Positions 1 to 64,000 of a stretch of DNA of 64,000 nt are shown piece after piece. How positions within the stretch are numbered: the stretch's first letter is position 1; each line of letters begins with the position of its first letter. The position numbers were made by a program, and so were the translations under genes. The notes under the pieces are model-generated. The model had not been told where the DNA came from and did not search any database. It saw only the letters and a list, made by a program, of their open reading frames with translations. This stretch comes from Sulfurisphaera ohwakuensis. Lineage in GTDB: Archaea; Thermoproteota; Thermoprotei_A; Sulfolobales; Sulfolobaceae. The stretch is taken from positions 2,366,872 through 2,430,871 of the forward strand of contig NZ_CP045484.1 of NCBI RefSeq assembly GCF_009729055.1, read 5' to 3'.

Positions 1-103
1 ATTTTCATATATATTGGTTTGGTTTTTTATTAAAATATAAGATTTATGAAGAAAAAGTAGTAAAATTTATAAATTATTATTCATTTTAATTAGTTGATCA
101 GTT

Positions 104-250
104 ATGTTATTCATCATGGCTTCAACTATCGCACCTCCGTCTAGTATTCCTTTTGAAGATGCGTTTGGTTTTCTACTTGCTGGTCTAGCTATAATTGCTG
201 GTGTAGTCTTTTACTTATTAATAAGGAAAAAGATAGTAAATATTTTTTGA
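104..250 (+). CDS. small single-span membrane peptide upstream of oxidase genes
   Basis: An open frame of 48 residues with an acidic and proline-rich start (IAPPSSIPFEDAF) followed by one hydrophobic segment of about 20 residues (LLAGLAIIAGVVFYLLI) and a basic tail RKKIVNIF, so the C terminus should be cytoplasmic. A TATA-like stretch (tttataaa, about 67-74) lies some 30 nt upstream. It sits 134 nt before the subunit II gene of a heme-copper oxidase in the same direction. Sulfolobales oxidase clusters commonly include very small hydrophobic subunits (SoxD, DoxE), so an accessory role is inferred, not shown. An internal ATG at 116 is an alternative start. Confidence 0.5.
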   Translation: MLFIMASTIAPPSSIPFEDAFGFLLAGLAIIAGVVFYLLIRKKIVNIF

Positions 251-383
251 GCTGAGTATAGTTTGCTTCTTTTTTTATATTTTTAGTTAAATGAATTATA
301 TTATTTAAAAGTAATATCATTCAATATCATTTATACTAAGAAAAACTTTTAAACCAATATATGTATTTAAATTTTGAAGTAAG

Positions 384-923
384 ATGAGTGAGCATAAAAG
401 AGATTGGGAGAAAATATGGTTTATAGTAATGTTGATTCTGGTTGCTGCTTTTACTGGTTATAGTTATTTTAGCGTCATAAATGGTTCTGCTGCAACTTAT
501 AGATATGGTTTACCATTGGGAAGTGGTGTCCCTAAACCATTGCCTAACGGAACTATAGTAATTTATATGCTAGGTGTACAATGGGCTTGGGAGCCTATGA
601 ATGCTACTGAAATAATTTATTTGCCTAACGGGACCATGGAGAATATAAGTGTAACTTCTACAGTTATAACTTATGTTAATGGTTTTCCAGCTATTAAAGT
701 TGAACCAGGGCAACCAATACTATTAATTCTTTATAGTAATAATGTAATGCACGCCTTCTATCTTAGACTACCTCATGGACCACAGAATTGGAATATTGTA
801 CCGGGTGTTAACAGTTATGCTTTCTTTTATGCTCCAATGACTCCTGGTAATTACACGTTCCATTGTGCAGAGTATTGTGGTATTGGTCATTCTTACATGT
901 ATGGTTATTTGTGGGTGATGTAA
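384..923 (+). CDS. heme-copper oxidase subunit II with CuA site
   Basis: Subunit II of a terminal oxidase, 179 residues. One N-terminal membrane anchor (residues 11-30) is followed by an extracytoplasmic cupredoxin domain. The complete binuclear CuA ligand set is visible: His123 (NVMHAF), then C161-x-E163-x-C165-x3-H169-x2-M172. A WAW motif near residue 67-69 matches the aromatic electron-entry patch of the family. Possession of CuA distinguishes it from SoxA of the S. acidocaldarius aa3 quinol oxidase, which lacks these ligands, and suggests a copper protein or cytochrome donor. It is followed after one base by the subunit I gene, so the two are cotranscribed. N-glycosylation sequons (NGT, NIS, NYT) fit an outward-facing domain. 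Confidence 0.9.
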
Positions 924-924
924 G

Positions 925-2499
925 ATGGTGAAGTTATATCCTAAAACAAGTTTAGGTATGGCTTTAGTATATATTTCTGGAGCAATATCATGGCTTATTG
1001 TAATGGGAATTGCTGCTTTATGGTTTAGGACAATTTTATTAAATCCTCATACGAATCCTACCGTGGGATATGCTATTTCTCCACTTTATTACTTCTTAGT
1101 TACTCTTCACGGAATGTCTGCGATGTACATAATTGTTGAAGATCTAGCACTAGGAATATTTGCTTATGCATTGTATAAGAGTGGAATGTCTGTAGTTCAT
1201 TTCAGAACACTTACTGCCTTATTCTGGGTTTTAAATTTAGCACCTATAGTAACTTTTGCTGGAGGTCCAATAACTGGTTGGTATATGTATCCTCCTTTAG
1301 CGTTGCAAACTCAATCATGGCTTAACTATCACACAGATGCATTAATAGGAATGGCATACTTCTTCCTATTCATAAATTCTGTAGCTGCTATATTAGCGTC
1401 ATTGTTCATGTTTATTGACGCTATAAAGACAAGACCAAAAGAGGGTAAAATACCAATCTTTGCCTCTTATGCTATGATGTTTGCCGGTGCTCTAATCTTC
1501 TTAACAGAACCAGCATTAGCTGCTGGAGAATTATGGTATACATTATACTTCTGGGCTAATGTTCCAGTTAACCCATTAACGTGGGTAGTTTTATTCTGGT
1601 TCTTTGGCCATCCAGTAGTTTATTATGTACCATTTACAGTATTTGGCGGTTTATATGCATTAATTCCGCAGTATGCTGGAAGGCCATTATATAGTGAAAG
1701 GTGGGCTAGGTGGAACATAATTTTGCTGTTTACTTTTAGTATGTTAGCCTGGGTTCATCACTTACAAACATTCCCATTACCAGTGTATATAAGAGCATTT
1801 ATTACACCAACTACATTAATCTTAGCCGCAGGATCTGGTTTAACAGTATTGAATTTAGCTTTAACAATATTTTACAGTCCAACTGGATATAACTATAAGG
1901 ATCCAGTAGGTTTTGCTGCCCTAATAGCATACATAGGTTTTATATTAGCTGGGTTACAAGCATTGATTCTTCCAATAAATATAACTAATGTAATTGTCCA
2001 CAACACTTATTATGTAGTTGGGCATTTCCATTTGATGATTTGGACAATAATTATAGTTGGTAGTGTAGCAATAATCCTAGATATGTTAAGAAATCAAGTA
2101 GGTGCTAAATTAGACTTCTCTTCGTTAGGTAGAGGGTTCTTATTTGCAGGTCTATCTATGTGGACTGTTGGTGCACTCTTGACTGGCTATACAATGAGTT
2201 ATGCTGGCTATTTAGGGTTAATAAGGAGATGGGACGCATATCCGATTAAGTTCTTGCCATTTATGGATGTTATGACTTATGGTGCTATGATTATGGGATT
2301 GAGTTTTGTGTTTATTGCACTACCAATTGTTTTAACAATGATTAGAGTGGGAATCCCAATATTCTGGACCCCAACTACTGGTGTTGCAGCATCTCCTGGA
2401 ATAACAATGAATACTCAGCCACCTAGTTCTGGAACACCTTCAATTACTAAAGAAGTAAGTGCAAGTGATATGAATAATAAGGTAACAAAGTTAAAATAA
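925..2499 (+). CDS. heme-copper oxidase subunit I (B-type)
   Basis: Catalytic subunit of the O2-reducing, proton-pumping oxidase; 524 residues with about 12-13 membrane spans, the usual size for an unfused subunit I (not the I-III fusion of SoxM). All metal ligands are visible: H62 (LHGMSAM) for low-spin heme, H229 with Y233 (GHPVVYY) and H278-H279 (WVHHL) for CuB, H359 (VHN) region, H367 and H369 (GHFHLM) for the two hemes. The HPEVY glutamate is replaced by valine, as in B-type enzymes that lack the D-channel Glu. The last ~50 residues are hydrophilic and Ser/Thr/Pro rich. No subunit III gene follows. Could be a quinol or a CuA-fed oxidase; the CuA-bearing partner favours the latter. Confidence 0.92.
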
Positions 2500-2506
2500 A
2501 TTGATC

Positions 2507-2519
2507 TTTTTTTTCTTTT
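2507..2519 (+). terminator. T-run terminator after oxidase subunit I
   Basis: Eight T followed by C and four more T, starting 7 nt after the subunit I stop codon. Sulfolobales terminate at such pyrimidine-rich T runs. The next gene has its own TATA box (tttttaaat, about 2545-2553). Confidence 0.55.
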
Positions 2520-2574
2520 AATCTGCTTTTCTTTTGAAAGTAAATTTTTAAATCCTCTAACCCAAAATATTTTT

Positions 2575-3135
2575 ATGATAAAGTATTCAGGCATGAGAAA
2601 CTGGAAAGACTTGGTAGTTCCTACAGTATTTATTTTGGCTTTTGTTAACCCTTACGTCGAGTCCTTACAATACTACAATCCATTAGTTTATATGTTAGAT
2701 CATTATGCATTATACGCTGCTGGTGTACTAGTAGGTTATAAATTCTTTAAAGGTTCTATAATATCATTTATTCTTGGTATTATTCCAGCCGGATTCTGGC
2801 ATATTCCATTATTTTTTGCATTAGGAGCTGCTTTTCCATTATATAGAGGTTTATCAGAAGCAACACTATTTTTAGGCGGTATTCTTGCGGGTTCTTATAT
2901 TCCTAAAATGTCATTAACATTTAAGATAGGTGCGTTAGGAATCTATATGTTTGCAGATTCTTTACTTAGTATATTCTTTGTTTTAGGTTATCCTCAGTAT
3001 TCTAATGTGGACTTTAAGTTCTTAGCATGGGGTAATGGTATACTTCCATTTGTAGGGGTTGAAATGTTTATTGTTATGAATATTGTACTGGTTTATTCGC
3101 TTTATAAACTATTAAAAAATATTTCCCTTTTTTAA
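2575..3135 (+). CDS. DUF1404-like membrane protein next to oxidase
   Basis: A 186-residue, very hydrophobic protein with about five or six membrane spans. Conserved-looking polar positions are few: VNPYVE, DHYALY, FWHIP. This resembles the DUF1404 family, small membrane proteins that in Sulfolobales are often coded near terminal oxidase genes; I recognise the pattern only approximately. The ATG lies about 25 nt after a TATA-like tttttaaat, so it is probably a leaderless separate transcript. A T run at 3151-3157 follows. Role unknown; association with oxidase assembly is inference from position. Confidence 0.6.
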
Positions 3136-3312
3136 AAGTTGATATACTCTTTTTTTGATCTATGAAGTAGGTAATAGCTATCGTATATAATTGAGCGAAA
3201 GAATTATATTAGACTTTTTTCTAATCTAGGTTCCGTATAGTTCGATTTATTGACTTTAAATTTACGATAGTACTAGTTCTAATTTAGATAAATAAGTTCC
3301 GAATTTAGTGTA

Positions 3313-3684
3313 TTAACCTTCTCCTTTTATTCTTTCTAATATGGCTTGGAAACTTGAATATATTATTTCTTTTATGCTAACTTCCCTTAATTCGGGCGAA
3401 TCTAAAGTGTCATGAACATTCGAAATCAGAATATTTATGTTCGCTTTTTTAAGTATCATATATGAAGGATAACACAATGATCCATGCGGTGCTATAACTT
3501 TGTCTGCTTTCAACTTTACACATTCTTTAGCTACACTTGGTCTTTTTGCTTTTGAATGAAGGGCTGGATTATCTTCTTTATAAATTATTTCTTTAGTGTT
3601 TTCATCTAAGAGTATTAGGTATCTAGCCTTAGAAAACTCTTCTAACGTTTTTAGATCGTCTAGTACAGTTGTACACGTAATCAT
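3313..3684 (-). CDS. NifX/dinitrogenase-cofactor-family-like protein
   Basis: A 123-residue soluble protein. It contains the pattern KADKVIAPHGSLCYPSYMIL, reminiscent of the RNase H-like NifX/NifB C-terminal fold, in which a loop after a beta strand (vI....g.ga...L...gI.v) is typical. One cysteine lies in that loop (GSLCYP). It overlaps the upstream gene by 4 bp (ATGA), so the pair is translationally coupled. No nif genes are nearby, so a nitrogenase role is not implied. Family assignment is weak. Confidence 0.5.
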   Translation of the reverse strand: MITCTTVLDDLKTLEEFSKARYLILLDENTKEIIYKEDNPALHSKAKRPSVAKECVKLKADKVIAPHGSLCYPSYMILKKANINILISNVHDTLDSPELREVSIKEIIYSSFQAILERIKGEG

Positions 3685-4766
3685 TTTTCACAAGACTCCT
3701 TTATTTTTCTATTTCCAGTTATTATAATAACTTCGTGTTCCTTATCTAGATTTTTCAGTAATTGTATAATTCTATCGATCTCTTCCTCTACTAAATACTC
3801 CTCTGGGTATTCTATCACTATAAGAGCTTTTCCTTTAATTGTAGAAAGCTCAGCATCTATTAAGGCTAAGGACTTCACCGAAGGGGGAGCTTTGTATATA
3901 CTTTCATTACTCCAATACAGTATTCCATTTTCGTTTTTAACGCCAGCTGAAAATAGGGATTTGAAGTTTTTTATTCCTTCTTTCACTCTTTGTATCGCAA
4001 AGATACATTTATCTGAAAACAGTTGAACTATTTCCTCATCAGATAATGCTGATTCAGATGCATTAAGTAATAATGCTCTGTTACTTGGTATGTAAATAAA
4101 GTCTTTTATTCCAGTTTTTATCTCAAACTCTTCTCTTTCTCTTAGTAATACGGGTTCTATCATACTTTCTATTAAGTTTTCCCCTATTTCGTCTAGCTGT
4201 GACTGTGAAATTAAGGACTTTTGGTTAACTTCCCTAGCTGTTACCTGAAGAAGTTTATTTATTTCTTCCTCATTCACGTTCTTAGAAACTCCCTTATTTT
4301 CTATCTTAAGAGAGAGATCGAGAGTTGCTGTCAGTTTTTTATTTTCAATTTTTAGTCTTGCTTTTAATTCAAAATTCTTAATTCCTGTAAGTTGAAAAAG
4401 ATCAATAGTTACGCTTGACTCTATATTTTCATTAAAATTAGTTTGAGTCTCTATTTTTACGGGCTGTCGTAATGATATTTCACTATTTTTCCATAATAAC
4501 GGTAATGAGGTATTTATTTTGTTAATAAGAGATGGTAAAGCATAATTGGGATTAATCATTCTAAAATTGAGCTCTCTCATAATAGAGGATAATTCAAAAA
4601 TTGTAAAGTAAAGATCTCTGAGTTTTTCTGAGTTCTCTCTCTGCAATTTGAAATTTAAGTCAAATGCTAGCTTCTTTTTGTAGTTCGAAAATCCAATAGG
4701 ATCTAGTATGTAATATTGTTTAATTTCATCTGTTAAATCCTTATATCCATAAATAACTCTACACAT
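3681..4766 (-). CDS. ATPase-like protein lacking a P-loop
   Basis: A 361-residue protein with no confident family. The C-terminal part resembles the second half of an ABC/AAA_15-type ATPase: IYIPSNRALLL near residue 227, a Walker-B-like strand KALIVIEYPEEYL near 314, and a following strand EVIIITGNRK near 345 where a switch/H-loop would sit. No Walker A (GxxxxGKS/T) is present anywhere, and the N terminus begins directly with GYKDL. A middle section of beta-prone sequence (residues 95-165) is rich in Lys/Glu/Asn. Either the P-loop was lost and the protein is a non-hydrolysing derivative, or the resemblance is superficial. Coupled by 4 bp overlap to the NifX-like gene downstream. Confidence 0.6.
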   Translation of the reverse strand: MCRVIYGYKDLTDEIKQYYILDPIGFSNYKKKLAFDLNFKLQRENSEKLRDLYFTIFELSSIMRELNFRMINPNYALPSLINKINTSLPLLWKNSEISLRQPVKIETQTNFNENIESSVTIDLFQLTGIKNFELKARLKIENKKLTATLDLSLKIENKGVSKNVNEEEINKLLQVTAREVNQKSLISQSQLDEIGENLIESMIEPVLLREREEFEIKTGIKDFIYIPSNRALLLNASESALSDEEIVQLFSDKCIFAIQRVKEGIKNFKSLFSAGVKNENGILYWSNESIYKAPPSVKSLALIDAELSTIKGKALIVIEYPEEYLVEEEIDRIIQLLKNLDKEHEVIIITGNRKIKESCEK

Positions 4767-4814
4767 AATATATTAACCAGTTTCGTTATATAAAAATTAA
4801 TTTTAATAAATTTT

Positions 4815-5990
4815 TTAACTACTTGTAGCTTTCCTTTTTTCCTTTAATAGCCTATAATAGATGTACCCTCCAATTGCTTGTAATATACCACCACTTAATT
4901 CTGGTAATGGTATCCATGTTTCTAAAAGATAACCACTTAATCCACTACTTAATTGTGCTATTCTAGTTGATATTCCTTGAAGGCTTGTAGCTGTTCCATA
5001 ATCCTCTTCTGATACACCTCTAACATTTATTGCTGTCCTATTTGGTGCTCCAATACCAGCATTTAGTCCCCTTAATGCATAAAGTGCTGAAGCTAAATAA
5101 AACCATGGTGAGAACGCAATTCCGATTAAAAGTACTCCGTTCAAAACTCTAGTTATAGACGCAATCTTGAGTGTATCAAACTTTATTCTAGTTGCTAAAA
5201 ATGAACCTATGGAAGTTAATGCATAAGAGAATGTGAAGACTAAGCCTATTTCAAAATCATTTGCGTGATAAGCTATCTTGAACCATAGTGGTAGAAGTGG
5301 TATTGCTAATCCTATCCCAGCACCGGTTACTGCATTAGATGCTATTACCCTTAAAATATAATTAAGGCTAGATTTTTTCATTATCTTAGTAGTCTTTTTA
5401 GGTCTTTGAGCTTCTTCTACAAAAACTAATGATATAACAGATACAAATAGAAGCAAAGAAGAGATACCGAATATAAATCTATAATCTTCTAAGGATGAAA
5501 AAGGTAAGAATTGCTTTATAGATATTAAAAGACTTCCTATAATACTCGCAGCAGATGCGGCAGAGCTAATTAATCCAAGTCTTTTTACCCTTTCTTTTTC
5601 GTCTCTCCAATTAGAGGCAATCAATGCAGAGATTCCTGGGCTCCACATTCCTCTTAATCCACCAGAAGCACCTCCACCTATTCCAGTAATAATCAGCAGA
5701 GGTATGATTAGCTTTACGCTAGTTACAACAGCTAATAATGCAGTTCCAATAAGGGGAAGTAGATCACCAATTATTAAGCTTTTTTTATAACCTATTCTAT
5801 CACCAAGCATTCCAAGTCCGAAAGATAATGATGCATAAAATCCTACAACTCCAAAAACTATTAACCCAATTGTTACTGGAGATAAACCTAAAAGTGAGAG
5901 GTACAAAGGTATTGATAAACTTACGTAAATTAAACTTATACTTCTTGTAACTCTAGAAATTAAAAGAAATTTAAAAGTTCTATCAGTCAT
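4815..5990 (-). CDS. MFS transporter
   Basis: A 391-residue major facilitator with 12 predicted spans. The inter-helix 2/3 signature is seen as GLGMLGDRIGYKKSL and the cytoplasmic central loop is basic (EEAQRPKKTTKIMKKS). Substrate cannot be read from sequence. It stands alone, transcribed away from the radical SAM gene at 6151. The N terminus MTDRTFKFLLISRVTRS is short and basic, consistent with the chosen ATG. Confidence 0.85.
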   Translation of the reverse strand: MTDRTFKFLLISRVTRSISLIYVSLSIPLYLSLLGLSPVTIGLIVFGVVGFYASLSFGLGMLGDRIGYKKSLIIGDLLPLIGTALLAVVTSVKLIIPLLIITGIGGGASGGLRGMWSPGISALIASNWRDEKERVKRLGLISSAASAASIIGSLLISIKQFLPFSSLEDYRFIFGISSLLLFVSVISLVFVEEAQRPKKTTKIMKKSSLNYILRVIASNAVTGAGIGLAIPLLPLWFKIAYHANDFEIGLVFTFSYALTSIGSFLATRIKFDTLKIASITRVLNGVLLIGIAFSPWFYLASALYALRGLNAGIGAPNRTAINVRGVSEEDYGTATSLQGISTRIAQLSSGLSGYLLETWIPLPELSGGILQAIGGYIYYRLLKEKRKATSS

Positions 5991-6150
5991 ATATACCTAA
6001 TTATTGATATTCCTTTTTTGTCATAAATTTCTTTTTATAAATTAGGATACAAATGACACTAAACAACATATTTTCAACATGATAATTTGAACTTTTAGTA
6101 ATTCTTTCAAAGAAAGGTTTATTTGGATCCGAACAAAACATATATATTTG

Positions 6151-7740
6151 ATGAAGAGAGAGTGGGATGTCATTTTAACCGCAGATAGAGGTTCGTTTAC
6201 TGATTATGGAGGCTCTAGTGTATTAGGTTATGTAGCTTGTATGCCATATAGGCTAGTACCTAGGTTCTTTATGGATAGATTCTTTACACCTCCAATTAAA
6301 GTTGATAAAGACGGCAAAGCTATATATGCACCTTATGCCCTAAGAAAGGTTGAAGCGTCTTTACTCTCTCATGGTTTTAATGTAGCAGTAATTCCACCAG
6401 ACTATTTAGAAAAATCTGTAAGTGAAAAAACTAAAGTTTTGGGTTTAACTGTTCATGACCCGTTTGGTTTAAACCCAGTATCATTCAAACTCTCTATGCT
6501 TTTTGGCGGAGGTGCAACATGGACTGCCAAGTTCTTTGAAGAACTTGGGGAAGAAGTCAAAAAGTTAAAGGCTAAGTATAATTTTAAGGTAATTGTTGGT
6601 GGGCCAGGAGCTTGGGAGTTACTTAATAAAAAGCCTGAGTGGATAGATAACATCTTTATTGGTGAGGCCGAAGTTACATTACCAGAAGTTGTAAAGAAGC
6701 TAATGGATGGTGAAGAAGTCCCTACAATTGTTAAGGGTAAGGATCCTAAGGTTGACCAAATACCCCCAATAGTTAATCCAGCAAGACTTGGGGAGGTTCA
6801 AATAACTAGAGGTTGTCCTAGAGGTTGTCAGTTTTGTTCTATAACTCCAGAGACTTTTAGGTCTATGCCTCTTGATGTAATTAAGAAAGAAGTTGAGGTT
6901 AATATGAAGGGTGGATGGAATAGGGTTGAATTTATTACTGATGATGTAATGCTTTATGGCTCTCAAAAGTTAAGGACTAATCATGACGCTATCGTTAGGC
7001 TTTTTACTGAAGTTATGAGTATGGGTGTTGATGGTATATGGTGGCCTCATATTTCTGCTCCAGCAGTTAGGGAAAGTCCTAAGACTGTTAAGGCAATGGC
7101 TGAGATTGCGAGGTATAGTTTTGATAGGGCTGTAGCACCTGTAGTGGGATTAGAGACTGGTAGTGTAAAGATTATGGAAAAATATATGAGGGCAAAGGCT
7201 TTTCCGTGGACTCCTAAAGAATGGGCTGATGTTATAATTGATGCCACTGCTATTATGAATGATAACTATATATTTCCGTGCTACACTATGACCATCGGTT
7301 ACCCGGAAGAAACCGATGAAGATGTCCAACAATCTATTAATCTTGTTCAGAAAATAATTGACCATGGATTCATAGCCTGGGTTTTTCCATTACCAGTAAT
7401 TCCTATGGCTACTACAAGAATAAGAGATAATCCTTTTCCCTTCATGGAAAGATTACCTTCAAAATATTGGGATTTACTTTACATTAGCTGGAAGTATAAT
7501 TTCAAAATTACTAGACAATTAATTCCTATATTAACAAGTGGGATAAAGAGTAATATAGTTAAAAGGATTGTGAAAATAATGATTGATAGAGTCTTTGACT
7601 CCATAGATCAAATATTTTATGAATTAAAGGAAACTAAGGGTAAAAAGTCAATGGAGTTTTCAAGTATTAACTTAAACAACACTATTGGTGTTTTAAAATC
7701 TATATATTGGTTAACTAGGTTAGCTTTCAAAAATCAATAA
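6151..7740 (+). CDS. cobalamin-binding-type radical SAM protein
   Basis: A 529-residue class-B-like radical SAM enzyme. The N-terminal ~190 residues form a Rossmann-like B12-binding-type domain (VLGLTVHDPFGLNP, KVIVGGPGAWELL, FIGEAEVTLPEVV). The cluster motif is RGCPRGCQFCS (Cys at about residues 221, 225, 228), followed by a TIM-barrel half with EFITDDVMLYG and VVGLETGS. A TTG precedes the ATG at 6151; ATG is preferred. In Sulfolobales, proteins of this architecture include the GDGT ring synthases GrsA/GrsB and relatives that modify membrane tetraether lipids; equating this gene with one of those is a guess. It is monocistronic with a T run at 7756-7764. Confidence 0.82.
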   Translation: MKREWDVILTADRGSFTDYGGSSVLGYVACMPYRLVPRFFMDRFFTPPIKVDKDGKAIYAPYALRKVEASLLSHGFNVAVIPPDYLEKSVSEKTKVLGLTVHDPFGLNPVSFKLSMLFGGGATWTAKFFEELGEEVKKLKAKYNFKVIVGGPGAWELLNKKPEWIDNIFIGEAEVTLPEVVKKLMDGEEVPTIVKGKDPKVDQIPPIVNPARLGEVQITRGCPRGCQFCSITPETFRSMPLDVIKKEVEVNMKGGWNRVEFITDDVMLYGSQKLRTNHDAIVRLFTEVMSMGVDGIWWPHISAPAVRESPKTVKAMAEIARYSFDRAVAPVVGLETGSVKIMEKYMRAKAFPWTPKEWADVIIDATAIMNDNYIFPCYTMTIGYPEETDEDVQQSINLVQKIIDHGFIAWVFPLPVIPMATTRIRDNPFPFMERLPSKYWDLLYISWKYNFKITRQLIPILTSGIKSNIVKRIVKIMIDRVFDSIDQIFYELKETKGKKSMEFSSINLNNTIGVLKSIYWLTRLAFKNQ

Positions 7741-7802
7741 AATATCAAGATATTTCTCTTTTTTTCAAAAAGTTTATTAACTTACTCTCCTTCTAACTTA
7801 TA

Positions 7803-9182
7803 ATGAATAAATATCAGATATTTTCCGTTGTTATCGGGGTAATGCTTATTTTATCTTCCTCATTTTTCATAGTAATACATCAAATTCATAAAGAACCTTC
7901 CGTTGGTATTCATAGTATAACGACAACTCTTGTAAATAATATGAACCCAACTCCTAACATTACAATACCTAAAATTATACAATCAATACCAGAGAACACC
8001 AAAGGATATTTTGGTAATACTATAATGTTTGAGGGTAATCCACAACACGTTTATTTTACACCCGTCACAACTGGATACTTTTTAATTAATGTTTCTGGTG
8101 CAATAATTGTTCCTCCTTCTATATATAATGATTTACTCTTTGTTACAACTTCTGGACCTATGAATATGTCTTCTAGGAGTTTACCTTATGATATCGGCTG
8201 TGTTTATGCTATAAATATCACTGACGGTGAAATTGTCTGGAGTGATAAATTTCCAAATCAGATTATGACCCAACCTATTACTGTCAACGGCATTCTTATT
8301 GTAGGTTTAGGAAACAACCAGTTTGTTAATTCTACTTTAAGGGGTACCGGAACTAATATGATAGTAGCCTTAAATTCATCTAATGGTAAAATCCTATGGA
8401 ATTATACTACACTAGGAGAAGATATGCCGACTCCAGTTTATTATAAGGGAACGATAATTGAGGCCAATGGTAACGGAGAAGTTTTTGCGTTAAATTTAAC
8501 TAACGGTGAATTGATATGGAGTGATTATATAGGTTCTTACGTGAGTATGAGTTCTCCGTTACTTATTAATAGCGTAATTTATTTTGGTTCTGCTCATCCT
8601 TATATTTTCTGGGCTATAGACGCTGAAAACGGTAAGATCTTATGGTATGATAATTTTTCTGAGAACTTCTCTAGTCTAGGTGGTTTAGATGATTCTTCAC
8701 CAGCATATGCTAACGGTATTGTTGTAACTTCTTTAGCTATTCATTTTCAAAATAATACAATGGAGGAGGCATTAGTCGCTATGAACGCCTATAGTGGTAA
8801 AGTCATTTGGTGGTTAAATGAGGGTATAGCTCCCTTGCCTCCTAATCTTGAATCGCCACCACCAGTAATTTATCATGGCATTGTTTTTCATGATTCGCCA
8901 GTAGGGGTTTTATATGCTGTTAACTTAACAGATGGTAAAGTATTATGGAATTTTACTACTGGTTTTACTACTAGTAATGTTGACATAGTTAAAGGAAGAG
9001 TTTTAATACAGAATCAGCAAGGTATACTTTTTGTACTTTCTATTGAAGGAAAGTTAATAAAGAAGATTTTAACTCCAGTAATGCCAGGTCCGGGTAATAT
9101 ACTAGTTACATTAAATTCAGTAATTTTAGTTGGGGTTAACGGAGTAATTGACTCAATTCCTATTCAATCAATTATGTATTAA
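7803..9182 (+). CDS. membrane-anchored PQQ-like beta-propeller protein
   Basis: A 459-residue protein with one N-terminal hydrophobic anchor (residues 7-26) and an extracytoplasmic body made of repeated propeller blades. At least six copies of the W-motif are visible: DGEIVW, NGKILW, NGELIW, NGKILW, SGKVIW, DGKVLW. Many N-glycosylation sequons (NIT, NMS, NST, NLT) support an outward location. Such repeats occur in PQQ dehydrogenases and in non-catalytic scaffold propellers (BamB-like); catalytic calcium/PQQ ligands were not identified, so enzymatic activity is not claimed. The ATG lies about 26 nt after the TATA-like tttatta, so the gene is leaderless. Confidence 0.8.
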
Positions 9183-9303
9183 TTTAACTATTCAAGGAAA
9201 TGAAATTTTTTAAAAGTTTTTAATATTACCTTATTAATTTACTAAAAAGTTGAAGGGCGATACATTGCAAAAAGAATTTAAACCCAATTATATAGGTTAG
9301 TGT

Positions 9304-9504
9304 GTGAAACGGATAATAACGTTGTCACTAGAAGATTTGAGTGAAGCTAAAGATAAAGTAAGAAAAGTATTGAAAAAATTGCAATATGAAGACGAGGTCA
9401 TTGTTATTTCAAAGTCAGATATTTCTTATCTTTTTAGGGGTTATAACGTAGAAAAAGAAAAAGATGAAGAAGGTTTATGGATAATTAGAATTAAAAAGAA
9501 TTAG
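9304..9504 (+). CDS. small TusA-like-fold protein without the active cysteine
   Basis: A 66-residue charged protein starting at GTG. The pattern LSLEDLSEAKDKVRKVLKKL...DEVIVISKSDISYLF...GLWIIRIKK recalls the two-layer alpha/beta TusA/SirA sulfur-carrier fold, but it has no cysteine at all, so sulfur transfer is not expected. A TATA-like tttaaac at about 9271-9277 places the transcription start at the GTG. It precedes the amidohydrolase gene by 13 nt and is likely cotranscribed. The family assignment is tentative. Confidence 0.55.
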   Translation: MKRIITLSLEDLSEAKDKVRKVLKKLQYEDEVIVISKSDISYLFRGYNVEKEKDEEGLWIIRIKKN

Positions 9505-9517
9505 TCATATTTCCTAT

Positions 9518-10756
9518 ATGCTTATCAAAAATGCAAGACTTTTAGATGGTAGAATAGTTAATATTTACATTGAAGATGGAGTAATTAACTGTTTTAACTG
9601 CAAAGAGCATGACGAGGAAATTATTGATGCAGAAAATCACCTGGTAATTCCTCCTTATTTTAATATGCATTTTCACCTAGATAGTGTGTTTCTTCCAGTA
9701 CTGAATAAGAGCGGAACTTTATGGGAAGGTATAAAGATTTGGAAGGATGTTAAAGGTAAACTGGCAGAAGAGGATGTAATAAAAAGGGCTATTATAGCTG
9801 TGAAACTGATGGTTGCTCAAGGTACTTTATGGATAAGGACTCATGTTGATATTACTGAAAAGTCCTTAACTCTTCTTCATGCACTTTTGAAAGTTAGAGA
9901 AGAAGTAAAGGAGATTGCTGATATTCAAATTACTGCATTTCCACAAGATGGTATTTATACTGATAAAGGTAATGATGAGATATTAAGAAAGGCTATTCAA
10001 CGAGGTGCAGACAATGTAGGCTTAATTCCTCATAACGAGATTACTAGAGAGGACGGGGTTAGATCTATAAAATTTGCCATTGAGCTAGCAAAAGAGTATG
10101 ATAGGAAAGTTGATGGTCATATTGATGAGACTGATGATCCAAATTCGAGATTTTTAGAAGTTTTAGCTAAGTATACGTTAGAGTATAACTATGAGGGTAA
10201 AGTATCAGCGGGGCATGTTACGGCTATGCATTCATGGGAGGCAGCTTATAGATACAGAATTTTACCAATAGTTGCAAGAGCTGGTATTCATATAATTCCT
10301 AATCCTTTAGTTAATGTTTCCCTTCAAGGTAGGTTTGATAATTATCCTAAAAGGAGAGGAATGGCACCTATTAAAGAGATATTAAGTTATGGTATAAATG
10401 TTGCTTTGGGTCACGATTGTATTATGGATCCTTGGTATCCTTTAGGTAGCGGTAATATGCTACATGTCCTCTTTATGGCTGTTCATTTAGATCAAATGTT
10501 ATCCCCAGACGAGATTAGCTCTTCTATTAACTTAATAACATATAATGGTGCTAAGGCATGGTCTCTTAAAGATTATGGCATTAACGTTGGTAATAGGGCT
10601 AATTTAGTTATTACGGCTGAAGATGACGTGTTTGATCTTTTAAGATTTATGTCTCCTCCTCTTTACGTTATAAAAGATGGAAGAGTAATTGCTAAGGATG
10701 GTAAATTAGTCTATTTTAAGGGAAAATGGGAGAAGGTCTTGAAAAAACCAGTATAG
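9518..10756 (+). CDS. codA: cytosine deaminase-like metal-dependent amidohydrolase
   Basis: A 412-residue amidohydrolase of the cytosine deaminase/CodA subgroup. Metal and catalytic motifs in order: MHFHLD (residues 51-56), SGTLWEGIKIW, the lid motif HIDETDD (about 204), GHVTAMHS (about 233), and GHDCIMDPWYPLGSGNML (about 300), which closely follows the CodA signature. Expected reaction: hydrolytic deamination of cytosine or another N-heterocycle, with a mononuclear metal. Small N- and C-terminal beta-sandwich segments are present. It is probably in an operon with the small gene at 9304. The substrate could also be an isocytosine or creatinine-type compound. Confidence 0.85.
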   Translation: MLIKNARLLDGRIVNIYIEDGVINCFNCKEHDEEIIDAENHLVIPPYFNMHFHLDSVFLPVLNKSGTLWEGIKIWKDVKGKLAEEDVIKRAIIAVKLMVAQGTLWIRTHVDITEKSLTLLHALLKVREEVKEIADIQITAFPQDGIYTDKGNDEILRKAIQRGADNVGLIPHNEITREDGVRSIKFAIELAKEYDRKVDGHIDETDDPNSRFLEVLAKYTLEYNYEGKVSAGHVTAMHSWEAAYRYRILPIVARAGIHIIPNPLVNVSLQGRFDNYPKRRGMAPIKEILSYGINVALGHDCIMDPWYPLGSGNMLHVLFMAVHLDQMLSPDEISSSINLITYNGAKAWSLKDYGINVGNRANLVITAEDDVFDLLRFMSPPLYVIKDGRVIAKDGKLVYFKGKWEKVLKKPV

Positions 10757-11015
10757 ATTTAATAAAAATTCAATCTCAGATAAGAGAAAAGGTAATATTT
10801 ACGGAAATATATGGTAACACTATTCGTTAGAAGAAGAACCTAACTAAACAGTTTTCGTATATACGTTACAGTGTATTGAAAAAGATATAATATCATGATA
10901 AAGAGACAGCAGGTTAATGTTTAGATACTATCGTACATTTTTACGTAAATATTTAACAAGTTTTATTTTAGTATTGCTTAATAACTGGTTTTAGATATCA
11001 TATTTTAGACCTAAT
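10757..11015. other. AT-rich intergenic stretch with a short palindrome
   Basis: No gene of usual size is visible. A perfect 10-bp palindrome cgtatatacg lies at 10856-10865. TATA-like sequences near 10980 could serve the microORF at 11016. Confidence 0.4.
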
Positions 11016-11081
11016 ATGGCGAAGAAGAAGAAAGAGGGCCAAGGACAACAACAGCAACAAGGCGGTTCACAGAAGAAATAA
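11016..11081 (+). CDS. possible Lys/Gln-rich microprotein (21 residues)
   Basis: ATG followed by 20 codons and TAA. The peptide is strikingly biased: MAKKKKEGQ, then a Q/G block (GQQQQQGG), then SQKK. A TATA-like cttaataa lies about 34 nt upstream and a T-rich stretch (ttattttttg) begins about 40 nt after the stop. The GC content of the ORF is higher than that of its surroundings. No homologue is recognised; it may be a small nucleic-acid-binding peptide or a chance frame. Confidence 0.35.
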   Translation: MAKKKKEGQGQQQQQGGSQKK

Positions 11082-11258
11082 GTATGATGAAATTGTAACC
11101 ACTCTTAATAAAGTTAACTTATTTTTTGTCATGTTATTTTTCTTTGTCCTCTAATTATATAATCATAATTATGGTTATTTATGGCGATAATGTTTATCTA
11201 AGGATAATCATAACTAAGTTGAACAACATTTTTATTAAACGAAAACAAACTTAACATT

Positions 11259-12143
11259 ATGATAAGAGGAATATATGGTATATTAGAAGGCAAAAGAACT
11301 GTTGATGGTGCTGGCGTAAAATTATATAGAGTTTTTGGTGGTCCAACAACTGTTCAACTAACAGATCCTTTCCTTCTCTTAGACTTCTTTGGTTCAGCTA
11401 ATCCAGAGGATTATATAGTAGGTTTTCCATGGCATCCTCATAGAGGTATTGAAACTGTCACTTTACTATATGAAGGTAAGGTAGAACATGAAGATAGTGA
11501 AGGAAATAAAGGAGTTATATATCCTGGACAAGTCCAATGGATGACTGCTGGTAGTGGTATTTTTCACCAAGAAATGCCAAAGCCATTAGAAGGCGTAGAA
11601 ATCGCTAAGTATAATCAAAATCCTTTATCAGTGAAGGGTTTACAACTTTGGATAAATCTTCCTTCTTACAAAAAGATGACAGAACCTACATATAGGAATA
11701 TAAAGTCACTTCCCAAGGAGAGATTCGACTTTGGTAAAGTCAGTATACTTGTAGGAGAATATAAAGGGATTGAGGGACCTATAAGAGTTAAAAGTGATGT
11801 TGATCCTTTATATCTTGATGTTAATTTAGATGGAGAGTTTCATTTAAGCGTTAAGAATGGGTATACAGTACTGGCATTTGTAGTTGATGGTAAAGCTAAA
11901 TTTTCTCCTAATGTTCCAGAAATTGATAAGGGGAATCTAGTTATATTTAACAGAGAGGGTGATGAAATAGTAGTAAAAGGTAAGGCTAGATTTATAATTC
12001 TGTCTGGAAAACCATTAGAAGAGCCCGTAGCATGGTATGGTCCTATAGTGATGAATACAGAAGACCAAATCCTTGAGGCTTTAGCTGATCTAAGAAGAGG
12101 TACTTTTGTAAGACATAAGCAAGTTAATATTGAGGATTATTAG
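11259..12143 (+). CDS. pirin family protein
   Basis: A 294-residue bicupin of the pirin family. Metal-site motifs are HPHRGIETVT (residues 66-75) and EHEDSEGNKGVIYPGQVQW...AGSGIFHQE, giving the His-His-His-Glu set of cupin domain 1. The C-terminal cupin (GYTVLAFVVDGKAKF) lacks obvious ligands, as is normal. Family members show quercetin dioxygenase or redox-sensing activity; the role in archaea is unknown. The TATA-like tttttatta about 26 nt before ATG indicates a leaderless transcript. Its 3' end overlaps the convergent uracil-DNA glycosylase gene by 20 bp. Confidence 0.9.
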   Translation: MIRGIYGILEGKRTVDGAGVKLYRVFGGPTTVQLTDPFLLLDFFGSANPEDYIVGFPWHPHRGIETVTLLYEGKVEHEDSEGNKGVIYPGQVQWMTAGSGIFHQEMPKPLEGVEIAKYNQNPLSVKGLQLWINLPSYKKMTEPTYRNIKSLPKERFDFGKVSILVGEYKGIEGPIRVKSDVDPLYLDVNLDGEFHLSVKNGYTVLAFVVDGKAKFSPNVPEIDKGNLVIFNREGDEIVVKGKARFIILSGKPLEEPVAWYGPIVMNTEDQILEALADLRRGTFVRHKQVNIEDY

Positions 12144-12777
12144 CAATTTCATAAGCTAATTTAAGTATTTTTATCCAATCCTCCCATTTTAATCTACCAG
12201 TTTTCGTGTTTTGAGCACTAGGGTGATAAGACCCTATTAGAATTTTGTTGTCTGGTAATTTTATAATGACTCCATGATAAAACTTACTTTTTATTCCATA
12301 AAGCGAAAGAATAGTATCAAAAGCTATTCTACCAAGGGCTAAAATTACTTTTATTCGAAGTGATTTAATTTCTTCTATTAAAAACCTAGAACAATGTGAA
12401 ATTTCCTCTCTTGTTGGCTTATTTTTCGGAGGAGCACATTTTACAGTGTTTGTCAAATAAACTTCTTTAACTTCTAGTCCATCCTCTCTTGTTTTTCCCT
12501 CCTCTTTATTTGATAAACCTAAGGCATAAAGTCCTTTAATAACCCATTTTCCAGATTCATCACCAGTAAACACTCTTCCTGTCCTATTACCACCGTGAAG
12601 TGCTGGAGCCAAACCTACTATTAGTATTTTTGCCTTTTCATCCCCAAAACCTGGTACTGGCTTGTTCCAATAATTCCAATCTTTAAATCTAGGCGGTATT
12701 TTGAAATTTTTTCTATATTCTATTAGCCTTTCACATCTGCTACATGAGACTATTTCATTATACAGTATGCTAATCAT
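12124..12777 (-). CDS. family 5 uracil-DNA glycosylase (UDGb)
   Basis: A 217-residue Fe-S uracil-DNA glycosylase. Motif A is GLAPALHGGNRTGRVFTGD, with Ala-His replacing the usual polar residue, the hallmark of family 5 (UDGb); motif B is HPSAQNTKTGRL. Four cysteines suited to a 4Fe-4S cluster are present: CSRC near the N terminus, KCAPP and HCSRF in the middle. It removes uracil (and probably other deaminated bases) from DNA, important in a hot acidic habitat. The frame opens with TTG at 12783; ATG at 12777 is preferred. Confidence 0.92.
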   Translation of the reverse strand: MISILYNEIVSCSRCERLIEYRKNFKIPPRFKDWNYWNKPVPGFGDEKAKILIVGLAPALHGGNRTGRVFTGDESGKWVIKGLYALGLSNKEEGKTREDGLEVKEVYLTNTVKCAPPKNKPTREEISHCSRFLIEEIKSLRIKVILALGRIAFDTILSLYGIKSKFYHGVIIKLPDNKILIGSYHPSAQNTKTGRLKWEDWIKILKLAYEIANNPQY

Positions 12778-12918
12778 AAACAACGCTTAGAAGAAATACT
12801 AATAAAATTTTGTAGATTTAATTTCTTCTAACTAACCTTTATTATTTGAGTCAGTAATGTATAATAAACAACTTTTTTATAATTAAATATTTTAATTCTA
12901 CTTAAGAAAGTGATATTT

Positions 12919-13245
12919 ATGGATGAAAAGGAAATTGTGCTTAAAGCTTTAGATAAAATTGACAAATGGTATGTTATGTTAGCTGGAATAAGGGAAAACA
13001 CTCTTCTTATTGTCTCTAAAAAGGTTCCTCCTAATTCAATAAATGTTGATGGTATTGAGTATTCGGTAAAATACTACGAACCTGAGGAATATTTAAGAGT
13101 GATAACAAGTAACGAAGACGAGTTTAGATCATACAAAATTTACTACTTCGTTAAAGTTTATATGAGAAAAGTTTTAGATATTCTTTCCTCACTTGAAGTA
13201 CAAAGAATGAGTGAGGAGTTTGAAAAAAATAACAGACTTATTTAG
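12919..13245 (+). CDS. conserved-looking small protein, function unknown
   Basis: About 108 residues, charged, alpha/beta. The N-terminal half has KWYVMLAGIRENTLLIVSKK, reminiscent of a nucleotidyltransferase-like beta hairpin, but the GSxxR and DxD motifs are absent. A GTG nine bases upstream extends the frame, but the sequence gtgat there is better read as a ribosome site for the ATG at 12919. It precedes an MFS gene by 25 nt. No family recognised. Confidence 0.55.
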   Translation: MDEKEIVLKALDKIDKWYVMLAGIRENTLLIVSKKVPPNSINVDGIEYSVKYYEPEEYLRVITSNEDEFRSYKIYYFVKVYMRKVLDILSSLEVQRMSEEFEKNNRLI

Positions 13246-13270
13246 ATGATTTTTTAAACGTTATAACACT

Positions 13271-14344
13271 ATGTCTTATGTGAGAGGTTACCCAATTCTA
13301 TTTGCAAGAATAATTTATGGTGCTAGTTGGTTCTTCCTTTCTCCTTATATTCCTTATCTGCTCAGCGAATTCTCAGCCCCTAAATATTTTGCAAACCTTA
13401 TTCCTCTATCCTTTTTTGTAACTGCTGCAATAATGCAAATACCAGCTGGGTTAATTTCTACTAGACTGGGAATGAAAAACACTTACACACTAGGTCTTAT
13501 TATTATGGGAATAAGTGATAGTTTAATAGGTTTAAGTAAAGATATTGGAGAAGTACTCTTCCTTTACGCTTTAACAGGTTTCGGTGCTTCATTTTTCTTT
13601 TCTTCAGCTGGGGGCACTTTAGCATTAATTAATGAGGGTAGGACTATTTTAGTGATGGGACTCTATAATGCGATGTTTTCTGTAGGAGGAATATTAGGGC
13701 TTAACTGGGGATTTGTTGATTCATTAGTGGGTTTTACTTATGCTTCTTTGCTTTTAGGGTCTTTAACTATTATCGCTGGTGTTATAAATTATGTTATTTC
13801 ATATCAAAATGTTAAACCTGAGTTTAAAGTGTTGAAAAATAGGAATGTATTTCTCGTAGCTCTTTCAACTGCCGGTGTTTGGGGTTCTTATTATGTGGTA
13901 AGCGAATATTTCCCTACTTTTTCATATTATGTGCTTGGCGAATCTTCCATAATTACTGGTTCCTTATCTTCTCTTTTGCTACTATCATCCGTTATCGGAG
14001 GAGTTTTTACCTTTACTTTTTCCTTTATAAAGAACGATAAGTTAAGAATTATCATTTCAAGCATTCTAGGAGTTATTCCAGTAGTTTTCCTTTATAACTA
14101 TTTTCTAATAGGTCTCGTTATAATGGGCATATTTAATGAAATGGCTATCTCAATAATTTACGCTTTTGTAGTGAAAGAAGTTAAGAGTGAAAATTCTTCA
14201 TTAGCTTTAGCTGAAGTTAATTCTATTCAAATAGGTCTAGGAATGTTAGAATTACTATTACCGTATCTTTCTCTAGAGTATTTATGGTATTTAGTTATTA
14301 TAGTATCTCTTTTACCTCTTTTAATTTTGATTAACGTGAGATAA
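13271..14344 (+). CDS. MFS transporter
   Basis: A 357-residue major facilitator, slightly short, with 11-12 predicted spans. The helix 2/3 loop reads STRLGMKNTYTLG, a weak form of the G-x3-D/G-R motif. The central loop (NVKPEFKVLKNRN) is basic. It is followed after 30 nt by the YkgJ-like gene. Substrate unknown. Confidence 0.8.
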   Translation: MSYVRGYPILFARIIYGASWFFLSPYIPYLLSEFSAPKYFANLIPLSFFVTAAIMQIPAGLISTRLGMKNTYTLGLIIMGISDSLIGLSKDIGEVLFLYALTGFGASFFFSSAGGTLALINEGRTILVMGLYNAMFSVGGILGLNWGFVDSLVGFTYASLLLGSLTIIAGVINYVISYQNVKPEFKVLKNRNVFLVALSTAGVWGSYYVVSEYFPTFSYYVLGESSIITGSLSSLLLLSSVIGGVFTFTFSFIKNDKLRIIISSILGVIPVVFLYNYFLIGLVIMGIFNEMAISIIYAFVVKEVKSENSSLALAEVNSIQIGLGMLELLLPYLSLEYLWYLVIIVSLLPLLILINVR

Positions 14345-14374
14345 CATTTTAATATTGAGCGAGTAAGTAAGCAA

Positions 14375-14962
14375 GTGAATGCTGATCAGATTCATATGTT
14401 AACTAAAAATGCACTAAGAGGAGATATTAAGAGTTTAGAGGCACTTCTAGATTTTTTAGAGAAGTTTAATGCTCCTATATCTAAGTTTGCTATGTATTCT
14501 ATATTATATCAAGTAATAATGAATAATTTTCTTGATTTAGGAAAGTACTGTGAGGAATGTGGAGGAAAATGTTGCAAACTCGGTCTTCCAGTCCCGGTTT
14601 ATCACTTTGATTATAAGGAATTAAAAGCAAGACTAAGTAAAGAGGAACTAAAAAACTTGAGAAAACATAACGGATTTTATACACTTTCTAGACCTTGTCC
14701 TTTTCAAGATAGTTGGAAGTGTAAGATACATGAATTTAAGCCTTATGCGTGTATGTCTTATCCTTTTGCTACTGAAGACGAGCAGAAAGATGTAATGGAA
14801 AGCTACAAGGATGGTATACCTGATTTTAAAGTACCAGATTTTTGTATTGCTGGTAAGAAAGTTAAAGAATTCATGGACGAAATAGTTAACAAGTTACGAG
14901 TTAAATTAGGAAGAGATCCTACTCCAAGGGAAATGCTTAATGAAGTATTAACAAAGTTTTAA
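14375..14962 (+). CDS. YkgJ-type cysteine-cluster protein
   Basis: A 195-residue protein with the CxxCxxxCC pattern (CEECGGKCCKLG) near residue 61, then CPFQDSWKCKIHEFKPYACMSYPF, matching the zinc/iron-chelating UPF0153/YkgJ family; eight conserved cysteines fit binding of an Fe-S cluster or Zn. Start is GTG, about 25 nt after a TATA-like ttttaatatt, so translation is leaderless. The family's biochemical role is unclear. It lies between two MFS genes. Confidence 0.78.
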   Translation: MNADQIHMLTKNALRGDIKSLEALLDFLEKFNAPISKFAMYSILYQVIMNNFLDLGKYCEECGGKCCKLGLPVPVYHFDYKELKARLSKEELKNLRKHNGFYTLSRPCPFQDSWKCKIHEFKPYACMSYPFATEDEQKDVMESYKDGIPDFKVPDFCIAGKKVKEFMDEIVNKLRVKLGRDPTPREMLNEVLTKF

Positions 14963-15009
14963 AATTAATTAATAGTTAGGTATAAAAAATTCTAATCATA
15001 AGTAATGGC

Positions 15010-16137
15010 GTGAACAATGTAAATAGGCTTGCTATTATTGGTGCATTTAGAGCTTTTGGTGGATCTTTAATTTGGCCGTTTACTGGTTATGCGCTTTTTA
15101 CAGTTTTTAACATACCATTATCTTTTATTGCAATTTACTATGCCCTTCAGGCATTAGTTAGTGTTTTATCTTATGTGATGGGAGGTTACATAGTCGACTT
15201 TATAGGTAGATTAAAGACTATGATGATGTCAATCATTTCGTCTTCCATATTCCTTTTTCTTTCTTACTTCTTCTTTCATCCTCTTTTAGTTGTGATTTTC
15301 TTACTTCTTCAATCTTTTTCAAATAATGTATATAACGTTGCAAATACTACGTTAGTTGGTGATATTAATAAAGGTGAATTCAAAAAGTTAGTTGTATCTT
15401 TTAGTAGAGTAAGGGTAGGAATAAATGCGGGTTGGGCATTCGGTCCTCTTTTAGGTTCAATTATATTTCAATATGAAGGTTTCAGAATGTTACTACTTAT
15501 ATCCTCATTTATTTTACTTACTCCGTTAATTTTTGTAAATTCTTTACCAGATTTTAGAGGAAGAAGAAAGTTATCGTTTACCGTTAACCGGGAATTTATT
15601 AAGTTCCTCATCCCCACATTTTTAACCTTTATGTTAATGAGTCAGCTGGGCTTTTCACTTTTAACGTTTTATACTGAAGTAGTTAAGTTTTCCGTAGAAG
15701 ATGTAGGTTTCCTCTTTATGGTAAATGGTGTATTAATTGTATTTTTGCAAGATGTTATAGGTAAGCATCTTAAAATAAAACACATTATTCTAGGAATGCT
15801 CATATATTCAATTTCTTATTTTGCAGTAGGATTTATAACTAATTTTTTGTTTGCAATAATAGATGTGACTTTCATTACTATTGCAGAAATGATAGTTTCA
15901 CCACTCTCTCAAGCAATTGCTTCTTCATTCACGAAAGATGAGCAAAGAGGAAGAGAAATTGGAATTTATGGAATGGTTACCGCAATAGGAAGACTTGTTG
16001 GTTCTTCGTATGCAAGTTATTTAATGTCATTCTTCCTCTATTACCCCTTGTATCTTTGGGCATTAATTTCTATTTTAGGCTTTCTCTCTATTCCATTATA
16101 TTTATTAAGTATCAAGAGGATTGAAACAAATGGATAG
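15010..16137 (+). CDS. MFS transporter
   Basis: A 375-residue major facilitator with 12 predicted spans; the signature loop is GGYIVDFIGRLKTM. GTG start about 26 nt after the TATA-like tataaaaaa (14982-14990). The 3' end overlaps the ATG of the following ThDP enzyme by 8 bp, a translational coupling that suggests the carrier supplies or exports a substrate or product of that enzyme. This link is inference. Confidence 0.82.
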   Translation: MNNVNRLAIIGAFRAFGGSLIWPFTGYALFTVFNIPLSFIAIYYALQALVSVLSYVMGGYIVDFIGRLKTMMMSIISSSIFLFLSYFFFHPLLVVIFLLLQSFSNNVYNVANTTLVGDINKGEFKKLVVSFSRVRVGINAGWAFGPLLGSIIFQYEGFRMLLLISSFILLTPLIFVNSLPDFRGRRKLSFTVNREFIKFLIPTFLTFMLMSQLGFSLLTFYTEVVKFSVEDVGFLFMVNGVLIVFLQDVIGKHLKIKHIILGMLIYSISYFAVGFITNFLFAIIDVTFITIAEMIVSPLSQAIASSFTKDEQRGREIGIYGMVTAIGRLVGSSYASYLMSFFLYYPLYLWALISILGFLSIPLYLLSIKRIETNG

Positions 16138-17725
16138 CGGTGCAAGACTCATTTTAAAAAGCCTACAAGATTTAGGTGTAGATAAAATCTTCATGGTATC
16201 TGGGACTGATTACGCTGCATTCATTGAAGAAAAGGTAAGGGATCCTTCATTACCAGATTTCATAATAGTACCACATGAAATAACAGCAACTGCAGCAGCA
16301 ATAGGGTATTCTTTATCTGGGAAGATAGGGGTGGTTGCAGTTCATACAATTCCTGGTACTGCAAATGCTTTAGGTATGATAATTAATGCTTTTACATCTA
16401 GAATACCTTTAATAGTCATAGCTGGCAGAAGTCCCTATACTGAGACTGGTAGTCCAGCAAGTAGGAATTTAAGAATACATTGGACGCAAGAAGCTAAAGA
16501 TCAAGGAGAAATGGTTAGACAGTGGGTTAAATATGATTTTGAAATAAGGAGGGTCGAGCAAATACCAGAGGTTATAGCTAGGGCTTATCAGATAGCTTTT
16601 AGTGAACCTAAAGGACCAGTATATATTGTGATTCCTAGGGAGGTGAGCATAGAGAAAAGTGAATACAGAAAAGTTAGAGTTTCAACTTATGAGCCAGGAG
16701 TAAGAAGGGAGGATTTAGTAAAGGCTAAGGAAATGATAGAGGAGAGTGAAAGACCAGTTATAGTTACTTGGAGGGGTGGTAGAAGGAAAGAGTGGTTTAA
16801 TAGCTTAAAGGAATTTGCTGATAGGGTAGGGATTCCAGTTTTAAATTATGTTGGAGAGGTTGTAAATTATTCTGGTGAAATGGGATTAGATAGGATTGAT
16901 TTATCAACTGTTGATTTAGCTATTGTAATAGAGGCTGAGGTACCATATATTCCAAAGAAAACTAAATTTTATGGCAAAATTATAAAGGTTGATGTTGATC
17001 CCTCTTACTCTTATATCCCATTTTACGGCTTTCCTTGTGATCTTTGTATTCAATCTACTGTTTCAGAATTCTTTGACCAGCTAGATGTTAAGGAGAAAAA
17101 GGAATGGAAGGAAAAAGTAAAAGAGCTGAGACTTCAACAAGAAAAGAAAAAAGAAGAGGAAATAGAACAGTTGAAGAAAAGGAAATCTATTCACCCTAGA
17201 TATTTAAGTTATATTATTGGTAGAGTTATTAGAAAAGATGATGTTATACTTAATGAGTATCCGTTTAATCCTAGATATACAAAGCTTGATTTTGGGCAAT
17301 ATTTTGCAGACCCTTCATTTGGTCATCTAGGCTGGGCCTTAGGTGCTTCTTTCGGAGTCTCACTAACGAATAAGAAAGTTATTGCCACAGTTGGTGACGG
17401 TGCATTTATTTTTGGTGTGCCAGAAGCTTTTTATTATGCCATTTCTACATATGGTGGTAATGTAACAGTGATAATTTATGATAATGGTGGTTGGTTAGCT
17501 AGTGCTGAAGCTGTTGAAGAAGTCTTTCCAGAGGGATTGGCTAAAGCGAAGAAATATTTTCCTGGAGCTGATTTTAAGAGATATAATATTGGTGAAACCG
17601 CTAAGGTTTTTGGTGGATATTATAGATTAGTAGAAGATGTTGATGAACTAGAAGAAAGTGTAAAAGAAGCATACGAGTTTAAGGGTATTTCAGTGCTTCA
17701 AGTAATTGTGGATAGGGAAAGATAA
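16130..17725 (+). CDS. thiamine-diphosphate enzyme, acetolactate synthase-like
   Basis: A 531-residue enzyme of the POX/acetolactate synthase large-subunit superfamily. Domain order: Pyr domain with catalytic Glu in PHEITATAAAIGY (about residue 46), central domain, and PP domain with GDGAFIFGVPEAF ... YDNGGW (about 423-455) for Mg-ThDP. FAD-binding of true acetolactate synthases cannot be assessed. No small regulatory subunit is adjacent, so a 2-oxoacid decarboxylase, oxalyl-CoA decarboxylase-like or sulfoacetaldehyde-type reaction is also possible. A TTG nine bases upstream extends the frame; ATG with a gagga site 8 nt before it is preferred. Coupled to the upstream MFS gene. Confidence 0.8.
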   Translation: MDSGARLILKSLQDLGVDKIFMVSGTDYAAFIEEKVRDPSLPDFIIVPHEITATAAAIGYSLSGKIGVVAVHTIPGTANALGMIINAFTSRIPLIVIAGRSPYTETGSPASRNLRIHWTQEAKDQGEMVRQWVKYDFEIRRVEQIPEVIARAYQIAFSEPKGPVYIVIPREVSIEKSEYRKVRVSTYEPGVRREDLVKAKEMIEESERPVIVTWRGGRRKEWFNSLKEFADRVGIPVLNYVGEVVNYSGEMGLDRIDLSTVDLAIVIEAEVPYIPKKTKFYGKIIKVDVDPSYSYIPFYGFPCDLCIQSTVSEFFDQLDVKEKKEWKEKVKELRLQQEKKKEEEIEQLKKRKSIHPRYLSYIIGRVIRKDDVILNEYPFNPRYTKLDFGQYFADPSFGHLGWALGASFGVSLTNKKVIATVGDGAFIFGVPEAFYYAISTYGGNVTVIIYDNGGWLASAEAVEEVFPEGLAKAKKYFPGADFKRYNIGETAKVFGGYYRLVEDVDELEESVKEAYEFKGISVLQVIVDRER

Positions 17726-17728
17726 AAA

Positions 17729-19492
17729 TCATCTATTTGCTTCTCTAATTTGTTTTAGTTCTCTTTCATATGCTTCTACAATAGAATCATAAGTTAATAT
17801 TCCTATGAATTTCCCTTTTTCCACTACTGCTACCCATCTTGCCTTATTCTTAGCCATTACTTCTAAAGCTTGCTCTAATGTTGAATCCAAATGAACATAT
17901 AAAGATCCTTTAGTCATATAATTTGCTATGATATCGTCATTTTTTGCCTTCTCCAAGTCTTTAAAATAAACTATCCCTAGGAAGTTATTGTTTTGATCGG
18001 TTACTGGTAAACTCATGAAGCCAAAATTAAGCATTAAATCAGCTACATGACTTACCTTGTCGGTAATTAAAGCTTTAATGTCTTTTATTTCGCAGTCCTT
18101 TACGTGCAAACTTTCCATAATAGGGGTTTCATATTCAACTTTATGTGCAGGAGAATCTCTTCTAGTAGGAAGTTGTGATATATATATAGTGTAATCTCCA
18201 GAAACTAAATATGCTATTGCCGCGGCTATCATTGCTCCAGGTAATAGCTGAAGGCTTGATGTCATCTCAGTAACCATTATAATTACTGATACAGGAACTT
18301 TCCCAGCTGCAGCAAAAAATGCCATCATACCTATTATAACAAATGGGGCTATGTTAGGTACTATGCTGGGAAAAAGATAGTGAAATAAAAGACCTACAGA
18401 AGCTCCAATATATGCTCCAATAAATAATCCTGGAGCAAAAACACCTCCACTACCTCCAGATCCAATAGAAAAGGAAGTAGCAATTATTTTTAGAATAGGC
18501 AATAACACTATTAGAACTAATATCGGAATAAAAGGAGAGTAAAATGCGTTGAACTTCTCATACTCTACTAAATTTATCCAGCCATAACCAGTTCCAAGTA
18601 TTTCTGGGGCTAAAAGCGCAATCAATCCAGTTATTGCACCTCCAATAAGCGGTTTTATATGGTTAGGAGCTCTAAATTTCTTGAACAGTGAGTGTATCCC
18701 ATAGAAAGTCTTAACATATACTATTGCTAATAGACCGGCTATAGCCCCTAAGACTGCATACATTGGAAGTCTTAGAGGGTTAAAAGTACCAGTATAATAT
18801 CCAAAAACCGGTGTGAATCCGAATATACTTCCAAATATTGTATAACCTATAGCTGAAGCTATAATTGCTGGATATAAAACTTCTGGTTCAAAATCTCTTT
18901 TGTACAAAATTTCAGCAGCCAAGATTGCTCCACCAATTGGAGTTTTAAATATTGTTCCTATTCCTGCCCCAATTCCGACAGCAACTGCAATTCTTCTATC
19001 TTGAGGACTAAGATGTAAAAGATCTGCAATTACAGAGCCTACGCCAGCTGAAAATTGTGCAGTAGGTCCTTCTCTACCTGCACTACCACCTGAACCTATC
19101 GTTATCGCTGAAGCAATTATTTTTACTGGAATTACAACCCATCTTACTTTACCTTGTAAATAGTGGTAAGCTTTTATTGCTGCATCAGTACCATGACCTT
19201 CCGCCTCTGGCGCAAAAGTATAAACTATTAAACCAGAAATTAGACCTCCAATTGCAGTTGATATTGGTATTAAATAATATCTCCCGGGGTAAAATGTGAA
19301 GTTTAATGAGCCCCCTTCACCAAGTGGTCTAGGATAACTCATACCAATAAGGTGAAATATGAATAAATCTTCAGCTAAGTGAAGCAATAAGTAAAAAGTA
19401 GTTGCTGCGAGACCTGCAACAATGCCAAGAATGACTCCTAAAATAGCCCATTTCTCGTAGTATTTCAGTGAAGAGAGACGCATAGTCTTCAT
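17729..19492 (-). CDS. CLC chloride channel/antiporter with CBS pair
   Basis: A 587-residue CLC protein. Three anion-pathway signatures are visible: [12 protein letters not shown] (contains the gating Glu), [14 protein letters not shown], and the GKVPVSVII segment. About 18 half-membrane helices span residues 15-430. The C-terminal ~140 residues form two CBS domains ([20 protein letters not shown] and [20 protein letters not shown]), which bind adenosine ligands in relatives and would gate transport. Acid resistance through Cl-/H+ exchange is a plausible role. An internal ATG at 19483 is an alternative start. Confidence 0.93.
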
Positions 19493-19527
19493 TATCTCAG
19501 TAAATTAATAAAGTTTATTTAAGCTCA

Positions 19528-20544
19528 CTAAATATAATTAGAGATTATACTGAACATTGGTTCAATTATTCTTTCCCTAACGATTTTATAATCTTTCCAC
19601 GTGAAGAGCGATGGTTCTAAATAACAAGCTAAAGCACACTTATTACAAGTCGAATATTTATCCCAATCATACTCATTCCATAATTTAATTATATCAACTT
19701 CCCATGCTTTTTCGCCTCCTTGATATTCATTCAGAACATAACAAGGTAGCACTATTCTTCCTTGAGGGTCAATATTTATCGTTAGCCAAGGTTTACAAAC
19801 CCATGGAATTTCATGAAACCAGCTATTTATTATAGCTTCAAAATATTTCTCGCTTTCAATAATTGGTTTTCCTCTTCTTTTTAGCTCTAAAATTCCTTCT
19901 AATGCTTGTTTTAATTCATCTCTTTTTCTAGGTGATAACTTCTCTGCAGTAGAATAGTCATAAGCGATTTGAATACTTACTGTTACTTTAAGCTTTTCTG
20001 CTAACTCTATCACTTTGAATACCTCGTCTATGTTCTCATTTGTTAGAGTAAAACTAATCGATGTTGGTATTTCTCTTTTCACACTTTCTTTTATTCCTTC
20101 AATGGCCCTCTCAAATGAGCCAGAAATCCCCCTTAGTTTATCATGAATTTCTCCTATCCCGTCTATCGAGACGAATAGATTATCTATGTAATCCTTTATC
20201 TCATTTATCCTATCTTTTAATAGCCAACCGTTAGTTACGAGAGAAGTATAGAATCTTTTGCTTGATTCTTTAAGTATTTCTGGTAAATCTCTTCTTAATA
20301 AAGGTTCACCCCCTTCAAACCCCATAAAGAGTACTCCAGCTCTCTGTAATGCGTCCATCATTTTAACTTCTTCTTCTAATGTTAGTAATTTCTCATCCTT
20401 TCTCCTCCAAAAGGGACACATTCTGCATCTTAAATTACAAGAGTATAATAATTTATGTCCAGCTATTAAGGGTAGTTTTTTCACTCCTCTTCCTTTAACA
20501 AGCCTTAAAAAATTTCCAATTGTCATTGGTTTAATTTTTGCCAT
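19528..20544 (-). CDS. radical SAM/SPASM-like protein
   Basis: About 338 residues. The cluster motif CNLRCRMC lies near residue 41 (CxxxCxxC), with GFEGGEPLLR and VSIDG motifs of the MoaA/SPASM group downstream. The C terminus has WVCKPWLTINIDPQGRIVLPC and then CNKCALAC, ligands for an auxiliary Fe-S cluster. I recall a crenarchaeal/Thermoplasma family of this layout (PTO1314-type) without known reaction. A TTG at 20565 lengthens the frame by 7 codons; the ATG is preferred though no clear ribosome site precedes it. It is the last gene of a minus-strand block with 3-hydroxyacyl-CoA dehydrogenase and a diiron protein. Confidence 0.8.
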   Translation of the reverse strand: MAKIKPMTIGNFLRLVKGRGVKKLPLIAGHKLLYSCNLRCRMCPFWRRKDEKLLTLEEEVKMMDALQRAGVLFMGFEGGEPLLRRDLPEILKESSKRFYTSLVTNGWLLKDRINEIKDYIDNLFVSIDGIGEIHDKLRGISGSFERAIEGIKESVKREIPTSISFTLTNENIDEVFKVIELAEKLKVTVSIQIAYDYSTAEKLSPRKRDELKQALEGILELKRRGKPIIESEKYFEAIINSWFHEIPWVCKPWLTINIDPQGRIVLPCYVLNEYQGGEKAWEVDIIKLWNEYDWDKYSTCNKCALACYLEPSLFTWKDYKIVRERIIEPMFSIISNYI

Positions 20545-20569
20545 ATATTTACTTTGTAGAGGCAACTTA

Positions 20570-21595
20570 TTATTTTATTGATAATTCTCTAGCATAAGTA
20601 AATATTCCTTTTTTCCATCCTAAACCTAATTTTGTAGCTAATTCAATTTCTTCCTCTGTAGAAACATTATTTTTAACTAACCAAATAGCTTCGTTTACAG
20701 CATCTCTAAGTAAGTCTTCTGGTTTTGGCATTCTGTCAGTTTTCCTAATTATTGGTCTTCCGTTGCTCCAATCATAAAATCCTTTTCCTACTTTTGCTCC
20801 ATAATAACCTTTTTCATACAATTCTTTCAGTTTTTCGCAAGCAAAATCAAAGCTTCTTTTTCTAACCTCATTTGAAATTAGATAGTTTGTATCAATTCCA
20901 GTGTAATCGAGCAACTCGAATATTCCCATAGGAAATTCTAGGACGTATCTAGCCAGACTATCTATTTCTTCCACTGTATAATTTTTTAATAATTTACAAG
21001 CAGAAGTAAAAATTCTGAATAAAATCCTATTTACTACAAATCCTATAACGTCTTTTCTTACTGGAATAGGGACTTTTTCAATATTTTTAATTATTTCAAT
21101 CCCTTTAGAAAAAAATGAATCGTCAGTTTTATCCCCTTTAACTACTTCTACTAGCTTCATGAGAACTGGAGGGTTAAAGAAGTGAAGTCCTAAAAATCTC
21201 TGAGGATACTCAACGCTTTGAGCCAATTCAGATATAGGTAAACTACTAGTGTTGGTTGCTATTATTGAATTCCTGCTAACAATCTTACTAACTTGTCTAA
21301 AAACATAGTTTTTTAAGTCTAAATTTTCTGATACTGCTTCTATTACTAACTCAGCATCGGAAATTTGAGATAAATCATTTATTGGTTTTATTCGTGAGAA
21401 GATACTTTCAACATCTGTTATTTTTCCTTTTTCTTTTAATTTGTTAAGAGACCATAGAATGTTTTTTAAACCTTTTTCTAATGCATCTGGATATTTATCG
21501 TGTAAATACACTTCGTTGCCGTAAAGGGAAAAAACTTCTGCTATACCATGACCCATAACTCCTGCTCCTATTACTGCAACTTTCAATTTGGGCAC
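20570..21595 (-). CDS. 3-hydroxyacyl-CoA dehydrogenase
   Basis: A 341-residue NAD-dependent dehydrogenase. N-terminal Rossmann motif AVIGAGVMGHGIAEVF; catalytic elements TNTSSLPISELA and GLHFFNPPVLMKLVEVV; C-terminal dimer domain with GFVVNRILF and the second repeat GKGFYDW. It oxidises L-3-hydroxyacyl-CoA to 3-oxoacyl-CoA. It is a stand-alone enzyme, unlike the hydratase fusions also common in Sulfolobales; hydratases are coded separately at 23.6-25.2 kb. GTG start three bases after the stop of the diiron gene, so translation is probably coupled. Confidence 0.92.
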   Translation of the reverse strand: MPKLKVAVIGAGVMGHGIAEVFSLYGNEVYLHDKYPDALEKGLKNILWSLNKLKEKGKITDVESIFSRIKPINDLSQISDAELVIEAVSENLDLKNYVFRQVSKIVSRNSIIATNTSSLPISELAQSVEYPQRFLGLHFFNPPVLMKLVEVVKGDKTDDSFFSKGIEIIKNIEKVPIPVRKDVIGFVVNRILFRIFTSACKLLKNYTVEEIDSLARYVLEFPMGIFELLDYTGIDTNYLISNEVRKRSFDFACEKLKELYEKGYYGAKVGKGFYDWSNGRPIIRKTDRMPKPEDLLRDAVNEAIWLVKNNVSTEEEIELATKLGLGWKKGIFTYARELSIK

Positions 21596-21598
21596 CGG

Positions 21599-22621
21599 TC
21601 AGAAGACTGGGATAAAATCATCTTCCTTTATGTTTTCTACTATATCTCCAGAGATACCCAATTCTGGCATATCAGGTAATTTTATACCATAATGTTTCAG
21701 AGAAGCCCCAACTCTCAATACTGCATTTCTCCAAGCTTCTTCTTTTTCCTTTAATTCTGGTATATAAAATCCTGCATCTCTGGCTATATCTTCCATTTTC
21801 TGATGAACCTCTATGAACCATGGAGGTAATTTCCAAAAATCTTTTGGCGGAATATAAGTAATAAGAGATAGAAAGACAAAGCCAGCCCTTATTTGTTTAG
21901 TTACTAACTTCTTCCTTTCATCATCCATTTTTTCTGCATTCTGAGACATTATCATGTGAGTAAATGCGTAATGCCTAGTTTCATCTACAGCAGTATTCTT
22001 AAATAATTCTTTAAAGGCATTAATTTTAGCACCTTTTGACATCGTGGTAAATACTGTTGTAGCAGCTGCTTCACCCATCATGAAGGAAGTAAATAAAACA
22101 TCAAATGTATATTTTTTATATGCCTCAAGATAAGCCTTCCAATATCTAGAGCCATTCCACCAAGTCCATAAAACGTTTAATTTAGCTTTCTTTTCTAAAT
22201 CATCCTGTGGTTTAAAATCAAACGGAAATCCTGGGAGTATATTATTTATCGCTAGACCGCACATAATATTATGTCTATTTTCATCGTAAGTTATTGTAGT
22301 TAGTATACCTCTTATAGCAGTATCAAGGTGCTGTTCAAAGGCTTTAATTACAGCATAAGCAAATACTGGAGTAGCGTTATCGAAATTTGAAAGTAACCCC
22401 CACCAGTATGCTATTGCTAATTTTTGTTTTCTATCTAAACCGGATGCAATATCTTTTACCTCTTTCCAATTTATGCTTTCTTCATCCCATTGTTCCCTTT
22501 TTGCTCTTCTATAAAGTTGCCATGCCTTTTCATTATCGAAATTCCATCTTGGTGGATATACATTTTCTGGCGGATAATCAGGCTCTTCTTCAAAATTAAG
22601 ATTGGAGTATTTTGAACTCAT
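21599..22621 (-). CDS. diiron ferritin-fold (R2-like) oxygenase candidate
   Basis: A 340-residue protein with a ferritin-like diiron ligand pattern: Glu in FEQHLDT (about 111), DENRH (ExxH, about 131), Glu in FMMGEAA (about 196), and DETRH (ExxH, about 228). The opening AKREQWDEESINW resembles the start of ribonucleotide reductase R2 and R2-like ligand-binding oxidases. It is not a PaaA-type epoxidase subunit by motif spacing. Its place between beta-oxidation genes suggests oxygenation or desaturation of a CoA thioester or ring substrate. A TTG precedes the ATG; ATG at 22621 sits about 26 nt after the TATA-like atttatata and is preferred. Confidence 0.75.
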   Translation of the reverse strand: MSSKYSNLNFEEEPDYPPENVYPPRWNFDNEKAWQLYRRAKREQWDEESINWKEVKDIASGLDRKQKLAIAYWWGLLSNFDNATPVFAYAVIKAFEQHLDTAIRGILTTITYDENRHNIMCGLAINNILPGFPFDFKPQDDLEKKAKLNVLWTWWNGSRYWKAYLEAYKKYTFDVLFTSFMMGEAAATTVFTTMSKGAKINAFKELFKNTAVDETRHYAFTHMIMSQNAEKMDDERKKLVTKQIRAGFVFLSLITYIPPKDFWKLPPWFIEVHQKMEDIARDAGFYIPELKEKEEAWRNAVLRVGASLKHYGIKLPDMPELGISGDIVENIKEDDFIPVF

Positions 22622-22698
22622 CAAATATATGTTGGAAATATCAATATATAAATTTTAATGGTTCAATTATATGTAACATGTATATCATATATATGAAT

Positions 22699-23601
22699 TT
22701 AAATTAGTCTCACTGACTTATGTACGGCGTCATCCATGATGGCAACGCAATATGAGGCCATTCTTACAAACTCCTTACAAGCTTCTATTGTTGTATTGCA
22801 TTTCTCTTCTATCATTTTCATATTTCTTCTTATTTGCTGAATATCTGAAAGGTTCTCCGTCATAAACATTGATGTAGCACTTGTAAACATTGAAATAAGA
22901 GTATCGATCAGTTCAGTACTGGGTATGGATTTTTCATCAGTCAACATTAGAAATGTTCTTAGATGCGAAATTAAACGTCCTAGATCTCTCATAAATATGG
23001 CATACAGAATTATATCCTTAAAGGGTAAGCCGAAATTATATAAGTCGTCTAGTTGGACTCCTATTGCTATATTCCTTATAATTACTCTATAATCTTTCAT
23101 TAATATATCACAACGGGTTATGAGATCTTCCTTAATCTCTTTATCGAACTTTCCTAGTACTCTCAGATCATATAATAATTTCCTTATCTTGTCTACGAAT
23201 GAGGAAACCAAACCATTAAGGTCAGTTGATACTGGTAAATTGACTTTAAATACAATCTTATTAAATGTCTCATCTTCTATTTCTAATCCTGCGTGAGTAA
23301 GTTGAAGCTCCCTTAATGCTTTTTTAACTTCTTGGCTCATTACATTATCGGACTTTACAATTATCTTCTCTATCCCTTGCATGTAATAGACTGATATTAA
23401 ATAGAGAGTTTCGTTAAGATCTCGTAAAATAATTTCTCTCTCATTATTTATTTTTCTCTCTGGTTTTATCTTTAAACCATCATATATCTCATAAACTTTA
23501 AGTTCACTTTTTACATCCAATCCGTTTTTCCTAACCCATTCGCTAGGGAGAGATATTATATAACTTCCTCCCTTAATTTTTTGGAGTCTTCTAGTGCTCA
23601 T
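22699..23601 (-). CDS. AbrB/PhoU-domain regulator
   Basis: A 300-residue protein in two parts. The N-terminal ~50 residues are an AbrB/SpoVT-type swapped-hairpin DNA-binding domain (MSTRRLQKIKGGSYIISLPSEWV). The rest is two PhoU-like three-helix repeats. Archaeal proteins of this build are annotated as phosphate uptake regulators. The frame opens at TTG (23622), but the ATG at 23601 lies about the right distance after a TATA-like aatttatac (about 23630-23638). It stands between the diiron gene and the crotonase genes and could regulate them; that is inference. Confidence 0.85.
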   Translation of the reverse strand: MSTRRLQKIKGGSYIISLPSEWVRKNGLDVKSELKVYEIYDGLKIKPERKINNEREIILRDLNETLYLISVYYMQGIEKIIVKSDNVMSQEVKKALRELQLTHAGLEIEDETFNKIVFKVNLPVSTDLNGLVSSFVDKIRKLLYDLRVLGKFDKEIKEDLITRCDILMKDYRVIIRNIAIGVQLDDLYNFGLPFKDIILYAIFMRDLGRLISHLRTFLMLTDEKSIPSTELIDTLISMFTSATSMFMTENLSDIQQIRRNMKMIEEKCNTTIEACKEFVRMASYCVAIMDDAVHKSVRLI

Positions 23602-23657
23602 ATTTATACGTATATATTCCAAAATAAAAAAGTATAAATTATTTTCTCTTGTTCATA

Positions 23658-24425
23658 TTATGTTTTCCAATTAGGTTTCCTCTTCTCTATAAATGCCTTC
23701 ATACCTTCCTTACCATCCTCACTGGTTAAAGCAACATAGAAGTTCCTTCTCTCAATATCTAATCCTTGTTGCAAATTAGTCTCTAAAGCCTTATTTACAG
23801 CCTCTTTGCCTAATTCTACTGCAAACGGAGACTTAGAAGCAATCTCTTTTGCTAACCTAATTGCCTCATCAAGTAAAGCCTCATCTGGAACAACTTTAAT
23901 AACTAGACCCCTTCTATAAGCTTCCCATGCTGAGATTAATCTCCCAGTTAGTACCATTTCCATGCCCTTATACTTTCCTACAGTCCTAGTTAATCTCTGA
24001 GTCCCACCAGCACCTGGAATTATGCCAAGGTTTATTTCCGGCTGACCTAACATAGCACTTTCAGCAGCAATTATAATATCGCATGCCATTGCTAACTCTA
24101 AACCTCCACCCACAGTTAATCCGTTAAGTGCAGCAATAACTGGTTTTCTGAATGTCCTTAATCTCTCCCACATAGGTGCATGGCCAACTCTAACTACATC
24201 CTCAACTTTCATATTAGCCATTTCGTTAACATCCGCACCGGCGCAAAATGCTCTACCACTCCCAGTAATTATTACTACCTTAATATTCTTATTATTCTCG
24301 AGCTCATTAAATACGTTAACAAAATCCCATACCATTTCCATATTTAAAGCGTTTAACTTATCTGGTCTATTGAGTCTAACTATTGCTATATTATCCACAA
24401 TCTCGTATAATACGGTACTAGGCAT
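23658..24425 (-). CDS. enoyl-CoA hydratase
   Basis: A 255-residue crotonase-family enzyme. Both catalytic glutamates of true hydratases are present: GGGLELAMACD and GQPEINLGIIPGAGGTQRL; the oxyanion-hole loop is AFCAGADVNEM. It adds water to a trans-2-enoyl-CoA. In this order a 3-hydroxypropionyl-CoA dehydratase role in carbon fixation is also conceivable but the neighbours favour beta-oxidation. ATG at 24425 follows one base after the upstream stop, with a GGTGAG ribosome site formed by the last codons of that gene; GTG at 24434 is the alternative. Confidence 0.92.
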   Translation of the reverse strand: MPSTVLYEIVDNIAIVRLNRPDKLNALNMEMVWDFVNVFNELENNKNIKVVIITGSGRAFCAGADVNEMANMKVEDVVRVGHAPMWERLRTFRKPVIAALNGLTVGGGLELAMACDIIIAAESAMLGQPEINLGIIPGAGGTQRLTRTVGKYKGMEMVLTGRLISAWEAYRRGLVIKVVPDEALLDEAIRLAKEIASKSPFAVELGKEAVNKALETNLQQGLDIERRNFYVALTSEDGKEGMKAFIEKRKPNWKT

Positions 24426-24426
24426 T

Positions 24427-25179
24427 CTACTCACCCTTAAACTGTGGTTTTCTCTTTTCTAAGAAAGCAGTTATTCCCTCCTTAAAATCATGTGTTTTCC
24501 CTAAAGCCCCTTGCATTGCTGCTTCATAATCGAGAAATTCCTCTAGATCTTGATAAAGTACTCTATTAATTAACCTTTTACTAGCAGAAAATGATTTAAA
24601 AGGACCATTAGAAATTTCCTCAGCTCTCTTCAATGCTTCTGACAGAGGATCATCAACAATCTCAAATCCAAGATCTCTCGCAATTTCAGCATTAAATTCC
24701 CCTCCAGTTAAAATGTATTTTTCGAACTTCACTCCTCCCAGTCTTAACATCATTAAGGCTAAACCACTATCTGGGGCTAAACCTATATTATGGAAAGCCA
24801 TTACGAATCTTGAATCTTTTGAAGCAAACCTAATATCGGTAGCTAATGCTAGACTTAATCCAGCTCCGGCAACAACGCCCCTTACTGCTGAAATAAATAT
24901 CTTGTTCGAAAATCTAACTTCCTTAATTATTTGGTAAAATGAATTTCTTAGATCTTCCGCTAAATCTTCTGCTATACTTGAAATATCTGCTCCAACTGAA
25001 AATGCCCTCCCACTCCCAGTGATTACAGCAACTCTCTTCTTAGGATCCCTATTAAAATCCCTTAAAGCCTTTATCAGTTGGTTTCTCAAATCAAGATTCA
25101 TCGCATTTAGTTTATCTGGTCTATTTAGAGTTATTACTGAGATGTTCCCTCTATCCTCAACTAAAATTTCGTTTGCCAC
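24427..25179 (-). CDS. PaaG-like enoyl-CoA isomerase/hydratase homologue
   Basis: A 250-residue crotonase-family protein. The first hydratase glutamate is replaced (AGAGLSLALATD) and the second region reads MAFHNIGLAPDSG, matching the PaaG-type isomerase pattern with a catalytic Asp (PDSG). PaaG converts ring-epoxide CoA thioesters to oxepin forms or shifts double bonds. GTG start about 26 nt after a TATA-like gttttataa, so it is leaderless and first in the two-gene crotonase operon. Together with a PaaK-like ligase and thiolase nearby it suggests aromatic or branched acyl-CoA breakdown. Confidence 0.85.
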   Translation of the reverse strand: MANEILVEDRGNISVITLNRPDKLNAMNLDLRNQLIKALRDFNRDPKKRVAVITGSGRAFSVGADISSIAEDLAEDLRNSFYQIIKEVRFSNKIFISAVRGVVAGAGLSLALATDIRFASKDSRFVMAFHNIGLAPDSGLALMMLRLGGVKFEKYILTGGEFNAEIARDLGFEIVDDPLSEALKRAEEISNGPFKSFSASKRLINRVLYQDLEEFLDYEAAMQGALGKTHDFKEGITAFLEKRKPQFKGE

Positions 25180-25325
25180 ATGTCATTTATTTAAAAGGAA
25201 TTATAAAACTCTTACGGATAAAAATCAGACTAATTTTATTTTTCTTACATTTTACATATATATTCTTTGTTTAAGCAATATTGGACAAATGATAACATTT
25301 AATTTAATATCATTATACAAGAGTA

Positions 25326-25336
25326 AGATATATAAG
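25326..25336 (+). promoter_or_regulatory. TATA box of thiolase operon
   Basis: The sequence agatatataag is centred about 27 nt before the GTG at 25360, placing transcription start at the initiator codon (leaderless). Confidence 0.55.
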
Positions 25337-25359
25337 TCATTTAAACAATTTATATTGAT

Positions 25360-26523
25360 GTGAATAGGAAAGTAGCCGTTATAGGGGTAGGGAATTCCAA
25401 GTTTGGAAAAAGGGATGATGTAACTATAAAGGAATTAGCTTGGGAATCAGTCAAGGAAGCTTTGGAAGACTCAGATTTGACTCAGAAAGATATTGATATA
25501 ACTGTAATTGGGAGTACAGCATACAGGGGGACAGAGATCTATCCTGCTCCTCCAGTTTCTGAATACTGTGGATTAGTTGGTAAAAGTCCAATAAGAGTTG
25601 AAGCAGCTTGTGCTACTGGAAGTTCTGCGGCTTTTACTGCTATTAATTTAATTGCATCTGGTTTAGCTGATATAGTAATGGCTATTGGAGTAGATAAAAT
25701 GACAGAAGTAGATACATCTACCTCACTGGCAATTGGAGGACGAGGAGGAAACTATTATTGGGAATTTCATATGTATGGTACTACATTTCCTACTTATTAC
25801 GCTTTATATGCAACTAGACATATGGCTTTATTTGGAACTACAGAAGAGGATATGGCATTAGCATCAGTAAAAGCCCATAAATATGCTTCATTAAATGAAA
25901 AAGCACATTTCAGGAATAAAATTACAGTAGAAGACGTGTTAAAATCCAGAGTGATATCATGGCCAATAAAATTATTAGATTCTTCTCCAATTAGTGATGG
26001 TTCTGCAACAGTTATATTTGCGTCAGAGGAAAAGGTAAGAGAATTAAAAATTGATACTCCTATATGGGTTAAGGGAGTTGGCTATAGTAGCGATACTTCT
26101 TATATTGCCGCAAGAGGTGAGTGGGTGGGTTTAGAAGCTGCAAGAGACGCTGCGGCAAAAGCTTATAAAATGGCTAAGATATCTCCGTTAGATATTGAAT
26201 ATGCAACTGTTCATGATTGTTTCTCAATTGCTGAAATTATGGCTTACGAGGATTTAGGCTTTGTTGAAAAGGGTAAGGGAGCTGAGTTGTTGAGAGAGGG
26301 ACAAACAGAAAAAGATGGTAAAGTTGCTGTAAACTTGTTTGGTGGTTTAAAAGCTAAAGGTCATCCTTTAGGTGCAACCGGTTTATCCATGATTTATGAA
26401 GTTACAAAACAATTAAGGGAAGAAGCGGGGCCGGTACAACATTCTTTCAAAAGATATGTTGCTTTAACTCATAACGTTGGTGGTACAGGTCATTACGCTT
26501 ACGTCATGATATTTAATAGGTGA
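25360..26523 (+). CDS. thiolase (SCP-x type acetyl-CoA C-acyltransferase)
   Basis: A 387-residue thiolase-fold enzyme. Nucleophilic Cys in VEAACATGSSAA (about residue 86), HDCFSIAEI (about 288), and KAKGHPLGATG (about 335) with the final NVGGTGHYAYV block. Such archaeal thiolases work together with a DUF35 partner, which is exactly the next gene (5-nt gap). It would cleave 3-oxoacyl-CoA or condense acyl-CoAs. GTG start; an ATG two bases upstream is out of frame and stops at once. Confidence 0.9.
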   Translation: MNRKVAVIGVGNSKFGKRDDVTIKELAWESVKEALEDSDLTQKDIDITVIGSTAYRGTEIYPAPPVSEYCGLVGKSPIRVEAACATGSSAAFTAINLIASGLADIVMAIGVDKMTEVDTSTSLAIGGRGGNYYWEFHMYGTTFPTYYALYATRHMALFGTTEEDMALASVKAHKYASLNEKAHFRNKITVEDVLKSRVISWPIKLLDSSPISDGSATVIFASEEKVRELKIDTPIWVKGVGYSSDTSYIAARGEWVGLEAARDAAAKAYKMAKISPLDIEYATVHDCFSIAEIMAYEDLGFVEKGKGAELLREGQTEKDGKVAVNLFGGLKAKGHPLGATGLSMIYEVTKQLREEAGPVQHSFKRYVALTHNVGGTGHYAYVMIFNR

Positions 26524-26528
26524 TATAA

Positions 26529-26915
26529 ATGGATGGAATACCCCTTCTCTTTAAATATACTGTTCCAGATAAACTATATGAAAAATTCTGGGAAGGACTA
26601 AAGAAAGGTGAAATTTATACTACAAAGTGTAAGAAATGTGGTACACTGTATTATCCTCCGAGGAAGGATTGTGAGAAATGTATGTCCTCAGATATGGAGT
26701 GGGTTAAACTTAGCAATGAGGGCATACTTATGACTTATAGTATTGTTAAGCAGAAGCCCCAAGGGTTTGAGAATTACAGTGATTACATAGTAGGGATTGC
26801 AAGAAATTCTGATGGTGTAAATCTAATGTGTTGGGTTAAAGGTGAAGCAAAGGTTGGTAAAAAAGTCAGATTAACAACAGACGGCCAAAGGGTTATTTGT
26901 GAGGTGATAGAATGA
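26529..26915 (+). CDS. DUF35 Zn-ribbon/OB-fold thiolase partner
   Basis: A 128-residue protein with a rubredoxin-like zinc ribbon CKKCGTLYYPPRKDCEKC near residue 36 and a C-terminal OB fold. In archaea DUF35 proteins bridge thiolase and HMG-CoA synthase or act as acyl-CoA shuttles. It is coupled to the ligase gene by a 4-bp ATGA overlap. Confidence 0.9.
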   Translation: MDGIPLLFKYTVPDKLYEKFWEGLKKGEIYTTKCKKCGTLYYPPRKDCEKCMSSDMEWVKLSNEGILMTYSIVKQKPQGFENYSDYIVGIARNSDGVNLMCWVKGEAKVGKKVRLTTDGQRVICEVIE

Positions 26916-28201
26916 TTCTATATGATGAGACGGATCCAAAAGCATTAACAAAAGATGAAATAAAAGTAGTACAACAATTTAGATTTAGAAGGATGATAAA
27001 AAGAGTATTAGAAAATAGTCCATTTTATCGCAAAGTAATAAAAGAAAAAGGGCTAACAGTTGATGATATTAAAACTCCAGACGATTTAGTGAAGTTACCT
27101 TTTACGACTAAAGATGATTTAAGAAAATATGCATATCCTTATGGTGGTGATTTCTTAACAGTTCCTTTAAGTGAAATTGTAGGATGGCATATGACAAGCG
27201 GTACCACTGGTGTTCCTACAGTGGGTGCTTATACAAAGAGTGATATTGAATTATGGGCAAATTTAGTCGCTAGGTCTTTAAGAACTGCGGGTGTTACTAA
27301 GGATGATATAATTGCTAATGTATACGGATATGGGTTATTCACTGGTGGTTTAGGATTACATATTGGTGCTCAGAAGATAGGGGCTAAAGTTATTCCATGG
27401 AGTACCGGGAGAACTGAGGCATTAGTTAAAACACTTAAAGAGTTTAAGGTAACAGTAATTACGGGAACACCATCTTACGAGCTTTATATTGCTGAAAAAA
27501 TTAGAGAAGCGGGAATAGATCCTGAAAAGGACTTAGACTTAAGACTAGCTATACCGGGAGCTGAAGCCATGACTAGTGAAATGTTAAGTAGAATAGAGAA
27601 AGAACTAGGCTTAAAAGCTAGAGGTGGAGGAGCAAGGGAGATTTATGGGCTAACTGAAGCTATTGGTCCAGGTGTTGCACAAGAATGCCCAGAAGATGGG
27701 CATAGTAAAATGCATATATGGACAGACCACTTTTATGTAGAGATAATAGACCCAGAGACTGGTGAAAGAGTAGATGAAGGAGAAGAAGGGGAATTGGTCA
27801 TTACACATCTAACGAGAGAGGGTATGCCGTTAATTCGTTATAGGACTAGGGATATCACAAAACTTGAGGAGAGCGAAGACGATATACCTTATCCGACAGT
27901 CTCAATAATTAAAGGAAGAGTTGATGATGTTATATTCTATAAAGGTGTCAAAATTTATCCTACTGCTATCAATGAAGTTATTATGCATTATCCAGAGATT
28001 AAAGAATATAAGATAATAATTACAAGAGAACCTGCAAAGTTTGAAATCTTGGTTGAAACGGATAAACCTTCCGAAGAATTAAGAAGGAAACTAGCTGCGG
28101 AAATTCAAGGGGTGGCTTTTGCTACTCCAGAGATACAGTTCGTCTCTCCCAATACTTTACCAAGATGGGAAGGGAAATCAAAGAGAGTTGAAATCAAGTG
28201 A
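26912..28201 (+). CDS. phenylacetate-CoA ligase-like AMP-forming enzyme
   Basis: A 429-residue adenylate-forming enzyme of the PaaK family: P-loop-like HMTSGTTGVPTVG (about residue 93), core YGLTEAIGPG (about 249), RYRTRDIT (about 313), and a C-terminal lid with KGRVDDVI. It activates an aromatic or other carboxylic acid to its CoA thioester. Its position directly behind thiolase and DUF35 and opposite the PaaG-like gene supports an aromatic acid pathway; substrate not readable. Confidence 0.88.
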   Translation: MILYDETDPKALTKDEIKVVQQFRFRRMIKRVLENSPFYRKVIKEKGLTVDDIKTPDDLVKLPFTTKDDLRKYAYPYGGDFLTVPLSEIVGWHMTSGTTGVPTVGAYTKSDIELWANLVARSLRTAGVTKDDIIANVYGYGLFTGGLGLHIGAQKIGAKVIPWSTGRTEALVKTLKEFKVTVITGTPSYELYIAEKIREAGIDPEKDLDLRLAIPGAEAMTSEMLSRIEKELGLKARGGGAREIYGLTEAIGPGVAQECPEDGHSKMHIWTDHFYVEIIDPETGERVDEGEEGELVITHLTREGMPLIRYRTRDITKLEESEDDIPYPTVSIIKGRVDDVIFYKGVKIYPTAINEVIMHYPEIKEYKIIITREPAKFEILVETDKPSEELRRKLAAEIQGVAFATPEIQFVSPNTLPRWEGKSKRVEIK

Positions 28202-28395
28202 ATAGTAGTTTAAGAATTTTTCCCTTACAATAAAAATTTACAATATTTACTCAGAACTAATAAATATTTTTAGATTTAAAGTTCTTAGTCTTATCACTTA
28301 TTATAAATAAATTTTCAGTTAATAAGACAATATTTCGTAAATACTTTTAACGTAACGTAAAAATATACGATTTTCCTAAATAAATGCTAAGTGAG

Positions 28396-28671
28396 TTAGA
28401 AAAGTAATGTAAAGTTATTTATTACTGCAAAGGCCATCATAGCCATTACTATGAGTACTGGTAAGATATATCCTTTTTTCAGAAGAATATAAGATAATAC
28501 TATAACACTAATTTTCAGAATAGTCATTGTAATAAACATCTCACTTCCGAAGGATAAAAGGAAAATGTTATCTTCAGCTAAACCCTTACTAATCCCAACA
28601 TATGTTGTCAAAATGTCAAGCGAGGAAAAGATCGTAAGTAATGACATTAGTAATGGTTTTTCAATCCTCAT
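28396..28671 (-). CDS. small DUF5658-like membrane protein
   Basis: A 91-residue protein with three predicted spans. The segment SLDILTTYVGISKGLAEDN is typical of the DUF5658 family (conserved D-TT-G-E-N). Function unknown. It stands alone between the ligase operon terminus and another membrane protein. Confidence 0.6.
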   Translation of the reverse strand: MRIEKPLLMSLLTIFSSLDILTTYVGISKGLAEDNIFLLSFGSEMFITMTILKISVIVLSYILLKKGYILPVLIVMAMMAFAVINNFTLLF

Positions 28672-28772
28672 ATGCTAATATTTACTTTTCATAAATTTAA
28701 ATTGCTATTGTTTAAATCTAAAAAATTACGTGCATTTATGTTATAAAGCATACATATATATTCTTTTGAAAA

Positions 28773-29285
28773 TTACAAAATTTTCCCTCCTTTTATCTTT
28801 TGAGAGAGCATTAATAAGCCTATAAGTTTTACTACGTCACCTAAAATGGCTACTTCAGAGATATTATATAAGTAAAAGGGAAGACCTAGTGTATAAACTA
28901 CAGCTCCCCAGAAGAATAGATTTGAGGCTAAAACGAACTGCTTAACTGTAACATAAATTGAAATTCCTGCAATAGGTTCAAATATGTATCCTAGTACTAT
29001 CAGTTCTATTCCTAGGAAAGCGTGATAAGAAGCCAATAAAATCCCTATAAAGGTTATAACTATTGCTAAAGGTGCAAAATAATCCATAAAGTATTTCTTT
29101 TGCATAGATGATTTATAGTAAAAATAAAATGCTGGAATTGATAGAACCCATATTATCCAAAATTGAACTAATATTGATAGATAAAATATTGATTTAATAC
29201 CTAATATTGCAATCTGTAAAAGCACAGCCAAAATTAGGAAACCAGCAATAATACTTACTAAATTACCTAGCCTGAAATATTCCAT
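28773..29285 (-). CDS. multi-span membrane protein of unknown function
   Basis: A 170-residue protein with five or six hydrophobic segments and very few charged residues apart from KSSMQKKYFMDY between spans 2 and 3 and the tail QKIKGGKIL. No family recognised. It is codirectional with the upstream MFS gene (gap 40 nt), so they may be one transcript. Confidence 0.6.
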   Translation of the reverse strand: MEYFRLGNLVSIIAGFLILAVLLQIAILGIKSIFYLSILVQFWIIWVLSIPAFYFYYKSSMQKKYFMDYFAPLAIVITFIGILLASYHAFLGIELIVLGYIFEPIAGISIYVTVKQFVLASNLFFWGAVVYTLGLPFYLYNISEVAILGDVVKLIGLLMLSQKIKGGKIL

Positions 29286-29325
29286 AATATAAACTTTGTT
29301 TAAAAAAATAAAAATATTTGTAAGC

Positions 29326-30492
29326 CTAATCTGAATAGATGATGGTAGGAGATTTGCTCTTTGGCCACGTTATTACGCTAACTAATACTAATGCTAAAGC
29401 AAAAAATCCAAAAAAGTTGATTGTATCTATAAGAGCTCTTAATCCTAGTTCTATTTCTATAATTCCTAGAATTATATTACCTATCCCTCCTACAAATCCG
29501 CCAATATTATAAGATAATCCAGATAACATTCCTCTGACTTCAGTAGGAACTGCTTCAGCTAGTAATAATGGCATTAAAGGCCAAAAACCTGTGGAAAATG
29601 CGTAAATCAAAATTCCAATCTCAGATATTATTATAGATTTAATAAAAATTGGTACAGCTAGCGGTAAAGATACTAGTAATCCAGATACACCAATATAAAT
29701 TAACTTTCTTTTATCTACTTTATCAGCAAGTCTTCCAAATAAAATGAAAGATGCTGCTAGTCCTAAGTTACTTAATGTTATCAGTAATCCCAAAGTTATG
29801 CTATTCATATTCAAATATTTTTCAGCAACTAAAGTATAATTTCCGAATACTGAAAAATAGGCAAGAAACATACCACTCATGCCAGCAGTAGCTTTGATCA
29901 AGAGACTTAAGTAATCGTTATATCTGGGCTTAAAGGTAAATGAAGAAAATTTAGTTTCATTAATAATTTTTATGTAAGGTAGTAAGATTAAGGGTAAAGC
30001 ACCAGTGATTAAGAATAATCTTGGTTCGTTTTCTAGGATAATGTATGTTAACCCAGTTAAGGCATAACCTATTCCATAACCAGCTTGTACAATCCCAGTT
30101 ACAATGCCTCTTAAATTAGCTGGAGCGTTCTCATAAGCTAATACAGTTCCAGCAGTCCATTGAGCACCCATGAAAATTCCTTGCAGAAATCTTGCTACAA
30201 AGAGAATTAGAGAATTTGGTGAAAAAGCTAGTATAATCTGAAAGACAGAATAACCAGCTGTCCCAATGGCTAAAATTGGTTTCCTTCCAATTTTATCTGC
30301 TAATCTTCCAAAATATGTCCCGCCAATAGCTCTACCAATAAGACCTAAAGCGAAAAGAATTGAGAAGTCAAAATAATTAAGACCATAAACTTTTTCGAAG
30401 AACGAATAGACAAATGTTAATAATAACAAATCGTAAATATTTCCAGCCCACGCTAAAGTAGATACTATTGTAGCATGGATATAATTTTTCAT
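29326..30492 (-). CDS. MFS transporter (sugar/organic-acid type)
   Basis: A 388-residue carrier with 12 spans. Both halves carry the signature loop: GRLADKIGRKPIL and GRLADKVDKRKLI. The motif RFLQGIFMGAQWTAG in helix 4/5 is characteristic of the sialate/SHS-type sugar and carboxylate carriers. Short basic central loop. Substrate unknown. Confidence 0.87.
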   Translation of the reverse strand: MKNYIHATIVSTLAWAGNIYDLLLLTFVYSFFEKVYGLNYFDFSILFALGLIGRAIGGTYFGRLADKIGRKPILAIGTAGYSVFQIILAFSPNSLILFVARFLQGIFMGAQWTAGTVLAYENAPANLRGIVTGIVQAGYGIGYALTGLTYIILENEPRLFLITGALPLILLPYIKIINETKFSSFTFKPRYNDYLSLLIKATAGMSGMFLAYFSVFGNYTLVAEKYLNMNSITLGLLITLSNLGLAASFILFGRLADKVDKRKLIYIGVSGLLVSLPLAVPIFIKSIIISEIGILIYAFSTGFWPLMPLLLAEAVPTEVRGMLSGLSYNIGGFVGGIGNIILGIIEIELGLRALIDTINFFGFFALALVLVSVITWPKSKSPTIIYSD

Positions 30493-30701
30493 AAAAGTCT
30501 TTTCTTTTTGATCAAAACTTAAGTGTGCCTAATCTAAGCGCTTAACAATTTATAAGAAATCATATTGAATTAATTAAAACTAATCAGTAAAGAATAATAG
30601 AACTATAATGCTAATTTCAACAATTTCTAACATCATAAAATATTTTTAATTAAAATTTTTTAAATCATGTAACTACGTCAACATGTTCTATTAGCCCTCT
30701 A

Positions 30702-30710
30702 CTTTATATA
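30702..30710 (+). promoter_or_regulatory. TATA box before a 32-codon ORF
   Basis: ctttatata is centred 29-30 nt before the ATG at 30736, the usual Sulfolobales promoter spacing. Confidence 0.4.
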
Positions 30711-30735
30711 GTATTACAGTAGAATGTGATAAAAC

Positions 30736-30834
30736 ATGATATTTGATTTAAAAACTAGAAGAATAAGGAAAGGCTTAAGGGAAGCTTTTAAAAATTATCC
30801 AGAGACTTTCGATATGAAGAAACCTTCGCTTTGA
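30736..30834 (+). CDS. possible 32-residue basic protein
   Basis: ATG to TGA with a basic, helix-prone peptide (FDLKTRRIRKGLREAFKNYPE). It has a good TATA box at the expected distance. Its last 40 bases overlap the 3' end of the convergent methyltransferase gene. It may be a real small protein or the stub of a truncated gene. No family recognised. Confidence 0.33.
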   Translation: MIFDLKTRRIRKGLREAFKNYPETFDMKKPSL

Positions 30835-31823
30835 TGAAGATAGGGAATAAACCTATTTCCGAAAGAATTAGAGAAAGCAAAGTTAAGTGGAGATTTTGTA
30901 TTGAATTCCTTTACAATATATTCTCCTTCTTGAGGTAAAAGCGAGCAAGTAGCATAAATTACATAAGACGAAATAGAAAGGGCTTTGTTAAGTAGATTCC
31001 TTTGCAATTCTGATAATTCATTTACTCTTTGTTTTGTTAACTTAAGTAAAACTGTAGGCTCATTACTTATCATTCCAGTAGAGCTACAAGGAGCATCTAA
31101 GAGTACTTTATCAGCCTTAATTACACTGCTAGATGTAGAATCTTGATGAATGATGTGAACTTTATCCATATTAACTCCTACGTCATGAAGAAATTTAATC
31201 TCCTTGTGTAATCTTTCCCTATCTATATCAGATACGACTAACTCGCTCTGATTATCAGTCAAAGCCATAATCAGAGACGCTTTTATTCCGGGAGCTGATG
31301 CCATATCAAATATTAACTCTCCTTTTTCAGGTTTTAGAGCTTCAATTACCGCCATACTCGCTTTATCCTGTATAATAACTTTAAATTCTTTAAATGCAGT
31401 AGTACTTCTTATATCCCCTTTTACCACTTTATAGGCATATGGAATATCTTTATCTTTTTCTAATATTATACCCTCATTTTCTAAACTCTTTATCACTTTG
31501 TCTTCATCAGCTTTTAACGTATTTACCCTTATCCAAATTACTCTATCAAGAAAAGAGTCCTTTAATTTCTCTATATCATAAATACCATCTAGTTCCCTTT
31601 CAAACCACTCTGGTAGGACTATGTGTACCCCTTTTTGTAAAAATTCTCTTACTTTTTTCCTGTAACTTTTCCCTGATAGAGAATAATAAGAGAGTATGAG
31701 CCTTCTAGCTAGTTCGTAAGAATCTTTTACACTTCTGCTCACCTCCTTAGCTTTTTTGTATGCAACTGGCAGAGGATATCCCTTTTCAGCAAAGTATAGC
31801 ACTCTGCTTAAGAAGTCCTCCAC
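30795..31823 (-). CDS. RsmB/NOP2-family RNA 5-methylcytosine methyltransferase
   Basis: A 342-residue SAM-dependent enzyme. SAM motif I FDMASAPGIKAS, motif IV VLLDAPCSSTGMI (catalytic Cys), motif VI YATCSLLPQEGE (second Cys). The N-terminal ~100 residues are helical (substrate-recognition region). It methylates cytosine C5 in rRNA or tRNA. GTG start about 25 nt after a shared TATA element at 31842-31852. Confidence 0.9.
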   Translation of the reverse strand: MEDFLSRVLYFAEKGYPLPVAYKKAKEVSRSVKDSYELARRLILSYYSLSGKSYRKKVREFLQKGVHIVLPEWFERELDGIYDIEKLKDSFLDRVIWIRVNTLKADEDKVIKSLENEGIILEKDKDIPYAYKVVKGDIRSTTAFKEFKVIIQDKASMAVIEALKPEKGELIFDMASAPGIKASLIMALTDNQSELVVSDIDRERLHKEIKFLHDVGVNMDKVHIIHQDSTSSSVIKADKVLLDAPCSSTGMISNEPTVLLKLTKQRVNELSELQRNLLNKALSISSYVIYATCSLLPQEGEYIVKEFNTKSPLNFAFSNSFGNRFIPYLHQSEGFFISKVSG

Positions 31824-31841
31824 ATTATAACTTTTCTGGCA

Positions 31842-31852
31842 AAAATATTTAA
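31842..31852. promoter_or_regulatory. shared bidirectional TATA element
   Basis: The near-symmetrical aaaatatttaa lies about 25-28 nt from both the GTG of the minus-strand methyltransferase (31823) and the ATG at 31875 on the plus strand, so one TATA region could direct two divergent leaderless transcripts. Confidence 0.4.
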
Positions 31853-31874
31853 GTTTGGAATGAGAGTAGAACTT

Positions 31875-32255
31875 ATGAATATCGAAAAGCTAGAAAAATT
31901 ATATTTTGCAACAGTCTACGAGATAGAGAATGCAGATGACGCTAATGATCTGCTCAAACGCGTTAGTAAGTCTTTATTCTTACTTCTTAGATTAATCTAT
32001 GCAAGAAAAGCAGAAATTAGCAGATCTTTAGGTAGGGAAATAACTAGGTTCTTTTATGAAGAAGAGAACATAGAGGATAAAGTCCAGAGACTATCAAAGA
32101 TTGTTAGTTTAATGAGATATGAGGCAGTTACGACGAATTTTCCTTATATCGATTTTTACATGCAGAATTTTGTGTCAGAAATGGATAGGTTAATGATGAC
32201 TAAGGGCTATAAATTCTTCTTAACTTCTGACAGAAAAACCAAGACTATTCAATAG
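31875..32255 (+). CDS. helical protein of unknown function
   Basis: About 126 residues, predominantly helical and charged (NIEKLEKLYFATVYEIENADDANDLL at the start). No family recognised; looks like a conserved crenarchaeal hypothetical. An ATG at 31860 is in frame, but the one at 31875 fits the TATA spacing. The 3' end overlaps the convergent RmlD-like gene by 36 bp. Confidence 0.6.
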   Translation: MNIEKLEKLYFATVYEIENADDANDLLKRVSKSLFLLLRLIYARKAEISRSLGREITRFFYEEENIEDKVQRLSKIVSLMRYEAVTTNFPYIDFYMQNFVSEMDRLMMTKGYKFFLTSDRKTKTIQ

Positions 32256-32936
32256 CCACGTATCTAATGAGAAATCATAATATTTACCTTCAGTTGGTAT
32301 AACTTCTACCTCAAACATTTCACCTAATTCTTTACAGACTTCATATAAGCTCTTTCTCTTACCACCTAGGTTTACTACGCCTCTTAGTTCTTTCTTTACC
32401 ATTAAGGAAATTATTTCACTTGCTTCATTCATTGATATAGGCGAAACATAAAAATTCGAATTACATCTAATTGCTCTTTTACCCCTTAATATACCTTTTA
32501 TAAAAGGGAAAAGTAGTCCTTTATATTGCATTGAGTAAAGTAAGCCCAGTCTAATTATAAGATAATTACCAAGACTCATTATCCCAGATTCTCCTACGAG
32601 TTTTGTTAGTCCATAATAATTTATCGGATTTGGTGTGGAAGTTTCTGAGTAATATCCTTTCTTTCCATCAAATATCATGAAGGTAGATAAGTAGACGTTT
32701 ACAGCTTTCACTCTATTTGCTGCTCTACCTATGTTTATTGCATACCAGGTATTTATGTTCCAAGCCAAAGGCCTATTATTATTTGCCTCCAAGTAAGGTA
32801 TTTCAAATGTGTGAATAACAACATCTGGTCTTTCTTCAAGAACTTTTTGAGGAGAAGTTATAACTATGACTTTATCAAAAAATTTGGCTATGTTTTCTCC
32901 TAACTCCCCTTCAGAAGTAATTCCTACGAGCAACAT
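32220..32936 (-). CDS. RmlD-like dTDP-sugar reductase/SDR
   Basis: A 238-residue extended-SDR protein. The NAD(P) loop is GITSEGELGENIA (weak GxxGxxG); the active site YYGLTKLVGE contains YxxxK; RCNSNFYVSPISMNEAS matches the dTDP-4-dehydrorhamnose reductase substrate region. Shorter than typical RmlD (~290) because the N-terminal Rossmann part is compact. It may act in glycan synthesis or, like MAT2B, as a regulator. ATG about 26 nt after tataaac. Confidence 0.75.
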   Translation of the reverse strand: MLLVGITSEGELGENIAKFFDKVIVITSPQKVLEERPDVVIHTFEIPYLEANNNRPLAWNINTWYAINIGRAANRVKAVNVYLSTFMIFDGKKGYYSETSTPNPINYYGLTKLVGESGIMSLGNYLIIRLGLLYSMQYKGLLFPFIKGILRGKRAIRCNSNFYVSPISMNEASEIISLMVKKELRGVVNLGGKRKSLYEVCKELGEMFEVEVIPTEGKYYDFSLDTWLLNSLGFSVRS

Positions 32937-32970
32937 ATATATTTATAAACGTAAAGTAAAAAGTTTATAC

Positions 32971-33333
32971 GTGAACGACATAATAGAGAGGTTCGTAGAA
33001 CTAGAAGAAGGAGATGAGAATGAGGTCAAGTTACTCAAGAGTTTATGGAGTGATAAGATAACAAAGCTTACCTTATCAGATTTTCAGACTTTAGAAATGA
33101 CTGAAGGGAATGTTCTGCTTCTACAAATTCATAGAGGTAATATTATTTCTTTACTTCATAAACCTTCTGGGCTTTTCTTACTAATTTATGGTGTTAGTGG
33201 ACTTGAAATAGAAACCTTAAGATACATAACATTAAAATCAAAAAATCCCGATACAGATTTTGTAGCTCTAGTCTACGAATATTTAAACAAAGGTAACGCT
33301 AGGTTAGGATTTCAACCTAATGTTTCAAAGTAG
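32971..33333 (+). CDS. small protein of unknown function
   Basis: A 120-residue protein read from GTG at 32971, which lies 26 nt after the TATA-like atttataaa (32941-32949); the open frame extends upstream to 32866 but that part would lie in front of the promoter. Acidic N-terminal helix (DIIERFVELEEGDENE), then beta-rich core. No family recognised. Convergent overlap with the next minus-strand gene. Confidence 0.55.
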   Translation: MNDIIERFVELEEGDENEVKLLKSLWSDKITKLTLSDFQTLEMTEGNVLLLQIHRGNIISLLHKPSGLFLLIYGVSGLEIETLRYITLKSKNPDTDFVALVYEYLNKGNARLGFQPNVSK

Positions 33334-33746
33334 ATTTGCTCGTGAAGTTCATTACAAGATGATTTATCTCCTTTTAAACATCCTCTTATTAAATAAAGGT
33401 AAAATAATATTTCTTTTGATTTTTCTGTATCAATTTTTTCTTCAATTTCCACTATAACTTTATCTAATGCAGTTGCAATTATATTCTCCTTTTCTGATAT
33501 AACTTTACCATTACTAATTATCTCATCATTAGCAGTTAGAAACTTATATTGTACACCTCTTTTTGTTGCTATTCTTGAAGCGAAGATATTTTTGTATACT
33601 TTTACAAGTAATATACTTAAATTTTTATTAAATAAGATGACTCTGTTTGGACCTCTTATCTCTATAGCTGAAAATCCTTTAGGAATTCTTTTTATATTTC
33701 CATTTTCACTGATTAGGTCTTCTATTTTATAGCCCATGTGATACAT
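33312..33746 (-). CDS. small protein of unknown function
   Basis: A 144-residue alpha/beta protein with two cysteines near the C terminus (RGCLKGDKSSCNELHE), which may form a disulfide or metal site. No family recognised. An in-frame ATG at 33737 is an alternative start. Convergently overlaps its neighbour by 22 bp. Confidence 0.55.
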   Translation of the reverse strand: MYHMGYKIEDLISENGNIKRIPKGFSAIEIRGPNRVILFNKNLSILLVKVYKNIFASRIATKRGVQYKFLTANDEIISNGKVISEKENIIATALDKVIVEIEEKIDTEKSKEILFYLYLIRGCLKGDKSSCNELHEQIYFETLG

Positions 33747-33876
33747 TTTTACTCATAATATATATAGTTTCTCCTTTTATTCTATTTATATCTATATAGA
33801 CTAATTATATAACTATAGTTCTACATGTAATAAATACATAATCTTTATAAGAATGTTAACGGGACTCTAAAGTGAA

Positions 33877-35253
33877 ATGAAGTTATCAGATATTTTCAAA
33901 CCCCTGGATCAAAGAAACTTCGATGTATGGCATATAAAGTCACTACTAACGACAGGTATGGGAGTTTTTACTGACGGATATGATCTCTCATCGGTCGGCA
34001 TAGTCTTAGCAATAGTTCTCTCATCATTTGGCATAACAAGCAAATCACCAGATTACACTCTATGGCAAAGTCTAGTATCGGGATCAGCATTAATAGGTGC
34101 AGCAGTGGGAGCAATAATTTTCGGAATACTCTCTAATAGAGGTAGGAAAACATTTTACGGAATAGACGTTGCCCTTCTTTCTGTCGGTGCCCTATTACAA
34201 GCGTTTGTTTCAACTCCCTTAGAATTAGTGATAGTTAGAGGACTTTTAGGTTTAGGTGTAGGTGCTGATTACGTATTATCTCCTATGATAATGGCAGAGC
34301 ATTCAAACGCTAAAGATAGGGGAAAGTTACTTGCTTTCGGTTTTGGTTTAATGTGGGGATTTGGCGCAACTACTGCAGCAGCAATAGCTCTAGGATTGGA
34401 AGCTCTTAGCGTACCCACAGATGTTATTTGGAGAGTCGTTTTAGCGGCTGGTGCAATACCATCAGCATCTGTAATTTATCTAAGAAGAAAAATACCAGAA
34501 ACACCAAGATATTTAGCTAGGATTAAAGGAGATGTTGAAAAGTTTAGAGAAGTTGTAAGGACATTAGCTAATACTGATGTTCATATAAGTAAAGAATTAA
34601 AAGATGCTAATGGTTTCTCGGCATATTTTAGCAAGTTTTGGAAAACATTCTTGGCAGCATGCTTATTATGGTTCTTATTTGATATTGTAGCGTACTCAGG
34701 TATTTTATTTGGTCCAACAGCAATTGCAAAAAGTATTGGAATAAATAATAGTGCTATCTTTCAGTTCATTATAGAGTTCGGTTTTACGGTACCTGGTGGA
34801 ATAATTGCATTGTTAACCTTAGATAGAATTGGAAGAAAACCTATGCAGACATTTGGTTTCTTCGGAATGGCTATCTCTTTACTTCTCTTCTCTTTATTAA
34901 AAACGAGTATACCGGCTACCACAGCACTAATACTCTATGGTTTACAGAATTTGTTTTCACAAGCAGGACCTGGTTCAGTAAGTGCTTCTGGTATGCTAGG
35001 TGTGGAACTAGCACCCACTAAGGTTAGAGGACTTGTTCAGTCTTTAACAGTAGCTTCTGGTAGAACAGGAGCAGCACTAACAGCTTTTGTCTTTCCAGCT
35101 TTATTTAATACCTATGGAGAATCTTTTGCCGTAGCATTCCTAAGTTCTGTTGCATTTGTTGCGGCCGTCTTAACGTTAATTGCAGTACCGGAGACGAAAG
35201 GAAAGCCATTAGAAGTTTCTTCGCAAGAAGATCTTATTGTTCAAGAAATCTAA
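33877..35253 (+). CDS. PHS-type MFS transporter (phosphate:H+ symporter-like)
   Basis: A 458-residue carrier with 12 spans. Helix 1 reads [17 protein letters not shown], the DxxD pattern of the phosphate:H+ symporter (Pho84-like) and related metabolite:H+ families; the 2/3 loop is [11 protein letters not shown] and the 8/9 loop [10 protein letters not shown]. Long central loop (residues 210-255). Leaderless start about 28 nt after ctttataa. Organic acids are an alternative substrate. Confidence 0.85.
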
Positions 35254-35327
35254 TTTTTTTATAAATTAATATACTTTATCTATTGGGCTCATAAATTTAT
35301 TATCTTATGGAGTATAAGTATACCATA

Positions 35328-35656
35328 ATGTTGGAAAAAAATTCGTTTAGCTCATGATGTTTACTTTGAGGAAGCTGATGAGTTGCTTTCTAGGGGTGAT
35401 CTTGTTCAAGCTTCGGAAAAGTATTATAAGGCTGCAGAAGAAGCAATAAAATATTTAAGTAAAGAGAAAAATACTTCATGCTATTTAGAGTTCTTGAAAA
35501 AGAAAAGATGGAAGGCCGAATTGTTATTTAAAGCTGCAGAAGAGTTAGATAAGATATTTCCAGGGATTTGGAAAGCATGGAAAAGTGCGTGGTTTCTTCA
35601 TGTTTATGGGTTTCATGAAATGAGCCTAAATAAGGAGATTATAAAGTTTAGGGGTT
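35328..35656 (+). pseudogene. PaREP1-like gene, frameshifted and 3'-truncated
   Basis: The helical product (AHDVYFEEADELLSRGDLVQASEKYYKAAEEAIKYL... WKAWKSAWFLHVYGFHEMSL) matches the PaREP1 family of thermophilic crenarchaea. From the ATG at 35328 the frame reads MLEKNSFSS and stops; dropping one A from the run of seven A at 35335-35341 gives MLEKIRLAHDVYFEEADELL and joins the long frame exactly. The 3' end runs into the left end of the tnpB element, which replaces the last 20-30 residues. A TTG at 35383 could still start a shortened 100-residue product. Upstream of a HEPN/MNT pair, so a toxin-antitoxin setting is likely. Confidence 0.6.
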
Positions 35657-35709
35657 CAAAGGGGGCGAAAAACCTCGCCTTTTAAGGCGGGGATGGATAG
35701 CCCCCTTTG
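35657..35709. repeat. left-end nested hairpin of the tnpB element
   Basis: Outer arms CAAAGGGGGC (35657-35666) and GCCCCCTTTG (35700-35709) are perfect 10-bp inverted repeats. Inside lies a second hairpin CCTCGCC (35673-35679) with GGCGGGG (35686-35692) and a TTTTAA-type loop. Such subterminal hairpins are recognised by HUH transposases in IS200/IS605 elements. Confidence 0.75.
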
Positions 35710-35747
35710 TAGAAATATTTTTTAATCCACTCTCGAACATTTTATTA

Positions 35748-36980
35748 ATGCCCAACGTAGGGTTCCGCTTTCGTGCATATGCTGACGATCAAACAATTAG
35801 GGCGTTAAAAGCCCAGTTGAGGTTAGCATGTGAGATGTACAACACCCTACGCTGGGCAGATATCTATTTCTACCAAAGGGACGGAAAGGGTCTTACACAA
35901 ACGGAGTTAAGACAACTCGCTCTAGATCTAAGAAAGCAAGATAAGGAGTACCAACAACTCTACTCACAAGTAGTACAGCAAATTGCCGATCGTTATTACG
36001 ATGCTAGGGATAGGTTCTTCAAAGGTCTAGCACACTTTCCTAAGGAGAAGAAACCCCATAAGTACTACTCTCTTGTTTACCCACAAAGTGGATGGAAAAT
36101 ACTTGAGAGCAGGGAAATAAGGACTAAGAGTAGGAAGAATAAGAAGAAGCTGGTGTTATTGAGGTTATCAAATCTCGGCGTGTTTAAGGTCATTGTTCAT
36201 AGGGACTTCCCGCTTGATAAAGTAAAGAGGGTGGTAGTTAAACTAACACGTTCAGAGAGAGTATATGTCTCCTTCATGGTTGAAGGTGTTGAATTCTCTC
36301 AACTCCCAAAGACTGGTAAGGTAGTTGCAATAGATGTTGGGGTAGAGAAACTCTTAACCACGAGTGATGGGTTCTATTTCCCTAACTTGAGACCTTATGA
36401 GAAGGCACTTGAGAAGATAAGGAAACTCCACAAGGTTCTCTCGAGGAAAGAGTTCTTGTCGAAAAATTGGTTTAAAGCAAAAGTGAAGTTAGCTAGGGGT
36501 TATGAACACTTGAAGAACTTGAGACAAGACCTCTATATGAAGTTGGGTAAGTGGTTTGCACAACATTATGACGTTGTAGTAATGGAGGATATAGATGTTA
36601 AACAACTGGTGGAGGAGTCAGAAAGGAAGTTGAGGATGAGGTTGCACGATGTTGCGTTCCATGAGTTGAAGAGAATACTAGGATATCAGTTGGAAAAATA
36701 TGGAAAGAAACTGTTGTTAATAAATCCAGCATATACTTCAAAGATGTGTGCTAAATGCGGGTACGTAAAGAAAGAGTTAACTTTGACTGACCGTGTGTTC
36801 AGCTGTCCTAAGTGTGGTTGGGTTACTGATCGTGACTATAACGCTTGCTTAAACATATTGAAGAGATCGGGGTGGGAGCCATCCTTAGTGCCTGTGGAGC
36901 TCCACCCTCTACCCGTAGCGAAAAGCTACGGGCAAGGTGGGGCTATGAAGCAGGAAGCTCCGCCCTTCAGGGCGGGGTAG
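35748..36980 (+). CDS. tnpB: TnpB RNA-guided nuclease (Cas12 ancestor)
   Basis: A 410-residue intact TnpB. RuvC catalytic acids are all present: D196 (AIDVGVEKL), E280 (VVMEDIDV), D363 (DRDYNACLN). The zinc finger has C334-x2-C337 and C353-x2-C356. The N-terminal region carries the helix-turn-helix-like [12 protein letters not shown]. Family proteins cut DNA next to a target motif under guidance of an RNA made from the element's right end, promoting retention of the element. The C-terminal codons overlap the right-end hairpins, as usual. The stop codon TAG lies inside the last hairpin. Confidence 0.93.
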
Positions 36981-36985
36981 CTCAC
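36880..36985 (+). ncRNA. predicted omega-RNA scaffold at tnpB right end
   Basis: Overlaps the tnpB 3' end. Visible stems: CCCGTAGC/GCTACGGG around a GAAAA loop (36913-36933), enclosed by CCACC/GGTGG, then CCGCCC-TTCA-GGGCGG (about 36960-36974) followed by GGTAGCTCAC. In this group the RNA scaffold ends at the element boundary and the adjacent host bases become the guide; here the guide would start near 36986 (ATGAGAGGACC). Boundaries and transcription are inferred. Confidence 0.6.
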
Positions 36986-37224
36986 ATGAGAGGACCGGGA
37001 CTTATGAGAGGACTCATAATTTAATTAAACTCTTAGAAGATGTGATAAGAGTTACGAATAACAACAGATTAAGAGAATTACTTGATAAGGAGTCGAGCAT
37101 ATTGGATTTAATTCAACAAGCATATATAGGTGCCAGATATTTACCATATGAGTATAGTAAGAATTCCGTAATAGTCTCCTTAAGAATTGCGAAGGTGATA
37201 CTAAATGAGCTTGGACTACTTTAA
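36986..37224 (+). pseudogene. HEPN gene remnant (C-terminal half)
   Basis: An open frame continues from the element into host sequence and reads YERTHNLIKLLEDVIRV ... LDLIQQAYIGARYLPYEY ... IAKVILNEL, the second half of a classical HEPN domain (THNL..LL and YI-ARYP-like motifs). The first ~50 residues, including the helix with the conserved Gln/Ala packing motif, are absent, replaced by the tnpB element. A GTG at 37042 could start a 60-residue stub. The 10-bp word ATGAGAGGAC occurs twice just right of the element (36986 and 37004). Its 3' end overlaps the MNT gene. Confidence 0.6.
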
Positions 37225-37553
37225 AGAGGAGTGGGAAAAAGAGGATAAACATGTTGAAAAATGCAAGACAATACTTAAAGGTAATAAAAAAGGTATGTGT
37301 AAATGAGATATCAGCAGAATGTAAAGTAATACTCTTTGGCTCTGTAGCTAGGGGTAATTACAGACTAGATAGTGACATAGATGTTCTTGTAATAGTGCTT
37401 AATATTAAAGATGAATGGGATAGGAGTAAGATATCAGTGAAATTACATAAGGCAATAAATGCGTGGGATCCTTTTGAAATTCACATTGTCACACCAGAGG
37501 AGTATAAAATCTGGTATTCTAAATTCATTGACGTATGGGAAGAGATAACTTAG
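37205..37553 (+). pseudogene. MNT nucleotidyltransferase (HEPN partner), apparent frameshift
   Basis: The main frame from 37251 codes about 100 residues with GSVARG...SDIDVLV (nucleotidyltransferase GSxxRG and DxD) and a third Asp-like site in WDPFEIHIV, as in minimal nucleotidyltransferase antitoxins. The natural start appears to be ATG at 37205, overlapping the HEPN stop by 20 bp and reading MSLDYFKEEWEKEDKHVE; deleting one A from the A5 run at 37257-37261 joins this to NARQYLKVIKKVC. As written, that frame ends after 33 codons. An in-frame internal ATG at 37251 may still allow a nearly complete enzyme domain. Either a degraded TA module or transcriptional slippage. Confidence 0.6.
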
Positions 37554-38301
37554 CTTATTATTAAATATGCTAGTCCCTTTATCTCTTAAAACGTTATTCA
37601 AAATACAAATAACTGAGTAAATTTACATTTTAGATAAAAATGATTATTTATAAAATTATAAATTCTTAAGATATTCATTTTAATTCTAACAACTCATAAA
37701 GACTGTGCAAATAATTGAAAATTACTACATTCCTATTATTTCATATCATATAATTATGCATTAAAGGTCAATTCAAGGCTCTTTAAGATGAATGGTTAGT
37801 ATAGAGTATTATAGTTCTTGGCTAATATTAGTTAGCTTGCTAATTAGATAGACGGATTAACTGTAAATACTTTATAAATTTAGTGTAATTTAAGAACTAA
37901 CAATGCGGCGAAATTTCATGAGAATACAACCCAAAATCTGATCAATAATGTTCATCCTATTAAGTAGGGTAAAGTAGGTATACTAGCTTATTTATGTTAA
38001 ATAAAAATTGTCCGATAAGGAATTAATAATCAAGCTTAGAATAAATCCTTACATCGTTTCTATTACTCCTAAACTGATAAGGAATTGTACATAAAGGGAC
38101 GTCTTTAAGATTATGAGAAGATCACTAAGCTAAAGATTTTTAATTAGCTATCTCAAAACTTTTAAACTTTTAATTTTTTTATGTTACTCGTTTATTATTT
38201 ACTCCCTTTTATTAAAATTATAATATTCAAACTTTCAAGTTTAAACACTTCAAACTAGATTAACAAAAGTTTATATTTTAGGATTCCATATTATATAGTG
38301 G
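37554..38301. other. 750-bp AT-rich region without a recognisable gene
   Basis: No open frame of meaningful length on either strand, no repeats beyond short A/T runs, and only a weak TTAGC-TT-GCTAA stem near 37836. It may be decayed sequence of the HEPN/MNT island. A TATA-like gtttatatttt at its right end (about 38268-38278) serves the gene at 38302. Confidence 0.5.
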
Positions 38302-41376
<3,075 letters not shown>

Positions 41377-41437
41377 AAACTTTCTCTCTCATTTGAAAAT
41401 TATAAGGTTTTTTTATTCTTATTCCGAAGATAAATTA

Positions 41438-42343
41438 ATGATTAATGTATTTGGGCTGGTAAAGAAATATAACAAAAAAGAAGTCTTATCTAATGTTTCT
41501 ATAGAAGTTAATAAAGGTGAGTTTGTATCATTAATTGGTCCTAATGGTGCAGGAAAAACTACATTAATAAGAAGTATTTTAGCTTTGATAAAACCGGACA
41601 AGGGAGAAGTGAGAATAATGGGTAAAGATCCCTTTAAGGATAAGAGCATCTTTAAAAATCTTGGATACGTGCAAGAGTTACCAAATTTACCTCCCTTTAT
41701 GACTGGAAGGGAGGTATTGATGTTATCAGCTAAATTAAAGGGAGCTAAAAAAGATGATGTAGATGAGTTGCTAGACATTGTTGGGATGGCCGAATTTGCA
41801 GATAGGCAAATTGCTAAATATAGTAAAGGAATGACTCAAAGAATAGCTATTGCTGAAGCATTATTAGGAAATCCGGAAGTTATGATACTTGACGAGCCCA
41901 ATATAGGTATAGATCCAATATTTAGTGTAAAAGTTAGAGAGATGTTTAATAAGTTAAAGAAAAACGGTTCTTTAATTTTAATGACGTCACACGAGTTAGA
42001 GGACGTTAAAAAGCTCTCTGATAGGGTTTATATGATCTATAAGGGTAAAATAGTTTTTGAGGGTAGTGTTGAGCAACTAGTTAGAGAATTTCTCGGGATA
42101 AATGTAATTATTGAGACTAATGAAGTCGAAAAGGTTCTTAATCTAGTTAGTTCATTAGAATATGTAAAGAGAGTTTATAGAGAAAATTCAAGAGTTGTTG
42201 TATCTCTTTCACAAGATAAAAGAGAGGAATTGCTCAAGTATTTAATTCAATCTAACATTAGCGTTAAAGGTTTTTATTTAGATTTAAATTTAGAGGAAGC
42301 TTATGCTAGGGCGATAAATAGTGTTGGAAATAATGCTTTATGA
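41438..42343 (+). CDS. ABC transporter ATPase
   Basis: A 301-residue ATPase. Walker A GPNGAGKTT, signature YSKGMTQRIAIA (degenerate LSGGQ), Walker B VMILDEPNIGID, switch His in MTSHELEDV. The C-terminal ~80 residues form the extra domain found in ABC-2 exporters. The frame opens at 41312 but that part is antisense to the OFOR gene; ATG at 41438 lies 5 codons from the conserved start of the domain. Coupled to the permease gene by an 11-bp overlap. Likely an exporter of drugs, lipids or peptides. Confidence 0.9.
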   Translation: MINVFGLVKKYNKKEVLSNVSIEVNKGEFVSLIGPNGAGKTTLIRSILALIKPDKGEVRIMGKDPFKDKSIFKNLGYVQELPNLPPFMTGREVLMLSAKLKGAKKDDVDELLDIVGMAEFADRQIAKYSKGMTQRIAIAEALLGNPEVMILDEPNIGIDPIFSVKVREMFNKLKKNGSLILMTSHELEDVKKLSDRVYMIYKGKIVFEGSVEQLVREFLGINVIIETNEVEKVLNLVSSLEYVKRVYRENSRVVVSLSQDKREELLKYLIQSNISVKGFYLDLNLEEAYARAINSVGNNAL

Positions 42344-43154
42344 GTGGAGAAGGGCTTTTTCGAGAAAGAAAGTTATTGTACTTATTGCTATTTCTTTATT
42401 CTTTGAAATAGCTGTTTATCTTGCTGTAGCTTTTGTCCCATCAGAGAGAGTTAGAGTCTTGCTCACGCCTCTTTATCCTTATATGTGGGCATTAGGGACT
42501 CTTTTACCTCAAAGTCTTCTTCTTCATTTTTTAGCAATATCTATATCGTCTGGTTCGATGTCAGAAGAGTATGAACAAGGCACAATAGATTTCTTCCTTA
42601 CTAAAGCTATAACTAGATTTAGATTTATAATGGAGAAATGGTTAGGCTCATTTATATTATTATCCTCTATTTATGGTATAATGGTTATCCTCTCAGTAGT
42701 TATGTCCTATTTGTTATTTGGCAATCAAGATGAAATTGGAATTTTGCCAGAAATAATTGCTTCTGTACTTTTCTCTTCATTAGTATTTTTCAATATAGCT
42801 TTTATGATAGGAGAAATGTTAAGGAGAAGTAGTCTATCATTCATAATCTCAAGTTCTTTGCTTATTGGTTCTATATTAGTTTCCGATGTACTAGAGTTTA
42901 TTGATATATTAACGCATTCAGCACAATATGTGATAATAGCTGAGTATTTGCCTTCATGGGGTGCTACACAGCTACCTTTTATAATAGTTTCTAATTCACC
43001 ATTTAGTATCATAGTTCAAGCAATTGATTTACTTCCTTCAATATCGACTGATTTGATTTCTGCCTTAATTTCTGTCTTAGTTTACTCTTTATTTACTCTC
43101 TCACTAGGAGTGATAAGTTTCTTATATAGAGACATACCTAAAAAAGTAACTTAA
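42333..43154 (+). CDS. ABC-2 type permease
   Basis: A 273-residue membrane protein with six spans. The start MLYEWRRAFSRKKVIVLIAIS and the segment EYEQGTIDFFLTKAITRFRF are typical of ABC-2 permeases (E-x-G-T...K motif after span 2). TTG at 42321 extends the frame by four codons; the ATG is preferred. Partner of the preceding ATPase. Confidence 0.87.
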   Translation: MLYEWRRAFSRKKVIVLIAISLFFEIAVYLAVAFVPSERVRVLLTPLYPYMWALGTLLPQSLLLHFLAISISSGSMSEEYEQGTIDFFLTKAITRFRFIMEKWLGSFILLSSIYGIMVILSVVMSYLLFGNQDEIGILPEIIASVLFSSLVFFNIAFMIGEMLRRSSLSFIISSSLLIGSILVSDVLEFIDILTHSAQYVIIAEYLPSWGATQLPFIIVSNSPFSIIVQAIDLLPSISTDLISALISVLVYSLFTLSLGVISFLYRDIPKKVT

Positions 43155-43281
43155 TAGTTCCTAATTCTATTGTCTTTAATCTCGACATAAAAACAGCGAA
43201 AAAAGACGAATAATGTGAAGAAAAGGAATCTATATGTTATGACTAAGATTTAAAAGTCTAAAAAAGAGAAATATAATAATA

Positions 43282-43977
43282 ATGCTTGGAATTAATATAA
43301 TAAGTTTAAAAGGAGGTATCGGGAAATCATTTATAGCTTTTCAATTAGCTAAAAAATTATCAAAAAATAGAAACGTAGTTATCATAGATAGGTCATTATC
43401 TAGAACTCTTTCAAATTATTTTAATATTAAAGACGAATTCCCTAATGGGGATTATAAAAAAGATATTGATAATATACCTCTTGTAAACCTAGGGTGTTCA
43501 AAGAATTTTCTCTCTTTAGATATTGGTAAAATTGTTGAAGAATATAGGAAATATAAAGATTACGATGTAATAATAGTAGATAACCCTCCTCTTTTCTCTG
43601 ATGAATGTTTTGAAAAAAACTTAATAGCATGGATAAATGCGTTTAATGAGTACTCTTATAAGGCCATACCTATTTTGGCCCCTCCTGACGAGATAATAGA
43701 TTATACAATGAGACTTATGTTACCTATAAATGATTTTCTTTCTGATATTATACAGAAAAATCTAGGTTTCAAATCTACCAGATTGTTTAATCCTTTGGCA
43801 ATAATTGTAAATGAAGTCACTGCATCTTATCAAATTAATTTTGAAAACATAAGAAAATACTTTAGAGATACTCTAATTATCACTATTCCATTTGATAAGA
43901 AAATTCTCTTAAATCCGTTTAACGTTGATATAAAAGAATTAGATCCATTAGTAGAATATTTAAGTACTCTAATCTAA
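43282..43977 (+). CDS. MinD/ParA-like ATPase
   Basis: A 231-residue deviant-Walker ATPase: KGGIGKSF near residue 10 (signature Lys before GGxGKS), switch region VVIIDRSLSRTLS, and Walker B YDVIIVDNPPLF. Shorter than chromosomal ParA/MinD and with no membrane-targeting helix visible. It lies 8 nt before a membrane-anchored Ser/Thr kinase gene, so the two are one operon. A role in positioning or in controlling the kinase is inference. Confidence 0.8.
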   Translation: MLGINIISLKGGIGKSFIAFQLAKKLSKNRNVVIIDRSLSRTLSNYFNIKDEFPNGDYKKDIDNIPLVNLGCSKNFLSLDIGKIVEEYRKYKDYDVIIVDNPPLFSDECFEKNLIAWINAFNEYSYKAIPILAPPDEIIDYTMRLMLPINDFLSDIIQKNLGFKSTRLFNPLAIIVNEVTASYQINFENIRKYFRDTLIITIPFDKKILLNPFNVDIKELDPLVEYLSTLI

Positions 43978-43985
43978 TCAATATC

Positions 43986-45530
43986 GTGATTAGGGAGTTA
44001 ATTAGAAAATTTGGGATAGTAGTTTTCTCGCTAGGCGTTATACTCTCCCTTTTTTCCATCTATGATCTCTTACTTTTACCGTTTTCTTTTCTCTTCAGCC
44101 TTGTCGGATACTTAGCTCTCCTTTTAATTTACCGTGATTATAAAAAGGCTTTAGTTGAAGCATTTAAAGTCCCTTCAATTATTATCTTAATCTTCATAGC
44201 CCTTTATATTTCAATTCACAAATTTCATTATTTTTATGAAATTGATGCTGGAATTTTCGGAGCAATAGTATATCTGATATTCAGATTAAGATGGAGTATT
44301 TGTAAAGAGACTAATTGCAAAACCATAATAAGATATTCAAAAAAGTCTCAAGATTATCTAAAATGCAAAAACTTGGTGAGATTTGCTGAATGTTTTGCTA
44401 AGGCTGACGAAGAATTTCTTTTTGTGCAAACTATTAGTAAAATGAAAAAGAGTGAGCTTGAAAAGATAAGTAACTCAGATTTACCAGCTAAATACTACTA
44501 TTTACTTTCACAGTTTTATCTAGATAAAAGAGCTGAATTGCTAATGAGAGCATGTAAAGATGGTTATAGACAAGCTTGTAGTGAATGGAAACCAACAATG
44601 TGGAAAGGTCAAGAAATTAATGGCTATAAGATCGTTGATTTCATTTCTGAGGGTGGTTTAAGTTATATTTTAAAAGGGGAAAAGAAAGGAATTTTCTACG
44701 CTATAAAAATTCCTAAAATAAATCCTACTAGTTTTACTACAAAGAATATTAAGGAATTATTATTGGATATAAAAAACGAGGAAAGTGTTCTTGTTCAAAT
44801 TTCTGAGAAATCAGACAATATAGTTAGAATTTATGCTGTACATTTTGATGAACCAGATATTTACGCTATACTTAGGGGGGATATTTTAACATATATAAAG
44901 AATCCTCCACATATAGTCCTCGAATACATGTCCGGTGGATCTGCAAACGATTACGATTTTACTAACCCTAGGTGGAGAAAAGTAGTGTACTTAATAATTG
45001 CTAAAATTGCATCAGCATTAGAAGTAATTCATAATAACGGGTATGTACATTCTGATGTTAAACCTCATAATATTCTTTTCACGTCTGCATTACCTAAAAA
45101 ACCTGAAGAAGCTTTAAAAGGTCTGCTTAGCGGAAGGATAAAGGTAAAACTAAGTGATTTAGGAAGTGCTGTAAAGATAGGAGAAAAAGCATTTCAATTA
45201 ACTCCAGAATATGCATCAATAGAGCATGTAAAATCAATGGTTTTATGTGGTATTTCACCATCCGATGATATTTATTCACTAGGTGCAACAGCATTTAAAT
45301 TACTAACTGGTAAAGTATTAAATTCTCCTCAAATGTTACAAGTCTATAACGATTTCTTCTTAACGTTAAATGTTTCTTTATTAGATTCAAAACTTTATAT
45401 GACGAGAGATTTTTCACCACTAAGAAACGTTGAACCGGATGTAGCTAACTTTATTGTTTATATGACATCACCTGGAAAAAGACCTAATGCGTCAGAAGTA
45501 TTTAGATTCTTTTATTCGAAAGTTTTTTAA
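43986..45530 (+). CDS. membrane-anchored eukaryotic-type Ser/Thr protein kinase
   Basis: A 514-residue protein. N-terminal ~95 residues hold three to four membrane spans. Residues 100-200 form a helical, Cys-containing Sel1-like section (CKNLVRFAECFAKA ... RACKDGYRQACSEW). The kinase domain starts at about 212: glycine loop ISEGGLSYIL, VAIK lysine in YAIKIPK, catalytic loop VHSDVKPHNILF (HRD changed to HSD), metal motif SDLGSA (DFG changed to DLG), and TPEYAS for APE. All catalytic Lys/Asp/Asn are kept, so activity is expected. GTG start. Operon with the MinD-like gene. Confidence 0.88.
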   Translation: MIRELIRKFGIVVFSLGVILSLFSIYDLLLLPFSFLFSLVGYLALLLIYRDYKKALVEAFKVPSIIILIFIALYISIHKFHYFYEIDAGIFGAIVYLIFRLRWSICKETNCKTIIRYSKKSQDYLKCKNLVRFAECFAKADEEFLFVQTISKMKKSELEKISNSDLPAKYYYLLSQFYLDKRAELLMRACKDGYRQACSEWKPTMWKGQEINGYKIVDFISEGGLSYILKGEKKGIFYAIKIPKINPTSFTTKNIKELLLDIKNEESVLVQISEKSDNIVRIYAVHFDEPDIYAILRGDILTYIKNPPHIVLEYMSGGSANDYDFTNPRWRKVVYLIIAKIASALEVIHNNGYVHSDVKPHNILFTSALPKKPEEALKGLLSGRIKVKLSDLGSAVKIGEKAFQLTPEYASIEHVKSMVLCGISPSDDIYSLGATAFKLLTGKVLNSPQMLQVYNDFFLTLNVSLLDSKLYMTRDFSPLRNVEPDVANFIVYMTSPGKRPNASEVFRFFYSKVF

Positions 45531-45553
45531 TTTTCGCTTTCATATATTCAAAT

Positions 45554-45814
45554 ATGAAAGAAACAGAAAATGAGATAATAATTGAAGTTCCGAATTTACC
45601 TCCTATAAAGATAAATAAGAAAAATATTGAAAGGATTGAGAGTACAACTCCTCCAGATGATGTTTGTAAGTTAATAATGAATTTGTATGAAAAGGGTGTT
45701 ATAGTTGCAGGAACAACTATTGACGGTAAAATCTCGTACTATAACATAAAGCCTGGTGAAAAATGTGTTAAAATAACTTTAAAGGACGGAAGAGTATTTT
45801 ATGTCTCATCATAA
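45554..45814 (+). CDS. small acidic/basic protein of unknown function
   Basis: An 86-residue beta-rich protein (EIIIEVPNLPPIKINKKNI ... KCVKITLKDGRVFYVSS) with two cysteines. No family recognised. It lies 23 nt after the kinase gene and overlaps or touches the deiminase gene, so it belongs to the same operon. A small beta-grasp fold is possible but unproven. Confidence 0.6.
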   Translation: MKETENEIIIEVPNLPPIKINKKNIERIESTTPPDDVCKLIMNLYEKGVIVAGTTIDGKISYYNIKPGEKCVKITLKDGRVFYVSS

Positions 45815-46802
45815 TATGTCTGCAAGAGCTGAATGGGAAAAATTAAGAGAAGTAGTTGTACACAAACCAGGTTACGAAGTATTATTTGCATTACTTAACC
45901 CTTCACAATTTCTTTTTGAAAGACCCTTCAGCTTAACTAAGGCTAGGAGAGAACATGATAAACTAAGAAAAACGTTAGAAAAAGAAGGAGTTAGAGTCCA
46001 TAGATTAAAAGGTGTAATAATAACTAAAATGAGGAACAACTATTCTTTTTTGGAAAAAGTTAAAGGCCTTGTAGGAGTCGATACTGATGATCCTAATTAT
46101 CTAATAGAACTTCTCATCCTAAACCCGGTTATAAAAAACGAGAATGTAATTATAGCCGACCCTTTACCTAACCTTTACTTTATGAGAGATCAACAGATTA
46201 CAACAATTGATGGCGTAATAATAGGAAAAATGGCAACCAAACAGAGGGAAAGGGAAACAGAAGTTACTAAACTCTTTTGGGAAGCTTTAGGAATAAAGTA
46301 CAAAGAAATCAAGAAGGGTAAACTGGAAGGAGGTGATTATTTTCCGATGAAAGATTTTCACATTATAGGTATTGGTAATAGGACTGATTTTACTGGAGCA
46401 ACAAATCTGTTTAACTTAGGTGAGGTCGCTGTAGTATATGAGACTCGTAAGGAGTTTTTTCATTTAGACATGTTCTTTAACGTTCCATCGTCAAATACTG
46501 TTGTTGGTGTGAAGAAACTAATGGAAGAGAGTAGAACAGAAGTGTATAATCACGGAAAACTTGTTGAAGTAACTAATTTGTATGAATATATTAAAAAGAA
46601 GGGTTTTAACATAATAGAAATTGATGAGAATGAGGCTAAAATACAATTAGGCAATTTTCTAACCATCGATGATGGCAAGATAATTTCACCTAGATATAGT
46701 AGAAAGTTTAGGGAATTAGACGTTATTGAGGTTAATGTAGAAAACTTAACTGGAGGAAATGGAGGAATACATTGTATGACTGGAGTAGTTAGGAGAGGAT
46801 AA
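45801..46802 (+). CDS. arginine deiminase-family (amidinotransferase fold) enzyme
   Basis: A 333-residue guanidino-modifying enzyme. Active-site motifs in order: LPNLYFMRDQ (Asp), LEGGDYF (Glu/Asp), HLDMFFNVP (His), and GGNGGIHCMTGV (nucleophilic Cys about residue 325). The start RAEWEKLREVVVHKPG is typical of ArcA. It likely hydrolyses arginine to citrulline and ammonia, or a related guanidine. ATG at 45816, just after the preceding stop, is an equally good start. No arcB/arcC genes are adjacent, so a full ADI pathway is not shown here. Confidence 0.85.
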   Translation: MSHHNMSARAEWEKLREVVVHKPGYEVLFALLNPSQFLFERPFSLTKARREHDKLRKTLEKEGVRVHRLKGVIITKMRNNYSFLEKVKGLVGVDTDDPNYLIELLILNPVIKNENVIIADPLPNLYFMRDQQITTIDGVIIGKMATKQRERETEVTKLFWEALGIKYKEIKKGKLEGGDYFPMKDFHIIGIGNRTDFTGATNLFNLGEVAVVYETRKEFFHLDMFFNVPSSNTVVGVKKLMEESRTEVYNHGKLVEVTNLYEYIKKKGFNIIEIDENEAKIQLGNFLTIDDGKIISPRYSRKFRELDVIEVNVENLTGGNGGIHCMTGVVRRG

Positions 46803-46809
46803 AAAATAC

Positions 46810-47448
46810 TCATATTTCTTTATACGTAAACCACCAATCAAATGGCTGATTTATTCTTAATTTAGCATCTTTAACTGTTCTTGGTGGCGGATTAATTACC
46901 TTATTCCCTATAAGCTCATTGTTAGGCCAATTTGCTGGAATAACTACACCGCTTTTATCTACTAACTGTAATGCTCTTATGCTTCTTAAAATCTCATCTA
47001 TATTCCTTCCGATTTCCATGGGATAATACATAATTAACCTAACTATACCCTTATCATCGACGATAAATACAGCCCTAACGGTAGAGGTTGAGGATTCTGC
47101 ATGTATCATTCCTAGTCTTTTTGCTACATTTCCCATAGGATCGGCTATAATTGGGAATGGAATTTCGACTTTCAAGTTCTTTTCTATCCACATAACCCAT
47201 TCAATATGTGAGATATTACTATCTACTGAAAGTCCTATTAGCTCAGTGTTAAGCTTTTTGAATTCTTCAAATTTCTTTGCAAAAGAGTAAAACTCAGTTG
47301 TACAAACTGGTGTAAAATCTCCTGGATGGCTAAATAGTACAAACCATTTTCCTTGATAGTAGTCTGGTAACTTTATTTTACCATGTGTTGTTATTACTTC
47401 TATTTCTGGGAACTTTTCTCCTATTAGGGGAATTCTTCCTTCACTCAT
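46810..47448 (-). CDS. peroxiredoxin (Prx6/1-Cys type)
   Basis: A 212-residue thiol peroxidase. Peroxidatic site [13 protein letters not shown] (Cys about 47) with conserved Pro and Thr and a later Arg; C-terminal extension typical of archaeal Prx6-like enzymes (PANWPNN, PPPRTV). There is no second cysteine near the C terminus, so it is a 1-Cys type. It detoxifies H2O2 and alkyl hydroperoxides. Convergent with the deiminase gene (7-nt gap). Confidence 0.93.
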
Positions 47449-47770
47449 TTTGTATCTATTATTATTTACAACCTACTACTATTTAAGTTTAACTTATTCC
47501 TAATTCAAAGTAAATCTAATTTAAAAGTCTTTTTAAATAATATTGTGGCGAAGCTTAATAACGTATAAAAATCTTTTATGATTTCAGGAATGTTTAAAAG
47601 TTTTCAATTTCCCTTAAAATGAGGTTTATACTAAAAGTAGCACGTAAGTAAAACTGATGATCCAAAAGAGTAAATAAGAATTGACATAATCATAGAATAT
47701 ATAGAGTATGAGATAACTATAAAGTGTTAACTGAGTATTAGTCATAAAGGAAAGTAATAATAGTTGAAAT
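47449..47770. other. intergenic region upstream of the C/D sRNA
   Basis: AT-rich, no protein frame of note. It contains the minus-strand promoter of the peroxiredoxin gene near its left end. Nothing else supportable until the sRNA at about 47771. Confidence 0.4.
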
Positions 47771-47828
47771 CCAAATGATGAAAAGCCCATAAACTGAATT
47801 AATGAAGAGATGCGGGTACTCTGATTTT
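47771..47828 (+). ncRNA. C/D box guide sRNA
   Basis: Textbook archaeal layout with all four boxes in register: C box ATGATGA (47775-47781), 12-nt guide aaagcccataaa, D' box CTGA (47794-47797), 4-nt spacer, C' box ATGAAGA (47802-47808), 12-nt guide gatgcgggtact, D box CTGA (47821-47824). It would direct 2'-O-methylation of RNAs containing AGUACCCGCAUC (at the C paired five bases before D) and UUUAUGGGCUUU (at the fifth U-side base before D'). Targets were not identified. Box spacings are identical in both halves, which is hard to get by chance. Confidence 0.82.
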
Positions 47829-47861
47829 ATACCAATTTTGTCAAATGCCTTTTGTTTGATG

Positions 47862-47876
47862 TGGATAACTTATCCA
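47862..47876. promoter_or_regulatory. palindromic operator copy 1 upstream of NiCoT gene
   Basis: Perfect 15-bp palindrome TGGATAACTTATCCA, located just upstream of the TATA box, about -50 to -36 relative to the leaderless start at 47912. Identical to copies at 47891 and, in reverse orientation, 59148. Confidence 0.75.
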
Positions 47877-47881
47877 AAAAG

Positions 47882-47890
47882 TTTATAATA
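47882..47890 (+). promoter_or_regulatory. TATA box of NiCoT gene
   Basis: tttataata lies exactly between the two palindromes, centred 26 nt before the ATG at 47912, so the transcript is leaderless and both sites can block basal factor binding. Confidence 0.6.
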
Positions 47891-47905
47891 TGGATAACTT
47901 ATCCA
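47891..47905. promoter_or_regulatory. palindromic operator copy 2 between TATA and start of NiCoT gene
   Basis: Second perfect copy of TGGATAACTTATCCA, abutting the TATA box and ending 6 nt before the ATG. Centre-to-centre distance to copy 1 is 29 bp, close to three helical turns, so two dimers would sit on the same face. The position predicts repression. Confidence 0.75.
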
Positions 47906-47911
47906 AATATT

Positions 47912-48982
47912 ATGGGTTCAAAATCCTTAACAAAAATGGTATTGATGGGTTTATTTTTTATTATAAATATTATTTTGACTATGATTTTTTATTTCACTTT
48001 ATTTAATTTACCAAAGGAGAATTTGCAAATACAGACTGATAATGGTGTACTAACTGGAACTTTTATAACTCTTGGTATTTTAGCTTATACATTTGGATTA
48101 AGACATGCAGTAGACGCTGATCATCTTGCTGCTATAGACAATGTTACCAGAAAACTTCTTCAAGAAGGAAGAAACCCAGTGTTCGTTGGTACATTCTTCT
48201 CGTTAGGTCATTCAACTGTAGTTATCCTTCTAAGTCTGATGTTAGTCATAGCTTCAAGGTATGTTATAAATAGTTTACCAAACATAGAGAATATGGGTAG
48301 TATTATAGGAACTTTAGTGAGCGGAGGGTTTTTATATATAATAGCATTCTTGAACACTCTAGTACTTTTAGAATTATATGGAGTATATAAAACTATTAAG
48401 AGGGAGAAAAATCTTGATGAAGAGAAATTAAATGAACTTTTGCTGAAGAGGGGTTTCATGAATAGATTTTTCAGTAAATTGTTTAAGATAGTTACTTCAG
48501 AATGGCAAATGTACATTATAGGGTTTTTATTTGGTTTAGGCTTTGACACTGCAACTGAAGTGGCTATATTAGCTATATCTGCTACAGTAGCTGGAGCTTT
48601 CTCTTCAATCCCAATAACTACAATACTAATTTTGCCAGGATTGTTTGCACTAGGTATGAGTTTGATAGATACGCTTGATGGATTGTTTATGAGATCTGCT
48701 TACGGTTGGGCTTTCAGAAATCCTTTAGGGAAAATCTGGTATAATTTGACAATGACCTTCATATCAATCTTAGTAGCTTATGGAATTGGCACAATAGAAT
48801 TGTTTGGTTTAATAGTTAGTGAGTTTAATCTTCATGGTCCATTTTGGGATCAAATAAATGCATTAAACAACGTATACTGGGAATCGATAGGTTATTTCGT
48901 GATACTAACTTTTGCTATAACATGGATAATTTCTGCTTTAGTATATAAAATGAGGATTAAGCAGTTAGGTATAAATAAGTAA
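47912..48982 (+). CDS. NiCoT-family nickel/cobalt permease
   Basis: A 356-residue transporter with eight or so spans. The family signature RHAVDADHLAAIDNVTRK (helix 2, metal-binding His/Asp) is followed by FFSLGHSTVV, LGFDTATEV and GMSLIDTLDG, all standard NiCoT motifs. It takes up Ni2+ and/or Co2+ with high affinity. The open frame extends to 47852, but that would translate the operators; ATG at 47912, 26 nt after the TATA box, is clearly the start. Regulation by a metal-responsive repressor at the doubled palindrome is inferred. Ni would serve urease-like or hydrogenase enzymes, Co cobalamin (compare the B12-type radical SAM gene at 6151). Confidence 0.93.
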   Translation: MGSKSLTKMVLMGLFFIINIILTMIFYFTLFNLPKENLQIQTDNGVLTGTFITLGILAYTFGLRHAVDADHLAAIDNVTRKLLQEGRNPVFVGTFFSLGHSTVVILLSLMLVIASRYVINSLPNIENMGSIIGTLVSGGFLYIIAFLNTLVLLELYGVYKTIKREKNLDEEKLNELLLKRGFMNRFFSKLFKIVTSEWQMYIIGFLFGLGFDTATEVAILAISATVAGAFSSIPITTILILPGLFALGMSLIDTLDGLFMRSAYGWAFRNPLGKIWYNLTMTFISILVAYGIGTIELFGLIVSEFNLHGPFWDQINALNNVYWESIGYFVILTFAITWIISALVYKMRIKQLGINK

Positions 48983-48986
48983 GATC

Positions 48987-49313
48987 CTAAATAAGTTGGC
49001 CATCTTTTTTAATATCTCTTATAATTCTAAATATTTGAATCACAATATCATCTGGTATTATTGGTGATATATTAGGTTCACATTCTCCAAAATAATCGCA
49101 GTTATAGAGATACTTAGCTAAATAACCTGCTATAAATACTTTCCTTCCTACCCTTTTATCAATAAAATTACTTAGGATTTTCTTTTTATTTTCCATAGAG
49201 AGGGGTAATAAGTAAACTTTATTTATGAAGCATTCCCATGGATCTTTCTTCTGACTACAAAATTTGAAAATTTCTGGTAATATATAATCCTCAAAGTAAT
49301 CCATGATTTTCAC
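48987..49313 (-). CDS. Cys-containing helical protein of unknown function
   Basis: A 108-residue helical protein with four cysteines (FCSQKKDPWECF and NCDYFGEC) that could form disulfides or bind a metal. No family recognised. It is convergent with the NiCoT gene (4-nt gap) and codirectional with the ABC transporter genes upstream. Confidence 0.6.
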   Translation of the reverse strand: MKIMDYFEDYILPEIFKFCSQKKDPWECFINKVYLLPLSMENKKKILSNFIDKRVGRKVFIAGYLAKYLYNCDYFGECEPNISPIIPDDIVIQIFRIIRDIKKDGQLI

Positions 49314-49350
49314 ATTTCACTTTTAGCTTTAAAAATAGTATTTCACATAA

Positions 49351-50091
49351 TCATACGCTTCTCCATCTACTATACCTAATGGATATATAATAAAAGATAA
49401 GGGTTTCTATCACCAGTAATATCCACGAAAATGCTAATAAACTCTTTGAAAGGGGAACTAAGTCGGAATAATTTTGAATAATCAGAGCTGACAATGTAGT
49501 TGGTAAAGGATAAAGTATATAAAAGAAAACTTTTGGCAATAAATAGTAAGGATAGAAGATAGGCGGGATAATGCTCAAAAAAGTAGATAATAAACCACCA
49601 ATTCCCCAACTATATCTCATATGTGGAATTAAGGTACTTATAAAGAAACCTATTGCTGATGTATTAAACAGTAAAAGTAAAAGTAATAAGATCATAATTG
49701 GATTAAATAGTTTAAAGATTATTGAAAGTAACACGTAAACTATAATTCCAGGCAAAGAGTAAACAAGATTAGACAACATCAGTCCCAAAATGTAATCGTT
49801 TGGTGTAACTTCGCTAGAAACAAGTAGATCTTGTAATTTAACTTCAAGCCTTAGGTATGCAAAATCTGCTGTTGATGATAATCCATTACTAGCAATTACT
49901 GTAATTAATCCGCCTATTATTCCATAACCTAAAAAAGCTCCTCTTGAAATCATATATATTAAAAATAGTTCTGCTAAGGGTATTGCCATATACGTTAAAA
50001 CATATATAAATCCTCTCTTAATTGAAGAGATACCATAGAATTTTATAAAAGCAATTAGAAAGTCAATTTTCTTCAAGACCTTCACCTGCAT
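49351..50091 (-). CDS. ABC-2 type permease
   Basis: A 246-residue protein with six spans; the pattern [21 protein letters not shown] between spans 2 and 3 is that of ABC-2 permeases (drug/antibiotic exporters). It overlaps the ATPase gene by 29 bp. Substrate unknown. Confidence 0.8.
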
Positions 50092-50893
50092 ACAGTATAA
50101 ATAAATCCTCTAAACTAATTGGTTTCACAACATATTTTCCTACAAAGTTTGATGCCTCTCTCTTATCTACATAAGTTATTCTTAGTCTACCAACTTTTAT
50201 ATCACCAATACCCTCTACTCTAACTTTATCTTTTAATTTCTCCAGTAAGGTTGTAACACTTCCCATTGCAATAATTTTTCCCTTATGTAAAAGTATAACT
50301 TCATCTGAAAGCTCTTCAGCTTCTTCCATATAATGGGTAGTTAATATAATTTTTCCCTTCATTGTCTTTAATATTGACCAAATTTCGGTTCTTGAATAGG
50401 GATCTAAACCGGTCGTAGGCTCATCAAGAAATATTACTTCTGAATTTGCAGCTAATGCCATAGCAACAAAGATCTTTCTTTTCATTCCTCCAGATAGTTC
50501 GTCAGAGGGCTTATCTTTTACTTCCCATAAACCTACTTCTTTTAAGGCTTCTCTAGCTACACTTTCAGATTCTGAAAGAGATAACCCTTTAGCTGTTAAA
50601 AACATAAGTAAATGTTCATAAGGAGATGCCATTCCTACCGGTTGCGCCTCTTGAGGTATAGAAGTAATTATTTTTCTAACTTTCTTAGCTTCTCTTATTA
50701 CGTTATAACCTTCAACGTAAGCCTCTCCTTTAGTCGGTAAAAGTTGGGTTGACAAAATCCTTGTGAGAGTAGTTTTCCCAGCTCCATTTCTTCCTAAAAG
50801 GGTTAAAATCTTCACATTACTAGAAAATGTAATATTGTCAAGAGCAATAGTTCCATCTTTGTAAATCTTAGTTAAATTAATAGTTTCTATCAC
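50063..50893 (-). CDS. ABC transporter ATPase (DrrA-like)
   Basis: A 276-residue ATPase: Walker [11 protein letters not shown], signature [12 protein letters not shown], Walker [14 protein letters not shown], switch His [11 protein letters not shown]. The D-loop/Asp-rich region and the short C-terminal domain are typical of DrrA-type exporters. GTG start, 13 nt from the divergent TsaA-like gene, so the two promoters overlap. Confidence 0.9.
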
Positions 50894-50906
50894 AAATTAC
50901 TATATA

Positions 50907-51311
50907 ATGAGTGTATGCTTTAAGTACATTGGTTATATAAAGAGAAAAGACAATTCTGCCTCAAGGCACGAAATCGTAGAAGTAATTATTAACAAGGAAT
51001 ATGAGGAAGGACTAATTGGAATAGAAGAATTTTCTCATATAATCTTAGTGTATCATTTACATTTGGTTAATGAGTATAGAATAGTAAGGGATAGAGATAA
51101 TATAAAGATTGGTGTATTTGCTACAAGATCTCAATTTAGACCAAACCCTATTGGGATTTCCGTATGTGAGTTAATAAAAAGAGAGAGGAATGTATTATAT
51201 GTTAGAGGAGTTAACGCATATGACGGTACTCCAGTTCTTGATATAAAACCTTATGATGAGTGGGATAGGATTGAAAAAATTAGAGTACCTTTTTGGCACA
51301 ATGCTAGATAG
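50907..51311 (+). CDS. TrmO/TsaA-like tRNA methyltransferase (UPF0066)
   Basis: A 134-residue protein of the YaeB/VirR (UPF0066) family: FKYIGYIKR, IEEFSHIILVYHLH, the signature GVFATRSQFRPNPIGIS, and VRGVNAYDGTPVLDIKPY. The bacterial member TrmO methylates t6A37 of tRNA using SAM; archaeal orthologues have the same single-domain size. Confident family, probable function. Confidence 0.88.
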   Translation: MSVCFKYIGYIKRKDNSASRHEIVEVIINKEYEEGLIGIEEFSHIILVYHLHLVNEYRIVRDRDNIKIGVFATRSQFRPNPIGISVCELIKRERNVLYVRGVNAYDGTPVLDIKPYDEWDRIEKIRVPFWHNAR

Positions 51312-51801
51312 TAACTACTCTCTTTACAAATTTACATTTCTGAAGGAGAAGTAGTTTATTTACGGAAGAAGGTACTACGACTTCGTCTACTGTAATGATA
51401 GAGTCTATGTATTGATCTATTGTTTGTTGGTCAATATCATCTAGTATTAACCTCTTAATATTTCTAAATGATACTGGTTTACCTAATCCTATAATCTCAT
51501 TCTTTGTTATACGGAGCTCTTCTAAATCTGATACTATGAATATATTTTTCCCAGCTTCATTATACCCTTCAACAAAGGCTTTTCCCACATTTATTGCCTT
51601 CTGGGTAGCCTCATCAATTTTTTCACCGACTTTCCCAGCTAATCCCAAGAAAGTCATCATTGCTTGATTCATAACTTCACCTACAGTTTTCCCAGAGTTT
51701 CTTGCTATATTAACCATTCTTTCGTACAAATCTCTATTGACTCCTCGTATCGTAACAGTTTTTTTGTTTTCATCTTGTTGATTGTTTGACATGTCTAACA
51801 T
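51304..51801 (-). CDS. ribbon-helix-helix-like protein with C-terminal extension
   Basis: About 165 residues. Near the N terminus TVTIRGVNRDLYERMVNIARNSGKTVGEVMNQAM reads as a ribbon-helix-helix DNA-binding unit; the rest (FIVSDLEELRITKNEIIGLGKPVSFRNIKRL...) is alpha/beta of unknown role. Three nearby Met codons (51810, 51801, 51792) are possible starts; 51801 best fits the TATA-like ttttttattt about 26 nt upstream. Overlaps the convergent TsaA-like gene by 8 bp. Possible transcription factor. Confidence 0.62.
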   Translation of the reverse strand: MLDMSNNQQDENKKTVTIRGVNRDLYERMVNIARNSGKTVGEVMNQAMMTFLGLAGKVGEKIDEATQKAINVGKAFVEGYNEAGKNIFIVSDLEELRITKNEIIGLGKPVSFRNIKRLILDDIDQQTIDQYIDSIITVDEVVVPSSVNKLLLLQKCKFVKRVVTI

Positions 51802-51819
51802 GTAATACATAGTTTGCAA

Positions 51820-52386
51820 ATAAAAAATTTTCCACGAGTATATGTAAGTTTAAGAATTATCATGATGAAGTTTCATATCATAAACAAGATATAAAAGAAG
51901 CAAAATCTAAAATGGTTTGTATTATATCTAATTCTCTATATAGACTATGACTTTATGAAATATAAAACTTAGCTTTAGGCTTTATAGTAATTAGGATTTA
52001 TTTCATCATTTAATAGTCTAAAATTGATGATAGCTTCAAATTTTATCAGAGCCTACTTGGAACTTACTTTTAAATTAACGATTGATTTTGAATTTAAGAA
52101 AATTGATTAGTTTATCAACCAAGAAAATTGAAGGATGGTCAATTTAAGAGTCTTTTGCGATTTTTGATTATATCAGTAGTGTGAGATTTTAACCGTTAAA
52201 TATATATTAAGTAATATTTATATGTGGTGAGTAAAAGCGTATAATAAGGAGATTATAATTTAAACTACCCAGAATATTTACGGATATTGTGTTAATTCTA
52301 GGAAAATTACAATTCTCAATAAAGCCCTTGATTGACTCTGAGGGATTTAACAAACCAGTTTATATATCGATTTTCTTAGAAGTAGT
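51820..52386. other. AT-rich intergenic region, no gene seen
   Basis: No protein frame or RNA gene could be supported. It includes the start region of the RHH gene at the left and, at the right, a TATA box gtttatata (52358-52366) for the phosphorylase gene. Confidence 0.45.
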
Positions 52387-52389
52387 TTG

Positions 52390-53190
52390 ATGATATTTGG
52401 TGATTTCATTAGAAATAAAGAGATAAGAAAAAGAGTCATAAAGGAGGAACTTGGAGTGGAGGAAGATGAAATCCCAGAAAGGGTAGTAGTAACACCTATG
52501 CCATTTAATACTCAATTTCCAAAAAACTTCGAAGACATACTAATTAATATGGGTATTAAAGTAAATAGGTTGAAGGTAGAAGACCAAATACTTCAGCAAT
52601 TTCAAGGAAATTTATTTCTTGAAAAAGACGGTAGTAGGGGATTTATTGCATTTATAGGTAGAGGTTTGATAGATTTCACCGAGAGAATACGGATTTTAGC
52701 TATGATTTCGCAGATTAAAGATATATTATTTATAGGTACTGCAGGATCCTTATCTAATGAAATATTAATAGGGGATTTAAATATACCAAAGTACGTTGTC
52801 CCGTTCGAAAACGTAAGTGATTTTTATGTTGATCCTACAATAGCAATTCCGCAAGCTGACGAAACTCTTTTGAACGAAATTTATGAATATGCTAAGGAAA
52901 CTGAAGCTAAAGCATATTCGGCATTACATGCGACAATCCTTTTCCCTTATTCCGAAACTACTGAGTTTTTAAACTACTTAGTAAATATAGGTGTTTCTAC
53001 AATAGATATGGAAGTTAGTGCTTTTTATAAGGTAGCCAAATTTTACGGTAAAAGAGCGGTAGCGGTATTACGAATTTCAGATATGCCTCTAATAGAACTA
53101 CATAAACAAAAGGAGCTAATTAAAGTGAGAAGGGAAATAGCAATTAATGCAATTTTTAAAATTGTGTTAAGATTCTTAAAACTGATTTAA
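52390..53190 (+). CDS. nucleoside phosphorylase (PNP/UDP family 1)
   Basis: A 266-residue enzyme. Family motifs: FIGTAGSLSNEILIGDL (phosphate-binding Gly-rich loop and strand), and STIDMEVSAFYKVAKFYGKRAVAVLRISD, containing the ME(V)S/E ribose-binding Glu and the catalytic Asp in the final RISD. It cleaves purine nucleosides or uridine by phosphorolysis. N-terminal ~40 residues are charged. TTG at 52387 precedes the ATG; ATG is 27 nt after the TATA box. Confidence 0.82.
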   Translation: MIFGDFIRNKEIRKRVIKEELGVEEDEIPERVVVTPMPFNTQFPKNFEDILINMGIKVNRLKVEDQILQQFQGNLFLEKDGSRGFIAFIGRGLIDFTERIRILAMISQIKDILFIGTAGSLSNEILIGDLNIPKYVVPFENVSDFYVDPTIAIPQADETLLNEIYEYAKETEAKAYSALHATILFPYSETTEFLNYLVNIGVSTIDMEVSAFYKVAKFYGKRAVAVLRISDMPLIELHKQKELIKVRREIAINAIFKIVLRFLKLI

Positions 53191-53641
53191 TCTCGCATGA
53201 TCTATATCCCTATAGATTTTTAATTCCGCTGAGATGTTAAAGATGAGTCTTATAGAACCTTATATGAGTAGCATTTATAGGAAAATCGTTACATTCACAC
53301 GTTATGTTAAAAATGCATAAAAAATATCTTCTTAGTAGTTGAAAATTTCCTTTTAGTAAGCGACATGATTAAGAAATTAAATTAAAATATTTATTAATTT
53401 ATGAACAAATATTATGATTTTTATGGTAAAGGCGTTCAGTAATAAAATCTTTCGGTCAAACTTCAGTTATAATGCCAACTAGGATTTTGCCCCTGTAGGA
53501 ATTTCTTTAAACTACTAATTTGATTATTTCTTTGTAGAATTATACTAATTCTATGTAAAAATACAACTAGTAAAGAGTGTGTGGACGATCTAAATAAGGT
53601 CTCTTACGAAAATAAAAAGGCTAATTGATGATTAAAACGTT
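53191..53641. other. AT-rich intergenic region with one perfect hairpin
   Basis: No gene recognised. A perfect inverted repeat TAGAATTA-TAC-TAATTCTA lies at 53535-53553; it could be an operator or nothing. The left part follows the phosphorylase stop. Confidence 0.4.
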
Positions 53642-53917
53642 CTAGATTCTTAGAGACTGTGGTACTTGGACAGCTAATTTAGATACTATAGCCTTCTTTA
53701 CTTCGTCCTTTTCAAAACCTATGCATTGTATAGCTACTAATTTGTTCTTACTCGTATCTATTTCAAGAATGCATATCGAATCATAATTTAGACAATGAAG
53801 GATTATTTTAGTTAAAGTTCCAGGTTTAATTTCTACCTTGTACATAACTTCTATACCGTGAATTAGTAGTCTAAACTTATCATTATCTATCCATTGTACA
53901 TCTTTAAACACAATCAC
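53642..53917 (-). CDS. small protein of unknown function, last of a three-gene operon
   Basis: A 91-residue beta-rich protein with three cysteines (LHCLNYDSICILE and IQCIG). GTG start chosen because it overlaps the upstream stop as GTGA and has a GGTGA ribosome site 7 nt before; the longer frame to 53953 is possible. No family recognised. Confidence 0.55.
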   Translation of the reverse strand: MIVFKDVQWIDNDKFRLLIHGIEVMYKVEIKPGTLTKIILHCLNYDSICILEIDTSKNKLVAIQCIGFEKDEVKKAIVSKLAVQVPQSLRI

Positions 53918-54228
53918 CTTTCTATCACCACTGTGATATCTGATTTGACACATATTTTCTGGTTCTTAAATAGAGGTTTAAGTTCTTCTTGTAGAGTTTT
54001 TGCTATACATTCACAATATTCTCCTCCTTCAATTATCTCGTACTCAAAGATGTAACTAGAGAGGAAGGGCGGAGGCTTATAATTCGCTAGATGATCATGA
54101 GAGCAATCAACATATAATACTTTATTTTGCGTTCTAATGATCACTACCACATCTTTCATAAATGCATATTTACCCCTAACTTCAGAAGGAAAAATTCTAA
54201 TAGTTTTGTAAGGTACTTTTATTAACAT
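53914..54228 (-). CDS. small protein of unknown function
   Basis: A 104-residue alpha/beta protein with CSHDHLANYKPPPF, EYCECIAK and KICVKSD; the Cys/His residues could bind a metal. No family recognised. Middle gene of the three-gene unit with the membrane protein upstream (6-nt gap). Confidence 0.55.
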   Translation of the reverse strand: MLIKVPYKTIRIFPSEVRGKYAFMKDVVVIIRTQNKVLYVDCSHDHLANYKPPPFLSSYIFEYEIIEGGEYCECIAKTLQEELKPLFKNQKICVKSDITVVIER

Positions 54229-54234
54229 TATCTA

Positions 54235-54630
54235 TCAACCAAATATCTTTTTTTGTATTCTTCTATACAAGTACAATACACCTAATTGTATTACGCATAA
54301 TCCTATAATAGTTAGGGCCAAATCTACTATATATAGTGGTAAGGAAAAGAATGATAGATACAGAGAATATATCACAATTGCTATAACCGATTTCATAATC
54401 CCATATATGACTGCATCTTTTAATTGAGCTATTATTAGTCCAAGAATAACTCCGTTTACGACTGCTGACCATAAGGGAACTGCGAATAAAAGTGAAAATA
54501 TTAAACTACCCTTAGCTAGACCTAAGCTCTCCAATGCAGTATAGATAGAGGCTGAGAAAAATATATTTACAAAATAAAGGAGACCGCCAATAAACCTAAT
54601 AGTGCTTAATTGTTTTTCAAGTCCTTCCAT
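54235..54630 (-). CDS. four-span membrane protein of unknown function
   Basis: A 131-residue protein with four hydrophobic segments, basic end RRIQKKIFG. A GGTGAT ribosome site lies 4 nt before the ATG and a TATA-like ctatatatt further upstream, so it is the first gene of the unit and, unlike most genes here, has a leader. No family recognised. Confidence 0.62.
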   Translation of the reverse strand: MEGLEKQLSTIRFIGGLLYFVNIFFSASIYTALESLGLAKGSLIFSLLFAVPLWSAVVNGVILGLIIAQLKDAVIYGIMKSVIAIVIYSLYLSFFSLPLYIVDLALTIIGLCVIQLGVLYLYRRIQKKIFG

Positions 54631-55085
54631 TTAATCACCACAAATAATATATAGACATTATACCTTTATATATTTATATTAATAAAAGTACAAAAACTTA
54701 ACAATTATTTAATTAAAACTTTCTAAAAACAAGTTAAAAAATTATAAATTAAACTAGATTTGATTAAATTTAAATTTTCAGACGTATAGTCATAGTTTCG
54801 TAAATATATTACAAAATACATATTAACTCTCTACTTAACTTCTATCAAAATGAAAATTAAATCTCTCCACTATTAAATCGATAGAAAGGTATTCATTATA
54901 ATGTATAACACTGTGTAAAATCATATTTGTTTTATGGGTTAGCTATTAAATTCTTAATCATACATAAAGGGGAGGTAAACTATTTCTTAGGATAACAGGG
55001 AAAAGATAATAAACAAGTTACTTTGAAATCTTGTACTTAACTTTATGACCAGATCTATGGATCTAGTTAGAATAGGAAGGCACTC
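54631..55085. other. AT-rich intergenic region, no gene seen
   Basis: Contains the promoter and leader of the minus-strand membrane-protein operon (about 54635-54665). Nothing else could be supported. Confidence 0.45.
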
Positions 55086-56096
55086 TCACTCAACTAATTT
55101 ACTAATATCCTTAAATTTTAGCGGGTTTCCAAGAACAAATAATATTTCTCCTGGTTTTACTTCAGTTTCCTTAGTAAAGTAAGGATCCAATTTTCCATCA
55201 TGAAGTATTGCTATTGGTATTGTACCTTCTGGAAGTTCACTTAACTTAAAGTTTTTCTTTACTTCAAAAACTCCGATTGAATAATCCCTATCGCTTGATG
55301 GATAAACAATTCCTGCAAAGTTCTTTGAGATAGATGCTGATGCCATAATCCTACCCATAAATTCTTCAAAAGGAATTATAATATCTGCTCCTGCTGTTTT
55401 AAATACGTCAATCAGTGACGAGTCCTTTATCATCGTTACAATTGTTAATGGTGGATTTAGCTTTTGGACTTTTAGTGTGATTAGTAGTGTTTGTGAATCA
55501 TCTTCCATAGCTATTATTGCCGAGCTAGCATTTTTTATTCCAGCAGAGAGTAAGTTATTTTCATCATTAGGATCACCAAAGATTACCTTATCACTCTTCA
55601 ATTCGTCATAAAGCTTTTTGGAACTAGTAACTACTACGTAGTCTTTCCCTAATATTTCAAGCCTTTTAACCGCAGATAGAATACTTTCTGTATTACCAAT
55701 TACTACAATATGCCCCTTCATAAGCTTCCCTCTCCATCTTGCTCTAGCATCTATCCAAGTATTCCTATTTAATATTGTAGATATTAAAGATTGGGCCATA
55801 CTAGCAAATAATCCTACAGTGAACAATATCATTACTGTAAGGAATAACTTCTCTTGAGAGGGCATTTGATATATATCTGGTGCATAAAGTCCTACTGTTG
55901 TAATAACATTTACTGCTGCATATATTGCTGAAATCCAATCTAGTCCTTGATAATATACAAAAACGAGTGCTATAGTATAAACAACTATACTAAGTAAAAC
56001 TAGTTGAACATAAATCCTTCTTAAAACGGAATAAGGTGCCGCAATGGTTTCTAAAATTCTAATGACGTATTTATTCCAAATCCTTATCTTATCCAC
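55086..56096 (-). CDS. two-span K+ channel with RCK domain, atypical filter
   Basis: A 336-residue protein: span 1 (30-48), pore helix and filter (55-74), span 2 (84-103), then an RCK/TrkA-N Rossmann domain (GHIVVIGNTESILSAVKRLE) and a TrkA-C domain (EVKPGEILFVLGNP). The selectivity filter reads TTVGLYAPD instead of TTVGYGD, so K+ selectivity is uncertain. The nucleotide loop GNTES lacks the classical GxGxxG. Related to MthK-type Ca2+- or nucleotide-gated channels. Confidence 0.85.
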   Translation of the reverse strand: MDKIRIWNKYVIRILETIAAPYSVLRRIYVQLVLLSIVVYTIALVFVYYQGLDWISAIYAAVNVITTVGLYAPDIYQMPSQEKLFLTVMILFTVGLFASMAQSLISTILNRNTWIDARARWRGKLMKGHIVVIGNTESILSAVKRLEILGKDYVVVTSSKKLYDELKSDKVIFGDPNDENNLLSAGIKNASSAIIAMEDDSQTLLITLKVQKLNPPLTIVTMIKDSSLIDVFKTAGADIIIPFEEFMGRIMASASISKNFAGIVYPSSDRDYSIGVFEVKKNFKLSELPEGTIPIAILHDGKLDPYFTKETEVKPGEILFVLGNPLKFKDISKLVE

Positions 56097-56210
56097 AATT
56101 TTAAATTATAGTTTAGAATAATAAGACTAATGCTAGAGCTGTTAAAACTATAATTACAAAAATTCAAAGTTACCTAAAGCTTATATATTCTTAAAAAGTA
56201 TAAATTTCTG

Positions 56211-57632
56211 ATGTCAGACAAGCCTACAAAAGAACAAATCTATAAAAAAGTGGCTGAGTTGACTGCAAGAATTGATAGATTACCTACTATGGTTTTACCA
56301 GTCTCGGTAATTCTTGCATTAGCATTTGGATACTTTATAGCATTGTACGATGTAATAGATATTGGTATTGCCTTCTCCGGAACATCCCTACCATATACTG
56401 GCTTAACTTCAACCCAGGCTTCTATTGTAGTCTCTATGGGATTAGCTGGCTATATTCCAGGGGCAATATTGTTGGGATTTTTTGCTGATAAGTACGGTAG
56501 GAAACCAATGTTAATGTTTACTGCATTACTAACAGCTATAGGAAGCTTAGGAAACGCATTATCATTTAATTTCCCAATGTTTATAGTCTTTAGATTTATA
56601 ACTGGTATGGGAATAGGCGGTGATTTAATATTAGTACCGACTTACATAGTAGAAATGGTTCCAGCAGTAAAAAGAGGACAGTATTTTAACCTAGTTTATA
56701 TTGCTGGATGGGCTGGTTTAGGATTAGGACCCTTTTTAGCCTCAGTAATTGACTTATTAAACCCAGCAATTGGTTAGAGGGTAATATTCTTAATTGGTGC
56801 TACTTTAGCATTTATAGTATTGATAATAAGGTCTCATGCTAGTGAAACTGTAAGAATGTTAGCGTTAAAAGGAAAACTTGATGAAGCTGAAAAAATTGTA
56901 GCTGAAATGGAAGAGAAAGCAATACAGAAGACAGGTATGCAATTACCTCCTTATAATCCCTTAAATTATAAGGTTGAGGAGAAAAACCCATTCACTGTAT
57001 TTAAGAACAAGAAATACGCAATAAGGATAATCTCAGTAATGTTGTCTATCTTCTTCTTCTATTTCGGAGAATATCCATACTTAACAGAGTTCTTATTATG
57101 GGCTGGAGGATTATCAAATCTTACAAAGGCCCAGATTAACGAGTTAACGTTTTTATATGGTTTGGCTGGTGTTGCAACATTTTTAGGGGCCATAGCATTA
57201 AGATTCATAGTTGAAAAAGTAAGGAGAGCTATTTTGACTACTTTAGCATATTTTGTAGGAATGTTATTAGGAGTATTAGTTGCTACCATAGGTACTATTA
57301 ACTATAATATACCCTTAGCATTTGGAGGAATGCTATTGACAAACTTCATTGGTGTAGGATGGAGTAATCAGTTAAATTACTTAAATGGAACTGAAAATGT
57401 GCCTACATATGCTAGGGCAACATCGTTTGCTTTCAGTGACGGTGCTGCCCATTTGGGAGCTGCAATATCAACAGCTATAATACTGCCAATTATAAGTAGT
57501 ATAGGTGCTCTACCAACTTGGGTGTTATTCCAAGTACCAATGGTTATTATGGGGATTGTATTAATCTTTGTATTACCTAATACAATTGGCCAAAGTTTAG
57601 AGAAGATAAATGAAGCTGAAGCAGGGGTTTAA
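56211..57632 (+). pseudogene. MFS transporter gene interrupted by one in-frame TAG
   Basis: A single frame codes a 12-span sugar/carboxylate-type MFS carrier (GFFADKYGRKPML; RFITGMGIGGDL) of 473 positions, broken by TAG at 56775-56777 between NPAIG and RVIFLIGATLAF. Relatives have Trp at this place (G-W-R), so a TGG-to-TAG change is the simplest explanation. Both parts stay in the same frame with normal coding character and no other damage, indicating a very recent mutation or readthrough. As written the first product has 188 residues (about 6 spans). Confidence 0.8.
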
Positions 57633-57877
57633 ATCCTAAGGCATTCTTTAATTTTTTCTATTAGTATTTCTGCGTCATCTTTTTCTATGTGAACAAAATA
57701 TCTCCAACTTTCGTCATTGAGGGAAGGAAAGTGTAAAATAATATTAGATATTGCTTTACATTCTTCGTTATTTTCTATTTTATCTGGATTATTCTTTAAA
57801 AATTGTTTAATAAAATTTATAGCAGTTAAAGGTTTTCCCATTCTAACTAGTTTTAATGCATATTCAATTTCCTCCAT
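57629..57877 (-). CDS. small protein of unknown function
   Basis: An 82-residue helical protein (EIEYALKLVRMGKPLTAINFIKQFLKNNP) with a TPR-like look. It overlaps the end of the APC permease gene upstream by 25 bp and converges with the broken MFS gene. No family recognised. Confidence 0.55.
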   Translation of the reverse strand: MEEIEYALKLVRMGKPLTAINFIKQFLKNNPDKIENNEECKAISNIILHFPSLNDESWRYFVHIEKDDAEILIEKIKECLRI

Positions 57878-59163
57878 TCTAATCCCCAGCTTATAGTTCC
57901 TATTATTACACCTCCAATTAATGAAAGTATTCCAACTAATGTTGTTAAACCAGAATAAGGCACTATATTTGAATAAACACCATATCCCATTAAAATAACC
58001 GCTGAAATTGATAACAAGATATGATAAAGTCTAAATCCTATCATTTTCTTTGAAAATACTGGAAATAAAGCAGATACTATTACATGTGAACCGTACAAAG
58101 TAACTAAGGAAGCTTCTGTAGTAAGTGAGTATACTAGGGCAAACTCACCAGTAATCCCAGCTATTAAATTGACTAGAAGAAAGAACAATGCTACTATTAA
58201 GATTGATTTTAACATATCTTTTCTAATTAAACTGTAAGTTAATCTAGATAGGGCTACATATGCTGCAGTTACAGAACCAATTAAACTGTTTATAGTAAAG
58301 ATAAATATCAATAATGCCATGCTACTTCCCATAAGCTTTTGGGCAATATAATATGCTGGATATTGAGTGACATTTAATAGGTTTTTCATGCCGGAATTTG
58401 AATAACCAGCAAACGCAATTTCAAAATATGAAGCAAAAAGTACTGAAATCGACGCTATCCAATAAGCATAAAGATAAGATTTTGCTACTGTTTTTCCTTT
58501 CCCTACAGCTTCATAACCTAGAAAGAACGATGCGCCACCACCGGCAAGTGTAAAACCTACTGCTAAGGCTCCTGAAAAGAAATCTGATACTGGTACTGAA
58601 ACCCTTAATGGGCTCAAAGAGAACCCTGTAATAGATATTACTTTTATTCCTAAGACAAATATTAGAATAACTTCAATAGTTGAAGTTAAGAGTGCATAAA
58701 AAAGTGGTGGTCTTATTCCGCTTAAAAGCAAAAGAGTTAGAACTATAGGAATTAAAATTTCTATGGTAGTGACTACAATAGGTGAAAGTGAGAATTCGGA
58801 AGTTATTACTATTCCAGTAAGGTAAGTTGTAGCTGAAGGTAAATATATAGCATAACTTATCCAATACAACCAGCCAGCGATTTTACCTAAAAGTTCACCA
58901 CCACTTCTTCTAGCAAATTCATATATACCGCCAGTAGAGGCAATCACTTTTGAGTATTCATACCCAATTAATACCCACAAAAAGTAGATTAATACACCAA
59001 AAACTCCAGCTATAAATGTTGATGATAGTGAATACTGAAGAGCATATGTTAAATACGCTGAGGCAGAACCTAAGGGGGCTATAGAACTCAAAGATTGTGC
59101 ATAAACAAGATAAGTTGGTATAGTATTTTCTTTCGGCTCTAATTTCTTGGATAAGTTATCCAT
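57853..59163 (-). CDS. APC-superfamily amino acid permease
   Basis: A 436-residue carrier with 12 spans. Span 1 SLSSIAPLGSASAY and span 6 GFTLAGGGASFFLGYEAVG carry the unwound Gly-rich motifs of the APC fold; STGGIYEFARRSGG follows span 2. The operator palindrome covers codons 1-5 (the word MDNLSK is its translation). ATG at 59163 fits a TATA-like aattaaatt about 26 nt upstream; ATG at 59169 is the alternative. Likely amino acid uptake; specificity unknown. Confidence 0.85.
   Translation of the reverse strand: MDNLSKKLEPKENTIPTYLVYAQSLSSIAPLGSASAYLTYALQYSLSSTFIAGVFGVLIYFLWVLIGYEYSKVIASTGGIYEFARRSGGELLGKIAGWLYWISYAIYLPSATTYLTGIVITSEFSLSPIVVTTIEILIPIVLTLLLLSGIRPPLFYALLTSTIEVILIFVLGIKVISITGFSLSPLRVSVPVSDFFSGALAVGFTLAGGGASFFLGYEAVGKGKTVAKSYLYAYWIASISVLFASYFEIAFAGYSNSGMKNLLNVTQYPAYYIAQKLMGSSMALLIFIFTINSLIGSVTAAYVALSRLTYSLIRKDMLKSILIVALFFLLVNLIAGITGEFALVYSLTTEASLVTLYGSHVIVSALFPVFSKKMIGFRLYHILLSISAVILMGYGVYSNIVPYSGLTTLVGILSLIGGVIIGTISWGLEWRKLNMH
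59148..59162. promoter_or_regulatory. third copy of the 15-bp palindrome, at APC permease start
   Basis: On the minus strand the sequence is TGGATAACTTATCCA, identical to both NiCoT operators. It covers the first codons of the permease, about +1 to +15 of its predicted leaderless transcript, and lies about 40-54 nt upstream of the divergent gene at 59202, so it could affect both. Confidence 0.7.
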
Positions 59164-59201
59164 ACGCATAATTTAAATAAAGCTAATTTAATTTTTTTCT
59201 C

Positions 59202-59396
59202 ATGGACAAGGAAAAGATAAAAAACATGTTAGAAGAACTTAAAGATGAAATAGACTCAATTTCTTCAGAAATAGACGACTTATTAGATAGCATAGATGGT
59301 TTAAGCGAAGATGAATTAAAGAACAAGATAAATGATATTGTAGACTCAATTGCAGATTTAAAGGATGATGCTAGAGATTTACAGAAATCAATCTAA
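59202..59396 (+). CDS. small acidic coiled-coil protein
   Basis: A 64-residue, strongly acidic helix-only protein (LEELKDEIDSISSEIDDLLDSI ...) with heptad-like hydrophobic spacing throughout. Leaderless: ATG about 26 nt after aatttaaat. Divergent from the APC permease. No family recognised; perhaps a scaffold or prefoldin-like peptide. Confidence 0.62.
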   Translation: MDKEKIKNMLEELKDEIDSISSEIDDLLDSIDGLSEDELKNKINDIVDSIADLKDDARDLQKSI

Positions 59397-59459
59397 TTTT
59401 TTATCATACCGTATTATTTTAAAGATAAATTTAAATTTGTGAAGTTTAATAATTAATTC

Positions 59460-59657
59460 ATGCTTATTACACCTGAATTAGCGATAAAGATAATATTTAC
59501 TTTAATAGGTATTATTACCGGTTTTTACGGAGTAATGCATATATTATTTTATAAATTACAACTTCCAGGCTTTGAAGGAAAATGGGTTATGAACATGTCC
59601 GCAACATTATTAACTATTTCCGTAGTATTAATTATATTAGCCTATACTTTTATTTAG
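59460..59657 (+). CDS. small two-span membrane protein
   Basis: A 65-residue protein with hydrophobic segments at residues 8-30 and 44-64 separated by YKLQLPGFEGKWVMN. Predicted leaderless start after gataaattta. No family recognised. Confidence 0.55.
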   Translation: MLITPELAIKIIFTLIGIITGFYGVMHILFYKLQLPGFEGKWVMNMSATLLTISVVLIILAYTFI

Positions 59658-59678
59658 TCTCCTTAATAACTTTGTAAG

Positions 59679-60317
59679 ATGATAAGGATTGGAAAAATAG
59701 GGAAAGATGAAGAAGAGTATTATTTCGCTTTTGATAATGGAAAATGGAGGCAAATTAAAGTCAAAAATAAGATATGGCGTTCTATAAAGGGTTTAAAATA
59801 TATGGAGGGAGAAATTGATGAAAAGGATGGAACTATTATAAAAAGAGTATACAAGAAGAGTGAAAGAGTATTTGTTAATTATTACGTAATTGATAATAGC
59901 AATTTGAAGGAACTGGAACTAAAATGTGAGGAGAAAGATAAAATCCTTGGGAAAACTCTTTATGTCTGTGATTATGAAAATAAAATAAAATTTTATCAAT
60001 ATGAAGGAGACCTTTTTGAGGATAAATTACAACTGCAGAATTATATTTACAATAAATTAAAAAAGGAATTTGATAATGAACTTATAAAGGTTGAAGGAAA
60101 AGTTAAGGTTGAGACGGATAAGGCGTATCTTTTCTCTATTAAAGGAAAGGAAATTTGGATTCCAAAGAGTATTTGTACTTTAGGAGAAGGTTATATTGAA
60201 TTACCACTTTGGTTTGCAAAAAGTAAATCATTAATAAGTGACAAAGAGTACAATCAAATAATTAATGAGAAGATGAAAAAGTACGAAGATGAATTAAGCA
60301 AGATTGTATTCATTTAA
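59679..60317 (+). CDS. hydrophilic protein of unknown function
   Basis: A 212-residue Lys/Glu-rich alpha/beta protein (KDEEEYYFAFDNGKWRQIKVKNK at the start). Two cysteines only. It follows the two-span membrane protein by 21 nt and may be cotranscribed. No family recognised. Confidence 0.6.
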   Translation: MIRIGKIGKDEEEYYFAFDNGKWRQIKVKNKIWRSIKGLKYMEGEIDEKDGTIIKRVYKKSERVFVNYYVIDNSNLKELELKCEEKDKILGKTLYVCDYENKIKFYQYEGDLFEDKLQLQNYIYNKLKKEFDNELIKVEGKVKVETDKAYLFSIKGKEIWIPKSICTLGEGYIELPLWFAKSKSLISDKEYNQIINEKMKKYEDELSKIVFI

Positions 60318-60651
60318 TAAAATGATGTTTCTCGTCCTCTACTATCTTAGCTATCTCTCCACTTATGTCAAAGTTTTTATAGTAAAAATCCAAGGCTTGA
60401 GACTCTACTTTGTTCACTACTCTTCTTATTGCAGCCATACCCATTATTCCAACTAATATTCCTACAACAAAGAGAGTATAATAAACTGGTTTTTCCAGCA
60501 AACTCCTTTTAAACTTCTTAAAATATTCCCAATGTGAAAGTTCATTTTCATACGCTATACGAAATCTTTCCTCTTTTCTTATTATATAAATCCCTTTTGC
60601 TAAGCCAGTAGCTCCAGCTTCACCTAGTAAAGCAAGAAAGTATTTATCCAT
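60310..60651 (-). CDS. minimal COQ7-like diiron membrane-associated protein
   Basis: A 113-residue protein with the complete COQ7/ferritin-like ligand set in order: E11 (GEAGATG), E37 and H40 (NELSHW), E83 (KVESQ), E107 and H110 (EDEKHH). The GExGA...IY, ExxH...F and DExxH contexts match demethoxyubiquinone hydroxylase, and the hydrophobic stretch at 55-75 (PVYYTLFVVGILVGIMGMAAI) sits where COQ7 has its membrane-contacting loop. It is much shorter than COQ7 (about 170-215). Expected chemistry: O2-dependent hydroxylation at the membrane. A quinone-biosynthetic role (caldariellaquinone) is speculation; a rubrerythrin-like role is the alternative. Confidence 0.6.
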   Translation of the reverse strand: MDKYFLALLGEAGATGLAKGIYIIRKEERFRIAYENELSHWEYFKKFKRSLLEKPVYYTLFVVGILVGIMGMAAIRRVVNKVESQALDFYYKNFDISGEIAKIVEDEKHHFIK

Positions 60652-60724
60652 GTGAAACTTTTAGATAAATGAGAATAAAAAGAAGTGTAAACATTTTTAT
60701 TTCATGCTACAAAGATGATAAATA

Positions 60725-61720
60725 ATGAGTATTGATGAAATAATTAATAATCCAGAGATATTTAACAAGTTAGTTTCAAAAGTTTATGAACAAATTAAAA
60801 ATGACATCATAATAAAAAGATTAGATGGTATAGAGGAATTAACCAGAACTACTTATGATCATGTAGTTCTTATATGGGAAAAATTAGCAGATATTGAAAG
60901 TAAAATACTAAAATCTTATGAAATATCAGAAAATTATTCAAAACAGTTATATGAAATTAATAAGAGGCTTGAGGAAATAGAAAAGATTCTTCAAGAGCAT
61001 TCTAAGAGGCTAGAGGAAATGAATAAAGCACTGTTGGATCATAGTAAAATTTTAGAGGAGCATTCTAAGAGGCTTGAAGAGTTAGAGAAGGCTCTTCGAG
61101 AACACTCTAAATTTTTAGAGGAGCATTCTAAGAGGCTTGAGGAGATGAATAAAGTATTGTTAGAACATACTAAACTTCTTGAAGAGCATTCTAGGAAATT
61201 TGATGAGGTAAATAAGAGGCTTGAGGAGCATAATAAAATTCTAATGGAACATGCAAAGGTAATAGAAGAGCTTGTCAAGTCAATTGGAGAATTTAAAGAT
61301 TATGTGGATAAAAGATTTACAAGACTAGAAATAATGTTCAACTCGTTTACGTCTAGAGCCGGTCACCATATTGAAAAAACCATGTTAGAGTTATACAAAG
61401 AGGGATTAATACTTCATGGCATTAATGCTTCAAATATTAAACATGGTTTTATAGAAAGTAAGAAAAAAGGAAAGAAGTACGAAGTGGATTTCTACGAGAC
61501 TAATGATTATATTTACATTTTCGAGATTAAGAACTTATGTGATGATACAGCAGCTATTGAGCAATTAGAGAACAGGAAGGAGGCTTTTGAAGAGAACTTT
61601 CCAGGAAAAAAGGTTAAAATGTTTCTAGTTTGTAATTCAATACAAGATAAGATTAAGGAACTAGCAGAAAGTGAAGGTATAGTAGTAATAACTGGAAATG
61701 TATTTATGCTTTCTGACTAA
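60725..61720 (+). CDS. DUF3782-like coiled-coil PD-(D/E)XK protein
   Basis: A 331-residue protein. Residues 60-205 are one long coiled coil made of about eight 11-18-residue repeats of the form EEHSKRLEEMNKAL. The C-terminal 110 residues have a nuclease-like core: KKGKKYEVDFYETND and IYIFEIKNLCDD (D...ExK), then KMFLVCNSI. This is the archaeal DUF3782 layout, frequent in Sulfolobales and often present in several variants per genome. DNA cleavage is predicted from the motif only. Confidence 0.8.
   Translation: MSIDEIINNPEIFNKLVSKVYEQIKNDIIIKRLDGIEELTRTTYDHVVLIWEKLADIESKILKSYEISENYSKQLYEINKRLEEIEKILQEHSKRLEEMNKALLDHSKILEEHSKRLEELEKALREHSKFLEEHSKRLEEMNKVLLEHTKLLEEHSRKFDEVNKRLEEHNKILMEHAKVIEELVKSIGEFKDYVDKRFTRLEIMFNSFTSRAGHHIEKTMLELYKEGLILHGINASNIKHGFIESKKKGKKYEVDFYETNDYIYIFEIKNLCDDTAAIEQLENRKEAFEENFPGKKVKMFLVCNSIQDKIKELAESEGIVVITGNVFMLSD
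60981..61215. repeat. internal coding repeats of the coiled coil
   Basis: The DNA encoding EEHSKRLEE is repeated at least four times; gagcattctaagaggct recurs nearly unchanged near 60991, 61059 and 61122. Such near-identical copies invite copy-number change by recombination. Confidence 0.7.
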
Positions 61721-62717
61721 TTTTCTTAATCTCTTTCTCCAACCAATACTCATTTAATATAAAAGTTATTGCCTCACCTTTCCTTCCCATTCTTCCGGTC
61801 CTTCCGATTCTGTGTATATAGGTTCTTAAATCCTGTGGTGCATCAAAATTTATTACTTTTTCTACTAGTGGAATATCTAAACCCCTAGATGCTACATCAG
61901 TAGTTATTAACATATCATATTCTCCTTCTCTAAATGCATCAATATTTCTATTTCTGATACTTTGTGGTAAATCTCCTCTTAATTCTATTGCGTTATCAAA
62001 TAACCTAACTAGTTTTGCAACTCTGTTTCTTGTTCTTACGAAGACTATAACACCTTTATCTTTATTCTCTCTTAGAGCTTGAACTTTACTTCTCCAATCG
62101 TCCTTTACGTGAACAAATTTATGTTCTACGTTTGCCAATCCAATACAAGCCTCTATTTCTTCATAGCTAGTAATGAAATCTTTCACTACTTTTCTTATTT
62201 CCTCTGGTATAGTAGCTGAAAATAGTCCGGTAATCTTCCTGTTGCTCGTCTGAGCTAAGATTATCTTTATATCATCAATAAAACCCATTTCAAACATCAG
62301 GTCAGCTTCATCAATTATCACAATTTCAAAAGATGATAGATCAATGACACCCTTACTCCACAAGTCAAGCAACCTTCCGGGAGTAGCTACAACAATATCA
62401 GCATTTTTAACTCTATTAATTTGTGTTTTGTATGGCATTCCGCCATAAACTTCCGCAACTTTAGTATCCATATATCTTCCTATATCTCTGATGTGAGAGG
62501 CCACTTGTCTTGTTAGTTCTCTTGTAGGTGTTATCACTAAACTTTTCATTCCTAGCTCAAGAATTGGTATAGCATAAGCTGCAGTTTTCCCGCTTCCAGT
62601 CTTTGCTCTCACTACCACATTTTTTCCTTGTAACATCAAAGGAATTGTTTTTGATTGAACTTCTGTAAAATTCTTGAAACCCATTTCTCTAATTGCTTGT
62701 TCTATTTTTTCATTCAT
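61704..62717 (-). CDS. DEAD-box RNA helicase
   Basis: A 337-residue, minimal helicase core. Q motif FTEVQSKTIP, motif I RAKTGSGKT, Ia PTREL, II DEAD, III SAT, IV VFVRTR, V TTDVASRGLDIP, VI HRIGRTGRMG. No accessory domains, shorter than bacterial paralogues. Unwinds RNA with ATP; cold- or stress-related remodelling is common in Sulfolobus. Converges with the coiled-coil gene with a 17-bp overlap. Confidence 0.95.
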   Translation of the reverse strand: MNEKIEQAIREMGFKNFTEVQSKTIPLMLQGKNVVVRAKTGSGKTAAYAIPILELGMKSLVITPTRELTRQVASHIRDIGRYMDTKVAEVYGGMPYKTQINRVKNADIVVATPGRLLDLWSKGVIDLSSFEIVIIDEADLMFEMGFIDDIKIILAQTSNRKITGLFSATIPEEIRKVVKDFITSYEEIEACIGLANVEHKFVHVKDDWRSKVQALRENKDKGVIVFVRTRNRVAKLVRLFDNAIELRGDLPQSIRNRNIDAFREGEYDMLITTDVASRGLDIPLVEKVINFDAPQDLRTYIHRIGRTGRMGRKGEAITFILNEYWLEKEIKKISQKA

Positions 62718-62804
62718 AAGGTATAACTCACAAAAAGTAAAATATAAAATTATGCATTCCCCAGTTAAAGATTAGAGTAAAGCAATCTATTCTGGTAAAG
62801 TAGT

Positions 62805-63386
62805 TTAGTTCGCAAAAAGTAAATGAAGGTTTTTCTTTCTATACTCAAGAATCCTGGAACTTATGCTTATAAAATCAGTTATTTCATCATTATTTAAATT
62901 AAAGATATGCGCTACTTCGTTGGCTGTTTCTTTCAAGAGTATTTTAGTTTGCTCACAATCCAAAGACCTTACTATCTCAACTCCTTCACTATAACTTTCT
63001 CTATCACTCCATAATTTGAACCTTGTCACGGGTCTATTTATTATCTCCACTACGTAATATAAGGGTTTCCAAGCTGATAATGAGTGCCCATGATCTATTA
63101 TATAAGCTGTATTATTATTGTCCGCCATTACATGCTCTTCCTTTAAGTCAATATTTAATAACCATTCCTCAAAAGCTAAAGCTCTTTTAATCTTATCCAC
63201 ATTTTTCGCTTTTCCATCTGATTTCTTTTGTAGAAGTTTCATTTTTAGACCTTCTTCTTTCGGAATTATTTCTAATACTGGCATGTCTAATACTCTCCCT
63301 ATTCTTGATGAGAAGAGTTCTGCAATTACTTCATATTTTGTATTAATATCATTCTCTTTCTTGTATTTCTTAATGAAAAATTGCAC
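62805..63386 (-). CDS. HipA-like kinase-fold protein (short)
   Basis: A 193-residue protein. The middle region RALAFEEWLLNIDLKEEHVMAD ... AYIIDHGHSL matches the catalytic loop and metal-binding IDHG of HipA/actin-fragmin-type kinases, but the usual N-x-D-R...N reads N-I-D-L...H. The N-terminal lobe is much shorter than in HipA. It may be a degenerate or specialised small kinase. GTG start; TATA-like ttttttaa about 26 nt upstream. Confidence 0.62.
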   Translation of the reverse strand: MQFFIKKYKKENDINTKYEVIAELFSSRIGRVLDMPVLEIIPKEEGLKMKLLQKKSDGKAKNVDKIKRALAFEEWLLNIDLKEEHVMADNNNTAYIIDHGHSLSAWKPLYYVVEIINRPVTRFKLWSDRESYSEGVEIVRSLDCEQTKILLKETANEVAHIFNLNNDEITDFISISSRILEYRKKNLHLLFAN

Positions 63387-63463
63387 TTGGGTTAAAAGTT
63401 TTGCAATCTTAAAAAACTTACTAAAAGATGAATATTTATACTCGTCCCTTACAATCCTACTTT

Positions 63464-64000
63464 ATGTATTTTCTTGTTCTATTTATATTACTTTACCTTG
63501 TGTTTATCCTTGTAGGCAGATTTATTAAACTTCCTTCTATAATATCTGATGTTGTAATAGTTTCTTTAATATTTACGATTTCATTCTGGGGTGGCAATGA
63601 GGTCAGTGGATCTCAGATTTTATATATCTTATATACTTCATTGCTAACCTCTATTGTAGTAGTTACAATTACTTATTTACTAGGATTGTTCCTTACCGTT
63701 TCAAGTAAATCGGAATGGAAGAAGATTGATTTTAAATCGCAATTAAAGTATATATTACCCTTGATATTAGGTCTTCTTATAGGGTTCTTTATAAAGGTAA
63801 AGATAAATTTTAATGAGATAATTGATTACGAATTATATGCCTTAGTAATTGTTATAGGTATCCAAGTCGGTGAAAGTTTAAAGCTTGAGATACTAAAGAG
63901 AATTTCCGGATTAGCAATAGTTTCTATTTTAGTAGATGTTTTTGGAGCAATTCTTTCAGCAATTCTTCTCTCACCTTTCTATCCTTTTAAAGAGATTTTG
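63464..64000 (+). CDS. LysO/DUF340-like membrane exporter (partial)
   Basis: Open for 179 codons to the end of the window. Six or so hydrophobic segments with short polar links, including WGGNEVSG, LPLILGLLIGFF and a conserved-looking IGIQVGESLK; this agrees with LysO (YbjE)-type lysine exporters, in which a G-x-x-x-G helix pair and a late D/G-rich helix are typical. ATG about 26 nt after atatttata. Identification is provisional because the C-terminal half is missing. Confidence 0.55.
   Translation, partial: MYFLVLFILLYLVFILVGRFIKLPSIISDVVIVSLIFTISFWGGNEVSGSQILYILYTSLLTSIVVVTITYLLGLFLTVSSKSEWKKIDFKSQLKYILPLILGLLIGFFIKVKINFNEIIDYELYALVIVIGIQVGESLKLEILKRISGLAIVSILVDVFGAILSAILLSPFYPFKEIL

Follow-up and report, generated by a model that had tools for sequence, protein, structure and literature searches.

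A stand-alone, minimal COQ7-like protein, predicted to be a diiron protein, is conserved in Sulfolobaceae

What might a 113-aa archaeal protein do with six residues arranged like the diiron ligands of a quinone hydroxylase? The gene lies on the minus strand at 60310..60651, stop codon included, in a 64,000-nucleotide stretch (the window) of the genome of Sulfurisphaera ohwakuensis, a thermoacidophilic archaeon, and its ORF starts with ATG. Is it a gene at all? Orthologues occur in 27 of the 31 Sulfolobaceae genomes, one per genome, with one copy in the host's own genome, and close relatives compared with each other give a dN/dS of 0.10-0.20; the ORF is a real gene under selection. One genome, G020, also carries a second copy with several in-frame stops (C1:138286-138548, L028/L029), so that the family has been duplicated there and one copy has since decayed to a pseudogene.

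The initial annotation had named E11, E37/H40, E83 and E107/H110 as metal ligands, and these residues are found exactly where it put them. It had also held that loss of ligands among orthologues would speak against its reading; none is lost. E11, E37, H40, E83, E107 and H110 are identical in 27 of 27 aligned orthologues, whose pairwise identity falls as low as 37%, and belong to the 23 columns of that alignment that do not vary at all; for any six given columns, the probability of complete invariance by chance is ~4e-5. Even H110 is kept, yet the C terminus of the window protein is only three residues further, and the longest tail seen in an orthologue is ~11 residues. There is a high likelihood that the six conserved residues form a metal site, and the metals held by this COQ7-like protein are very probably a pair of irons.

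How far does the likeness to COQ7 extend? COQ7, or CLK-1, is the 5-demethoxyubiquinone hydroxylase (PF03232; PDB 7ssp, 7sss), an iron enzyme of coenzyme Q synthesis that uses O2 and NADH to hydroxylate a demethoxyubiquinone-type ring. The ligands of the human protein we take to be E60, E90/H93, E142 and E178/H181, with ligand identity after UniProt and numbering from the PDB sequence. The order E, ExxH, E, ExxH, pointed out at the outset, is common to both proteins. In a joint mafft alignment of the 113-aa protein, human COQ7 (PDB sequence), three bacterial COQ7 proteins and ferritin-VIT1 domains, all six ligands are superposed on those of COQ7; the bacterial genes were found with a Pseudomonas COQ7 sequence, used as bait only. 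By these alignments E11 of helix 1 (60619..60621, minus strand) pairs with human E60, the GExGA motif around it reading GEAGA in the window protein and GEYGA in human COQ7. The E37-x-x-H40 pair of helix 2 (60532..60543, minus strand) corresponds to E90/H93, and E83 of helix 3 (60403..60405, minus strand), followed by invariant A86, F89 and Y90, to E142. The last helix supplies E107-x-x-H110 (60322..60333, minus strand), the counterpart of E178/H181 by alignment and predicted structure. The glycine before E11 (G10) and Gly64 are common to every COQ7 row, and Gly71 to most. Ligand spacings are 26/3/43/24/3 against 30/3/49/36/3 in COQ7, so that only the loops have been shortened, by 4, 6 and 12 residues. 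The proteins differ further in length, 217 aa for COQ7 versus 113, and in the region of COQ7 past the last ligand, which the Sulfolobaceae protein lacks.

The Pfam profiles give a graded answer. The COQ7 profile scores the window protein at 20.0 bits (E 5.8e-4), below the gathering cut-off of 23.5 bits; it matches 21 of the 27 orthologues (best E 8.4e-5), and the genome search flagged no orthologue above the PF03232 cut-off. The Rubrerythrin profile (PF02915) gives no match to the window protein and reaches a single orthologue of the 27, at 7e-4. COQ7 is thus the leading family in the profile comparison that the initial annotation had proposed, although the window protein itself falls short of the threshold. 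These results also bear on the idea that the protein scavenges peroxide, O2 or NO in the manner of rubrerythrin or ferriperoxin. Such a role would draw on the same diiron ligand class and suit an aerobic, metal-rich habitat, and S. tokodaii has a known diiron-type protein, sulerythrin (PMC9589262). The lone Rubrerythrin match, the lack of a rubredoxin domain and a hydrophobic, membrane-type helix that is unusual among soluble erythrins make scavenging an improbable function.

Does the fold agree with the profiles? An AlphaFold2 model built with the orthologue alignment as input (pLDDT 96.3, pTM 0.88) has helices at residues 3-25, 28-45, 53-70, 72-93 and 98-108, and it predicts a ligand-bearing ferritin-like bundle; absence of a four-helix bundle would, for the initial annotation, have spoken against its reading. 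Foldseek puts human COQ7 in the first two places among PDB structures (probability 1.00, TM 0.73). VIA-align gives Z 14.6 and 13.8 against human COQ7, both over 113 of 113 residues, the former at 2.3 A; the next family has a Z of 12.2. Because high Z scores are common among helical bundles, a control search was run with the ferritin-like domain of the host's own ferritin-VIT1 fusion (pLDDT 91.7). For the control, Foldseek places COQ7 at rank 11 (E 0.66), and COQ7 is not among the VIA top 50, which are ferritins, Dps and erythrins; it is thus the 113-aa protein in particular that prefers COQ7. The third Foldseek match of the latter is MJ0754 of Methanocaldococcus jannaschii (PDB 3q4n, 3q4r), which shares an archaeal ferritin-like fold but has VIA Z scores of 12.0-12.2, level with Dps and bacterioferritins, and is annotated as hypothetical.

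What then should the protein be called? The COQ7-like reading first put forward holds for the fold and the ligand set, on the evidence of Pfam, the structure with its negative control and the joint alignment; it does not hold as strict membership of COQ7 by the Pfam cut-off. The protein is a compact COQ7-like variant, and we do not file it under COQ7, because it scores below the cut-off of Pfam and lacks the C-terminal region. The COQ7 architecture, it would seem, can shrink this far with all six ligands kept. To our knowledge, the host archaeon is not recognized as a maker of ubiquinone.

COQ7 is one of two families near this protein. Full-length members of the 113-aa family are found only in Sulfolobaceae; outside that family of archaea its profile matches only ~300-aa proteins, over residues ~17-110, and those inspected consist of VIT1 with a fused ferritin-like domain. 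By sequence these VIT1/CCC1 fusions are the nearest archaeal proteins, with five of the six ligands and Gly71, before helix 3, in register in the joint alignment. Their helix 1 appears to be out of register: in the mafft alignment E11 faces residues other than Glu, and the profile matches begin at residues 16-29. The fusions themselves match the COQ7 profile in 11 of 14 cases and Rubrerythrin in 14 of 14, and hhalign scores the ferritin-VIT1 domains at 92% (E 7e-7) versus 23% for COQ7, the COQ7 alignment being very shallow (three bacterial sequences) and underpowered, so that the nearest family is not settled by sequence alone. In helices 2-4 the protein resembles both COQ7 and the ferritin-VIT1 domains; in helix 1 and in its fold as a whole it resembles COQ7. 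Probably COQ7 and the ferritin-VIT1 domains are neighbouring branches of the ferritin-like superfamily.

Might the protein then serve iron homeostasis, as a stand-alone ferritin-like ferroxidase that oxidizes iron or hands it over at the membrane? The kinship just described, in the exclusive matches to ~300-aa proteins outside Sulfolobaceae and in the hhalign score, favours this, and so does the presence of VIT1-family transporters in all 31 Sulfolobaceae genomes, including a stand-alone one that could use a separate ferroxidase. Weighing against it, the 113-aa ORF has no fused transporter and no VIT1 match, a ferritin-VIT1 fusion is already present in the genome, and both profile and fold draw the fusion domain towards Rubrerythrin and ferritins, the 113-aa protein towards COQ7. 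The apparently unlike helix 1 and the narrower distribution of the gene (27 of 31 genomes, against 31 of 31 for VIT1) point the same way, and we consider an iron role rather unlikely. The host's own fusion is L108 (C1:1529600-1531200), and the genome also has a stand-alone VIT1.

Searches further afield gave little. A single-protein scan of the genome contigs found no relatives, and an alignment scan added Sulfolobaceae sequences only. No relatives were seen in viral contigs, no significant match in plasmids or, by sequence, in the PDB, and no match in NCBIfam or PHROGs; the best weak PDB matches of the profile are designed Due Ferri diiron helices (E 0.26). Across Thermoproteota many ~100-aa frames match the COQ7 profile in its first third only, and the one that was read, L127, resembles an erythrin-type ferritin-like protein of half length. 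The phylum-wide COQ7 profile matches consist mostly of ferritin-VIT1 fusions and of ~100-aa frames with half-length matches, and are not counted as relatives.

The part of the protein that most invites thoughts of a membrane lies between helices 2 and 3. The hydrophobic loop noted there at first sight is real: it is a predicted helix of residues 53-70 (60442..60495, minus strand), supported by alignment, structure prediction and hydropathy, with a Kyte-Doolittle maximum of 2.07 at residues 57-75. E53, P55 and G64 are invariant within it, as is G71 just beyond. COQ7, too, joins helices 2 and 3 by a hydrophobic segment in which glycines are conserved, and there it binds the membrane; by that analogy membrane tethering of the 113-aa protein is plausible.

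How might such a protein work? Four antiparallel ligand-bearing helices would hold a carboxylate-bridged diiron site that, as in COQ7, might be reduced and then activate O2; the hydrophobic helix would present the substrate, an aromatic or quinone lipid, from the membrane for hydroxylation. The electron donor may differ from that of COQ7, since the C-terminal region of COQ7 is absent. By analogy, the chances that the protein carries out COQ7-type hydroxylation of a membrane lipid or quinone seem to us evenly balanced. The same structural arguments would serve a diiron oxygenase acting on some other membrane lipid, be it isoprenoid, carotenoid or tetraether, and the sequence names no substrate; the closest fold is specifically that of a quinone hydroxylase, COQ7, and we regard a non-quinone lipid as very improbable.

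If COQ7-type hydroxylation is the function, which quinone might be the substrate? The carriers of the gene include genomes G009, G023 and G030, which we take to be M. sedula, S. acidocaldarius and S. tokodaii. Caldariellaquinone and sulfolobusquinone are confined to Sulfolobales, and their biosynthesis was stated to be uncharacterised in 2026 (PMC13386864); M. sedula is documented to contain the quinones CQ, SQ and BDTQ (PMC11750793). The most attractive substrate would be a derivative of these benzothiophene quinones or one of their ring intermediates. The protein is a good candidate for a caldariellaquinone-type ring step, an assignment that we make tentatively, by analogy and at less than even odds. 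It might even be the first oxygenase to be identified in caldariellaquinone/sulfolobusquinone biosynthesis and, of the COQ7-type quinone hydroxylases known, the smallest, which is a slightly more doubtful proposition; if true, an archaeal lineage would have a COQ7-like solution to quinone hydroxylation. The family-level match of gene and benzothiophene quinones is real, but it would hold for any Sulfolobaceae-specific gene, and is circumstantial. The protein does offer one near-universal Sulfolobaceae gene to test for the uncharacterised sulfur-quinone pathway.

An obligatory role is opposed by the absence of the gene from four genomes (G001, G011, G021 and G022), where a profile search with no positive-control genome finds none even at E 10; the same profile picks up the rest of the family at E below 1e-45. 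COX1 oxidases are retained in all four, and G011, of the Metallosphaera group, has rearranged Tat and AsnC neighbours and no copy of the gene there. G021 (~50% GC) probably belongs to Sulfodiicoccus, as G022 probably does. Sulfodiicoccus has doxDA homologues, and their A. ambivalens counterpart reduces caldariellaquinone (PMC8551704). Respiring lineages of this sort would need another enzyme, unless the step is optional. Among the carriers, G019 (~38% GC) probably belongs to Stygiolobus azoricus, for which an obligately anaerobic life is described (PMC8551704). G019 carries COX1 genes, and so does not decide whether the function depends on O2.

Do the neighbours of the gene say more? A short divergent intergenic region (60652..60724) suggests, from its sequence, that the gene has its own promoter, and the gene appears to be monocistronic. 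Across relatives there is no conserved operon around it and no tie to quinone genes. The neighbours are genus-specific, being Tat and AsnC genes in Metallosphaera and an apparent aminopeptidase, judged from its sequence, in Saccharolobus and Sulfuracidifex-like genomes; an operon-based functional link was rejected, since the neighbours differ by genus. In the window the divergent neighbour (60725-61720, plus strand) encodes a long coiled-coil protein that weakly matches the C-terminal nuclease domain of NucS; it is broken in G030 and was not detected at the locus in G029. A COX1-type terminal oxidase subunit gene lies 58 kb from the 113-aa protein gene, at ~961-2292 of the window (plus strand; genome 2367832-2369163). 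Nearer by, at 56211-57632 (plus strand), two adjacent ORFs (188 and 270 aa) resemble the pieces of a single MFS transporter gene interrupted by a stop or a frameshift.
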